A stretch of 40,820 bases of DNA, taken from assembly GCA_017428785.1 (NCBI GenBank), contig JAFRQD010000044.1, positions 1 to 40,820 of the forward strand, written 5' to 3'. The notes under the pieces were generated by a model that worked only from the letters and a program-made list of their open reading frames with translations, was not told the origin of the DNA and did not search any database. Made by a program: the position numbers and the translations under genes. Positions 1-40,820 of the stretch are shown here, piece after piece. This DNA comes from Bacteroidaceae bacterium. Lineage in GTDB: Bacteria > Bacteroidota > Bacteroidia > Bacteroidales > Bacteroidaceae. Within the stretch, counting starts at the first letter, position 1. The number at the start of each line of letters is the position of its first letter.

Positions 1-125
1 ATAAGCACCTCCTGGAAGAGGTCGTTCACCTCGTCGTCGTCCTTCGAGAACATGTAGCAAACGGTGTAGATAGTGCTCTTGTGCTCGCGGACAGTCTTGG
101 CGAATTGTCTTTCTGTGTCTGTCAT
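1..125 (-). CDS. ECF-type RNA polymerase sigma factor, N-terminal part (cut by window edge)
   Basis: Reading leftward from an ATG at 125-123, 41 codons run off the window. The peptide starts MTDTERQFAKTVREHKST and continues with a hydrophobic helix and the stretch FSKDDDEVNDLFQEVL. This is the layout of sigma-70 region 2.1-2.2 in small Bacteroidetes ECF sigma factors, where a core-polymerase-binding helix ends in DLxQEvl. Only about a quarter of the usual 160-180 residues is visible, so the subgroup cannot be named. It is divergent from the DUF488 operon; a TAACTTTG -7-like box lies 39 nt upstream of its start. Confidence 0.75.
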   Translation of the reverse strand, partial: MTDTERQFAKTVREHKSTIYTVCYMFSKDDDEVNDLFQEVL

Positions 126-163
126 TGTCGTTTGTTTCGAATCATTTCACCCATTAGACGCAA

Positions 164-171
164 CAAAGTTA
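164..171 (-). promoter_or_regulatory. Bacteroidetes -7 box for the ECF sigma gene
   Basis: The minus strand reads TAACTTTG, an exact TAnnTTTG match, about 39 nt upstream of the sigma start codon. I see no clear TTTG box 19 nt further upstream, so this is a weak to moderate call. Confidence 0.45.
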
Positions 172-202
172 CGAAAAACTACACGAATTTGAAAAAATTG
201 TG

Positions 203-210
203 TAACTTTG
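203..210 (+). promoter_or_regulatory. Bacteroidetes -7 box for the DUF488 operon
   Basis: TAACTTTG matches TAnnTTTG and ends 18 nt before the ATG at 229. It overlaps a TTG at 208 that could otherwise be read as a start codon, and so argues for the ATG. The leader would be very short, roughly a dozen nucleotides. It is arranged back to back with an identical box at 171-164 on the other strand. Confidence 0.6.
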
Positions 211-228
211 CACCAACAAATACACAAA

Positions 229-861
229 ATGGATAATAACAGACTATATAGCGTAGGGCATTCAAATCAGTCTCAGGAAGAATTTCTCAATCTTCTTCTT
301 GCGCATGGAGTGAATTGCATAGTGGATGTGAGGAGCGTGCCAGCAAGCAAATTTACGCCACAATTTAACATGGAGCCGCTGAAATGGTTCTTAAAAAGCC
401 ACCACATTCAATATCTGCACTTTGGTGACGAGTTTGGAGCAAGACGCACAGATTGTCTGGATGAGAACGAGCAAGTTAACTTCGAACTGGCAGTCAAAAC
501 CTCAAACTTCAAGCATGGAGTGGAAAGACTGATGAATGGTCTTGAGAAAGGATTCAACATCGCGCTGATGTGTTCGGAAGCAAATCCTTTGGAGTGTCAT
601 CGCTTCTCGCTCGTCTCTCGATACTTCTATGACAACGGTGTTGACGTACAACACATACTGAAAGATGCAGCATTAGCTTCGCACAAGCAATTGGAAAAAC
701 AGATGATTGATGAATATCTTCATGCGAAGAAATGTCGTCTTCCGCAGATTGATTTACTTTTTGGTACTTATACAGAAGCAGACCAACGCAGAGATGCCTA
801 TCGCATGAAGAATAAAGAGATTGGCTATAAACCTCAATTGGAATTAGAAGAGACATATTGA
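229..861 (+). CDS. DUF488 family protein (first copy)
   Basis: A 210-aa protein starting MDNNRLYSVGHSNQS. The opening beta-strand (LYSVGHS), the IVDVRSVPxS segment and the late motif CSEANPLECHRFSLVSRYF are the signature of DUF488, small proteins with conserved Cys and His-Arg residues suggestive of a catalytic or nucleic-acid-binding site. The molecular function is not established. The ATG at 229 is preferred over a TTG at 208, which lies inside the promoter box. One base separates it from a second DUF488 gene, followed 6 nt later by a dual-OB-like gene, so the three are surely one transcript. GC is visibly lower than in the housekeeping genes to the right, which fits an accessory island. 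Confidence 0.85.
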   Translation: MDNNRLYSVGHSNQSQEEFLNLLLAHGVNCIVDVRSVPASKFTPQFNMEPLKWFLKSHHIQYLHFGDEFGARRTDCLDENEQVNFELAVKTSNFKHGVERLMNGLEKGFNIALMCSEANPLECHRFSLVSRYFYDNGVDVQHILKDAALASHKQLEKQMIDEYLHAKKCRLPQIDLLFGTYTEADQRRDAYRMKNKEIGYKPQLELEETY

Positions 862-862
862 C

Positions 863-1306
863 ATGATAACACTTTTTACGATTGGATTTACCAAAAAGAG
901 TGCCGCACAGTTCTTCAATTTACTTCGAGAGAACCAAATAAAACAGCTGGTCGATGTCCGCATCAGCAACAGCAGTCAGTTGGCAGGATTTGCAAAGGGA
1001 AAAGACCTGCAGTTCTTTGTTAAGGAAATCTGTCACATCCCTTACAAGCACATCACAGATTTTGCTCCAACAAAGGATTTGCTGGATAAGTGGCACAAGC
1101 AGGAAGTGACTTGGACTGAATATGAGGACGTCTATACTTCCATTCTTAAAGATCGGGATATATTACAAAAATATGGTGTGAAGCAATTCGATGGCGCATG
1201 TTTCCTTTGCAGTGAAGAAACTCCAGAACAATGTCATCGACGATTGCTGGCCGAATATATGAAGAAGCATTCTGCAGAAGACGTGAAGATTGTTCACTTG
1301 GTATAG
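863..1306 (+). CDS. DUF488 family protein (second, shorter copy)
   Basis: A 147-aa protein starting MITLFTIGFTKKSAAQFF. It has the same fold signature as the upstream gene: an FTIGF strand, QLVDVRISNSS, and CSEETPEQCHRRLLAEYM near the C-terminus with the conserved Cys, Cys-His-Arg. It is clearly diverged from the first copy, so this is an old pair and not a recent duplication. The start is 1 nt after the upstream stop, which implies translational coupling. The role is unknown; two non-identical DUF488 proteins with an OB-fold-like partner could form a heteromeric complex. Confidence 0.85.
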   Translation: MITLFTIGFTKKSAAQFFNLLRENQIKQLVDVRISNSSQLAGFAKGKDLQFFVKEICHIPYKHITDFAPTKDLLDKWHKQEVTWTEYEDVYTSILKDRDILQKYGVKQFDGACFLCSEETPEQCHRRLLAEYMKKHSAEDVKIVHLV

Positions 1307-1312
1307 TATAAA

Positions 1313-2365
1313 ATGGATAGATATTTCATTTGTTTGGCCAACTCGTACAAGCGTGGCGGACGATGCATTGCAGGCATAGAAATCACATATAGTCCAGAGG
1401 GGAAATGGGAAATTGCCAGAAATGATAATGGAAGCCCTCACTGGATTCGTCCCATTGCAGATACCCAATTTGGCGAGATTCCTAATTATTACGCAAATTG
1501 TATCAAGTTGTTGTCTGTAATCAAGCTGACAGGCGTGAAGGATTGTCCTAAATGTGTGCATAGCGAAGATGTGCATTATTTACAAATGGAAGCACTCCCT
1601 TTAGCATATCCACCCGAGCAAAATGTGTTGACTCTGCTTGTCGACAATGTCCATCAGTCTATCTTTGGCAATCGGGGCAAGGCTGTTTCAGCAGCAACGG
1701 GAATAGAAACTACCTATTCGCTAATGATGATTCATGCAGAGAATGTTCAAGCCTATGTCGACGAAAACAGGGAGAAGTCAAAGAACAGAATGATATTTAA
1801 CCATTTCGGCATAGAATACGACTTTCCAATTACTGACCCCGCTTTCTTAGATGAATTCAGAAAGGCCCCCGAACATTTTGCAAACATTCCAGATGTCTAT
1901 TTGATTATCTCACTCGGTTTAGAATTTGAGGGATGGCACCACAAACTGATTGCGGGCGTAATAATCCCAACAGATTATGAAAAAGTACCAACGGTATCTT
2001 CACAAGCTACTCTTTCACGAACAAGTAAGTTAGGAATAGAAGACGAGACAGTTAACACTCAACATAAGGAATCGAGTTGGTTTGAAGAGTACGAGAGAGA
2101 ATTGACTCGTCTGCTTGACCAAAAGGAATTATTAGAAGAACAGATAAACGAATTGCGACAAAAACTTCTCAAGAAGATGGAGAACAGCGGAGTAAGTAAA
2201 GTCTGCTCGAGCCATTTCACCGTTAGCTACAATCCTGCAAAGACTGTCATGCAATTCGACAACCGAGCATTTAAGGCTGAGAATGAAGAACTTTATTCCA
2301 TCTATTGCAAGCCCAAGCAAAGGGAAGCATCCATCATTGTTAAAAGGATTAAAGATTCTGAATAA
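1313..2365 (+). CDS. Dual-OB-domain-like protein with coiled coil and recombinase-like C-terminal tail
   Basis: A 350-aa protein. The N-terminus MDRYFICLANSYKRGGRCIAGIE, followed by SPHWIRPIAD, resembles proteins annotated as dual OB domain-containing (CLANSxKxGGRCxAG ... WIRPv). Residues about 245-290 (WFEEYERELTRLLDQKELL and onward) form an amphipathic, Glu/Leu/Lys-rich coiled coil. The last 60 residues (FTVSYNPAKTVMQFDNRAF ... ELYSIYCKPKQREASIIVK) resemble the tail seen at the end of phage YqaJ-type recombinases. OB folds and that tail both suggest nucleic-acid contact. It closes the DUF488 operon. The family assignments are from memory of sequence patterns and the tail comparison is the weaker one. 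Confidence 0.6.
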   Translation: MDRYFICLANSYKRGGRCIAGIEITYSPEGKWEIARNDNGSPHWIRPIADTQFGEIPNYYANCIKLLSVIKLTGVKDCPKCVHSEDVHYLQMEALPLAYPPEQNVLTLLVDNVHQSIFGNRGKAVSAATGIETTYSLMMIHAENVQAYVDENREKSKNRMIFNHFGIEYDFPITDPAFLDEFRKAPEHFANIPDVYLIISLGLEFEGWHHKLIAGVIIPTDYEKVPTVSSQATLSRTSKLGIEDETVNTQHKESSWFEEYERELTRLLDQKELLEEQINELRQKLLKKMENSGVSKVCSSHFTVSYNPAKTVMQFDNRAFKAENEELYSIYCKPKQREASIIVKRIKDSE

Positions 2366-2441
2366 CACAATCTCTATGAGGAATACGGCGGCACACGTCA
2401 CATAGTCCCCTCACACATAAAAGTAAATTCGTAATCATTAC

Positions 2442-2579
2442 GGCAAGCAGGCAGGTTTTGTGCAGTCCTTTGCCGACGGGTGCGGCGCTGGCGAGATAAC
2501 GACAAGGAAGTTGTTCGGCGACTACAGCATCTACTGCGACGGCAAGATATTTGGCCTCATCGCCACTTTGGCACGTTGA
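2442..2579 (+). pseudogene. TfoX N-terminal-domain remnant
   Basis: The frame starting at 2442 reads an uninterrupted fragment containing FVQSFADGCGAGEITTRKLF and then GDYSIYCDGKIFGLI before a TGA at 2577. This matches the core of TfoX N-domain proteins (GEITxKKMFGDYGLYxDGKIFGLI). There is no start codon (a TAA lies just upstream at 2424) and everything after GLIA is lost, so it is a decayed fragment. It is followed 48 nt later by a clean terminator that may once have served this gene. Confidence 0.7.
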
Positions 2580-2626
2580 CCGACATCTTGGGGAAGCAAA
2601 GTTCGACGAATATCAACCGAGTCATT

Positions 2627-2651
2627 AAGTGAAGGACGCTTCACTTTTTTT
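2627..2651 (+). terminator. Rho-independent terminator
   Basis: A perfect 8-bp stem AAGTGAAG / CTTCACTT with a GACG tetraloop runs straight into a T-run ending at 2651. It would terminate transcripts from the DUF488/OB operon and the TfoX remnant. Confidence 0.85.
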
Positions 2652-2736
2652 GTATCTTTATGTAATGTTTAGCGAAAAGACGCGTCTAACTAAGTAGAGA
2701 CAAGTAACACAACATATCACTTAAAACATCAAGACT

Positions 2737-3159
2737 ATGGATTGGATTATGATTCCCCTGAACTTCGCCATCGTGTTTGGCGGCATTTACAAAGTTATCG
2801 AGCTCTTCGTCCACAAGCGTGAGCGGTTGATGCTCATCAGTAAAATCACGGAGCTGAAGAACATCGACTTCAAAGGCATCAGCCTATACAGCAGCGGAGG
2901 CAAGTATACAGCCCTCCGCATCGGCTGGCTGTTGACGGGCATTGGCTTTGGCTTCCTGCTCGGCTTCTGCATCAATATGCTGGCTACCTATGGCGATTAC
3001 TCTTTCCGTGCCGATGAAAACTCCATGTTTCTCTATAGCGATCGTGTCGGAAGCATCGTCTATGTGGCGAGCGTCTGCATCTGTGGCGGCATAGGTCTGC
3101 TTATGTCTTATCGTGCGGAGCGTAAGGCAGAACAACCTGAGGAAAAAGTAAAAGAGTGA
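2737..3159 (+). CDS. DUF6249-like small membrane protein
   Basis: A 140-aa protein, MDWIMIPLNFAIVFGGIYKV. It has three hydrophobic helices: residues about 3-20, about 63-85 (RIGWLLTGIGFGFLLGFCIN) and about 105-125 (IVYVASVCICGGIGLLMSY). Between the first and second is a short charged region, HKRERLMLISKI. This arrangement is typical of Bacteroidetes DUF6249 proteins, which are usually encoded next to ECF sigma factors, as here. The function is unknown; an inner-membrane sensor or modulator role for the downstream sigma factor is inference. A TATCTTTA box at 2653-2660 is only a near match to the -7 consensus. Confidence 0.65.
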   Translation: MDWIMIPLNFAIVFGGIYKVIELFVHKRERLMLISKITELKNIDFKGISLYSSGGKYTALRIGWLLTGIGFGFLLGFCINMLATYGDYSFRADENSMFLYSDRVGSIVYVASVCICGGIGLLMSYRAERKAEQPEEKVKE

Positions 3160-3222
3160 AAAAGTGAAAAGGTAAAAAAAAAACGACTTCTGCCTATTCT
3201 TTTTTACCTTTTCAACTTTTTA
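3158..3222 (+). repeat. A/T-rich near-perfect inverted repeat between membrane protein and ECF sigma gene
   Basis: The stretch of GTGAAAAAGTGAAAAGG type is followed after about 20 nt by its near-perfect reverse complement (TTTTTTACCTTTTCAAC and onward), then another partial copy. It would fold into a long A-U hairpin just before the sigma-factor gene. The same low-complexity motif recurs after 16494. It may act as a weak terminator or processing site. Confidence 0.5.
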
Positions 3223-3242
3223 CCTTTTCAACCTTTCAATAG

Positions 3243-3776
3243 ATGGACGAGCAGCGACTGATAGCCCGCATCCTTGACGGTCACGAGAGTGATTACGGCT
3301 ATTTCCTGGAGCGATACGGTGGCGAGGTGTTTGCCATCGTGTCGCGTTTGGTGCCGAACCGCGAGGATGCCGAGGAGTTGACGCAGGACGCTTTTGTCCG
3401 TGCTTATAGCCGTCTCGACTCGTTCGTCGGCCGTTCTTCGTTCTCCACATGGGTTTGCCGCATCGCCTACACCACCACCGTCTCGTGGCTCAGGAAGAAG
3501 CGCGTCAAGTATCTCAGCATCGAGGACAGGCCCAACCTGAGCGACGAGGAGGTGGACGAAGTGCTGGACAACGAGAGTCGGCTCGACGAACTTCGAAACG
3601 CCATTGCCCTCTTGAGGCCAGACGAACAGATGCTCCTGGAACTTTACTACTTCGAGAGCCGTCCCATGGCTGACATCGCCTACATTCTCGACGTGGAGCC
3701 AGGCACTATCGCTACGCGTCTGCATCGCATCCGTCGCAAACTTTATTCATTGATGAAACATGGAACAACACAATGA
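3243..3776 (+). CDS. ECF-family RNA polymerase sigma factor
   Basis: A 177-aa protein starting MDEQRLIARILDGHES. Region 2 spans about residues 10-85 and includes REDAEELTQDAFVRAYSRLD and FSTWVCRIAYTTTVSWLRKK. Region 4 spans about 115-170, with RPDEQMLLELYYFESRPMAD, IAYILDVEPGTIATRLHRIR and a closing RKLYSLMK. The length and domain order are normal for sigma-70 ECF factors, which direct RNA polymerase to a small regulon. It overlaps the next gene by 17 nt, the classic arrangement of a sigma factor with a membrane-bound regulator. Confidence 0.9.
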   Translation: MDEQRLIARILDGHESDYGYFLERYGGEVFAIVSRLVPNREDAEELTQDAFVRAYSRLDSFVGRSSFSTWVCRIAYTTTVSWLRKKRVKYLSIEDRPNLSDEEVDEVLDNESRLDELRNAIALLRPDEQMLLELYYFESRPMADIAYILDVEPGTIATRLHRIRRKLYSLMKHGTTQ

Positions 3777-4110
3777 AAGCCGAGCCCTGCGCCAAGCCCT
3801 CGCAGCAAGAGAGCGGCCGAGCCTGCCGTCGAACTTCGCCTACACCACAATGAGGCGGATTCACCTGGAACGACAGAAGAGCGAACGAAGGCAGCGAATC
3901 GTGGCCTTCCTCACCGTCGCAAGCGTCGTCGTCCTTGGCATCGGCGGACTCGTTTATATGTTCGGACAGGCAATCTGGCAGTCGATGGTTGCCATTTCGA
4001 AACGGCCCGAAGACCTCTCACTTGCCCTGCCCACGCTCTTCTGCCTCGCCTTCTTTGCCCTGCTCAACCGCTGGCTGGCCCGTCATTATGTGGGAAGAGA
4101 CAAAACATAA
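3760..4110 (+). CDS. Small membrane protein, candidate anti-sigma/regulatory partner
   Basis: A 116-aa protein. The N-terminal 45 residues are cytoplasmic and Arg-rich (SRALRQALAARERPSLPSNF, then MRRIHLERQKSERRQRIV). Two transmembrane helices follow (VAFLTVASVVVLGIGGLVYM and LSLALPTLFCLAFFALLNRW). It starts 17 nt inside the ECF sigma gene. LPSNFAYTTMRRI resembles the short N-terminal helix found in small Bacteroidetes proteins encoded after ECF sigma factors. An anti-sigma role is inferred from position and topology; no zinc-binding HxxxCxxC motif is present. Confidence 0.6.
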   Translation: MEQHNESRALRQALAARERPSLPSNFAYTTMRRIHLERQKSERRQRIVAFLTVASVVVLGIGGLVYMFGQAIWQSMVAISKRPEDLSLALPTLFCLAFFALLNRWLARHYVGRDKT

Positions 4111-4176
4111 CACATGGGAACAGCCATTTCGGGCAGCCTGGTCGGACAACCCGGCAAGAGAAGTTCGTTGCATATA

Positions 4177-4233
4177 CATGTAGTTGCAATTGCACATACA
4201 TGTAGTTGCAATTGCATATACATGTACGTGCAA
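4177..4233. repeat. 22-nt tandem direct repeats with palindromic cores (locus 1)
   Basis: Two full copies of a 22-nt unit (CATGTAGTTGCAATTGCA plus CATA or TATA) at 4177-4198 and 4199-4220, and a partial third to 4233. Each unit holds two palindromes, TACATGTA and TGCAATTGCA. It lies between two convergent genes. The period is the same as in the arrays near 16650, 23600, 31450 and 40450. Confidence 0.85.
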
Positions 4234-4257
4234 ACAACTTAACTCGCCAGGAGGAGT

Positions 4258-4965
4258 TCAGCGAAGCACGGCGTCGAACATCTTCCTGTATGCTTCCACC
4301 TTCTTCTCGAAGGAGAGCGGATAGGCGCGGGACGATGAGGGAAGGCGCCAAAGGAGGACAGCCTCACCCCGACCCTCTCCCGTGGGAGAGGGGGACACTT
4401 CGCCTGCATCGCCGTTGATATTCGTCGAGCTCTGCTTCACCCCTCCTTTTGAGGGGACGGGGGAGGCTGGGAGTGCAACCGAGGCGTTGACTTTCGGCAC
4501 TTCTGGAATGCCGAGAGAGGCGCAGATGGTTTGTGTGGCTTTCTCTCCGGTAGTGACTATCGCCCGAAGGAAAGGCAAGCGGGCTATCAAGGCGGCAATG
4601 TCGGTGGGCTCCACCACCTCGAGAAACTTGTCGGAGGCATTGTCCTGCAGGCGACGGACGGCAGTCGAGGTGTCGAAGAAAGCGAGCCCTTTCTCCTCGC
4701 AATGCCTCACAATCTCGTCCAGATTGAAGCGCTTCTCCTTCTCCAGAACGAAATGATTCCTGTCGCCAAAGAAGACCTCGCCCTCGATGCGCCAGTGGTC
4801 GTTAATCCAATTGGGGTAAAAGAAGTCGATGCACCACCGCTTTCGCTGCGGCGGAAAGCTGCCGAGGAACAGGACTCTCGCGTTCTTTGGCAGGAAAGGT
4901 CTCAAGGGATGATACTCGATGTCGCCCTTGCTTCTGGCTATGTTTTCCGTGTTCAAATAACTCAT
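4258..4965 (-). CDS. Uracil-DNA glycosylase family protein with an in-frame repeat insertion
   Basis: A 235-aa protein from the ATG at 4965 (MSYLNTENIARSKGDIEYHP); longer upstream readings have no conserved content. The first glycosylase motif is VLFLGSFPP and the second region is AIVTTGEKATQTICASLGIP, the pattern of UDG-superfamily base-excision enzymes of the deoxyinosine/mismatch-specific type. The C-terminal block SSSRAYPLSFEKKVEAYRKM also fits. Between SVALP and SSSRAY sit about 43 extra residues (including KGGVKQSSTNINGDAG and SPSPTGEGRGEA) encoded by two copies of a GC-rich mobile repeat. The frame stays open, but the insertion falls next to the usually compact SxxPS(T)S substrate loop, so activity is uncertain. 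Confidence 0.75.
   Translation of the reverse strand: MSYLNTENIARSKGDIEYHPLRPFLPKNARVLFLGSFPPQRKRWCIDFFYPNWINDHWRIEGEVFFGDRNHFVLEKEKRFNLDEIVRHCEEKGLAFFDTSTAVRRLQDNASDKFLEVVEPTDIAALIARLPFLRAIVTTGEKATQTICASLGIPEVPKVNASVALPASPVPSKGGVKQSSTNINGDAGEVSPSPTGEGRGEAVLLWRLPSSSRAYPLSFEKKVEAYRKMFDAVLR
4343..4474. repeat. GC-rich palindromic repeat pair inside the DNA glycosylase gene
   Basis: One perfect hairpin (CCCTCTCCC GT GGGAGAGGG, 4373-4392) and one related copy in opposite polarity (4440-4473, CCCCTCCTTTTGAGGGGACG and onward). Related copies are at 5166-5190, 8524-8564 and 40372-40404. Here the element is in frame and translated. Confidence 0.8.
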
Positions 4966-4971
4966 ACGGCA

Positions 4972-4979
4972 CAAAGATA
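4972..4979 (-). promoter_or_regulatory. -7 box upstream of the glycosylase gene
   Basis: The minus strand reads TATCTTTG, an exact TAnnTTTG match ending 6 nt before the ATG at 4965. The transcript would be nearly leaderless. Confidence 0.55.
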
Positions 4980-5061
4980 CAAAGAAATTAACAATTAATG
5001 TCGAAACAAGCCCCCTTTTACACTTTTCTTCGCCTTCATACATATTTTTCCTTAAAAACGC

Positions 5062-5092
5062 TTTGCCGATTGAAATCTTTTCCTTAATTTTG
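5062..5092 (+). promoter_or_regulatory. Strong Bacteroidetes-type promoter facing a non-coding region
   Basis: TTTG at 5062-5065, a 19-nt spacer, then TAATTTTG at 5085-5092: both boxes and the spacing match the Bacteroidetes housekeeping consensus. No open reading frame begins within the next 440 nt; the first thing downstream is the structured RNA at 5237-5471. It is the best visible promoter for that RNA, possibly via a processed precursor, and perhaps for read-through into the CXXX operon. Confidence 0.65.
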
Positions 5093-5165
5093 CACCGACC
5101 AAGCCAGCCAATCGTGGCAGGGCGGGCCAAAATCTTAATGGAATCCTGCGGAAGAGCACATTCTG

Positions 5166-5190
5166 CTCCCTCCCTTGAGGGAGGGTTGGG
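5166..5190. repeat. GC-rich palindromic repeat (CTCCCTC..GAGGGAG type)
   Basis: CTCCCTCCCTTGAGGGAGGG followed by TTGGG. It belongs to the same dispersed family as the copies inside the glycosylase and CXXX-maturase genes. It lies between the promoter at 5062 and the structured RNA. Confidence 0.75.
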
Positions 5191-5236
5191 GTGGGTCTTC
5201 CAATGGGAAAAAGGCGTTTACGGACGTTACATTCTG

Positions 5237-5471
5237 TGAGTTCAAACTTCGCAACTTTGAAACCGTACACAGGATATAATGCAACGGTAAGCACCTTCGT
5301 GGGTAGATTATATTGTGACCCGGGCTATATATTATAAATAATGTGTAGCAGAACGGGATTCTTATATAATCACTTGGCGTGGGCTGGCTGCGTTGCTTAT
5401 CCTTGTACGGGGGCAATGCGAAGGCCTGAACTCAGGGATGGGCAGAAGTAGAAACTCCCCATGCCTTTTTT
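5237..5471 (+). ncRNA. Long rod-shaped structured RNA, 6S RNA-like candidate
   Basis: Nested complementary segments build one unbranched rod: 5237-5244/5427-5434 (TGAGTTCA), 5247-5253/5417-5423 (CTTCGCA), 5263-5273/5401-5410 (CCGTACACAGG with one bulge), 5288-5293/5394-5399, then a large asymmetric central bubble, 5306-5313/5364-5371 (GATTATAT), 5319-5322/5354-5357 and a 12-bp tip 5324-5335/5338-5349 with G-U pairs. A GC hairpin with one mismatch (about 5435-5464) and a T-run end it near 5471. About 200 nt, rod shape and a central bubble are the hallmarks of 6S RNA, which mimics an open promoter to bind RNA polymerase. The identity is inferred from shape only; a different Bacteroidales RNA is possible. 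The remaining gap 4980-5540 holds no gene. Confidence 0.5.
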
Positions 5472-5540
5472 TATTTCCATTTCTTAACAACATTATTCAC
5501 GCCGAATTCGGGAGCAGGAGGCAACAACTATTTATGTGGA

Positions 5541-6464
5541 ATGAAAATAAAAAGGACAGACTTTCTCATCAAGTTACATTTTTTGTTTCTGTCTCTACTT
5601 CCCCTCGGAATAATAGCGCAAACACCCTATCGGGTGACGGCACAGAGGGTAAATGTGAGAAGCAAACCTTCAACAAAATCTCTTGTTGTTGGAGTTCTTA
5701 ATCGTGAAGATACTATTTCCGTAATGGAGATAAGTAACGGATGGGCATCTTTTACGTTCAAAGACAATACACGTTATGTGAGTGCATCTTATCTTGAAAA
5801 AGTAGAAGAACCTGAGGAAGAAGAAAAACCAGAAGATATTACGCAATCTGAACCAATAGAAGAAAGTATTAAGCCCACAATCACTCCTTCTGCTGTTCAA
5901 GAACCTAATTCCACAAAGAAGAAACAAAAAAAACGCAGTATTTCTTCTAATGATGGTCAATTACACCTTATCGCAGATATCTTTGGTGGTTATTCCAATT
6001 TTAGATGTGACAGAGTCACGCCTGAACCAGGTATCGGATTCGGATGCGACATAGGCATACAGTGTGACTACAATTGGATTTGGAACAAAATCCCTAATGG
6101 CTTATTTGGCGAATTTACTATTGGATATTCATGTCGTGGCAGTGGTGCTTATCCATTGCATGGAATAGGCGCAAGATTTTTACCTATAGGATATAAATAT
6201 AATCTAAATTCATCATGGGCACTTGCAGGAAAGACAGGTATATATCTTGCCTATCCCTTCTCTGGGATTGAAACTGGTCAACGCTCATATAGCGGTAGTT
6301 TTGACTGTGGAATCTCTATCGCACTTGGAGCAGAATGGAAACGTTTTGGACTAATGGCTTCTTATGAACATGGTTTCACTAATGTTATAACAGGATCTTA
6401 TGTAGATTTATACAATCAGGGAGCCTTTTTAACTTTATCATATAAATTTCTCTCATTCAAATAG
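5541..6464 (+). CDS. Secreted SH3b domain plus outer-membrane beta-barrel protein heading the CXXX operon
   Basis: A 307-aa protein with a signal peptide (KIKRTDFLIKLHFLFLSLLP ... IIAQ). Residues about 30-85 form a bacterial SH3 (SH3b) domain (YRVTAQRVNVRSKPSTKS and onward, GWASFTF, YVSASYL). An acidic, Glu/Pro-rich linker with a Lys cluster (KKKQKKR) spans about 88-135. From about 140 to the end come alternating hydrophobic/aromatic strands closing with LTLSYKFLSFK, typical of outer-membrane beta-barrels with a C-terminal Phe. SH3b domains usually bind peptidoglycan or peptides. It sits 8 nt upstream of the cysteine-rich precursor and shares its low GC, so it is probably co-transcribed and may anchor, receive or transport the product. 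The function is inferred from context. Confidence 0.7.
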   Translation: MKIKRTDFLIKLHFLFLSLLPLGIIAQTPYRVTAQRVNVRSKPSTKSLVVGVLNREDTISVMEISNGWASFTFKDNTRYVSASYLEKVEEPEEEEKPEDITQSEPIEESIKPTITPSAVQEPNSTKKKQKKRSISSNDGQLHLIADIFGGYSNFRCDRVTPEPGIGFGCDIGIQCDYNWIWNKIPNGLFGEFTIGYSCRGSGAYPLHGIGARFLPIGYKYNLNSSWALAGKTGIYLAYPFSGIETGQRSYSGSFDCGISIALGAEWKRFGLMASYEHGFTNVITGSYVDLYNQGAFLTLSYKFLSFK

Positions 6465-6472
6465 TATTTATC

Positions 6473-7219
6473 ATGAACGAAGAATTGTATAACAGAAGAG
6501 CCTTTTTCAAGAAGGCAATTAATAAAAGCTTACCATTTTTAGCTGGAGCTATAGTTGGATCAACACTACTCTCTTGTGATAAAGAAGACTATGCATTAGA
6601 GAGAGTTTTGGATTGTGGAGGTAGTTGTACATCACAATGCAGCAATGGATGCGGAGGTTCATGCTCGTGGAACTCTAGCTCGTCAACCTGTTCATATTGC
6701 GGTAATGGATGTGGTTCATCATGTGCCAATAATTCTACCTCTTCCACATGTACAAGTTGCGGCAATGGATGTGGTTCGTCTTGTGCCAATAATTCTACCT
6801 CTTCCACATGTACAAGTTGTGGCAATGGATGTGGTTCATCATGTGCCAATAATTCAACTTCTTCATATTGTTCTAATTGTGCATCGAACTGCTCATCAAG
6901 ATGTACACAAACCTGTGCTGATGCTTGCAAAGCACAAACATCGCAGGTATGTTCAAATTGTGCGTCAAATTGTAGTTCGGGATGTGGTGGAAGCTGTGAA
7001 ACCAACTGTAGTGGGAATTGTGGTATGCAATGTGCCCAAACCTGTGGTGGTACTTGTCTCAATGATTGTATAGGAAGGTGTAGTCATTATTGTACTAATA
7101 GTTCGTACACCAATACCACATGGTGTGCAGTTTGTGTTTACAACTGCGATTCTTATTGTGCAAACACATGCTCGTTCTATTGCTATTCCACATGTAAAAA
7201 CAATGGTAGAAAGGGATAA
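6473..7219 (+). CDS. Cysteine-rich CXXX-repeat RiPP precursor with Tat-type lipoprotein leader
   Basis: A 248-aa protein. The leader YNRRAFFKKAINKSLPFLAG carries a twin-arginine motif (RRAFF) and a hydrophobic core, then a lipobox STLLSC, so Tat export plus lipidation at Cys is predicted. After about residue 47 the chain is almost only Cys, Gly, Ser, Asn and Thr. Cysteines recur every fourth residue (C-GGS-C-TSQ-C-SNG-C-GGS-C; a later run of more than ten uninterrupted CXXX steps), and most modules begin with a CxxC (CSYC, CTSC, CSNC, CAVC). Three near-identical 20-residue modules are encoded by 60-nt repeats. The neighbouring radical SAM enzyme belongs to the CXXX-repeat target type, so this is its likely substrate. 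Low GC. The 3' end overlaps the maturase by 17 nt. Confidence 0.85.
   Translation: MNEELYNRRAFFKKAINKSLPFLAGAIVGSTLLSCDKEDYALERVLDCGGSCTSQCSNGCGGSCSWNSSSSTCSYCGNGCGSSCANNSTSSTCTSCGNGCGSSCANNSTSSTCTSCGNGCGSSCANNSTSSYCSNCASNCSSRCTQTCADACKAQTSQVCSNCASNCSSGCGGSCETNCSGNCGMQCAQTCGGTCLNDCIGRCSHYCTNSSYTNTTWCAVCVYNCDSYCANTCSFYCYSTCKNNGRKG
6698..6877 (+). repeat. Three 60-nt tandem repeats inside the precursor gene
   Basis: Units 6698-6757, 6758-6817 and 6818-6877 each encode the frame C-GNG-C-GSS-C-ANNSTSS plus CxxC. Differences are few and mostly silent third-position changes, indicating recent duplication and in-frame copy-number change. Confidence 0.9.
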
Positions 7220-8465
7220 TAGAATCAAAGAGAATGATCGAGGTTGGCAAAACGGTATGGCAAAGTCCATCACGTTCATTGTCACGAAGGACTGCCAACT
7301 TGCTTGCAAGTATTGCTACCTTGTCGGCAAGAACTCGAAGGAGCGGATGCTCTGGGAGGTAGCAAAGCAAGCCATTGACTATATCCTCGACCATGAGGAT
7401 GACTTCAAGGAGGAGAGCGTGGTGTGGGACTTCATCGGGGGCGAGCCGTTCCTCGAGATTGACCTCATCGACAAGATTTGCGATTACCTGAAGCAGGAGA
7501 TGTTCCGACGCAATCATCATTGGTTCAACTCCTATCGCTTCTCATTCTCTACGAACGGCATCAACTACGACAGCGAGAAGGTGCAACGCTTCATCAAGAA
7601 GAACTTGAACCACCTCTCCATCGGCATTACTATCGACGGAACACAACGCAAGCACGACCTCAATCGCATCTGGAAGACAAAGGAGATGGAGCAGGGCATC
7701 CAGCCCAAGCCTGAAGAAGAGAAAGGCTCATACAAAGACGTGGTGAGGAACATCCCGCTTTGGCTGGAGCAGTTCCCCAATGCCGGTACGAAGGTGACCA
7801 TCAGTTCGGCAGACATCCCCTACATCAAGGAGAGCGTTCTGCATCTCTACAGCCTTGGCATACACGAGGTGAACATCAACGTCGTCTTCGAGGATGTGTG
7901 GAAGGAAGGCGACGACAAGCTCTTTGAGGAACAGCTGATGCAGTTGGCAGACGCCATCATCGACGGCGGCTATTATCAGGACTATGCCTGTTCGTTCTTC
8001 TCGGAGCATATCGGCAAGCCGCTCGATGCAAAGCTGGACAATCAGAATTGGTGCGGTGCGGGCAAGATGCTCAGCATCGATGCGGCAGGCAACTTCTATC
8101 CTTGTACGCGCTTTGCCGGTTATTCGCTTCGGAGCAAAAAGCCCATCATCATCGGCAACATTCACGATGGCATCGACCAGAACAAACTGCGTCCCTTCCT
8201 GACATTGGACAGGACGACGCAGTCCCCGAAGGAGTGCATCGACTGCGAGGTGGCAAGTGGCTGTGCCTGGTGTCAGGGAGAGAACTACGATGCGGCAGAG
8301 ACGCCGACCATCTACCAAAGGGCGACGGCCATCTGCAAGATGCACAAGGCTCGCGTTCGTGCCAACAACTACTATTGGAACAAGCTTTTCCGTAAACTGG
8401 AGTTGGAGGACGAGCGCGAGGAGTTCGAGAAGAATAAGAAGAAGTCAAACGAAGTAATCTGCTAA
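7203..8465 (+). CDS. Radical SAM peptide maturase, CXXX-repeat target type (SPASM)
   Basis: A 420-aa protein from the ATG at 7203 (MVERDNRIKENDRGWQNGMA); a longer reading from 7125 would run through the precursor and lacks conserved sequence. The radical SAM cluster motif C31-x3-C35-x2-C38 (DCQLACKYCYLVGK) is followed by the glycine-rich DFIGGEPFLE. The C-terminal SPASM region carries many cysteines: NWCGAGKMLSID, YPCTRFAGYS, ECIDCEVASGCAWCQGE and ICKMHKARVRANNYYW. Such enzymes use S-adenosylmethionine and auxiliary FeS clusters to install thioether or related crosslinks on Cys-containing precursors. It starts inside the end of the precursor gene, so the two are translationally coupled. Higher GC than the precursor. 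Confidence 0.9.
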   Translation: MVERDNRIKENDRGWQNGMAKSITFIVTKDCQLACKYCYLVGKNSKERMLWEVAKQAIDYILDHEDDFKEESVVWDFIGGEPFLEIDLIDKICDYLKQEMFRRNHHWFNSYRFSFSTNGINYDSEKVQRFIKKNLNHLSIGITIDGTQRKHDLNRIWKTKEMEQGIQPKPEEEKGSYKDVVRNIPLWLEQFPNAGTKVTISSADIPYIKESVLHLYSLGIHEVNINVVFEDVWKEGDDKLFEEQLMQLADAIIDGGYYQDYACSFFSEHIGKPLDAKLDNQNWCGAGKMLSIDAAGNFYPCTRFAGYSLRSKKPIIIGNIHDGIDQNKLRPFLTLDRTTQSPKECIDCEVASGCAWCQGENYDAAETPTIYQRATAICKMHKARVRANNYYWNKLFRKLELEDEREEFEKNKKKSNEVIC

Positions 8466-8469
8466 AGCT

Positions 8470-9408
8470 ATGCTGCAATACCTTATTATATTATTAGACG
8501 AGGCAAGCACTTCGTTCTGTAGCTATCCTCTCCCCAAAGGGGGAGGCAGGAAGGGGGCTTTGATGCCACTCGAAACCCTAAAACAAGGCATCCGCTTCGG
8601 CATGACGGAGAACCTGATGATTCAGTTTGTCTATCCTGACAAGAAGCTTCCCGATGAGTATGCGGAAGTGATAGAGAGCATCGACCATTCGAAGATAAAA
8701 CCTGTGAAGGATGATGCTGATGTGTGGGTGATGAACGCTCTCGCAGAGGCAGCGCCTGTGGATGTCCCCATCGTACTGAGGATAGGCAAAAAGGAACTCT
8801 TTAACCAAACCGAAAGCGTTTGCAGCCTGCTCGACAAGACACCAAGGCTCAACATCGTGCTGACGGACATTGAGACCTTCACAGAGGAAGACTTCACGGC
8901 ATATAAGGAAGTGCTCGGCAGGCTTTCGCAGAAAGTGGAGCAGATGTACGTGGAGGGCAAGGCACCACAGCTGAACCTGCTCACCGACCGCATGATGCTC
9001 TCGCAGATGAACAACTGCGGAGCCGGCGACGCTTCGGTCACGCTGGCACCCAACGGCAAGTTCTATGTCTGCCCTGCCTTCTATTATGAGGACGAGACAG
9101 ACAGCATCGGTGACCTTGAGCATGGGTTCGACATCAAAAACAGACAGCTCTACAAGCTGGAGTATGCGCCCATCTGCCGCCACTGCGATGCTTTTCAGTG
9201 TAAACGCTGCGTCTGGCTCAACCGCAAGACAACGCTCGAAGTGAACACGCCAAGCCATGAGCAATGTGTGGTGGCGCACTTGGAACGCAACGCTTCGCGA
9301 GTGCTGTTGCAGGACATTCGCAAGCACGGAACATTCCTCCCCGAGCAGAGAGAGATAAAAGAGATAGATTACTTGGACCCCTTTGAAAAAAAAGATACAT
9401 GGCAATGA
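8470..9408 (+). CDS. CXXX-repeat peptide maturase (second SPASM-like protein)
   Basis: A 312-aa protein, MLQYLIILLDEASTSFCSYP. It lacks a CxxxCxxC radical SAM motif but has a SPASM-like cysteine set in the C-terminal half (NNCGAGDASVTLAPNGKFYV, CPAFYYEDE, ICRHCDAFQCKRCVWLN, EQCVVAHLER). This matches the accessory protein that accompanies CXXX-repeat radical SAM enzymes; an FeS-binding partner or precursor-recognition role is likely. It starts 4 nt after the maturase. At residues about 19-32 an extra piece (PLPKGGGRKGALMPLE) is encoded by the GC-rich dispersed repeat at 8524-8564, so the N-terminus has been altered in frame by a mobile repeat. Confidence 0.8.
   Translation: MLQYLIILLDEASTSFCSYPLPKGGGRKGALMPLETLKQGIRFGMTENLMIQFVYPDKKLPDEYAEVIESIDHSKIKPVKDDADVWVMNALAEAAPVDVPIVLRIGKKELFNQTESVCSLLDKTPRLNIVLTDIETFTEEDFTAYKEVLGRLSQKVEQMYVEGKAPQLNLLTDRMMLSQMNNCGAGDASVTLAPNGKFYVCPAFYYEDETDSIGDLEHGFDIKNRQLYKLEYAPICRHCDAFQCKRCVWLNRKTTLEVNTPSHEQCVVAHLERNASRVLLQDIRKHGTFLPEQREIKEIDYLDPFEKKDTWQ
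8524..8564. repeat. GC-rich palindromic repeat inside the CXXX maturase gene
   Basis: CCTCTCCCCAAAGGGGGAGG at 8527-8546 is followed by CAGGAAGGGGGC. It belongs to the same family as the copies at 4373, 4440, 5166 and 40372, and is translated in frame near the N-terminus. Confidence 0.75.
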
Positions 9409-9680
9409 CAAAGAAACCTGTAGGGCAAGTGACACCCGAGGAGCGCAATGAGATTCAGGCGCTCTTCGAACGTCGCAACGGATTGAACGAACTGGCAAAG
9501 ATTGTAACAGCCGACAACACCGAGCTGTATGAGAAACTCGTGAAGGACATGGGCGAAACGGGCACGAAGTTCCAAGGGTGGTGGGACCGCATGGCTGCGA
9601 AGTACCAATGGGAAAGCGCCGATGGTGGCAACTGGGAGATAAACTTCGACTCCTGCGAGATATTCCTGGCGACTCCTTGA
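9399..9680 (+). CDS. CXXX-repeat peptide modification system accessory protein
   Basis: A 93-aa protein, MAMTKKPVGQVTPEERNEIQ, with FERRNGLNELAKIV, an amphipathic middle (YEKLVKDMGETGTKFQGWWD) and an acidic, Trp-containing C-terminus (YQWESADGGNWEINFDS). It is short and soluble, with no cysteine cluster apart from one near the end. It matches the small third protein regularly encoded with CXXX-repeat maturases; the role is unknown, and a peptide chaperone or scaffold is a reasonable guess. It overlaps the upstream gene by 10 nt and is the last gene before a hairpin at 9707. Confidence 0.75.
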   Translation: MAMTKKPVGQVTPEERNEIQALFERRNGLNELAKIVTADNTELYEKLVKDMGETGTKFQGWWDRMAAKYQWESADGGNWEINFDSCEIFLATP

Positions 9681-9706
9681 AAGAATGTGTCCCCTTTTAG
9701 ATTAAG

Positions 9707-9742
9707 AGCGGTGCTTGACGAATGATGTCGGGCACCGCTTTG
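9707..9742 (+). terminator. Probable terminator of the CXXX operon
   Basis: A perfect 8-bp stem AGCGGTGC (9707-9714) / GCACCGCT (9732-9739) with a 17-nt loop. The T-run after it is short, so the strength is uncertain. Confidence 0.55.
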
Positions 9743-9773
9743 TGCTGTTATATAATAAAAAAACTTAATTCTC

Positions 9774-9804
9774 TTTGCAACTCGGAGAAATTAAGCTATC
9801 TTTG
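9774..9804 (+). promoter_or_regulatory. Bacteroidetes promoter of the rubrerythrin gene
   Basis: TTTG (9774-9777), a 19-nt spacer, TATCTTTG (9797-9804): a full consensus match. It lies 45 nt upstream of the rubrerythrin ATG. Confidence 0.85.
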
Positions 9805-9849
9805 TGCTCGCAAATTCACGAAGTCATTAACTTTTAAACTCAAATTACA

Positions 9850-10392
9850 ATGAAAGATCTGAAAGGAACCAAGACGGAGCAGAACCTCAAGGAGGCTTTT
9901 GCCGGAGAGAGCATGGCACGCAACAAGTACAGCTACTTTGCTTCGAAGGCCAAGAAAGACGGCTATGTGCAGATTGCATCTATCTTCGAAGAGACGGCTG
10001 CCAACGAGAAGGAACATGCCAAGATGTGGTACAAGTTGCTGAACGGCGGCAAGGTGATCGACACAAAGACCAACCTTGCCGACGCGGCCAGCGGTGAGAA
10101 CTTCGAGTGGACCGACATGTACGACCGCATGGCAAAAGAGGCTCGCGAGGAAGGTTTCCCTGAGATTGCCGAGAAGTTCGAGCAGGTTGCTGCCATCGAG
10201 AAGCATCATGAGGAGCGTTACCGCAAGCTCCTGAAGAACATCGAGGACGAGATTGTCTTCTCGCGCGAAGGCGACGTCATCTGGCAATGCGCTAACTGCG
10301 GCCACATCGTCGTCGGCAAGAAGGCTCCCGAAGTGTGTCCCGTCTGCGACCATCCACAAAGCTATTTCCAGATTAAGGCTGAGAATTATTAA
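9850..10392 (+). CDS. rbr: Rubrerythrin (peroxide reductase)
   Basis: A 180-aa protein. The N-terminal ferritin-like four-helix domain carries the diiron ligands (E20 in [16 protein letters not shown]53xxH56 in NEKEHAKMW and a later [19 protein letters not shown] helix). The C-terminal rubredoxin-like domain has CANCG and CPVCDHP for an Fe(Cys)4 site. The length and domain order are normal for rubrerythrin, which reduces hydrogen peroxide in anaerobes using electrons passed through the rubredoxin centre. It has its own consensus promoter. The 3' flank begins a GTTGACAAGTTGAC-type repeat that extends into the next gene. Confidence 0.95.
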
Positions 10393-10530
10393 GTTGACGA
10401 GTTGACAAGTTGACAAGTTGGTAGATAAATCCATGGAAAAACAAGTTAAGATGTGGGCAGATAAACAAGTTGGCAAGTCGGTTGAAGTGGGAGGTAAAAA
10501 CTCGTCAACTTGTCAATTCGTTAACTCGTC
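10391..10530. repeat. GTTGACAAGTTGAC-type inverted repeat overlapping the EamA start
   Basis: Direct copies of GTTGACAAG (10391-10422) face complementary copies (GTCAACTTGTCAATTC, 10504-10530). The right half lies within the EamA reading frame and encodes a Ser/Thr/Asn stretch, so the annotated N-terminus is partly repeat-derived. Confidence 0.7.
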
Positions 10531-11422
10531 TCTCATCTATCACATCATCGCCTTTCTTGTCGTAGCCATTTGGGGCTCGACGTTTGTCGTCACGAAACTC
10601 TTGTTGCTGGCAGGCTTCTCGCCGGCTCAGATCTTCACCTTGCGCTTCATCATCGCTTATGCCGCCCTTCTGGGCATAGCGGCCTTCAAGCGTCCGTTCA
10701 GATGGTTCGCGAAGGATTGGAAGGACGAGTTGCTGATGGTGGGACTCGGGCTGACTGGAGGCTCACTTTATTTCCTGACGGAGAATGCCGCGATGAACTA
10801 CACCACGACCACCAACACGGCGCTCATCGTCTGCCTCTGTCCCCTGTTTGCGGCTTTGCTCATCTCCATGTTCTATCGCGACCAGCGCCTTCGGGGCATA
10901 CAGGTAGTGGGGAGCCTGCTGGCGGCAGTCGGCGTTATCATAGTTGAGCTGAATGGCCATTTCGTGCTCCACCTCTCCCCTACCGGCGACCTGCTCGCCT
11001 TTGCCGCCTGTCTCTGCTGGGCCGGCTACAGTTTGCTGATGATACCCGCTTGCAAGCGCTACGACACTTTGTTCATCACCCGCAAGCTCTTCTTCTATGG
11101 GCTCGTCACGATGATTCCCTACTTCTGTTTCTTCCCCGAATGGCCAGCGCTGGAGACGCTGCTGGAACCGCAGGCGATTGCAGAGTTGCTCTTCCTGGGC
11201 GCCATTGCATCCACGCTTTGCTACTATCTGTGGGGTTGGGTGATAAGAAACCTCGGCGCTATCATAGCCACAAACTACGTTTACTTCAACCCCGTTATCG
11301 CAATCCTGTGCGCTTGGATTGTACTGAACGAGGACATCACCGTCTGGTTCCTCCTGGGAACGGCGCTCATCCTTGTCGGAATGTTCCTTGCCGATAAGAA
11401 GAAAGCTACAAAAGCAAAGTGA
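10433..11422 (+). CDS. EamA/DMT-family membrane transporter
   Basis: About 329 aa from the ATG at 10433; the true start is uncertain because the first 35 residues (MEKQVKMWADKQVGKSVEVG and onward) come from an intergenic repeat. A further ATG at 10451 or a GTG nearby are alternatives. The core has ten hydrophobic helices in two EamA halves, with the typical first helix FLVVAIWGSTFVVTKLLL and the second-half start DLLAFAACLCWAGYSLLM. It ends in a Lys-rich tail (ADKKKATKAK). Substrates of this superfamily (metabolites, amino acids, purines) cannot be predicted from sequence. The 3' end overlaps the convergent PAQR gene by 17 nt. Confidence 0.85.
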   Translation: MEKQVKMWADKQVGKSVEVGGKNSSTCQFVNSSLIYHIIAFLVVAIWGSTFVVTKLLLLAGFSPAQIFTLRFIIAYAALLGIAAFKRPFRWFAKDWKDELLMVGLGLTGGSLYFLTENAAMNYTTTTNTALIVCLCPLFAALLISMFYRDQRLRGIQVVGSLLAAVGVIIVELNGHFVLHLSPTGDLLAFAACLCWAGYSLLMIPACKRYDTLFITRKLFFYGLVTMIPYFCFFPEWPALETLLEPQAIAELLFLGAIASTLCYYLWGWVIRNLGAIIATNYVYFNPVIAILCAWIVLNEDITVWFLLGTALILVGMFLADKKKATKAK

Positions 11423-12038
11423 GGACCGCGCCCCAATGCGCTATGGCACCAAGCAGGACAAACACATGCCAAATGGCGTGATAGTGGGGCTTTTCGTCGT
11501 GGGCGAATAAGTAAGTTCCTGCGGTATAGGCGATGCCTTCGGCAAGGAGGAGCCATAAGGTTGCCGGCTTCAAAGCCTTGATTACCGGCTCGGCAATGAA
11601 AATGATGCTCCATCCCATAATCAGATAGATGGCCAGCGAGAGTCGCGGCCACCTGCCTAAACTGGTAATCTTATATATCGCGCCGATTATCACGACCAGC
11701 CACTGGACGGCAAACACCGTCCAGCCAAGCCATCCGCCTACTACCCCGATGAGTATCGGCGTGTAGGAACAGGCTATCATCACAAAGATGCTTATGTGGT
11801 CGCATTTGCGCAAGGCACGCTTCACCTTACCCTCTCTCACCCAATGATACACGGTGCTGCTGAGGAACATGAAGAACATACCGACAATGAAGCAGACGAC
11901 TCCGAACGCCATCTGCCAGCTGACATCGGCCGCGAGCCACACCAACCAAATGCTGCTCAAAGCAAAGATGGCTCCGGCAAGGTGCGTCCAAGTGTTGCCG
12001 AGCTCAGTCTTAATGGGCCAAAAGCGCTTCGATTGCAT
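11406..12038 (-). CDS. Hemolysin III / PAQR family membrane protein
   Basis: A 210-aa protein, MQSKRFWPIKTELGNTWTHL, with seven hydrophobic helices. Family hallmarks: SSTVYHWVREG with the first conserved His, KCDHISIFVMIACSYTP, and C-terminal HYHAIWHVFVLLGAIAHW with the metal-site His residues. Bacterial members are implicated in membrane homeostasis (TrhA) rather than true haemolysis. Its start overlaps the end of the upstream ligase gene by 29 nt, so it is the last gene of a three-gene minus-strand operon. Linkage to a fatty-acid activating and acyltransferase protein fits a membrane-lipid role. Confidence 0.85.
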   Translation of the reverse strand: MQSKRFWPIKTELGNTWTHLAGAIFALSSIWLVWLAADVSWQMAFGVVCFIVGMFFMFLSSTVYHWVREGKVKRALRKCDHISIFVMIACSYTPILIGVVGGWLGWTVFAVQWLVVIIGAIYKITSLGRWPRLSLAIYLIMGWSIIFIAEPVIKALKPATLWLLLAEGIAYTAGTYLFAHDEKPHYHAIWHVFVLLGAIAHWGAVLTLLL

Positions 12039-14502
12039 CTTGTGTCTGACGGGTCAAATCTTCATAGGAATCGCTTTCCGAGGGCTTGATTGCTTGCAAG
12101 AACTTCACCTCGATGTGCTTCGGCCTCATGAAAGCGCTGCCACGAGGCAGGGCTTCGAAGGCTCCCTTTATGCAGACAGGCACGATAGGCACATTCAGCT
12201 CCTTGGCAAGGATGGCGAAGGTCTTCTTGAAGGGAACCGTTGCGCCGTCGTGTGTGCGCGCTCCCTCCGGGAAGATGATGACGCGATGACCTTCCCTGAG
12301 CACCTTCGCAAGCTTCAGGATGGAGTTCTTCAGGTTGGCGCGTTCCATCACAATCACATTGCTGATGGCTGCCATCTTGCGTCGATAATTGCTGCGGACG
12401 TGCTCTTCTGTGGCATAGAAGAAGTACTCGTCGAGCCCCTTCCAAGGCAATCCAGCCAGCACCAACGGCCCGTCGGCGAAACTTTGGTGATTGGGCGCAA
12501 GGATGCAGGCGCCCTTCGCGGGAATGTGCGGCTGCCCCTTAACCTTCAGGCTGTTGTAGATGCGGAAGAAGTACTTGAAGAGACGCGAGATGAATCGGTA
12601 AGCAAAACCGGATGTGGGCAAAGGCAAGTTGTCGACAGGAGCAAGGAGGAGCTGGTGCCAATCGACGTCTTCTGCCTCCATCTTGGTCTTCTCGGCAGCC
12701 ACATGACGAGCCATCGCCTCAACATTTGGGAAGCCAGGCATCTCGTCGGCGCCGACAGAAGTGCCAAACGTGTTCTCGATAAACGTCTGCAGGCTTATCT
12801 TGTCAAGGGAATCGAGGGCAAGGTCGGTCTCGATATGATCTGCCGCATGCACCTTTATTCCCTTTTCGGATTCGATGAAGCGCTTAAGCAAAAGGTACTC
12901 TTCGAAGTCGGGTTCGGGCTTTGCCTCATGCTCTTTGCTCCTTGTTCCCTGCTGGTCTTTCAGGATAGCGCCCAGCTTGTAGCGTTGCAGCTTCTCGAGT
13001 CGTGTACGGGGAAGCTCGCCTCTGTAAACAAGCACGCTCATTATCTTCTTATACGCAGAGACGGTCATATTGTAGGGCTCGAGCACCTCGCGCTTCAATG
13101 TCACAGCCACTTCGTTGTCGGTCAACGTTGCTGCCCATGCAGGTTGGGGAACGATGATGGCCCGAAGCTTGTCCCCATCCTGCACGACCGCCGCTTCCTT
13201 CACGAGCTTATCATACTTCTCGAGCTTGTACTCAATCTCGCTGGGCTGCACGTTCTTGCCGTTGCTGAGGACGATGATTTCTTTCGTGCGACCGGTAATC
13301 GTGACGCGCCCCACAGAATCAAACTGGGCGAGGTCGCCTGTATGCAACCATCCTTCGCTGTCGATGACTTGGGCTGTCTCCTCGGGTCGGTTGTAGTAGC
13401 CCTTCATCAGGTTCGGTCCTTTCACGCAAAGCTCGCCGTCCACCAACTTGCATTCAACGCCAGGAAGAGGGAGTCCGGAGCATCCAGGAATAATGTCGCC
13501 GGGTCGGGTGAAAGCAATAATCGGGGCTGTTTCGGTCATTCCATAGCCTTCGAGCACATCGAGGCCGAGCGTCTTTAAGCCTTCACCTATCTCTTTGTCC
13601 AAAGCAGCACCGCCGCTGACGCAGTAATCGAGATGTCCGCCCATCTTCTTCCTCACGGAACGGAAGACGATACGGCTGAGCGTACGGTTCTTTGCAACAC
13701 GGCAAAGGGCGAAGAGGATGCGGGCAGCGGGCGACTCGTCGATCTTCTTCTTGATGCCCGTATAGAGCGTCTGCCACAATCGCGGCACACCAATCATGAT
13801 GCCGACCTGCCCTCGCTGGAGCGTATCCATGATGTCCGGACCTGATAATGACGGGCAGATGGCTATGCCGCCGCCCATGTAGAGCGGTGCTATAAGCGAG
13901 CCCATGAGGGGCAGAACATGGTGAAGCGGCAGAAGAACAAGCACTCGGCGCTTCTCCGTATAGATAGGAACGTCATAGGAAACGCTGTGAACATTGGCCT
14001 TCAATGCTGCGTAGCTCAGCATCACGCCCTTCGGCGAGCCCGTGGTTCCCGAGGTATAGATGATGAGAGCCGTATCGTCGTTGTCGGGTTCGCTGAGCGC
14101 CGTCCACGGAAGGATTGAGGTAGCAGGCTCGCCTTCAAGCGACAGCCTTTCGTAATCGTCGATGACAAAGACGCTCATCTCCACCTTTGCCTCCTTGATG
14201 GCCTCTTTGAGAACGCCTTCCCTCTCCTTCGAGACCCATGCGGCTTCCGGCTTGCAGTCGCTCAGGATGTAGGCCACATCGCTCACCGTGCTTGAGGCAT
14301 CAATGGGGACCACAATGCCTTCGTTCAGCCAGACCGAGAAGAAACTGTATGCCCAGCCTTCGCGGTTCTCGCTGAAGACAACGGTCTTCGTCAGTTTTCC
14401 CTTCGGCGTCTTTCTTGCAAACTGAGCAACTCGCCGCAGCAATTCGCTGTAGGTCACATCATGTTCCTTGGTGATGATGGCAATCTTGTTCAGGTCTATC
14501 AT
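12010..14502 (-). CDS. Fused acyl-CoA/ACP synthetase - acyl carrier - acyltransferase (PlsC-like)
   Basis: An 830-aa protein with three domains. Residues about 1-505 are an AMP-binding ligase (LIIYTSGTTGSPKGVML P-loop, GYGMTETAP, WLHTGDLAQFD, GRTKEIIVLSNGKNVQPSEI). About 540-610 is a carrier-like domain with DLALDSLDKISLQ, where the DSL serine could hold phosphopantetheine. About 640-830 is a 1-acylglycerol-3-phosphate acyltransferase-like domain (NHQSFADG catalytic His-Asp box, FPEGARTHDG). The enzyme could activate a fatty acid, carry it and transfer it to a lysophospholipid. The ligase-ACP linker (DQQGTRSKEHEAKPEP) is encoded by a GGAGCAAAGAGC-type repeat. It follows the esterase gene by 38 nt and precedes the PAQR gene. 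Confidence 0.85.
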   Translation of the reverse strand: MIDLNKIAIITKEHDVTYSELLRRVAQFARKTPKGKLTKTVVFSENREGWAYSFFSVWLNEGIVVPIDASSTVSDVAYILSDCKPEAAWVSKEREGVLKEAIKEAKVEMSVFVIDDYERLSLEGEPATSILPWTALSEPDNDDTALIIYTSGTTGSPKGVMLSYAALKANVHSVSYDVPIYTEKRRVLVLLPLHHVLPLMGSLIAPLYMGGGIAICPSLSGPDIMDTLQRGQVGIMIGVPRLWQTLYTGIKKKIDESPAARILFALCRVAKNRTLSRIVFRSVRKKMGGHLDYCVSGGAALDKEIGEGLKTLGLDVLEGYGMTETAPIIAFTRPGDIIPGCSGLPLPGVECKLVDGELCVKGPNLMKGYYNRPEETAQVIDSEGWLHTGDLAQFDSVGRVTITGRTKEIIVLSNGKNVQPSEIEYKLEKYDKLVKEAAVVQDGDKLRAIIVPQPAWAATLTDNEVAVTLKREVLEPYNMTVSAYKKIMSVLVYRGELPRTRLEKLQRYKLGAILKDQQGTRSKEHEAKPEPDFEEYLLLKRFIESEKGIKVHAADHIETDLALDSLDKISLQTFIENTFGTSVGADEMPGFPNVEAMARHVAAEKTKMEAEDVDWHQLLLAPVDNLPLPTSGFAYRFISRLFKYFFRIYNSLKVKGQPHIPAKGACILAPNHQSFADGPLVLAGLPWKGLDEYFFYATEEHVRSNYRRKMAAISNVIVMERANLKNSILKLAKVLREGHRVIIFPEGARTHDGATVPFKKTFAILAKELNVPIVPVCIKGAFEALPRGSAFMRPKHIEVKFLQAIKPSESDSYEDLTRQTQDAIEALLAH

Positions 14503-14540
14503 GCGATTTACGATTTGACGATTAACAATATCGGATGTTT

Positions 14541-15338
14541 CTAATTAGCAAGCCTCCTGACGGTTTGCTTCAGGATATGGAAAGCAGGGGCCGCCATATC
14601 GCCATGACTGTAGCCTTGCATCTCGTAGAGTGTTGCATCGGGATGCCCTGCAAGCTTCAGCATACGCCAGAAGAAGGCCTGCTCCTCGTAGCGTCCGTAG
14701 AGCTCCATCTCTCTGTCGCCGGAAATGATGACGATGGGCGGTGCGTCTTTACGGATGAAGGTCATCGGAGCAAAGTTGTCGATGGTGAGCTGCAGAGGCT
14801 GCAGGCCTTGCAATTTGCGCACATTATAATGGGTGACGCATTGTCCGCTGAAGGGTATTAAAGCACGGAGCGAATCTGCATCCACGCCATATTTCCTCAG
14901 CCATTGCTTGTCCAATCCTATCATATCGGTCAGGTAGCCGCCTGCGCTATGCCCGCTGACGAAGACCTTGCGATGCGAGCCCCCATACTGCTCGGCATGT
15001 TTGTATGCCCAGGCCGTTGCGGCGGCAGCATCGTCGATGCATTGAGCGGGCGTGCATTTAGGCAAGAGGCGATAGTTCACGCCCACAACCACATAGCCAC
15101 ATTCCTTGAGTTCGGAAGGAATAAACTTATTGCCGCCCTCCAGCCCTCCGCCATGAAACCACACGACGACAGGGCAATCGGTCTTGCCTTCGGGATAATA
15201 GACATCAAGTTTGCAGCGTTCTTGGGCGTAGGCATCTTGCTCGTTGGTATAAGGAATGTCGCGCACTTCCTTATACTTTTGCTGAGCGCTGGCCGCCATA
15301 CAAAATGCCATAAGGCAGATAGTGATAAATCTCCTCAT
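14541..15338 (-). CDS. Secreted alpha/beta hydrolase (esterase/lipase family)
   Basis: A 265-aa protein with a signal peptide (MRRFITICLMAFCMAASAQ). The oxyanion motif HGGG is at 62-65 (VVVWFHGGGLEGGN), the nucleophile elbow GHSAGG has Ser131, and candidate acid and base are in IISGDREME and YSHGDMA near the C-terminus. This is the hormone-sensitive-lipase/carboxylesterase fold; the substrate is unknown. Export suggests action on acetylated or esterified polymers in the periplasm. It is the first gene of a minus-strand operon with a TACCTTTG box 27 nt upstream. Confidence 0.85.
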   Translation of the reverse strand: MRRFITICLMAFCMAASAQQKYKEVRDIPYTNEQDAYAQERCKLDVYYPEGKTDCPVVVWFHGGGLEGGNKFIPSELKECGYVVVGVNYRLLPKCTPAQCIDDAAAATAWAYKHAEQYGGSHRKVFVSGHSAGGYLTDMIGLDKQWLRKYGVDADSLRALIPFSGQCVTHYNVRKLQGLQPLQLTIDNFAPMTFIRKDAPPIVIISGDREMELYGRYEEQAFFWRMLKLAGHPDATLYEMQGYSHGDMAAPAFHILKQTVRRLAN

Positions 15339-15365
15339 AACAAATAATGTTTAGCAATTCTGGTG

Positions 15366-15373
15366 CAAAGGTA
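15366..15373 (-). promoter_or_regulatory. -7 box of the esterase-ligase-PAQR operon
   Basis: The minus strand reads TACCTTTG, an exact TAnnTTTG match 27 nt upstream of the esterase start. No TTTG box is obvious at the preferred spacing. Confidence 0.55.
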
Positions 15374-15417
15374 CGAAGAAAATAAGAATTAAGACTTAAG
15401 AATTGAGATTTTTTTTT

Positions 15418-15425
15418 TACCTTTG
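15418..15425 (+). promoter_or_regulatory. -7 box of the SDR epimerase gene
   Basis: TACCTTTG, an exact match ending 22 nt before the ATG at 15448. It is divergent from the esterase operon; a T-rich tract precedes it. Confidence 0.55.
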
Positions 15426-15447
15426 CAGCAGAAAAAGAGCAAAAGCA

Positions 15448-16494
15448 ATGAACATTCTCATCACCGGAGCCAGCGGTTTCATCGGAAGTTTTATCGTAGA
15501 AGAGGGTTTGAGGCAAGGTTTCGAAGTCTGGGCAGGCGTTCGAGGCACGTCGAGTCGCAAATATCTGCAGGACAAGCGCATCCACTTCGCTCAGCTCGAC
15601 ATGCAGAGCCCCACGAAGTTGCGCGAACAGCTCCTCGCCTACAAGGCCGAGATGGGCGGCAAGGGCTGGGACTTTGTCGTGCATGCGGCGGGAGCCACGA
15701 AGTGCCTGCATCGCGAGGACTTCTTCCGAACCAACACCGAGGGCACTAAGAACCTCATCGACGCGCTGCGCTCGACAGAGATGGTTCCCCAGCGATTCGT
15801 GTTCCTGAGCAGTTTGAGCATCTTCGGAGCCATACGCGAGGAGCCCGTTCGTCGCCCGTCAGAAGACAATCCGTGGGTCTATGCCCCCATCCTTTTGACT
15901 GACGAGCCCAAGCCCAACACCGCTTATGGAGAGAGCAAACTCTCTGCCGAGCACTACCTCACGGCACAACGGGATTTCCCCTACACCATCCTTCGGCCGA
16001 CGGGTGTTTACGGTCCTCGAGAGCGCGACTACTTCCTTATGGCTCAGAGCATTAAGCAGCATATCGACATAGCGGCAGGCTTGACGCCTCAGGAGATTAC
16101 CTTCGTCTATGTTCAGGATGTGGTGCAGGCGGTCTTCAAGAGTATGAAGTCGCCTGATGCGGAAGGCAAAGCCTACTTCCTCAGCGACGGAAAGGTCTAT
16201 AACAGCCGCAGTTACAGCGACCTCGTGCAGCGTTATCTCGGAGGTCCCTGGGTGCTTCACCTGAAGTTGCCGCTCTGCCTGTTGCGGGCCATTTGCTGGG
16301 TGAGTGGCAGGATAAGCCGCCTGACAGGCAAGATGAACGCCTTGAACGACGACAAGTTCAACATCCTCTCTCAGCGGAACTGGCAATGTGAGATAGAGCC
16401 GGCCATCGCCGACTTCGGCTACGCACCTGAATGGAGCCTCGAAAGGGGCGTGGAGGCCAGCATCGAGTGGTACAGGAAAGAGGGTTGGCTGTGA
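15448..16494 (+). CDS. NAD-dependent epimerase/dehydratase (extended SDR)
   Basis: A 348-aa protein from the ATG at 15448 (MNILITGASGFIGSFIVEEG); a longer reading from 15403 would start inside the promoter box. The Rossmann motif G7-x-x-G10-x-x-G13 sits at the N-terminus, the catalytic YxxxK is in TAYGESKLSAEHYL, and RPTGVYGPRERDY is the usual sugar-nucleotide epimerase loop. Residues near 270-290 (LHLKLPLCLLRAICWVSG) form a hydrophobic segment also seen in membrane-associated 3-beta-HSD-like SDRs. The substrate is unknown. It is probably monocistronic. Confidence 0.85.
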   Translation: MNILITGASGFIGSFIVEEGLRQGFEVWAGVRGTSSRKYLQDKRIHFAQLDMQSPTKLREQLLAYKAEMGGKGWDFVVHAAGATKCLHREDFFRTNTEGTKNLIDALRSTEMVPQRFVFLSSLSIFGAIREEPVRRPSEDNPWVYAPILLTDEPKPNTAYGESKLSAEHYLTAQRDFPYTILRPTGVYGPRERDYFLMAQSIKQHIDIAAGLTPQEITFVYVQDVVQAVFKSMKSPDAEGKAYFLSDGKVYNSRSYSDLVQRYLGGPWVLHLKLPLCLLRAICWVSGRISRLTGKMNALNDDKFNILSQRNWQCEIEPAIADFGYAPEWSLERGVEASIEWYRKEGWL

Positions 16495-16639
16495 AGAGAG
16501 AAAAGTGAAAAGTGAGAAATGAAAAATGTAAGCCGATTGCCCGTTTCGCTTACTTTTTGCTACTTCGGTTTTGAATGCAAAACTGAGTGGTTTTGACAAA
16601 ACCGTGCCTCGAAAACTGCCTCAACTGGGGGCGATTTTG

Positions 16640-16735
16640 AACGCAGCAGGCGGCGTTGGCAAACTCAGCAGGCGGCGTTTGCCAACTTAACACGCGGCGT
16701 TTTATTTTTAGCGTGCTGCGTTTGGGCTCAAGACA
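16640..16735. repeat. 22-nt direct-repeat array (locus 2, GCGGCGTTTGCCAA type)
   Basis: The core GCGGCGTT or GCTGCGTT recurs at 16650, 16672, 16694 and 16715 (spacing 22, 22, 21). The consensus is about CAGCAGGCGGCGTTTGCCAA. The rest of 16495-17082 holds a GTGAAAAGTGA-type low-complexity stretch at 16497-16540 and no recognisable gene. Confidence 0.8.
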
Positions 16736-17053
16736 GGCCGAAATTGCCACTTTTACACTCGAAATCGGGTATTTCGACTGCCTTTTCCTGTAGAGGCATC
16801 CTGCATGTCGCACATCCTCAGCAAGTTACGATTTTAACATTTGCTCTCGTTTCTCCGCCCCTAGGTACGGGTCGGGCAATTTCGTCGCATTCTCAGGCGG
16901 TCAGGAAAATTCAGAGTGTAAGCAAACCCGACGCTTTTCGGAACATAATGTCAAATTCCGACCGAAATGACACAAAACTTCCCGACAAATCTCCCCACAA
17001 TATTTTTTCAAAAAAAGAACACGATTTGTTGCGTTCATTTCAAAGAAATGTTG

Positions 17054-17061
17054 TACCTTTG
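17054..17061 (+). promoter_or_regulatory. -7 box upstream of the IMP cyclohydrolase gene
   Basis: TACCTTTG, 21 nt upstream of the ATG at 17083. TTG/TTTG boxes upstream are at 22-25 nt, longer than the usual 19. Confidence 0.6.
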
Positions 17062-17082
17062 CACACGCAAAAATTCATAGAA

Positions 17083-17673
17083 ATGGAAACGAGAAAAATA
17101 AACAGAGCGTTAGTGTCTGTCTTTCATAAAGATGGACTCGAAGAGATACTCCGCACTCTTCATGCAGAAGGCGTTGAGCTGCTTTCCACCGGCGGCACGC
17201 AGTCATTCATCGAGAGCCTCGGCATACCTTGCAAGAAGGTTGAGGACGTAACGACCTATCCCAGCATTCTGGGCGGCAGAGTCAAGACCTTGCACCCCAA
17301 AGTCTTTGGCGGCATCTTGGGACGCAGAGAGAACGAAGGCGACCAGCAGCAGATGAAGCAGTACGACATCCCTGCCATCGACCTCGTCATCGTCGACCTC
17401 TATCCCTTCGAGGCTACTGTGGCATCGGGTGCCAGCGAAGCCGACATCATCGAGAAGATCGACATAGGCGGCATCAGCCTCATCAGGGCAGCAGCCAAGA
17501 ACTTCCGCGACGTCATCATCGTCCCCTCGAAGGCCGAGTACAAACCCCTGCTCGACTTGCTCAAGAAGCAAGGCGCCCAGAGCGAACTCGAAGACCGGAA
17601 ATGGTTCGCCACACAAGCCTTCGGCGTCAGCAGCCACTACGACACCGCCATTCACAAATGGTTTGCCAATTAA
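17083..17673 (+). CDS. purH: IMP cyclohydrolase domain protein (N-terminal half of PurH only)
   Basis: A 196-aa protein starting METRKINRALVSVFHKDGLE, matching the N-terminal MGS-like domain of PurH: LLSTGGTQSFIESLG, YPSILGGRVKTLHPKVFGGI, DLVIVDLYPFEATVASGASE, IEKIDIGGISLIRAAAKNF. It catalyses closure of FAICAR to IMP, the last purine step. It stops at HYDTAIHKWFAN, where bifunctional PurH proteins of about 500 aa continue into the AICAR formyltransferase domain; that domain is absent here. Either this lineage has separate enzymes or the gene was truncated; the stop is followed at once by A/T-rich repeats. Its position before mreB matches the Bacteroides-type order. Confidence 0.85.
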   Translation: METRKINRALVSVFHKDGLEEILRTLHAEGVELLSTGGTQSFIESLGIPCKKVEDVTTYPSILGGRVKTLHPKVFGGILGRRENEGDQQQMKQYDIPAIDLVIVDLYPFEATVASGASEADIIEKIDIGGISLIRAAAKNFRDVIIVPSKAEYKPLLDLLKKQGAQSELEDRKWFATQAFGVSSHYDTAIHKWFAN

Positions 17674-17790
17674 AAATTAAGAAATAAGAATTAAGAATGG
17701 TTGACAGCAAAGCGGCAAAGCGGCAAAAGATACCCCAAAGTTCCAGCGTTCTTAATTCTTAACTCTTAACTCTTAACTCTTAATTTCAAA
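17674..17790. repeat. TTAAGAATTAAG-type inverted repeat between purH domain and mreB
   Basis: Copies of ATTAAGAATAAG type right after the stop face four copies of CTTAACT/CTTAATTC near 17752-17785, flanking AAAGCGGCAAAGCGGCAAAAG. A related motif lies near 15381-15405. Confidence 0.7.
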
Positions 17791-17796
17791 AATAAG

Positions 17797-18816
17797 ATGA
17801 ACTGGTTTTCACTCAACAAAGAAATAGCAATGGACCTTGGTACGGCCAACACCATCATTATATGCGATGGCAAGATAGTGGTCGACGAGCCAAGCGTCGT
17901 GGCCCTCGACCGCAGGACGGAGCGCATGATTGCCGTCGGAGACAAGGCCAAGATGATGTATGAAAAGACAAATCCCGAGATTCGCACCATTCGTCCGCTT
18001 CGCGACGGCGTGATTGCCGACTTCAACGCCTGCGAGCAAATGATGCGCGGCCTCATCAAGATGGTTCACTCCGGCAACCGACTCTTCTCTCCCTCCCTGA
18101 AGATGGTCATCGGAGTGCCAAGCGGAAGTACCGAAGTGGAACTCCGTGCCGTCCGCGACAGCGCAGAGCATGCAGGCGGACGCGAAGTCTACCTCATATT
18201 CGAGCCCATGGCCGCAGCCATCGGCATCGGGCTTGATGTGCTCGCTCCGGAAGGCAACATGATAGTCGACATAGGCGGTGGCAGCACAGAGATTGCTGTC
18301 ATCTCGCTCGGCGGAATAGTGGCCGACAAGAGCCTTCGCGTGGCTGGCGACGAACTGACGGCAGACATACAGGAATACATGAGCCGTCAGCACAACGTCA
18401 AGGTCAGCGAACGTATGGCAGAACGCATCAAGATACATGTCGGCGCAGCTATGACCGACCTCGGAGAAGACGCTCCGGAAGACTATGTCGTTCACGGCCC
18501 GAACCGCATCACGGCACTTCCCATGGAGGTTCCCGTCTGCTATCAGGAGATTGCCCACTGCCTCGAGAAGACCATCGCAAAGATTGAAACAGCCGTCCTC
18601 AGCGCACTTGAGGAGACTCCGCCAGAACTCTATGCCGACATCGTGAAGAACGGCATCTGGCTGACAGGCGGCGGCGCTCTGCTCAGAGGGCTCGCCAAGC
18701 GTCTCACAGACAAAATCAACATCGAGTTCAAGGTAGCCGACGATCCATTGCACAGCGTAGCAAAGGGCACAGGCGTGGCACTGAAGAACATCAACAACTT
18801 CGCATTCTTGATGTAA
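17797..18816 (+). CDS. mreB: Rod shape-determining protein MreB
   Basis: A 339-aa actin-like ATPase. Phosphate-1 motif MDLGTANTIIICDGKIVV, phosphate-2 VDIGGGSTEIAVISLGG, and the adenosine motif WLTGGGALLRGLAKRL are all intact; VIGVPSGSTEVELRAVRDSA is typical. It forms membrane-associated filaments that direct lateral wall synthesis. It is the first gene of a tight mreB-mreC-mreD-mrdA-rodA operon (gaps of 4 nt or overlaps). Confidence 0.97.
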   Translation: MNWFSLNKEIAMDLGTANTIIICDGKIVVDEPSVVALDRRTERMIAVGDKAKMMYEKTNPEIRTIRPLRDGVIADFNACEQMMRGLIKMVHSGNRLFSPSLKMVIGVPSGSTEVELRAVRDSAEHAGGREVYLIFEPMAAAIGIGLDVLAPEGNMIVDIGGGSTEIAVISLGGIVADKSLRVAGDELTADIQEYMSRQHNVKVSERMAERIKIHVGAAMTDLGEDAPEDYVVHGPNRITALPMEVPVCYQEIAHCLEKTIAKIETAVLSALEETPPELYADIVKNGIWLTGGGALLRGLAKRLTDKINIEFKVADDPLHSVAKGTGVALKNINNFAFLM

Positions 18817-18820
18817 TATT

Positions 18821-19654
18821 GTGCACGATTTCATCGAGCGCATAACAGCCTATGTCCACTGGGCACTCTTCCTCTTGTTGGAAGCGCTCAGTGGATTCCT
18901 GCTTTTCCAGTACAACCATTATCAGGGCAGCATCTGGTTTACCCAAGCCAACACCGTTGCCGCACAGGTTCACGAATGGGAAGCAAAGGCACTCTCGTAC
19001 CTGAGAATGCCCGCCGAAAATGCTGCGCTCGTCCGTCGCAACATCATCCTGCAGCAACAACTCGACATCCTTCGCCACAATCTCGCCCTCGCCGGCACCG
19101 ACACCACGACGCTCAACAGCCAACAGCCAATGGCCAGTGGCCAATGGTCCACGATAGAGGCCCGCATCATCGACAACAGCGTCCGCAAGCGGGACAACAT
19201 GATTGTCATTGATGTAGGCAGCGAAGACGGCGTCGCTCCAGAAATGGGCGTATTGAGCGGCACAGGCGTTGTGGGAATCGTCAGCGGTGTCACTCCTCAC
19301 CACGCTCTCGTGATGTCCATCCTCAACAGCCACAGCAGCATCAGCTGCCGCCTGCGAGGCACAGAATATTTCGGTTACCTGAAATGGAAGGGCGGCACTC
19401 CTTTAAGGGCTTATATGGACGATGTTCCCCGCCACGCACACATCAAGAAAGGCGACATCGTAGAGACCAGCGGCTTCAGCAACGTCTTTCCTGCAGGCAT
19501 CTTCCTCGGTAAAGTGGCAGAAATCAAGAACAGTAGCGACGGCCTTGCCTATGAGCTCGAAATCCTTCTGAGCACCGATATTGCAAACCTCAGGCACGTT
19601 AACGTCATCAACAATCTCATCAAAGAAGAGCTCGACTCTCTCGTGGCACAATGA
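18821..19654 (+). CDS. mreC: Rod shape-determining protein MreC
   Basis: A 277-aa protein with a GTG start 4 nt after mreB. An N-terminal membrane helix (HWALFLLLEALSGFLLFQY) and a coiled coil (NAALVRRNIILQQQLDIL) are followed by the MreC beta domain (EARIIDNSVRKRDNMIVIDV, GSEDGVAPEMGVLSGTGVVG, HIKKGDIVETSGFSNVFPAG). Periplasmic scaffold of the elongasome. Residues about 96-107 (NSQQPMASGQWS), between coiled coil and beta domain, are encoded by a CCAACAGCCAATGGCC-type low-complexity repeat that looks inserted in frame. Confidence 0.92.
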   Translation: MHDFIERITAYVHWALFLLLEALSGFLLFQYNHYQGSIWFTQANTVAAQVHEWEAKALSYLRMPAENAALVRRNIILQQQLDILRHNLALAGTDTTTLNSQQPMASGQWSTIEARIIDNSVRKRDNMIVIDVGSEDGVAPEMGVLSGTGVVGIVSGVTPHHALVMSILNSHSSISCRLRGTEYFGYLKWKGGTPLRAYMDDVPRHAHIKKGDIVETSGFSNVFPAGIFLGKVAEIKNSSDGLAYELEILLSTDIANLRHVNVINNLIKEELDSLVAQ

Positions 19655-20157
19655 TAACCCGCATCCTCATACGCTTAGCATGGGCTCTGATGCTGCTTCT
19701 GGTGCAAGTGCTCATCCTCGACCAGGTACATCCTTGGGGCTACGGGGCGCCTTTGCTGTGTCCGCTCATCGTCATCACGCTGCCGATGGGCACATCTCGC
19801 TCGGAAGCTTTGCTGTGGGGCTTTGGCGTGGGTTTTGTGGCAGATATCTTTGCAGGGACGTCAGGCATCAGCAGTGCTGCCCTGACCTTCATCGCTTTCT
19901 TGCAACCACCTTTACTGGAATTGATGGCGCCCCGCGATTCTGAAGAAGAGCTACATCCATCTTTCTCTACAATGGGACGATGGAACTATCTGCAGTTCAT
20001 TGCCCTGCTCCTCCTTCTTCATCACCTCGTTTATTTCGCCCTCGAAGGCTTTTCCTACTTCCACCTTACAGATATCGCCATCAGTATGGGCGTGAGCTAT
20101 GCCGCTTCCCTGCTGCTGATTATATTGGCAGAGCATGTCCGTAACCCTAAAAAATAA
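19651..20157 (+). CDS. mreD: Rod shape-determining protein MreD
   Basis: A 168-aa integral membrane protein with five to six hydrophobic helices (LIRLAWALMLLLVQVLILDQ; LLCPLIVITLPMG; LLWGFGVGFVADIFAGTSGI; FIALLLLLHHLVYFALEGF; ISMGVSYAASLLLIILAEH). It overlaps mreC by 4 nt (ATGA type), indicating coupled translation. The position and topology identify it; sequence conservation of MreD is always low. Confidence 0.88.
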   Translation: MITRILIRLAWALMLLLVQVLILDQVHPWGYGAPLLCPLIVITLPMGTSRSEALLWGFGVGFVADIFAGTSGISSAALTFIAFLQPPLLELMAPRDSEEELHPSFSTMGRWNYLQFIALLLLLHHLVYFALEGFSYFHLTDIAISMGVSYAASLLLIILAEHVRNPKK

Positions 20158-20163
20158 GTGGCT

Positions 20164-22119
20164 ATGGATGCGAACTATGAGCTTGAGAAGCGAAAATATG
20201 TGATTGGCGGAGCCGCCTTCATCATCATTGTTGTCTATCTGCTTCGTCTCTTCACCCTGCAGCTCCTGAGCGAGGACTTCAAATTGAGCGCCGATTCCAA
20301 CGCTTTCCTCAAGCGCATTCAATATCCTGCCCGAGGCGCAATCTCTGACCGTAACGGCAAACTGCTCGTTTATAACCAACCTGCCTATGATGTGATGGTT
20401 GTCATGTACGAACAGCAAGGCGTCGATACTCTCGACCTTTGCGAAAGCCTCGGCATAACTCGCGACTGGTACGAGCGCAGAATGGCGGAGATAAAAGACA
20501 AGAACCGCAACCCTGGCTACAGTTCATACACGCAGCAAGTCTTCATGAGTCAGCTCTCTACTGAAGAATTCAGCCGCTTCCAAGAGAAACTCTTCCGCTT
20601 CCCTGGCTTTTACATACAGAAACGCAGCATCCGCCAGTACAGCTATCCTTACGCAGCACACCTTCTTGGAGATGTGGCTGAGGTTAGCCCTGCCGACATA
20701 GAAGCTGACCCATACTACAGAAGCGGCGACTATATCGGTAAACTTGGCGTGGAGCGTTCCTACGAAGAGGCCTTGCGAGGCGTGAAAGGAAAGGAGATTC
20801 TGCTTCGGGATGCTCGCGGACGCATCAAGGGGCGCTACCAGAACGGCAAGTTCGACGAAGCTCCCATTCCTGGCCGCAACCTCACGATGAGCATCGACCT
20901 CGAGCTGCAAGCACTCGGCGAGCGCCTCATGAAAGGGAAACTCGGCAGCATCGTGGCCATCGAACCGAGCACGGGAGAAGTGCTTTGCATGGTATCCAGC
21001 CCGACTTACGACCCTCGCATCATGATAGGACGACAGCGAGGAAAGAATCAGTTATTGCTGGCTCAAGACCCACACAAGCCGCTCCTCAACCGCGCTATTA
21101 TGGGGCAATACCCTCCTGGCTCTACCTTCAAAACGAGTCAAGCACTCACGTTCCTGCAGGAAGGCATCATCACGCCACAAACTGCATACCCTTGCAGCCG
21201 CGGCTTCCACTTCAGAGGGCTCAGGGTCGGTTGCCACGGACACGGCTCTCCTTTGCCGCTCGTCCCTGCAATCGCCACCTCGTGCAACGGCTATTTCTGC
21301 TGGGGACTCTATCACATGTTTGCCAACAGGACGAAATACAAGACGGTGCAGGACGCGATGACTACCTGGAAGGACTATATGGTCAGCATGGGTTTCGGCT
21401 ACAAGCTCGGCATCGACCTGCCCGGAGAGAAGCGAGGCATGATTCCCAACGCTCCCTACTACGACAAAGCCTACAAAGAGGACTGGAGCGGCCTGACCGT
21501 CATCAGTATAAGCATCGGGCAAGGAGAAGTCAACCTGACGCCCCTGCAGATTGCCAATCTTGGAGCAACCATCGCAAACAGAGGCTACTACATCATCCCG
21601 CATGTTGTGAAGGAGGTGCAGGGAATGCCGCTTGACACACTCTACACGAAGAAGCACTACACGAAGGTCGGACGGCAGCACTACGAGACAGTCGTGCAGG
21701 GAATGCGTCAGGCTGTGCTGGGAGGAACCTGCCGTCTGGCAAACACTTCTTTCTATGAAGTCTGCGGCAAGACAGGTACGGCTCAGAATCCTCATGGGCA
21801 GGACCACAGCGTCTTCATGGGCTTTGCGCCTCGCGAGAACCCGAAGATTGCCATTTGTGTCTATGTGGAGAACGGCACATGGGGAGCAACTTATGGAGTC
21901 CCGATAGGTGCGCTCATGATGGAACAATACATCAACGGCAAGCTTTCGGCTGCAAGCGAGGCTCGAGCCACAAGCTTCGAGAACAGGCATCTCTACAAGA
22001 TAGACAACGGACAACGGACAACGGACAACGGACTTCCGCCTGCGCCTGAGGCGAAAGCCGAAGAACAGACTACAGACAACGGACAAAAGTCTGAGAAGAA
22101 TGAGGAACAACAAGAATAA
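20164..22119 (+). CDS. mrdA: Penicillin-binding protein 2 (elongasome transpeptidase)
   Basis: About 651 aa from the ATG at 20164 (MDANYELEKRKYVIGG); a GTG two codons earlier abuts the mreD stop and is an alternative. An N-terminal membrane anchor (FIIIVVYLLRLFTLQLL) and PBP dimerisation domain are followed by the transpeptidase domain, with S-T-F-K in PPGSTFKTSQA (Ser about 320), SCN in ATSCNGYFCW and KTG in CGKTGTAQNPHG. It crosslinks peptidoglycan during elongation. The last 40 residues (DNGQRTTDNG, EEQTTDNGQKSEKNEEQQE) come from an ACAACGG tandem repeat and add a hydrophilic tail. It overlaps rodA by 20 nt. Confidence 0.93.
   Translation: MDANYELEKRKYVIGGAAFIIIVVYLLRLFTLQLLSEDFKLSADSNAFLKRIQYPARGAISDRNGKLLVYNQPAYDVMVVMYEQQGVDTLDLCESLGITRDWYERRMAEIKDKNRNPGYSSYTQQVFMSQLSTEEFSRFQEKLFRFPGFYIQKRSIRQYSYPYAAHLLGDVAEVSPADIEADPYYRSGDYIGKLGVERSYEEALRGVKGKEILLRDARGRIKGRYQNGKFDEAPIPGRNLTMSIDLELQALGERLMKGKLGSIVAIEPSTGEVLCMVSSPTYDPRIMIGRQRGKNQLLLAQDPHKPLLNRAIMGQYPPGSTFKTSQALTFLQEGIITPQTAYPCSRGFHFRGLRVGCHGHGSPLPLVPAIATSCNGYFCWGLYHMFANRTKYKTVQDAMTTWKDYMVSMGFGYKLGIDLPGEKRGMIPNAPYYDKAYKEDWSGLTVISISIGQGEVNLTPLQIANLGATIANRGYYIIPHVVKEVQGMPLDTLYTKKHYTKVGRQHYETVVQGMRQAVLGGTCRLANTSFYEVCGKTGTAQNPHGQDHSVFMGFAPRENPKIAICVYVENGTWGATYGVPIGALMMEQYINGKLSAASEARATSFENRHLYKIDNGQRTTDNGLPPAPEAKAEEQTTDNGQKSEKNEEQQE
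22009..22084 (+). repeat. ACAACGG-type repeats in the 3' end of mrdA
   Basis: Four near-tandem GACAACGGAC copies at 22009-22031, plus ACAGACAACGGAC at 22073-22085. They are translated as DNGQRTTDNG and TTDNGQ in the C-terminal tail. This low-complexity type is usually intergenic; here it extends the protein. Confidence 0.75.
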
Positions 22120-23584
22120 GAAGAAGGCACCATCGCTTTGGGGGTCGATTGATTGGCTCACCATCTTCATCTATCTCGTGCTTCTGGCACTTGGATGGAT
22201 GAGTGTTTGCGGCGCTTGCTACGACTATGAGCAATCGACCAGCATCCTCGACTTCTCTACCCGCAGCGGGATGCAGATTGTTTGGATTGGCACTTCCCTT
22301 TTGCTTTCCTTCCTCATCCTTATGACGGACGACCGAATCTTCGAGTCCCTTTCCTATATTATATATATAGGGTTCATCGTTCTGCTGTTCGTGACGCCTT
22401 TCATGGCTCACGACATCAAGGGTTCGATGTCTTGGATAAAGCTCGGCAATTTCAGCATACAGCCCGCAGAGTTCGCGAAGTTCGGCGTTTCGCTCTGTTT
22501 GGCGAAGGTGATGAGCACATACGGTTTCGATGTCAGGAACTGGAAAGACTTCATCATCTGCATCGCCTTGATTGTCGTTCCGATGGGCTTGATTGTGATG
22601 CAGAAAGAGACGGGAAGCGCTTTGGTCTATAGTGCGCTCTTCCTGATGCTGTATCGCGAGGGAATGCCTGGCTGCCTGCTCTTCACGGCAATTGCGGCAG
22701 TCGCGTATTTCGTGGTAGGCGTCCGCTATGCGGATGTGCCTTTGCTTGGAGTAGAGCAGATGAGTCTGGGACATGCTCTTGTGATGCTGCTCATCCAAAT
22801 CTTCACGATAGGCTTCACCAAAGTATATGGTGGAGAGAGAAACAACTCTTGGAGCCGCATCCTGCTTTATTCGCTGGCGGTTGACGCAGCCGCCATTCTC
22901 TTTGCCCGATTCATCTATCCCTTCGATGCAGTATGGCTGATGGCTGCCTGCTGTCTGTTGTCTGCTGTCTATTGTCTCTACATCACCCTTCGCGACAGAG
23001 CCCTGCCCTATTTGCTCATAGCTCTTTTCACCCTGGGCAGCATGGGCTTCTTCTATTCCGCCGACTTCGTGCTGAATCGGGTGATGGAGCCGCATCAGCA
23101 AACCCGTATCCGCGTGTTGCTCGGCTTGGAAGACGACCCGAGAGGTGCAGGTTATAATGTCATCCAGGCAAAGATAGCGATAGGTTCTGGCGGGCTTGAG
23201 GGCAAAGGATTCCTCAACGGCACACAGACGAAGCTGCGTTATGTGCCGGAGCAGGACACAGACTTCATCTTCTGCACGGTTGGCGAGGAAGAAGGTTTTA
23301 TCGGCTGTGCCATCGTGCTATCGCTCTTTCTTGCGCTCATCCTGAGGCTCATACATCTTGCCGAGCGACAGCCATACACATTTGGGCGGGTCTATGGATA
23401 TTGCGTGCTGAGCATCTTCCTCTTTCATGTCTTCATCAACGTCGGGATGGTGCTTGGCCTGACTCCCGTGATAGGCATTCCCCTACCCTTCTTCAGCTAC
23501 GGAGGCTCCTCGCTTTGGGGCTTCACCATCCTGCTCTTTGTTTTCCTCAGGATAGATGCCGGCAGGAACCGCCTGCAGAGATGA
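22100..23584 (+). CDS. rodA: RodA (SEDS peptidoglycan polymerase)
   Basis: A 494-aa polytopic membrane protein of the SEDS family. Hallmarks: GSMSWIKLGNFSIQPAEFAK, LIVMQKETGSALVYSALFL (the ETGSA loop), GGLEGKGFLNGTQT, YVPEQDTDFIFCTVGEEEGF and the C-terminal GIPLPFFSYGGSSLWGFTI. It polymerises lipid II glycan with PBP2 as partner, consistent with the overlap with mrdA. It is longer than the roughly 370-430-aa average: an extra hydrophobic segment near residues 225-315 includes MAACCLLSAVYCLYI, encoded by a CTGTCTGTTGTCTG-type repeat. Overlap and order confirm the assignment. Confidence 0.93.
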   Translation: MRNNKNKKKAPSLWGSIDWLTIFIYLVLLALGWMSVCGACYDYEQSTSILDFSTRSGMQIVWIGTSLLLSFLILMTDDRIFESLSYIIYIGFIVLLFVTPFMAHDIKGSMSWIKLGNFSIQPAEFAKFGVSLCLAKVMSTYGFDVRNWKDFIICIALIVVPMGLIVMQKETGSALVYSALFLMLYREGMPGCLLFTAIAAVAYFVVGVRYADVPLLGVEQMSLGHALVMLLIQIFTIGFTKVYGGERNNSWSRILLYSLAVDAAAILFARFIYPFDAVWLMAACCLLSAVYCLYITLRDRALPYLLIALFTLGSMGFFYSADFVLNRVMEPHQQTRIRVLLGLEDDPRGAGYNVIQAKIAIGSGGLEGKGFLNGTQTKLRYVPEQDTDFIFCTVGEEEGFIGCAIVLSLFLALILRLIHLAERQPYTFGRVYGYCVLSIFLFHVFINVGMVLGLTPVIGIPLPFFSYGGSSLWGFTILLFVFLRIDAGRNRLQR

Positions 23585-23733
23585 TTTCAGACGCCTGCAG
23601 AGATGTTTCCTAACTTCACACGTGATGTTTGCTAAATTCACACGTCATGTTTGCTAAATTCACACGTGATGTTTGGCAAATTCACACGTGATGTTTAGCA
23701 ATTAGACATGTTATGTTTCGGCACATCACATTC
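23580..23733. repeat. 22-nt direct-repeat array, seven units (locus 3)
   Basis: The core GATGTTT, CATGTTT or TATGTTT starts at 23580 (as GATGATT), 23602, 23624, 23646, 23668, 23690 and 23712, exactly 22 nt apart. The unit is about TTCACACGTGATGTTTGCTAAA with a CACGTG palindrome. The first unit overlaps the rodA stop codon. No spacer variation of CRISPR type. Confidence 0.92.
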
Positions 23734-23791
23734 CATAAGACCCACTTTTTGCCATTTGTGGCGTCCAAAGCACAAAAAAGACGCGTTTTTC

Positions 23792-23822
23792 TTTGGAGCA
23801 AAAGTAAAAAATCGTATATTTG
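23792..23822 (+). promoter_or_regulatory. Bacteroidetes promoter of the fasciclin gene
   Basis: TTTG (23792-23795), a 19-nt spacer, TATATTTG (23815-23822): a full consensus match 47 nt before the ATG. Confidence 0.85.
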
Positions 23823-23869
23823 TGCGAAATATGCTAATAACTATTAAATATTTGCCTTAAACCTTTAAT

Positions 23870-26002
23870 ATGAAGAAATACCTTTTATCTGTGATCGCCA
23901 TTGTCGCTTTGGCTATGGCAAGTTGTACGGAGGATGTTGACACTTCCTCACGCTATGTCTTTAAGGAAGAGACTATTGCAGGCTACCTTGGCAAGCACGA
24001 CCAGTATAGCGAATATTACCGTCTGCTTGGAGAAGTAATGGTTAGCGGAATCAGCAAAACGAATGTGCGCCAGTTGCTATCAGCTCGTGGCCATTACACG
24101 ATATTTGCGCCTACGAACGATGCCATTCAGGAATACCTCGACTCGCTCGTCAAGACAGGCCTTATACCCGAAGCCTCATGGGATGCTTTCCCCAGCGAAC
24201 GCAAGCGAGACTCCATTTATCAAGTCATTGTCTTCAACAGCATCATCGACAGCGGCGACGACTTCAGCGAATACCAGATAAGCAGTTTCCCCGTCTCCAC
24301 CTCTACATCCAATACCGTAGAGATTCCCTTGGCCAACATGAACGACAGGAAGCTCGTAGTACAACGCTTCGAGAACTTCCCCGACAGCATCCTCATCAAC
24401 GACTGCTCCATTGACGTCAACAACCGCGACATCCTTTGCATCAACGGCGTAATACACGCTATGCACAACGTCATCTCGCCAAGCAACGACACAATGGACT
24501 ACCTGCTGAAGAGGTACATTGAGGACGAGAACTCCGGCTACGTCATCGCAGCCAAGATGATTCAAGCCTGTGGATTGCTTGACGAACTCTCAAAGAATCG
24601 CGACGAAGTATACGAGGATCTCTACCAGCAGGGCAAGATACCCGAGAAGAACGACGAAACCAAAGGAGAGACCGCAACATTCTGGACACCAGAGCATCGC
24701 TACTACGGTTTCACACTCTTTGCCGAGACGGATGCGTTCTGGACAGAAGCCATCGGGAAAGACGTCAAGGATATTACACTCGAAGACGTGATGAACTATC
24801 TCGACAGCGAAGGCGTCTATCCCGAACTGAAACGCGATAATGATTACAAGTCGGAAGACAATCTGCTCTATCAGTTCATCACATATCACCTTCTGCCCCA
24901 TCGGCTGAGTGTGAACACCCTGGTTTACCACTACAACGAGAAGGGCTTCGACATGAACCGCAAGATTCCATCTGTAGCAGTCATGGAGTTCTACACGACC
25001 ATGGGCAAGCGTCGCCTTCTGAAGATTTTCGAGAGCAAAGAGAGCGAAGGCGTCTATTTGAATCGCTTCCCCGTTCTCGACAACGAACGGCAAGGCACCT
25101 ATCAGGAAGTCTCGTGCGACCCCGACAAAGAAGGCATTAGGGTTGGCGAGCCCAACCTGGAAGGAGCAAACAACGTGCGCAACGGCATCATCTTCCCCAT
25201 CGACAAGTTGCTCTATTATAGCGATGACACGCGCAACAACCTGCAGAAGCAACGCATCCGCTGGAGCGTGCCAAGCATGTGGCCCGAGTTCATGAACAAT
25301 GACATACGATGCTCCGAGATTACCGACGAGAAGCACACAAATGTCTATATCCCCAATGACCAGGAATACAAATACCTCGAAGACGTGGACATCTCAAAAG
25401 ACACCAGATTCAATTACTGGACAGGACGAGGCAAAGGCTGGCAGAACATGCAAGGCGACGAAATGACCATCCGTGGACTCCTGGAATGCACCATGAAACT
25501 GCCGCCCGTACCGCGTCGCGGCACATACGAGATGCGATTCGCCATCCAGTGCGGCGGTACAATGCGCGGTATGGTACAGTTCTACTGGGGTTCCAACAAG
25601 AACAAACTTGCTGCCATGGGCATTCCTCTCGACCTTCGCCAGAGTGCCGACAACACCTTGCACACATCAAACGGCAATGTAAAGAGCGACATCGGCTTTG
25701 AGAAAGACACCAGAGACGACGATTACAACGCCGAGGTTGACAAGCGCATACGCAATAACGGCTTCATGAAAGGCTGCAACCAATACTGCGCAGGCGGCCC
25801 GGGCACAGCCACGACGATGCGTGCGTCTGATATCTGCTGCCGACGCATCATCCTGCGCCAAACGATGGATCCCGACGAGACTTACTACATCAAGTTCAAA
25901 ACTGTGATGGACGACGACACACGCTTCTTCTACATGGACTATCTGGAGTACTGCGCAAAGGATGTCTATGACAATCCCGAGAAGCCGGAGGACATCTGGT
26001 AA
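23870..26002 (+). CDS. Fasciclin-domain lipoprotein
   Basis: A 710-aa protein with a lipoprotein signal (MKKYLLSVIAIVALAMASC). Residues about 35-205 form a fasciclin domain (LLSARGHYTIFAPTNDAIQE, later INGVIHAMHNVISPS). A second, weaker FAS1-like half follows (FTLFAETDAFW, LLYQFITYHLLPHRL, GIIFPIDKLLYY). The last 250 residues (RGTYEMRFAIQCGGTMRGMV, IRNNGFMKGCNQYCAGGPG) look like the C-terminal domain often fused to fasciclin in Bacteroidetes surface lipoproteins (DUF5108-like). Probably an outer-membrane surface adhesion or glycan-related protein. It has its own promoter and a strong terminator, so it is monocistronic. Confidence 0.82.
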   Translation: MKKYLLSVIAIVALAMASCTEDVDTSSRYVFKEETIAGYLGKHDQYSEYYRLLGEVMVSGISKTNVRQLLSARGHYTIFAPTNDAIQEYLDSLVKTGLIPEASWDAFPSERKRDSIYQVIVFNSIIDSGDDFSEYQISSFPVSTSTSNTVEIPLANMNDRKLVVQRFENFPDSILINDCSIDVNNRDILCINGVIHAMHNVISPSNDTMDYLLKRYIEDENSGYVIAAKMIQACGLLDELSKNRDEVYEDLYQQGKIPEKNDETKGETATFWTPEHRYYGFTLFAETDAFWTEAIGKDVKDITLEDVMNYLDSEGVYPELKRDNDYKSEDNLLYQFITYHLLPHRLSVNTLVYHYNEKGFDMNRKIPSVAVMEFYTTMGKRRLLKIFESKESEGVYLNRFPVLDNERQGTYQEVSCDPDKEGIRVGEPNLEGANNVRNGIIFPIDKLLYYSDDTRNNLQKQRIRWSVPSMWPEFMNNDIRCSEITDEKHTNVYIPNDQEYKYLEDVDISKDTRFNYWTGRGKGWQNMQGDEMTIRGLLECTMKLPPVPRRGTYEMRFAIQCGGTMRGMVQFYWGSNKNKLAAMGIPLDLRQSADNTLHTSNGNVKSDIGFEKDTRDDDYNAEVDKRIRNNGFMKGCNQYCAGGPGTATTMRASDICCRRIILRQTMDPDETYYIKFKTVMDDDTRFFYMDYLEYCAKDVYDNPEKPEDIW

Positions 26003-26030
26003 ACAGAAACAAGCATCCGCATTCATAATT

Positions 26031-26068
26031 AAGGCACGCCCTTCAGTAGGAGCGTGCCTTTCTTTTTT
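26031..26068 (+). terminator. Rho-independent terminator after the fasciclin gene
   Basis: A perfect 9-bp stem AAGGCACGC (26031-26039) / GCGTGCCTT (26052-26060) followed by TCTTTTTT. Confidence 0.92.
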
Positions 26069-26295
26069 AGATTTATTGGTGTCCGACAAACGTGCTGCCA
26101 GTATTTATGTCATTATCTCAAGTTTCAGATGTTCTGCCGGGAAACGGCCTGCTCCGTCTGCGCCTGATTTAGCCGAAGAAAGGCGGAGCAGACCGAATTG
26201 ACCGGACAGCAATAATAAGAAAACAAATGCCTGACGCACAATTTATGTTGCCAACACTCTGCCTTCCCTAACGAGGCGCTCTTAATTCTCAATAC

Positions 26296-26385
26296 GCAGG
26301 CTGCGAATGCAGAAATGCAGGTTGCGGATAGTGATTTGCAGGCGGTGTTTGTGGATACGCAAGCTGCATATCAAGATTGTCGAAC
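26296..26385. repeat. Degenerate 21-nt direct-repeat array (locus 4)
   Basis: GCAGG or GCAAG starts recur at 26296, 26317, 26338 and 26359, exactly 21 nt apart, with cores such as GCAGGCTGCGAATGC and GCAGGCGGTGTTTGT. A further GCAGGCGG lies at 26404. It is a decayed relative of the other arrays. The rest of 26069-26502 shows only an 8-bp hairpin CTGCTCCG / CGGAGCAG (26149-26191) and no gene. Confidence 0.65.
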
Positions 26386-26502
26386 GAAGAAAAGGGGATG
26401 TCGGCAGGCGGAAACAAAAATTGCTGCCTGCAGGAAACCCATTAGCAGACAGCAATATTCGTTCTTGAAGGATGGGCTGTTGGTCATGCCTATCCCATGG
26501 AG

Positions 26503-28986
26503 TTACTTTTTTCTCTTCTTATGGAAAAGCTTTTTCCACCAGCTCCTTTTCTTCTTCTTGTTGCCGTAGCCATAGCCATAGCCGTAACCATAGCCGTAGC
26601 CATAACCGTAACCATAACCGTAGCCATAGCCGTAGCCATAGCCATATCTCTTGCTCTTGCCACGGCTATCGTTGATGACAATACAGAGATGGTTGAACTT
26701 CTTTTCCTGATGCAGTCGCTCCAGCTCGGGCAGATAGCGGCGGTCCACCTTCGTCTCGCGAAGGACGTAGATGGTGAGGTCCACGACACGATTGACGATA
26801 CCGGCATCGGCAACCACCTGTGCAGGCACATTGTCGATAACCACATAGTCGTAGCGTGTCTTGAGCTGCTCGATACACTGTTCCAGGCGGTTGCTCATCA
26901 GCAACTCCGTTGGGTTAGGAGCCACAACGCCCGCCGGCAAGATGTCCAGATTACACTTCTCGCTCTTAGGCACTATCAGGCTGAACACATCGTCGACAGC
27001 CTCGGAGAGGTAGGACGTAAGTCCCACGTTTCCGCTCACTTCTGCGAGACGGCTTCTGGTGCGCTTGCGGATATCGGCGTCTATCAGTATCACCTTCTTT
27101 CCCGTCAGTCCGAGCGTAGCGGCAAAGTTACCGCTGATGAACGTCTTGCCCTCGCCCGGCATTGTACTTGTGAGCATGATGACACGCGCATCCTTGTTGA
27201 TGAAGGGCATGTTGAAACGTATCAGTCGGAATGCCTCGGAGAGGATATCGTCCTTATCCTCCTCGACGACAATCTCCGAGTCACGGAGAGCGACATGACT
27301 GTGCGGCACTTCTCCGAGGATAGGAATGGTGGTGTATTTCTCCACATCCTTGCGCCCGTGCACCGTGGTGTCGAAGAGTTTCCTCAGCTGGAAGAAGAGG
27401 AAGGGCACGATGATGCCAATGCAAAGCGCGATAAACATGATGACCTTAGTGCGGGGGGCAATCGGCGAGCGGTTGCCGAAAGGCTGCTCCACGACGCGGA
27501 TGTTTGCCTCCGTGATGGCCAGCTGCAAGGCGGTCTCCTCACGCTTGTTCAACAGATAAGTGTAGAGCGTCTCCTTGATGGTTTGCTGACGGGCGATGTC
27601 AATCACCCTCTTTTCCTTCTGGGGCACGGAGTGAAGGCCTGCCGTAAGCCCGGCCTCTTCGCGCTTTGCCCTATCGACCTGCAGCTTGAGACTCGAGCTG
27701 TAGCCCTTGAGCGAAGCAAGTATGGCAGTACGCATCTGCTCGAGGTTCCTGTCAAGGTCGACAATAGTGGGACTGCTCTCCGAAGTGTTCTCCGCCAAAC
27801 GGTTGCGCTGCAGCATCATCTGGTTGTAGTTCGCAATCTGTGAGGTGATGCCCGGGTCGCTGATACCGCCCATTGTGGGGATGAGGTTGTTGCCTGCCGT
27901 AACGTTCTGCGAAAGGTAGTCGACAAGATACTGTACCATCGAGTACTGTGTCTCTGCCTGCACGGTACGCTGGCGGGCAGCGCTGCTCTGAGCAAGATAT
28001 GCATCGCTGCTTGCCTTAAGGTCAACCAGGCCGTTGCTCTGCTTGAACTCTGCCATCTGACCCTCCACCTCGCTCAGCTCTCTGTGAATCAGGCCGATTC
28101 GGTCCTCGATGAACTCAGAAGTACTCTTCGCTATCTGGTTCTTGTCGTCAATGATGCTTCGCTTATAAGCCTCGAGCAAGCCGCTGAGGATGTCGTCGGC
28201 TCGCTGGATATTGGTGTCCGTGCAAGTGATGCGCACAAGCGTACTCTCCTTGTCTATCTCGCCGCTGGAGACCTTATTGTACAGCATGATTGCGGCATTC
28301 TCCAGGCTGATGCGCTGAACATTGATGGTCTGGCCTACAAAGTCCTTAAGCTTCCCTTCCTGGGGAGTCGCCACGAAGTCGCCGAAAGGAGTCTTCACTA
28401 CCTTGCCCCACTCCACCTTAGCCGTGAAGTCAGATTCCGTCATGGGAACGCCGAATTTGGCCTCGGTGATGGTGCCGCCACGATTGCTGTCGATAGTGAA
28501 CATGAAGCTCGCAGGCACAGTATATTCCGTCATGAACTCGACGGAGAAGGGGCGGTCGTCGTAGAGGGAGACATTGCGGAGACCGGAACGTATGTTGTAC
28601 ATCACGTCGAGCTGCAAGTTCTTCGCCACCTCCTGAGCCAGCTGGAATGAATGGAGGATGTACACCTCGTTCTTGACGCTTGCTCCGGCAAGCACGCCAT
28701 TGAGCTGCATCAAGGCATCGGTGCTTATGGCGGAACGTCTGCCGCTGCTCTGGCCGTTATCGTCCTTGACAAGCATTACTGCCTGCCGCTGGTAGATGAA
28801 GGGTTTAGTGGCGAGATAAAGCCTTGCTACTGCCAGACAGATGATGACAGAAAGCAGGAACCAAACCCAATTGGCAAGGAAGGTGTCGAGAATGTCGCGC
28901 AAGGTGAGGGATTCATCAATACCTGTACCGGAAGCATTCTTCTGCTTGCGGTTGCGGACTGCTGTAGTATTGTTGGTTACTTCCAT
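26503..28986 (-). CDS. Wzc/GumC-like polysaccharide tyrosine autokinase with (YG)14 tail
   Basis: An 827-aa protein. The N-terminal Wzz-type region begins after helix FLANWVWFLLSVIICLAVAR; a long periplasmic coiled coil follows; the second membrane helix is VIMFIALCIGIIVPFLFF. The C-terminal BY-kinase has Walker A TSTMPGEGKTFISGNFA, Walker A' VILIDADIRKR and a Walker B-like YDYVVIDNVPA. It controls chain length and assembly of exopolysaccharide with the Wza-like protein encoded just upstream. The C-terminus is striking: 14 consecutive Tyr-Gly pairs, then a Lys/Arg/Trp tail (KKKKRSWWKKLFHKKRKK). BY-kinases autophosphorylate on a C-terminal Tyr cluster, so this is an unusually long one. Confidence 0.9.
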   Translation of the reverse strand: MEVTNNTTAVRNRKQKNASGTGIDESLTLRDILDTFLANWVWFLLSVIICLAVARLYLATKPFIYQRQAVMLVKDDNGQSSGRRSAISTDALMQLNGVLAGASVKNEVYILHSFQLAQEVAKNLQLDVMYNIRSGLRNVSLYDDRPFSVEFMTEYTVPASFMFTIDSNRGGTITEAKFGVPMTESDFTAKVEWGKVVKTPFGDFVATPQEGKLKDFVGQTINVQRISLENAAIMLYNKVSSGEIDKESTLVRITCTDTNIQRADDILSGLLEAYKRSIIDDKNQIAKSTSEFIEDRIGLIHRELSEVEGQMAEFKQSNGLVDLKASSDAYLAQSSAARQRTVQAETQYSMVQYLVDYLSQNVTAGNNLIPTMGGISDPGITSQIANYNQMMLQRNRLAENTSESSPTIVDLDRNLEQMRTAILASLKGYSSSLKLQVDRAKREEAGLTAGLHSVPQKEKRVIDIARQQTIKETLYTYLLNKREETALQLAITEANIRVVEQPFGNRSPIAPRTKVIMFIALCIGIIVPFLFFQLRKLFDTTVHGRKDVEKYTTIPILGEVPHSHVALRDSEIVVEEDKDDILSEAFRLIRFNMPFINKDARVIMLTSTMPGEGKTFISGNFAATLGLTGKKVILIDADIRKRTRSRLAEVSGNVGLTSYLSEAVDDVFSLIVPKSEKCNLDILPAGVVAPNPTELLMSNRLEQCIEQLKTRYDYVVIDNVPAQVVADAGIVNRVVDLTIYVLRETKVDRRYLPELERLHQEKKFNHLCIVINDSRGKSKRYGYGYGYGYGYGYGYGYGYGYGYGYGYGNKKKKRSWWKKLFHKKRKK
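26563..26646 (-). repeat. Hexanucleotide repeat encoding (Tyr-Gly)14
   Basis: Fourteen 6-nt units of TAYGGY type on the minus strand. Unit length is a multiple of three, so slippage changes the number of tyrosines without breaking the frame. Interspersed synonymous TAT/TAC and GGC/GGT limit slippage. Confidence 0.95.
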
Positions 28987-28992
28987 GCCATG

Positions 28993-29811
28993 TTACTTTT
29001 TGAGTGCGACAATTAGGGAAACGATGCTGACAATCATGCCGACAACCGTGCTACCGACCGACAGCCAAGTGTAGCTGGTGCTGCCCTTTACGCGCTGGCT
29101 CTTGTTGGGCTGCACATAGATGACATCGTTCTGCTGCAGATAGTAGGCGGGTGAGTTGAAGACCGCCTGATTGTCGAGCAGATTGACTTCGAAAGCTCTT
29201 CTCTGACCATTCTCCTCGCGAATGACCAGGACGTTGTTGCGATAGGCGCTGTTCGTCAGGTCGCCAGCTTTCCCAAGGGCTTCCAGAATCGTGAGGCGTT
29301 CGCCCTGATAGGTTTGGGTGCCGGGATTCTTCACGTCGCCCATCACAGTCACCTTGAAGCTCATTATCTTCGTATTGACGACTGCATCGTTGATGTAGCC
29401 CTCGTTGATCATGCGGTCCTGCACCATCTTCGATATCTCGTCAGTCGTCATGCCGCCCACGTGCAGCGTGCCGAAGATGGGGAACTCTATGTTCCCTTCC
29501 TTGTTGACCTTGAAGTATGAGACGCCAGAGGATACGTTGACCGTATTCGTTCCCGTCTGCGAGTTGTTGCCGCCGCCGATGAGCGTATTGTTGTTGAAGC
29601 GTTGAACAAGTTCCACATCCTTACTTGCTACGGAAATGGCAAGCTGGTCGTCGGGCTGCACCTGCAACTCGAAGTAGTCCTTTATATCCTGTGGCAATGC
29701 ATATTCCTGAGTGGCACCCTGCAGATATATCATCTTCTTGTTGGAAACGCAAGATGTTGCCAGCGCCATGCACAATGCACAGGTCAAAAGAGATAATGTT
29801 GTCCTTTTCAT
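28993..29811 (-). CDS. Wza-like polysaccharide export lipoprotein
   Basis: A 272-aa protein from the ATG at 29811 (MKRTTLSLLTCALCMALATS); longer upstream readings have no coding signature. The lipobox is LATSC at residues 18-22. The polysaccharide export domain starts YFELQVQPDDQLAISVASKD and includes GNIEFPIFGTLHVGGMTTDE. SLBB domain: VTVMGDVKNPGTQTYQGERL, TILEALGKAGDL, NDVIYVQPNK. A C-terminal membrane helix (SVGSTVVGMIVSIVSLIVAL) would span the outer membrane. It forms the export channel; the kinase gene follows after 6 nt, so both share one transcript. Confidence 0.92.
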   Translation of the reverse strand: MKRTTLSLLTCALCMALATSCVSNKKMIYLQGATQEYALPQDIKDYFELQVQPDDQLAISVASKDVELVQRFNNNTLIGGGNNSQTGTNTVNVSSGVSYFKVNKEGNIEFPIFGTLHVGGMTTDEISKMVQDRMINEGYINDAVVNTKIMSFKVTVMGDVKNPGTQTYQGERLTILEALGKAGDLTNSAYRNNVLVIREENGQRRAFEVNLLDNQAVFNSPAYYLQQNDVIYVQPNKSQRVKGSTSYTWLSVGSTVVGMIVSIVSLIVALKK

Positions 29812-29835
29812 TATATAATTAGATAGTTTTGTGCG

Positions 29836-29843
29836 CAAAATTA
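29836..29843 (-). promoter_or_regulatory. -7 box of the Wza/Wzc operon
   Basis: The minus strand reads TAATTTTG, an exact TAnnTTTG match 24 nt upstream of the start codon. No good TTTG box at 19 nt; a CAGGCGCCTG palindrome sits at about 29860-29869. Confidence 0.55.
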
Positions 29844-29960
29844 CTAAAAAAATATAAGACAGGCGCCTGATAGCGAAAAAAAAACCGCTTATTGTTGCAT
29901 TTATAACAGAGAAAAAGGTAACTTGCACCCAAATTCGGCACAAAACGCAACTTTGACTAT

Positions 29961-30488
29961 ATGAAAACGCTGTTATCGCTGCTACTTTTGCTCCTTGCCA
30001 CATGCTCTTTGCTCCTTGCTCAAGGGCAGGTTATTAAGGGCAATGCCTCCTATTATGCCGACAAATTTCATGGGCAACGAACAGCAAGTGGAGAGATTTA
30101 TAACAAGGACAGTATGACTTGCGCCCACCTTAAGTATCCTTTCGGCACGATACTGAAAGTGCGCAACCCGCTCAACGACAAGACCGTTTATGTGCGGGTG
30201 ACAGACCGAGGCCCGTATGTCAAGCACCGCATCATCGACCTGAGCCGTGCAGCGGCTCGAGAGCTGGACATCATCCGGGCTGGCTTCTCGATGGTGGAGA
30301 TAACGCCTTTCCTTCCAAACGAGGTGCCATTCCTTCCCGACGAGAACGGCCCGCTCGAACTGCCAGAGCTGGACCTGCTCTACATGCCTGCAGCCACGTT
30401 CCCTGTTCCTGCCTGGCAAAACGACACCATGAGAGTGACTGAACAGCTGAAGAAACTGACCTCGACTTGGAACCTCACGAGTCCTTGA
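29961..30488 (+). CDS. RlpA-like septal ring lytic transglycosylase family protein
   Basis: A 175-aa protein with a signal peptide (MKTLLSLLLLLLATCSLLLA). The double-psi beta-barrel domain spans about residues 27-115: GNASYYADKFHGQRTASGEI, FGTILKVRNPLNDKTVYVRV, TDRGPYVKHRIIDLSRAAAR. The last is the RlpA catalytic-site segment with Asp and His. There is no SPOR domain. It likely cleaves naked glycan strands or modulates cell-wall turnover. The signal peptide is encoded by a GCTCCTTGC / GCTCTTTGCTCCTTGC repeat, another case of repeat-derived coding sequence. Confidence 0.82.
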   Translation: MKTLLSLLLLLLATCSLLLAQGQVIKGNASYYADKFHGQRTASGEIYNKDSMTCAHLKYPFGTILKVRNPLNDKTVYVRVTDRGPYVKHRIIDLSRAAARELDIIRAGFSMVEITPFLPNEVPFLPDENGPLELPELDLLYMPAATFPVPAWQNDTMRVTEQLKKLTSTWNLTSP

Positions 30489-30562
30489 TTTCCAAGCACT
30501 GTGCTATATCTCCAACCACTTCATGTATGATATTTATCTTTACGGAATAACAGGAAGAGAGT

Positions 30563-31405
30563 ATGCTTCTGACGGTCATCATACCCGCTTATAAGACAGA
30601 ACTGACGTTGGACCGCTGCATAGAGAGCGTGCTGAGCCAGCAGGTGGAGGGCGGCATGGAGGTCATTCTTGTGGACGACGGCTCTCCGGACAACTGTCCT
30701 GCACTTTGCGACGCTTGGGCGGGGCGCGACTCTCGCATTCGTGTCGTGCATCAGCAGAACAGAGGCTTGGGTGCTGCTCGCAACGCCGGCCTCGACATTG
30801 CTACGGGAGACTATGTCACCTTCGTGGATAGCGATGACTATCTGGCTGCCGACACCTATCCGCACTTGCTGAAGCGCTTGGAGGAGCATCCTGAGGCCGA
30901 CATCCTGGAGTACGAGATAAAGCAGACGAAAGAAGGAGAAGAGGACCAGACCTTGACAGACAAGGTCTATCCCAATGCTCGCCAGTATTGGCTCCGGACG
31001 CGTGCCTGGTGGCACAGCTATGCCTGCAACAAGATTTATCGCCGCAAGCTCTTCGATGAAGTCCGCTATGCCGACGACCGCTTCTGCGAGGACATGCTGA
31101 TGCTTGTGCAACTGCTGGAGCGGCAACCCGTCGTAGCGACAGCACACATGGGGACATACGTGTATGTCTGGAACCAAGAGGGGCTCACGGCAAACATTAC
31201 GGCAAAGAAAGTCCGCCAGCTGTTGGAGACAATGCTCTACGCGAAGGACGTCATGCGCATGTCCGTTTTCACAAGAGGCGGCCTCGACTTCCTGCGTGCC
31301 ATGCTTTATCGTCAGATTGACTTATATCGTCTCTCCGGAGAGGTGTTGCTCCCTTGGCCGTTTGTTACGCTGATTTGCCGTCTGCATCGGCGTTTCAAGA
31401 GATAA
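30563..31405 (+). CDS. Family 2 glycosyltransferase
   Basis: A 280-aa protein, MLLTVIIPAYKTELTLDRCI. GT-A fold motifs: EVILVDDGSPDNCPAL for nucleotide binding, NRGLGAARNAGLDIATGDYV, FVDSDDYL (the DxD metal site), and the acceptor-side FCEDMLMLVQLLERQ. No membrane helix. Such enzymes add a sugar to a lipid- or protein-linked glycan; donor and acceptor are unknown. It lies close to the Wza/Wzc genes, on the opposite strand, and is followed by a large bidirectional terminator-like palindrome. Confidence 0.9.
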   Translation: MLLTVIIPAYKTELTLDRCIESVLSQQVEGGMEVILVDDGSPDNCPALCDAWAGRDSRIRVVHQQNRGLGAARNAGLDIATGDYVTFVDSDDYLAADTYPHLLKRLEEHPEADILEYEIKQTKEGEEDQTLTDKVYPNARQYWLRTRAWWHSYACNKIYRRKLFDEVRYADDRFCEDMLMLVQLLERQPVVATAHMGTYVYVWNQEGLTANITAKKVRQLLETMLYAKDVMRMSVFTRGGLDFLRAMLYRQIDLYRLSGEVLLPWPFVTLICRLHRRFKR

Positions 31406-31428
31406 GAAAATTCCCGCTGGAGGCGACA

Positions 31429-31518
31429 AAAAACGCCGCGTGCGGGGATTGCAAACGCCGCACGCGGAAATGACCAACGCCGCACGCGGAAATTGCAATC
31501 CCCGCACGCGGCGTTTTT
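31429..31518. terminator. 22-nt repeat array ending in 25-bp perfect inverted repeat; probable bidirectional terminator (locus 5)
   Basis: AACGCCGC cores at 31432, 31454 and 31476 are 22 nt apart, with a fourth unit at 31498. The first and last 25 nt (31429-31453 and 31494-31518, both with a run of five A or T at the outer edge) are exact reverse complements. It separates convergent glycosyltransferase and carB, and on each strand the stem ends in T5-6. Confidence 0.85.
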
Positions 31519-31535
31519 CAGCCCCCTACAGGGCA

Positions 31536-34500
31536 CTAATATTCGTTCCAGCTCTTGATGCTGAGATCCTCTATGGAAAGCGTGCAGAAGGCCTCTATGA
31601 AGGCACTTGCCAGACGCGCGTTCGTGATGAGCGGAATGTTGTGGTCGATGGCAGCGCGACGTATCTTGTAGCCGTTGGTGAGCTCGCGGCTCGTACGGTT
31701 CTTGGGGATGTTCACCACGAGATCGAAGCGGTGCTCCGCTATCATCTTCATCACATTCTCCATACCCGGCTTGTCCTCATCCGGCCAGCTTACGGCGATG
31801 GCCTTCGCACCGTTCTCATTGAGGAAGTTGGCTGTGCCTTCGCTTGCATAGATGGTGTAGCCGGCCTTCGTCAGCATACGGGCGCCGTCGAGCATAGCCA
31901 CTTTCTCCTTCGTGCCGCCGCTGCTTATCATGATGCCTTTCTCCTTGCGGGGAATCTTGTAGCCTGTGGCAATCATACTATTCAGCAAAGCCTCCTCGAA
32001 GCTGTCGCCGAGGCAGCCCACCTCGCCCGTCGAGCTCATATCCACGCCCAGGATGGGGTCGGCATTCTGCAGGCGGGCGAACGAGAACTGGCTGGCTTTG
32101 ACGCCGATGTGGTCGATGTCGAAGGCGCTCTTGTCGGGCTTCGTGTAGGGTGCGTCGAGCATGATGCGAGTAGCTGTCTCGATGAAGTTGCGCTTGAGCA
32201 CCTTGCTGACAAACGGGAAGGAGCGGCTGGCGCGAAGGTTGCACTCGATGACCTTCACGTCGCGTCCCTTTGCAAGATATTGGATATTGAACGGGCCGCT
32301 GATGTTCAGCTCCTTGGCAATGGCGCGGCTCATCTTCTTGATCTGTCGGGCTGTGGCAAAGCTGAGTTGCTGAGCGGGGAAGACCATCGTGGCGTCGCCC
32401 GAGTGTACGCCGGCATACTCCACATGCTCCGAGATGGCGTACTCTACGATTTCTCCGTTCTGAGCCACTGCGTCGAACTCGACCTCATTGGTCTCCGTCA
32501 TGAATTTGCTGACCACGACGGGATATTCTTTGCTCACTTCGCTTGCCATCTGCAGGAAGCGCTCCAGCTCCTCGTCTGTGTAGCAGACATTCATGGCGGC
32601 ACCGGAGAGGACATACGACGGGCGCACCAGGACGGGATAACCCACTTCGTCGATGAACTGCTTGACGTCGTCCATGCTTGTCAGCGCACTCCATCTTGGC
32701 TGGTCTATGCCGAGCTTATCGAGCATGGCGGAGAACTTGCCGCGGTTCTCTGCGCGGTCGATGCTGACGGGCGACGTGCCGAGGATGGGCACGCTCTGCC
32801 TGTAGAGCTTCATCGCGAGGTTGTTGGGTATCTGTCCGCCTGTGGAGACAATCACGCCGCGGGGCGACTCGAGGTCGATGACGTCGAGCACGCGCTCGAA
32901 CGACAGCTCGTCGAAGTAGAGGCGGTCGCACATGTCGTAGTCTGTCGAGACGGTCTCCGGGTTGTAGTTTATCATGATGCTCTTGTAGCCGAGCTTGCGG
33001 GCGGTCTGTATGGCATTGACCGAGCACCAGTCGAACTCCACGCTCGAACCGATGCGATAGGCGCCGCTACCGAGCACGATGACTGACTTCTCATGCTTGT
33101 AGAAGTTGATGTCGTGTCCCTCCACAGCATACGTCATGTACAGGTAGTTCGTGAGGTCCGGGTGCTCGCTGGCCACCGTCGGGATGCGCTTCACGGCAGG
33201 CAGGATGCCGAGCTTCTTTCTGTAGGCACGCACGGCGAGGTTCTCCTTCTCCATGTTGCCTGTGTGTATGTGAAGCACGCACCTTGCTATCTGGAAGTCG
33301 CTGAAGCCAAGAATCTTTGCCTTGCGGATGATGTCGGCAGGAACCTCCTCGATGGCATTGTAGGTCTGCAGCTTGTGCTCGAAATCCACGATGTTCTTCA
33401 TCCTTTCGATGAACCACTTGTCTATCTTCGTCAGCTCCTCGATGCGCTCCACCGTGTAGCCTTCCTCCAATGCCTGTGCAAGGGCGAAGATGCGGAGGTC
33501 GGTGGGGTTAGCCAGTTCCTCGTCGAGGTTCTCGAACTTCACATGGTCGTTGCCAACGAAGCCGTGCATGCCCTGACCTATCATGCGCAGGCCCTTCTGC
33601 AACATCTCTTCGAACGACCTGCCGATGCTCATAATCTCTCCGACCGACTTCATGCTGGAGCCAATCTTGCGGCTCACGCCCGTGAACTTTGTCAAGTCCC
33701 AGCGCGGTATCTTGCAGATGAGGTAGTCGAGCGACGGAGCCACGTAGGCGCTGTTCGTCGTGCCCATCTCTCCAATCTGGTCGAGGGTGTAGCCGAGCGC
33801 AATCTTTGCGGCAACGAAGGCCAAGGGATAGCCGGTCGCCTTGCTTGCCAAAGCAGAGGAACGCGACAGGCGGGCGTTTATCTCGATGATGCGGTAGTCG
33901 TTTGTCTCGGCATTGAAGGCGAACTGTATGTTGCACTCGCCCACGATGTTGAGATGGCGCACGCACTTGATGGTGATGTCCTGCAGCATCTTCACCTGCT
34001 CGTCCTTCAACGAACAGGTCGGGGCAACGACGATGCTCTCGCCGGTGTGGATGCCGAGCGGGTCGAAGTTCTCCATCGAAGCAACGGTGAAGCAGTGGTC
34101 GTTGGCGTCGCGAATGCACTCGAACTCTATCTCCTTCCAGCCTTTCAGACTCTCTTCCACAAGGACCTGAGGAGCGAAGGTGAAGGCACTCTCTGCAATC
34201 TCCTTGAAAGTCTTCTCGTCGGGGCAGACGCCGCTGCCCAAGCCGCCCAACGCATATGCCGAGCGAATCATGATGGGATAGCCGATGCGGCGGGCCGTCT
34301 CGATGGCTTCGTCGAGCGTCTCGCAAGCATGGCTCGTGGGCACCTTCAGGTCCACCTTGCCCAGTTCCTTGACGAAGAGGTCGCGGTCCTCAGTGTTCAT
34401 GATGGCCTCCACACTCGTGCCAAGCACCTTCACGCCGTACTTCTCGAGCACACCATTCTGGTAAAGCGCCGTACCCACATTGAGGCCAGTCTGTCCGCCC

Positions 34501-34757
34501 CAAGCCAGCATGATGCCGTCCGGACGCTCCTTCTTGATGATTTCCTCTATGAAATAAGGTGTGATGGGCAGGAAATAGACCTTGTCGGCAATGCCTTCAC
34601 TGGTTTGGATGGTTGCCACGTTGGGATTGACGAGCACCGAATAGATGCCTTCCTCACGCAATGCCTTGAGCGCCTGGCTGCCGGAATAGTCAAACTCGCC
34701 TGCCTGACCAATCTTCAGCGCACCGCTGCCTAATACGAGAACTTTCTTGAGTTTCAT
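31536..34757 (-). CDS. carB: Carbamoyl-phosphate synthase large subunit
   Basis: A 1073-aa protein, the normal length. It has two homologous ATP-grasp halves (first: VLVLGSGALKIGQAGEFDYS, GSQALKALREEG, VLVEESLKGWKEIEFECIRD; second: VIVLGSGAYRIGSSVEFDWC, MINYNPETVSTDYD, PVLVRPSYVLSGAAMNVCYT), an oligomerisation region between them and a C-terminal MGS allosteric domain (KGIMISSGGTKEKVAMLDGA). It makes carbamoyl phosphate for pyrimidine and arginine synthesis with glutamine-derived ammonia from CarA. carA is not next to it in this window. A roughly 190-nt leader with a terminator hairpin precedes it. Confidence 0.97.
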   Translation of the reverse strand: MKLKKVLVLGSGALKIGQAGEFDYSGSQALKALREEGIYSVLVNPNVATIQTSEGIADKVYFLPITPYFIEEIIKKERPDGIMLAWGGQTGLNVGTALYQNGVLEKYGVKVLGTSVEAIMNTEDRDLFVKELGKVDLKVPTSHACETLDEAIETARRIGYPIMIRSAYALGGLGSGVCPDEKTFKEIAESAFTFAPQVLVEESLKGWKEIEFECIRDANDHCFTVASMENFDPLGIHTGESIVVAPTCSLKDEQVKMLQDITIKCVRHLNIVGECNIQFAFNAETNDYRIIEINARLSRSSALASKATGYPLAFVAAKIALGYTLDQIGEMGTTNSAYVAPSLDYLICKIPRWDLTKFTGVSRKIGSSMKSVGEIMSIGRSFEEMLQKGLRMIGQGMHGFVGNDHVKFENLDEELANPTDLRIFALAQALEEGYTVERIEELTKIDKWFIERMKNIVDFEHKLQTYNAIEEVPADIIRKAKILGFSDFQIARCVLHIHTGNMEKENLAVRAYRKKLGILPAVKRIPTVASEHPDLTNYLYMTYAVEGHDINFYKHEKSVIVLGSGAYRIGSSVEFDWCSVNAIQTARKLGYKSIMINYNPETVSTDYDMCDRLYFDELSFERVLDVIDLESPRGVIVSTGGQIPNNLAMKLYRQSVPILGTSPVSIDRAENRGKFSAMLDKLGIDQPRWSALTSMDDVKQFIDEVGYPVLVRPSYVLSGAAMNVCYTDEELERFLQMASEVSKEYPVVVSKFMTETNEVEFDAVAQNGEIVEYAISEHVEYAGVHSGDATMVFPAQQLSFATARQIKKMSRAIAKELNISGPFNIQYLAKGRDVKVIECNLRASRSFPFVSKVLKRNFIETATRIMLDAPYTKPDKSAFDIDHIGVKASQFSFARLQNADPILGVDMSSTGEVGCLGDSFEEALLNSMIATGYKIPRKEKGIMISSGGTKEKVAMLDGARMLTKAGYTIYASEGTANFLNENGAKAIAVSWPDEDKPGMENVMKMIAEHRFDLVVNIPKNRTSRELTNGYKIRRAAIDHNIPLITNARLASAFIEAFCTLSIEDLSIKSWNEY

Positions 34758-34809
34758 AGTTATGATTGATTAGATGTTTGTTGTTTAGTGTGTACCTTAT
34801 TATATATTT

Positions 34810-34853
34810 AAAAGAAAAGCCACAATCGCTAAAAGTGACAGCGAGAGTGGCTT
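34810..34853 (-). terminator. Terminator hairpin in the carB leader (candidate attenuator)
   Basis: On the minus strand AAGCCAC (34853-34847) pairs with GTGGCTT (34823-34817) and TCGCT (34844-34840) with AGCGA (34830-34826); TTTTCTTTT follows directly. It lies between the carB promoter (34957-34987) and the carB start (34757), so full-length carB mRNA needs read-through. Confidence 0.75.
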
Positions 34854-34938
34854 ATTGAAGGAACCAGACAAACAAGGGAACCAGACGGCATCAACACTTC
34901 GTCCCGCGCCCCGGTTATGTAGCAGTTCACCAACATCT
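34831..34938 (-). CDS. Possible 35-codon leader ORF before carB
   Basis: On the minus strand an ATG shortly after the predicted start of transcription opens MLVNCYITGARDEVL and ends CHF with a TAG located in the loop of the attenuator hairpin. Stop position and short length are what a leader-peptide attenuator would show, but there is no run of one regulatory amino acid and no visible ribosome-binding site test was possible. Speculative. Confidence 0.3.
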
Positions 34939-34956
34939 TCTTTGTTATTTTGGCTG

Positions 34957-34987
34957 CAAAGGTACGCATATTTCCATAAATGGCAAA
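34957..34987 (-). promoter_or_regulatory. Bacteroidetes promoter of carB
   Basis: On the minus strand TTTG (34987-34984), a 19-nt spacer, then TACCTTTG (34964-34957): a full consensus match. Transcription would begin near 34950, giving a leader of about 190 nt. Confidence 0.85.
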
Positions 34988-35055
34988 GCGCAGAGCGTTT
35001 TTTTTTATGGAAAAAGAGTCATGTCGCAAGATAAGGCTGTTCTGCCGCCGGATTA

Positions 35056-35360
35056 CTACTCCGGATCCAAATAATCGACAGTCACCTCGCATGTTGCCGT
35101 CACTCCGCTACCGTCTGAAGCGCGGCAAGTAATGGTGCAGCTTTTCTTGTACGGGTAATTGAGGGGGGGAGGGAATCTTGTCTGGGAGGGTGATGATACC
35201 TTCTTGGCTGACTGTTGCTACCTCCTCGTCGCTGTTTTCCCATGTCAGAGTCTTGTAGGAGGCATTCTCGGGAAGCACGGTGGCAACGAGTGTATGCCCA
35301 TGAAGTCATGCCACCTGCCACCAGCAGCAAAGCAAGGATAAGCCTTCTCTTATACTTAGT
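35056..35360 (-). pseudogene. Remnant of a BIG2 (Ig-like) domain surface protein
   Basis: Reading leftward, a signal-peptide-like stretch (KRRLILALLLVAGGMTSWA) without a start codon is followed, after a frameshift near 35310, by a BIG2 domain: HTLVATVLPENASYKTLTWE, NSDEEVATVSQEGIITLPDK, TITCRASDGSGVTATCEVTV and DYLDPE before TAG at 35056. The signal peptide runs directly into the middle of a domain, so a large internal part is also missing. The giant gene just upstream on the same strand carries a related Ig-like segment (WKSSDNSVAAVDPVTGKVTP), suggesting this is the decayed relative or a duplicated end. Confidence 0.7.
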
Positions 35361-35464
35361 ATCCTACTGTTTATTGCTTACACATTATATAATATATTAG
35401 GACATCCCACTGCTCTCCCATTATAGTTTAGCTGGATGACATGCGTGGCGATGCCTGGCGTCGT

Positions 35465-38400
35465 TTATTTCGCTGACACCTTCTTGCCGTTCTTGATGTA
35501 GATGCCGGGCTGCTTAATCTTCTGAACCTTGCGGCCCATGAGGTCGTAGGTGTCGCCCTCATCCTTTCTTCCCACAGGAGACGAAACGCCAGTTATGAGA
35601 TCATCCAACTCGAGGAAGCGGTCGCCGAACCAGATGATGTCGGTCACGCTGCCCTCGAGAGTGAGCCTCAGCACGGGAACTTCGAAGCCGCTGGCCTGGA
35701 AGCCTTCCAGCGTCGCACGGAATGTTTGGGCATTCGAGCCTTCGCCGAATGTAAGCAATGTTGATTCAGGAGAATGCAGGGCGTAGGCCACCGTGCCATC
35801 CTCCTCAAAGTCGGTCACTTTCACGCCGCTGATGGTGAATATGGGAAGCGTCAAGCCTGTTATGGGCATCGTGAAGCCACTGAAGGTGATGTCCACCTTT
35901 CCCGGATCAATCTTTCCTGTGGTTGTCCTCGTAGGAAGAATCCTCACTTGCTGAGGTTCGCCTTCCGTCTGGACATGCTCGCCGGAAACAGCGTCGCTCA
36001 CATCTTGCCAGAGTCTGCCTTCAAAACCTTGCTTGCTGATGACGTTCAGCACGTACGACACCTTGCTCGACTTGTAGAGCTGGTTGCCCGGGTATGTGGC
36101 GGTGATGGTGGTCTGGCCATAGTTCTGCATCGGCGTAACCTTGCCTGTGACGGGGTCAACGGCTGCCACACTGTTGTCCGACGACTTCCATTGCAGCGGC
36201 AAGTCCTCCACATCTGCCGTCACTGCCGGTGCATCGAAGGAGACGCCCGGACGGGTATTCCTGACGCTGTATGCCATGCGGAGGTTCGGGTCGAGCTTGT
36301 TTATCTTCACGGTGACGACAATCTTCGGCGCCGTGAAGTCAGTTGTCTCGCCGTCTTCGGTGAGGACGGAGTTGATGAGCACCACTTCCTTCTCGCTCAT
36401 TGTCATGTCGGCCATCATGGCTTCCACGTTGGGCATAAAGGTCATCGACATGCCATCTACAGAGACATCGATGAAGCTGTCGCCGCCATTGGCGCGGCGT
36501 CGGCTGCCGGAAGGTCCGCCAACGGCCTTGATGCCTGTCACCTCGTTGCGCCCCTTCGACTCGAAGGTGATAGTCTGAGGTTCGGGTGTCTCGCCTACGG
36601 TGAACTCGAAGTCGACTTTCGAGCGCTCTGCCTTTATCCTGTAGTGCGGACCTGAGTAGTCCGTCAGGCGCGTCTCCTTATGATCCACGCCCCACACGCG
36701 GCAGACACGCTGCTCCATTCCCTTCACTGCAGGCGACGGCTCGCGGATGACTTCCCAGTTGCCCCAAAGATGGCCGCCGGGTTCTATCCTGTAGCCCTTC
36801 GAGAAGAGGCCGCCGCAGAAGTCGCAGTACAGTTCGCCGGAATGACCCCATGTGGTGCAACCTTCGTCCTTACGATGAGACAAGTTCTCTGTCGTGTAAA
36901 TATAGTCGCTGCATTCGTCTACTACATATTTCGTGCCATTCCAATACGAGTAGCCATGGACGATAGGAGTCCTCCTGCCCTTGACGGTCTTGTTGCAACG
37001 TGAGCAAAGGTAGTCGCCGCTGTAGCCGTGGGTTAGGCTATTAGGCTGCGGATTAGGACTTCCGCCCCACACCTTCACGGTGCAATAGGCTATAATCTCT
37101 GTGCCTGGAATGAGTGTGAGTTCGTGTCGCCCTGGAGGCTCTATGCGTGCGCCTTCCTCTACCACGGCACCGCAATCGGCACAAAGCTTGTCAGGTTCAT
37201 GACCGTAGCCTGTGCAGGTTGGCTCTACACGCTCACCCAAAACCGTACCGCCTGTATGGAAGCAGGTTCCTATGTATGCTTCAAGACCAACAGCACCATT
37301 TGGCATGGTAAAGGTCACTGTAGGAGTCCTGCCGCCATTCGACAATGTTACAGGTACAAGACCGATACCTTCGGATGACATATCTTTCCAGTGCGCCCCT
37401 TCGTCCCACTTGCAATTTTCCATTTTGTCATAAGTCACAGTCACACGTGTGCCTGGAGCAGCCGCATCGTAGTTCGCAGTGCCGCCATATACCATTATGG
37501 GATAAGTGCCATAGCTGTAGAACTTGTTTTCAACATACGGACATACTTCACATTCGCGATTGATGCTTCCGGACTTCGTTGGCGTTGCCTTGCTACCGAT
37601 TGACCATGGATTGAACACATGCTTCTCTGCCTTCACCTGTTCGCAGCTCTTGCAATTTACATAGTGCTGTACAGAGCTATAGCCACCTCTTTCTGGTGTA
37701 TTGAACGGATCATCAACAAATTCGTTCCAGAAGTTGTGTGTGTGCGGCAGCCTGTCCATCTTCTCTTTCTTCTCGTAGTCGCAGATTTCGCAGTAGCACA
37801 CGCGTTCGCCATATTGCTTCTCGGTTGGCTCCTTTGTAACACGATACGGACCGAACTGATGGTCTTCTGGTGCTGAGGAGAGGCCGCAAATGCAATTATA
37901 CCAGTGCTGAATCACTGAGCGTTGCAGGTCGTCATAGACATGTTCATGCTCTGGCTCAACCTTTGAAAGGTAAATATACTTCCTGTCTTGACAAACCAAG
38001 CACGTCTGTTCGCGCAGACCTGTCTGTGTTTCCGTGGCAGGACGGACGAGTTTCCACTCGCTCCAGCGGTGAGGCTCAGGCTCGCCCTTCACACCATCTT
38101 CGCATTCGCCATAGCAGCTGTTGATGTGTGTCTTGTCGTCAACAGGCTTATAGTAACCATACACATGCTGAGCCTTGATAAACACATCGTTGGTTCTTAC
38201 GCTACCGTGTTCATTGCTTACCACGCAGAGGTACTGATAATAACCACTTTCTATACATCCGCTGTCGCAGGCATCGGTCAAGACTATAGCTTTCAGTTCT
38301 GGTGTCTGTGCGCCTTCATAGTCTTCCACATTGTCTTCTACGGGCACAAAAGCGCCGCCGGATTTTCTATACCATTGATAGCTCAAGTTCTTGCCGCCGG

Positions 38401-40174
38401 CTTTTACCTTGAAGGTAGCATAGACGTATGGCGCTTCTGAATGGGCGCTCTTGCTCGTATTGCCCGTATAGTCCTTAGGCTGAATCAGTATGTAGGGCGA
38501 GCCGTCGGCGGGTATGGGCACAGGAGGCACGGCGATGTTGCCAATGGGGTAACCACAGGCACATATTATGCTGGCTGTTCCGTTCTTGCCTGTTGATGGG
38601 TCGGGGTCAACGAGCATTTGTGTGTTGGCCTCATAGTGCGCTTGCTGGTTGACTGCCGCGCCGCAATCGATGCAAACCTGCCAGTGGGCTGCGGCATCAA
38701 ACAGCCATTCGAAGTCAATGTTGTCGTGCGGGCAGTCGTCTGTCTCGTGGTCGCACAGCTCGAGGCATTGGTCGTCCATGTAGCACCAATGGTTCTCTAC
38801 AAACTCATCGCTTGCAATGCACAGCCCGTGCTCGCAGCCCTTCATGATGGTGTTGGCAGCGCAGCAGTTCGTGCAGAGTTCGCAGTTCGGGCAGCGCTCG
38901 TCGCCTTCGTAGCACTCGTCGCACTGCGGGCAGGTGAAGTGCTCGTCGCTGTCTTCAGCAAAGGAATCGTCGGGGCAGACGTTGTGCTGGCAGTGTTCGT
39001 TGCAATTCTCGCACTTGTGGCAGTACTCGCAAAGTTCCGACTCGTCGAAGCAGTCGCCGCAGTCCACACAAAGATGCTCTTCCCAGTCGTCGCCTTCGGG
39101 ACAGAGGCCGTGCTCGCAGTGATAGTCCTCCTGACATTCTTCGCAGAGCAGGCAGTACTCACACTCCATGTCGTCTGGACACTTCATGCAGTTGGGGCAG
39201 AGATGGTCATCGAAGTCAGAGGACATGATGCAGTAGCCATGCGTGCAGTCTTTGTCCTCGCTGTTCTCCAGGCAGCACTCGTCGCAGAGTCCGCATTCGT
39301 CGCACCTATTTAAGAGTGAGCCTTCCGTACATCTTTCGCACTGCGGGCAAAGCCAGTCGTTGTCCTCGCAGCAGTAGTAGCAATGGTCGCCACCGCTCTC
39401 GCATCGCCAGATGTCGTAGCCTCCGTTGATGACATAAAAGAAGCACTCGTTACATTCGGGGCAATGTATCTCATAATCTTCGCAGCAGTCCTCGCATAAG
39501 TTGCAGTCAGGGCAGATCTCGGAATCGCAAGAGGCACAAACGAAACAGTGGTTTTCGTCCGGCTCATCCCTATAACATTGATCACAAATGAAATGATCCG
39601 CACAGCCAGGGGGAAGGAAGATATTCGTTTCCTCACCGTGTATAATCCCACAGCTGCCACATATTTCACATTGATCGCCGCTACACTCCGCACAATGAGC
39701 CCCCACCAAATCTACCATAGGACAATCGCACAGTTCAACATAATATCCAAAGTGCAGACCGCAGTTAGGGCAATGGTCCCTCCAATAACCTAAATCAGAT
39801 GCACAATCAAAACAGATCAACTTACCTTCAGATTCATAACATCCTTCGCAGTAATCACCATCATCGACACATTTCCCACATTCTTCACAATGATGCAGCA
39901 AATAGCAGACTTCATTGCCTATGTCACTACAAAAGCCGCAATCTTCACAGAAATACTGCTCCAATTCACTTTCGGCTTCATCCAGGCTACCAACAGGTCC
40001 CACCTCAAATTCGGAGTCGCATGCATCGCACTTTGCGAAAGCATAGCCCCATTCGCCAGACACCCATTGCACATCCTCAATACCGGCATGGACGTAAAGG
40101 CAGCCAAACACATTCAGCAGCATGAAGAGAAAGGCATACATCAGCACCTTTCCTCGTGTTGTCGTATTCTTCAT
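35465..40174 (-). CDS. Giant secreted cysteine-rich protein with Ig-like domains
   Basis: A 1569-aa protein with a signal peptide (KVLMYAFLFMLLNVFGCLYV). Residues about 45-530 contain roughly 84 Cys by hand count, arranged as CxxC knuckles (HCEECGKC, ICPDCNLCEDCC, LCEYCHKCENC, RCPNCELCTNCC) in units of about 45 residues that include HCEHGLCP. This looks like stacked zinc-ribbon/RING-type knuckles but very acidic and extracellular. About 555-660 is Ig-like (SYQWYRKSGGAFVPVEDN). About 700-1180 repeats CxxC plus GLREQTCLVCQD-like modules. Then come BIG2-like segments (LQWKSSDNSVAAVDPVTG) and a tail YDLMGRKVQKIKQPGIYIKN typical of Prevotella secreted proteins. Function unknown; metal binding or a disulfide-rich surface fibre are the two obvious options. 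Confidence 0.75.
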   Translation of the reverse strand: MKNTTTRGKVLMYAFLFMLLNVFGCLYVHAGIEDVQWVSGEWGYAFAKCDACDSEFEVGPVGSLDEAESELEQYFCEDCGFCSDIGNEVCYLLHHCEECGKCVDDGDYCEGCYESEGKLICFDCASDLGYWRDHCPNCGLHFGYYVELCDCPMVDLVGAHCAECSGDQCEICGSCGIIHGEETNIFLPPGCADHFICDQCYRDEPDENHCFVCASCDSEICPDCNLCEDCCEDYEIHCPECNECFFYVINGGYDIWRCESGGDHCYYCCEDNDWLCPQCERCTEGSLLNRCDECGLCDECCLENSEDKDCTHGYCIMSSDFDDHLCPNCMKCPDDMECEYCLLCEECQEDYHCEHGLCPEGDDWEEHLCVDCGDCFDESELCEYCHKCENCNEHCQHNVCPDDSFAEDSDEHFTCPQCDECYEGDERCPNCELCTNCCAANTIMKGCEHGLCIASDEFVENHWCYMDDQCLELCDHETDDCPHDNIDFEWLFDAAAHWQVCIDCGAAVNQQAHYEANTQMLVDPDPSTGKNGTASIICACGYPIGNIAVPPVPIPADGSPYILIQPKDYTGNTSKSAHSEAPYVYATFKVKAGGKNLSYQWYRKSGGAFVPVEDNVEDYEGAQTPELKAIVLTDACDSGCIESGYYQYLCVVSNEHGSVRTNDVFIKAQHVYGYYKPVDDKTHINSCYGECEDGVKGEPEPHRWSEWKLVRPATETQTGLREQTCLVCQDRKYIYLSKVEPEHEHVYDDLQRSVIQHWYNCICGLSSAPEDHQFGPYRVTKEPTEKQYGERVCYCEICDYEKKEKMDRLPHTHNFWNEFVDDPFNTPERGGYSSVQHYVNCKSCEQVKAEKHVFNPWSIGSKATPTKSGSINRECEVCPYVENKFYSYGTYPIMVYGGTANYDAAAPGTRVTVTYDKMENCKWDEGAHWKDMSSEGIGLVPVTLSNGGRTPTVTFTMPNGAVGLEAYIGTCFHTGGTVLGERVEPTCTGYGHEPDKLCADCGAVVEEGARIEPPGRHELTLIPGTEIIAYCTVKVWGGSPNPQPNSLTHGYSGDYLCSRCNKTVKGRRTPIVHGYSYWNGTKYVVDECSDYIYTTENLSHRKDEGCTTWGHSGELYCDFCGGLFSKGYRIEPGGHLWGNWEVIREPSPAVKGMEQRVCRVWGVDHKETRLTDYSGPHYRIKAERSKVDFEFTVGETPEPQTITFESKGRNEVTGIKAVGGPSGSRRRANGGDSFIDVSVDGMSMTFMPNVEAMMADMTMSEKEVVLINSVLTEDGETTDFTAPKIVVTVKINKLDPNLRMAYSVRNTRPGVSFDAPAVTADVEDLPLQWKSSDNSVAAVDPVTGKVTPMQNYGQTTITATYPGNQLYKSSKVSYVLNVISKQGFEGRLWQDVSDAVSGEHVQTEGEPQQVRILPTRTTTGKIDPGKVDITFSGFTMPITGLTLPIFTISGVKVTDFEEDGTVAYALHSPESTLLTFGEGSNAQTFRATLEGFQASGFEVPVLRLTLEGSVTDIIWFGDRFLELDDLITGVSSPVGRKDEGDTYDLMGRKVQKIKQPGIYIKNGKKVSAK

Positions 40175-40371
40175 AATCGTAAAGATTTTAGAGTTTCATT
40201 GCCCATAGTTACGGTTTTTTCCTTTACGCTCTAAACTTTCTGGTAACTTTTATTAACATTTCGCACGTATCTCATGCAAATCACGCCGCTTCCACGAGAA
40301 AAGGTCACATTTGCAGCCCGAAAACATCACGCGTGGCTCATACAATCCCTCTCAGTCGAACACACCCCACT

Positions 40372-40404
40372 CCTACCCCTCCCCTTAAATGGGAGAAGAG
40401 TGGG
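40372..40404. repeat. GC-rich palindromic repeat (dispersed family)
   Basis: CCCCTCCCCTTAAATGGGAG with flanking CACTCCTA / AGAGTGGG. Related to the copies at 4373, 4440, 5166 and 8527. Confidence 0.6.
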
Positions 40405-40420
40405 AAAGACGCCCCCTTGT

Positions 40421-40520
40421 GCGGGGGCAAAAAACGCCGCCTGCGGCGATGGCAATCCCCGGCTGCGGCGATGGCAATCCCCGCGTGCGGCGTTTGCCAT
40501 TTCCGCAGGCGGCGTTTGAA
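40421..40520. repeat. 22-nt direct-repeat array, five units (locus 6)
   Basis: Cores GCGGGGGC, GCGGCGAT, GCGGCGAT, GCGGCGTT, GCGGCGTT start at 40421, 40443, 40465, 40487 and 40509, exactly 22 nt apart. The outer parts are a 15-bp perfect inverted repeat (40432-40446 and 40503-40517). Confidence 0.9.
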
Positions 40521-40578
40521 GCCCAGGCTACAGCCATTCTACATCCCTCATTATCAGACACTTCGAAAAGCCTTTCGA

Positions 40579-40689
40579 CTCCCGTCCCGTATGTTGCGAT
40601 GCCATCGCAACCTTCGTTCCCATCTTTCCCGTTCAGTTCCCCTCCCCTTGCGCCTCCCGTCCCGTATGTTGCGATGCCATCGCAACCTT
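40579..40689. repeat. 36-nt direct repeat pair with internal hairpin
   Basis: Identical 36-nt copies at 40579-40614 and 40654-40689, each beginning CTCCCGTCCCGTATG and containing the stem GTTGCGAT-GCC-ATCGCAAC. They lie just beyond the rRNA operon terminator. Confidence 0.9.
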
Positions 40690-40712
40690 AGCAACCACCC
40701 CTCTACCACAAC

Positions 40713-40746
40713 AAAAAAGCCCTCCGAGATTCCTCTCGAAGGGCTT
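40713..40746 (-). terminator. Terminator of the rRNA operon
   Basis: On the minus strand AAGCCCTTCGAGA pairs with TCTCGGAGGGCTT across a short GGAA loop region, followed by TTTT. It lies directly downstream of the 5S rRNA 3' end. Confidence 0.9.
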
Positions 40747-40758
40747 CTGCTAAAAAAA

Positions 40759-40820
40759 CGGCGGATACCTACTCTCCCACGGGTGTGCAGTACCATCGGC
40801 GCGGGCGGGCTTAACTTCTC
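40759..40820 (-). rRNA. rrf: 5S ribosomal RNA, 3' part (cut by window edge)
   Basis: The minus strand reads GAGAAGTTAAGCCCGCCCGC, then CGATGGTACTGCACACCCGT and GGGAGAGTAGGTATCCGCCG, which is the conserved 3' half of bacterial 5S rRNA. About 62 of some 110 nt are inside the window; the 23S and 16S genes should follow outside the right edge. Confidence 0.95.

Follow-up and report, generated by a model that had tools for sequence, protein, structure and literature searches.

A CXXX-repeat radical SAM operon of a Bacteroidaceae bacterium whose cysteine-rich product is probably exported by Tat

Introduction

Peptide products of radical SAM enzymes are usually small and leave the cell through ABC exporters. 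The window analysed here, a stretch of 40,820 nucleotides from a Bacteroidaceae bacterium, carries a radical SAM gene next to a long cysteine-rich precursor, raising the question by which route, and in which state, its product reaches the outside. An earlier note had proposed crosslinking in the cytoplasm, export as a folded body by Tat and anchoring as a lipoprotein. We consider it likely that the locus is a CXXX-repeat radical SAM operon with a product that leaves through Tat and, in this genome, becomes lipidated for the outer surface.

Results

The locus encodes a CXXX-repeat precursor and three maturation proteins

6473..7219, + strand: CXXX-repeat precursor, 248 aa with 44 Cys (ORF translation)
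6674..6864, + strand: 60-bp tandem repeat, about three copies, in the Cys-rich region
7203..8465 (start at 7203 or 7257), + strand: radical SAM/SPASM maturase, TIGR04115 (639 bits, E 2.1e-192)
8470..9408, + strand: TIGR04119 partner, a pseudo-radical-SAM protein (258 bits, cut-off 150)
9399..9680, + strand: TIGR04116 small protein, E-HH-EE (102.4 bits, cut-off 50)

The CXXX-type radical SAM gene and the two accessory genes of the earlier note were confirmed, as all three products pass their family cut-offs, the maturase with 639.3 bits against a curated value of 350. The CX3CX2C motif of the maturase is present in 12 of 12 aligned rows, and the PapB model matches it with 191.6 bits (E 2e-56), under its cut-off of 340. 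The TIGR04119 partner has SPASM-like cysteines without the SAM-cluster motif: eight Cys are found in all 34 aligned rows and CX3CX2C in the first 150 residues of none of them. Foldseek matched its AF2 model to 5why (E 3.4e-11) and to 5wgg, which is CteB (E 1.9e-10), and the partner is present in all of the first 92 loci except L047, which lies at a contig end. The TIGR04116 protein was modelled by AF2 with a mean pLDDT of 93; a structure search with this model returned no PDB match with E <= 0.001, and the protein is possibly a leader or client binder. A rubrerythrin gene at 9850 adjoins the cluster and also occurs as flanking synteny in L028, a locus of the same genus.

The 248-aa Cys-rich precursor with RRAFF and a lipobox in its leader is present as described. 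Residues 47-248 (202 aa, 43 Cys) contain 30 C-x-x-x-C pairs, compared with a mean of 8.8 in 5000 shuffles (sd 2.4, maximum 17), so that the claim of a Cys at every fourth residue is right for most of the ladder, which is interrupted by Cys gaps of 3, 8, 9 and 11 and is in part generated by the 60-bp repeat. The proposed overlap with the radical SAM gene exists if translation of the latter starts at 7203 and disappears if it starts at the later in-frame ATG at 7257. As to the large size, 24 of 148 related twin-arginine precursors have at least 200 aa. The window precursor scores under the cut-offs of both precursor models (TIGR04114, 14 against 20 bits; TIGR04117, 13.3 against 50), and membership of the CXXX-repeat system was assigned by the three maturation proteins, not by a precursor model. 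Eight other precursors were scanned: those of L028, L106, L182 and L088 pass TIGR04114 or TIGR04117, those of L220, L046, L185 and L146 neither. In the CxxxC spacers of the precursors the abundant residues are S, G and T, not Asp.

The leader combines a twin-arginine motif, a lipobox and a surface-export motif

6494..6511, + strand: twin-arginine motif RRAFFK, residues 8-13, fitting R-R-x-phi-phi
6566..6577, + strand: lipobox LLSC, residues 32-35, with Cys35 as lipobox Cys
6578..6592, + strand: DKEDY after the lipobox Cys, matching C-X-K-(D/E)2-X (PMC5080379)

The precursor begins with MNEELYNRRAFFKKAINKSLPFLAGAIVGSTLLSC-DKEDYA and has its twin arginines at residues 8-9. RRAFFK fits R-R-x-phi-phi, a published form of the Tat motif, and RRAFF is followed by LPFLAGAIVGSTLLSC, which comprises a hydrophobic stretch and the lipobox. 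Across the precursors the conserved leader stretch reads E-L-Q-S-R-R-E-F-F-K-K. A search of the window's own genome for a pattern coding for S-R-R-x-F-F-K (TCN serine codons only) gave no match; as the window motif begins with N, this pattern is no test of it. The residues C-D-K-E-D-Y correspond to C-X-K-(D/E)2-X, described in PMC5080379 as the optimal surface-export signal of lipoproteins, with SDDDD given there as another consensus in B. fragilis. The genome encodes Lgt and LspA. Lipidation of the window precursor at Cys35 is thus supported at the level of sequence, and the product is predicted to be surface-exposed.

Loci with a twin-arginine precursor are often linked to tatC, the few others to an ABC exporter

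Related loci were collected around the maturase from a genome scan that took the best 80 of 404 candidates and leans to close relatives. Among genomes of the family, 42 gave a match, and two of these with partial matches, G969 and G1164, were left out. Among 121 loci, 111 have a twin-arginine precursor, none was found in five, and five that are truncated within this gene (L027, L030, L062, L075, L093) do not enter the comparison. An ABC exporter lies beside the maturase in 0 of the 111 twin-arginine loci but in 5 of 5 loci without such a precursor, a comparison that was not blind, the ABC profile having been built from ABC genes seen beforehand in the same five loci, of which three belong to one genus, L184 has no identifiable precursor and L146 has a doubtful four-Cys ORF as precursor; flank lengths also differ between loci. 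Conversely, the operon runs into tatC, nearly always together with tatA, in 77 of the 111 and in 0 of the 5, a TatC piece of L073 (frames <150 codons) being uncounted. Homologues without the twin arginine, which the earlier note had named as evidence against its reading, therefore do exist, but the ABC exporter at every one of these loci favours an export role of the leader. One of them, L026, also encodes a protease with QhpE as its nearest match (E 5.2e-32; 111 bits, under the cut-off of 165).

In the first 92 loci a same-strand linked tatC was found in 65, with tatA in 64 of these; of the 27 without tatC, eight are accounted for by a nearby contig end and four have tatA alone. Twin-arginine precursors occur at 86 of the 92, and of the other six, five have a maturase start <600 bp from the contig end, leaving L026 as truly lacking one. 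In 28 further loci (46 minus 18 exact duplicates) a similar filter gave a twin-arginine precursor in 24 and inspection one more in L193. At the level of ORFs, with each start codon chosen using the motif itself, the first 92 loci contain 159 Cys-periodic ORFs, and the twin-arginine motif is present in 148 of them. The narrower RRxF[FLI] fits 143 of these 148 by column counts, compared with 7 of 2695 other ORFs of at least 100 aa in the same loci, looking at their first 60 residues. Of the 11 ORFs without the motif, three belong to loci truncated close to the precursor (L027, L062, L075) and three are apparent chance frames (one in L039, two in L071). The five others come from L026, L057, L067, L071 and L081, and each of them except the L026 one shares its locus with twin-arginine precursors.

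No tatC was found in the 32 kb downstream of the window maturase, so that a dedicated channel is not part of the window locus. The genome has tatC and tatA with a gene for another twin-arginine protein between the two, and the window precursor would use this housekeeping TatAC. Relatives of the locus often appear to have a dedicated translocase in the gene cluster; linked tatC is found in Leyella stercorea DSM 18206, Xylanibacter rarus and Xylanibacter caecicola, and the Bacteroides congonensis locus has none in the 9 kb examined.

A TatC tree was calculated from 64 of the 65 linked copies (the partial L073 left out) and 29 others, nine from maturase genomes and 20 hand-picked among the best-scoring matches listed. 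Of the linked copies, 56 of 64 fall into one clade that contains no housekeeping TatC (support 100/99), and the tree requires 4 changes between linked and unlinked labels, compared with 24.8 in shuffles. TatC is present in 12 of 12 maturase genomes of the order search; as 329 of 393 genomes of the order have it, this co-occurrence is weak and was rejected as proof of Tat export, so that the case rests on the linkage of the genes and on the ABC/Tat split. Together with the linked-TatC clade these make it most likely that the window leader is a Tat signal; the Tat export claimed by the earlier note is strongly supported by sequence.

A lipobox marks a subtype, part of which has an upstream companion gene

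A lipobox is found in about 45 of 148 twin-arginine precursors; the lipobox is therefore a subtype, and the lipid anchor, supported for the window precursor, was rejected as a family-wide trait. These numbers come from a stricter classifier giving 46 lipobox precursors (one, L036 with 189 aa, removed by eye for the companion count), 100 of signal-peptidase-I type, which rest on a loose pattern, and two that fit neither class; for the 28 later loci the lipobox call was made by eye. A looser classifier (64 lipobox precursors) was discarded, some first core cysteines having been taken for lipoboxes. In the lipobox class, 39 of 46 have at least two acidic residues at +2 to +7, and 14 of 46, the window among them, have C-x-K-(D/E)2. 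Loci with lipobox precursors only are more often without tatC (14 with, 10 without) than other loci (47 with, 7 without; p 0.0075, a value that overstates independence owing to related loci and remaining near-duplicates such as L203/L099), and the lipidated subtype may thus be less reliant on a dedicated Tat.

5541..6464, + strand: companion gene, 307 aa, with a bacterial SH3 domain at residues 36-86 and a C-terminal region resembling an outer-membrane barrel

This gene lies inside the stretch from 5541 and is absent from the description in the earlier note. It ends 8 bases before the precursor, and its product has an N-terminal signal as judged by eye, an SH3_3 match (E 1.9e-10) and a C-terminal match to OMP_b-brl_2 of 20.5 bits, under the cut-off of 27. 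Members of the SH3/barrel-like companion set lie directly upstream of 14 of 45 lipobox precursors compared with 0 of 103 others, the set being a blast graph built blind to precursor type in which 15 of 16 profile matches are own seeds and SH3 domains may have merged two kinds of barrel-like protein. Among the later loci, L217 and L220 match the set, and a lipobox is present in each. In L028 both flanks are 77-85% identical to the window, but the segment 5524-7251 with companion and precursor has no DNA match there, and the L028 precursor is of the type without a lipobox.

Discussion

Our reading of the locus is the following. After synthesis of the precursor, the maturase, its pseudo-radical-SAM partner and the TIGR04116 protein would form thioethers from the periodic Cys while the leader is held, thioether formation being suggested by kinship to thioether-forming maturases. 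The leader, acting as Tat signal and perhaps as recognition leader too, would then bring the matured, compact cargo to TatAC, encoded in the operon in many relatives and by housekeeping genes in the window genome. The Tat step is strongly supported by the sequence comparisons; that only matured cargo is exported, as well as crosslinking, folding before export and the function of the product, is what we infer; crosslinking and folded export would fit the kind of maturase and the use of Tat. Lgt and LspA would lipidate the precursor and then cut it at Cys35, and the DKED motif would direct the product to the cell surface, beside or with the SH3/barrel-like protein, a step to which the export motif and the gene pairing point. 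For most related precursors, which lack a lipobox, cleavage by signal peptidase I would be expected.

Tat commonly carries cofactor-loaded proteins, and with 44 Cys the precursor might also be a metal-binding lipoprotein with free thiolates that is folded by metal before Tat export and bears few or no thioethers; the adjoining rubrerythrin gene would suit such a protein, though it is shared as synteny with L028. We regard this as unlikely, as the nearest characterised maturase, PapB, forms thioethers, albeit with a score under the model cut-off; that every locus has the maturase follows from its use as search bait. Similarly unlikely is that the RR-x-FF-K stretch is solely a binding site for the maturase or the TIGR04116 protein and that export proceeds by Sec. 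Leaders of RiPPs usually have a maturase-binding motif, and the conservation here spans more positions than Tat minimally requires; however, the same-strand tatC in 65 of 92 loci, the failure to find a twin-arginine precursor in the five ABC-exporter loci and the hydrophobic stretch with a lipobox or a cleavage site of a loose pattern behind it all speak against it, and the stretch may be both recognition element and Tat signal. That the Cys end as disulfides after export, with radical crosslinking playing a minor part, is very improbable, for although Cys pairs of exported proteins can form disulfides, their formation requires no radical SAM enzyme and no pseudo-radical-SAM partner, which is nearly invariant here, and the habitat is presumably anaerobic.

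Export of a crosslinked product by Tat thus remains the preferred reading, and in it the export arrangement is the new part, the maturation core being already known. TIGR04115, TIGR04119 and TIGR04116 belong to a named NCBIfam CXXX-repeat system (with TIGR04114 and TIGR04117), which the window resembles in its three maturation proteins and in Cys mostly at every fourth residue; it differs by the Tat leader, by tatAC in the operons of most relatives examined and by a lipobox subtype with a paired barrel-like gene. No export route is given in the NCBIfam model names or in the portions of the literature covered by our search, which likewise held no link between this system, or radical SAM peptides, and natural Tat export; a Tat leader may have been noted elsewhere, for instance in the NCBIfam notes of TIGR04114-04119. 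A review describes nisin displayed on phage via Tat by engineering. Among ranthipeptide maturases, PapB (freyrasin), reported to form Cys-Asp thioethers, is nearest to the window maturase after its own family, and CteB, reported to form Cys-Thr thioethers, resembles the TIGR04119 partner in fold; the sub-threshold PapB score, the spacer composition and the Tat leader set the window system apart. In the QhpC, D, E, F pathway of the quinohemoprotein amine dehydrogenase gamma-subunit a radical SAM enzyme is described to crosslink Cys in the cytoplasm before export, an order that we propose here too. The window locus and 110 others differ in that their precursors bear a Tat leader and the maturase has no ABC exporter beside it. 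Compared with known Tat-dependent lipoproteins, the cargo is a predicted radical SAM substrate, and many relatives have tatAC in the operon.

More tentatively, and a little short of probable, these loci could form a class in which the leader is a Tat signal served by a separately evolving TatAC of the operon. Tat, which prefers folded cargo, would then act as a quality gate that lets out crosslinked, rigid chains only; part of the products would be lipidated, surface-shown and partnered with a matching outer-membrane protein, and product and partner would be exchanged jointly as cassettes between relatives. The loci of Leyella stercorea DSM 18206, Xylanibacter rarus, Xylanibacter caecicola and Bacteroides congonensis make bench work possible in named strains. 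If true, a Tat-linked radical SAM branch would allow one to ask, in a natural system, whether crosslinks in the cargo are sensed by Tat, and surface-displayed crosslinked lipoproteins would be predicted in gut and rumen Bacteroidales.

A cysteine-repeat cluster with a known maturation core

Five genes lie head to tail in the window, in the following order (forward-strand coordinates).

5541-6464, SH3/barrel-like protein gene (companion)
6473-7219, precursor gene
7203-8465, radical SAM/SPASM maturase gene (TIGR04115)
8470-9408, TIGR04119 protein gene
9399-9680, TIGR04116 protein gene

The cysteines that the earlier note placed at every fourth residue of the precursor are indeed there, with 30 CxxxC pairs, far above chance (mean of 8.8 in shuffles). 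By sequence, the three maturation proteins are those of the named CXXX-repeat system, the core thus being already known. The system is patchy, occurring in 42 of 399 genomes from the same family, 12 of 393 from the same order and 6 of 395 in a phylum-wide draw, each count including the source genome (2.98 Mb, 84% complete). Judged by record titles, nearly all relatives found are Bacteroidales, many of them from ruminants.

Structure model and cysteine pattern identify the TIGR04119 protein as a predicted pseudo-radical-SAM partner: the model resembles 5why (Foldseek E 3.4e-11) and 5wgg (E 1.9e-10), the latter being the thioether-forming CteB, and in all 34 aligned rows eight cysteines are conserved and the CX3CX2C motif is missing from the first 150 residues. 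Two loci carry a tandem pair of TIGR04115-type maturase copies, one of them divergent (L223 6732-9103 and L224 6481-8909; 441 and 479 bits). Upstream of the window's cluster lie genes for an ECF sigma factor and a small membrane-type protein (3243-4110), a region probably independent of the cluster as it is shared as a flank with L028, a locus of the same genus.

The precursor leader carries a twin-arginine motif

Precursors were chosen by cysteine periodicity in 92 loci, comprising 11 from the order search, 80 from named genomes (the best 80 of 404 candidates) and the window; the tested 120-base core was common to no two of them. R-R-x-phi-phi, the minimal motif for Tat, which transports folded proteins (both as given in PMC10924467), occurs in 148 of 159 Cys-periodic ORFs, with the leader consensus E-L-Q-S-R-R-E-F-F-K-K-A-A-K. 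The narrower RRxF[FLI] fits 143 of these 148 precursors versus 7 of 2695 other ORFs of at least 100 aa. A twin-arginine precursor is present in 86 of the 92 loci; in five of the other six the contig ends no more than 600 bp from the maturase, and the sixth, L026, truly lacks such a precursor. In a second set of 28 later loci, freed of exact duplicates of the first, a similar filter recovered it in 24, and inspection added L193. The remaining three (L184-L186) belong to a single genus outside the order: L185 and L186 have precursors of 66-68 aa without the motif, and in L184 no precursor could be recognised. Judged by these sequences, the leader is most likely a Tat signal.

Linked tatC and ABC exporters

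A same-strand tatC lies 1.35-3.56 kb beyond the maturase in 65 of the 92 loci, accompanied by tatA in 64. Among the 27 loci without it the contig remainder is too short to judge in eight, and tatA occurs alone in four, one of them among these eight. In the larger set tatC is linked in 77 of 111 twin-arginine loci versus 0 of 5 others. In a tree of 93 TatC sequences one clade (support 100/99) holds 56 of 64 linked copies; the other eight sit in three separate places, which points to either repeated recruitment of the channel or its exchange. A second TatC was found in 5 of the 12 order genomes with a maturase.

An ABC exporter accompanies the maturase in each of the five loci that lack a twin-arginine precursor (L026, L184-L186 and, on a plasmid, L146). 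In the 111 twin-arginine loci no such gene lies up to 4 kb away on the maturase strand. This table is post hoc, the ABC genes having been noticed first and the search profile built from them. Together with the tatC linkage, this either-or distribution is the strongest sequence evidence for an export role of the leader, and the Tat export claimed in the earlier note is borne out at that level.

L026 (4076-9588) encodes maturase and partner fused in one protein, an ABC exporter and an adjoining protease closest to QhpE, scoring below the QhpE cut-off; its precursor is near TIGR04118 (33.4 vs 35 bits cut-off). Protease and exporter are reminiscent of the Qhp route outlined in PMC7876137, in which radical-SAM crosslinking is followed by removal of the leader and export through an ABC transporter. 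L146 (NC_013164.1, 44-4287) lies on an Anaerococcus prevotii plasmid typed as conjugative, with a four-Cys short ORF upstream and the exporter downstream of a maturase gene whose 2.2 kb could accommodate the same fusion.

No tatC was found in the 32 kb downstream of the window's maturase. The sole TatC found in the genome falls outside the linked clade, next to tatA and another twin-arginine protein gene. This locus (L123 1993-6576, contig C49) looks like a housekeeping Tat operon; tatC and tatA flank sugar-related genes, and the twin-arginine protein is near the glycoside 3-dehydrogenase model NF058561 (731.8 vs 750 bits).

A lipobox subtype with a companion gene

Anchoring as a lipoprotein, also claimed earlier, is supported by sequence for the window's precursor and fails as a general trait: a lipobox is present in only ~45 of 148 precursors, and the lipid anchor is, on sequence, the trait of a subtype. 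Precursors called lipobox have a median length of 172 aa vs 108.5 aa, and 39 of 46 carry at least two acidic residues at +2 to +7. In the window the lipobox leads into C-D-K-E-D-Y, which matches the optimal export motif C-X-K-(D/E)2-X that PMC5080379 reports for Capnocytophaga, alongside SDDDD for B. fragilis. Members of a set of SH3/barrel-like companions occur immediately ahead of 14 of 45 lipobox precursors and of none of the remaining 103 (p 1e-8, with loci that are not independent); two later loci, each with a lipobox, have one as well. As we read it, the window encodes a putative surface lipoprotein and a putative outer-membrane partner to match. The assignment of this partner as a barrel is weak, with a Pfam score under the cut-off both in the window and in every relative that scores. 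That tatC is absent more often from lipobox-only loci (p 0.0075) counts against a simple picture.

L028 (copy in genome G1068) shares flanks and maturation genes with the window at 77-85% DNA identity; 5524-7251, spanning companion and precursor, has no DNA match there, and the L028 precursor lacks a lipobox. L220 has a precursor closely resembling that of the window in type, again with lipobox and companion, and no tatC within the stretch examined. Four loci, among them L028 (7878-8423, in the position of the SH3/barrel-like gene), L047 (7412-8110) and L068 (1044-1640), carry another protein family upstream of the maturase. The lipidated form may be old, since lipobox-like Tat leaders also exist outside the order, in L182 (5436-8990) and L183 (5726-9171); neither has a linked tatC, and in both the TIGR04119 and TIGR04116 profiles match one frame.

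Proposed route and biological role

Gene content, leader type, linkage, Tat/ABC split and lipobox subtype are established from sequence; the export arrangement is apparently new, no description having been found in the literature searched. By analogy with its kin PapB, CteB and QhpD, the maturase would form thioethers in the precursor, which would be exported only once matured, then lipidated and surface-exposed, with the companion acting as partner of the product. Of 2509 CxxxC units, 69% have S, G or T immediately ahead of the next Cys, which may mark crosslink acceptors and is a lead only. At least two precursors occur in 33 of 86 loci, with a maximum of eight, which suggests a diversified product, surface-bound or released, perhaps with a role in competition or adhesion.
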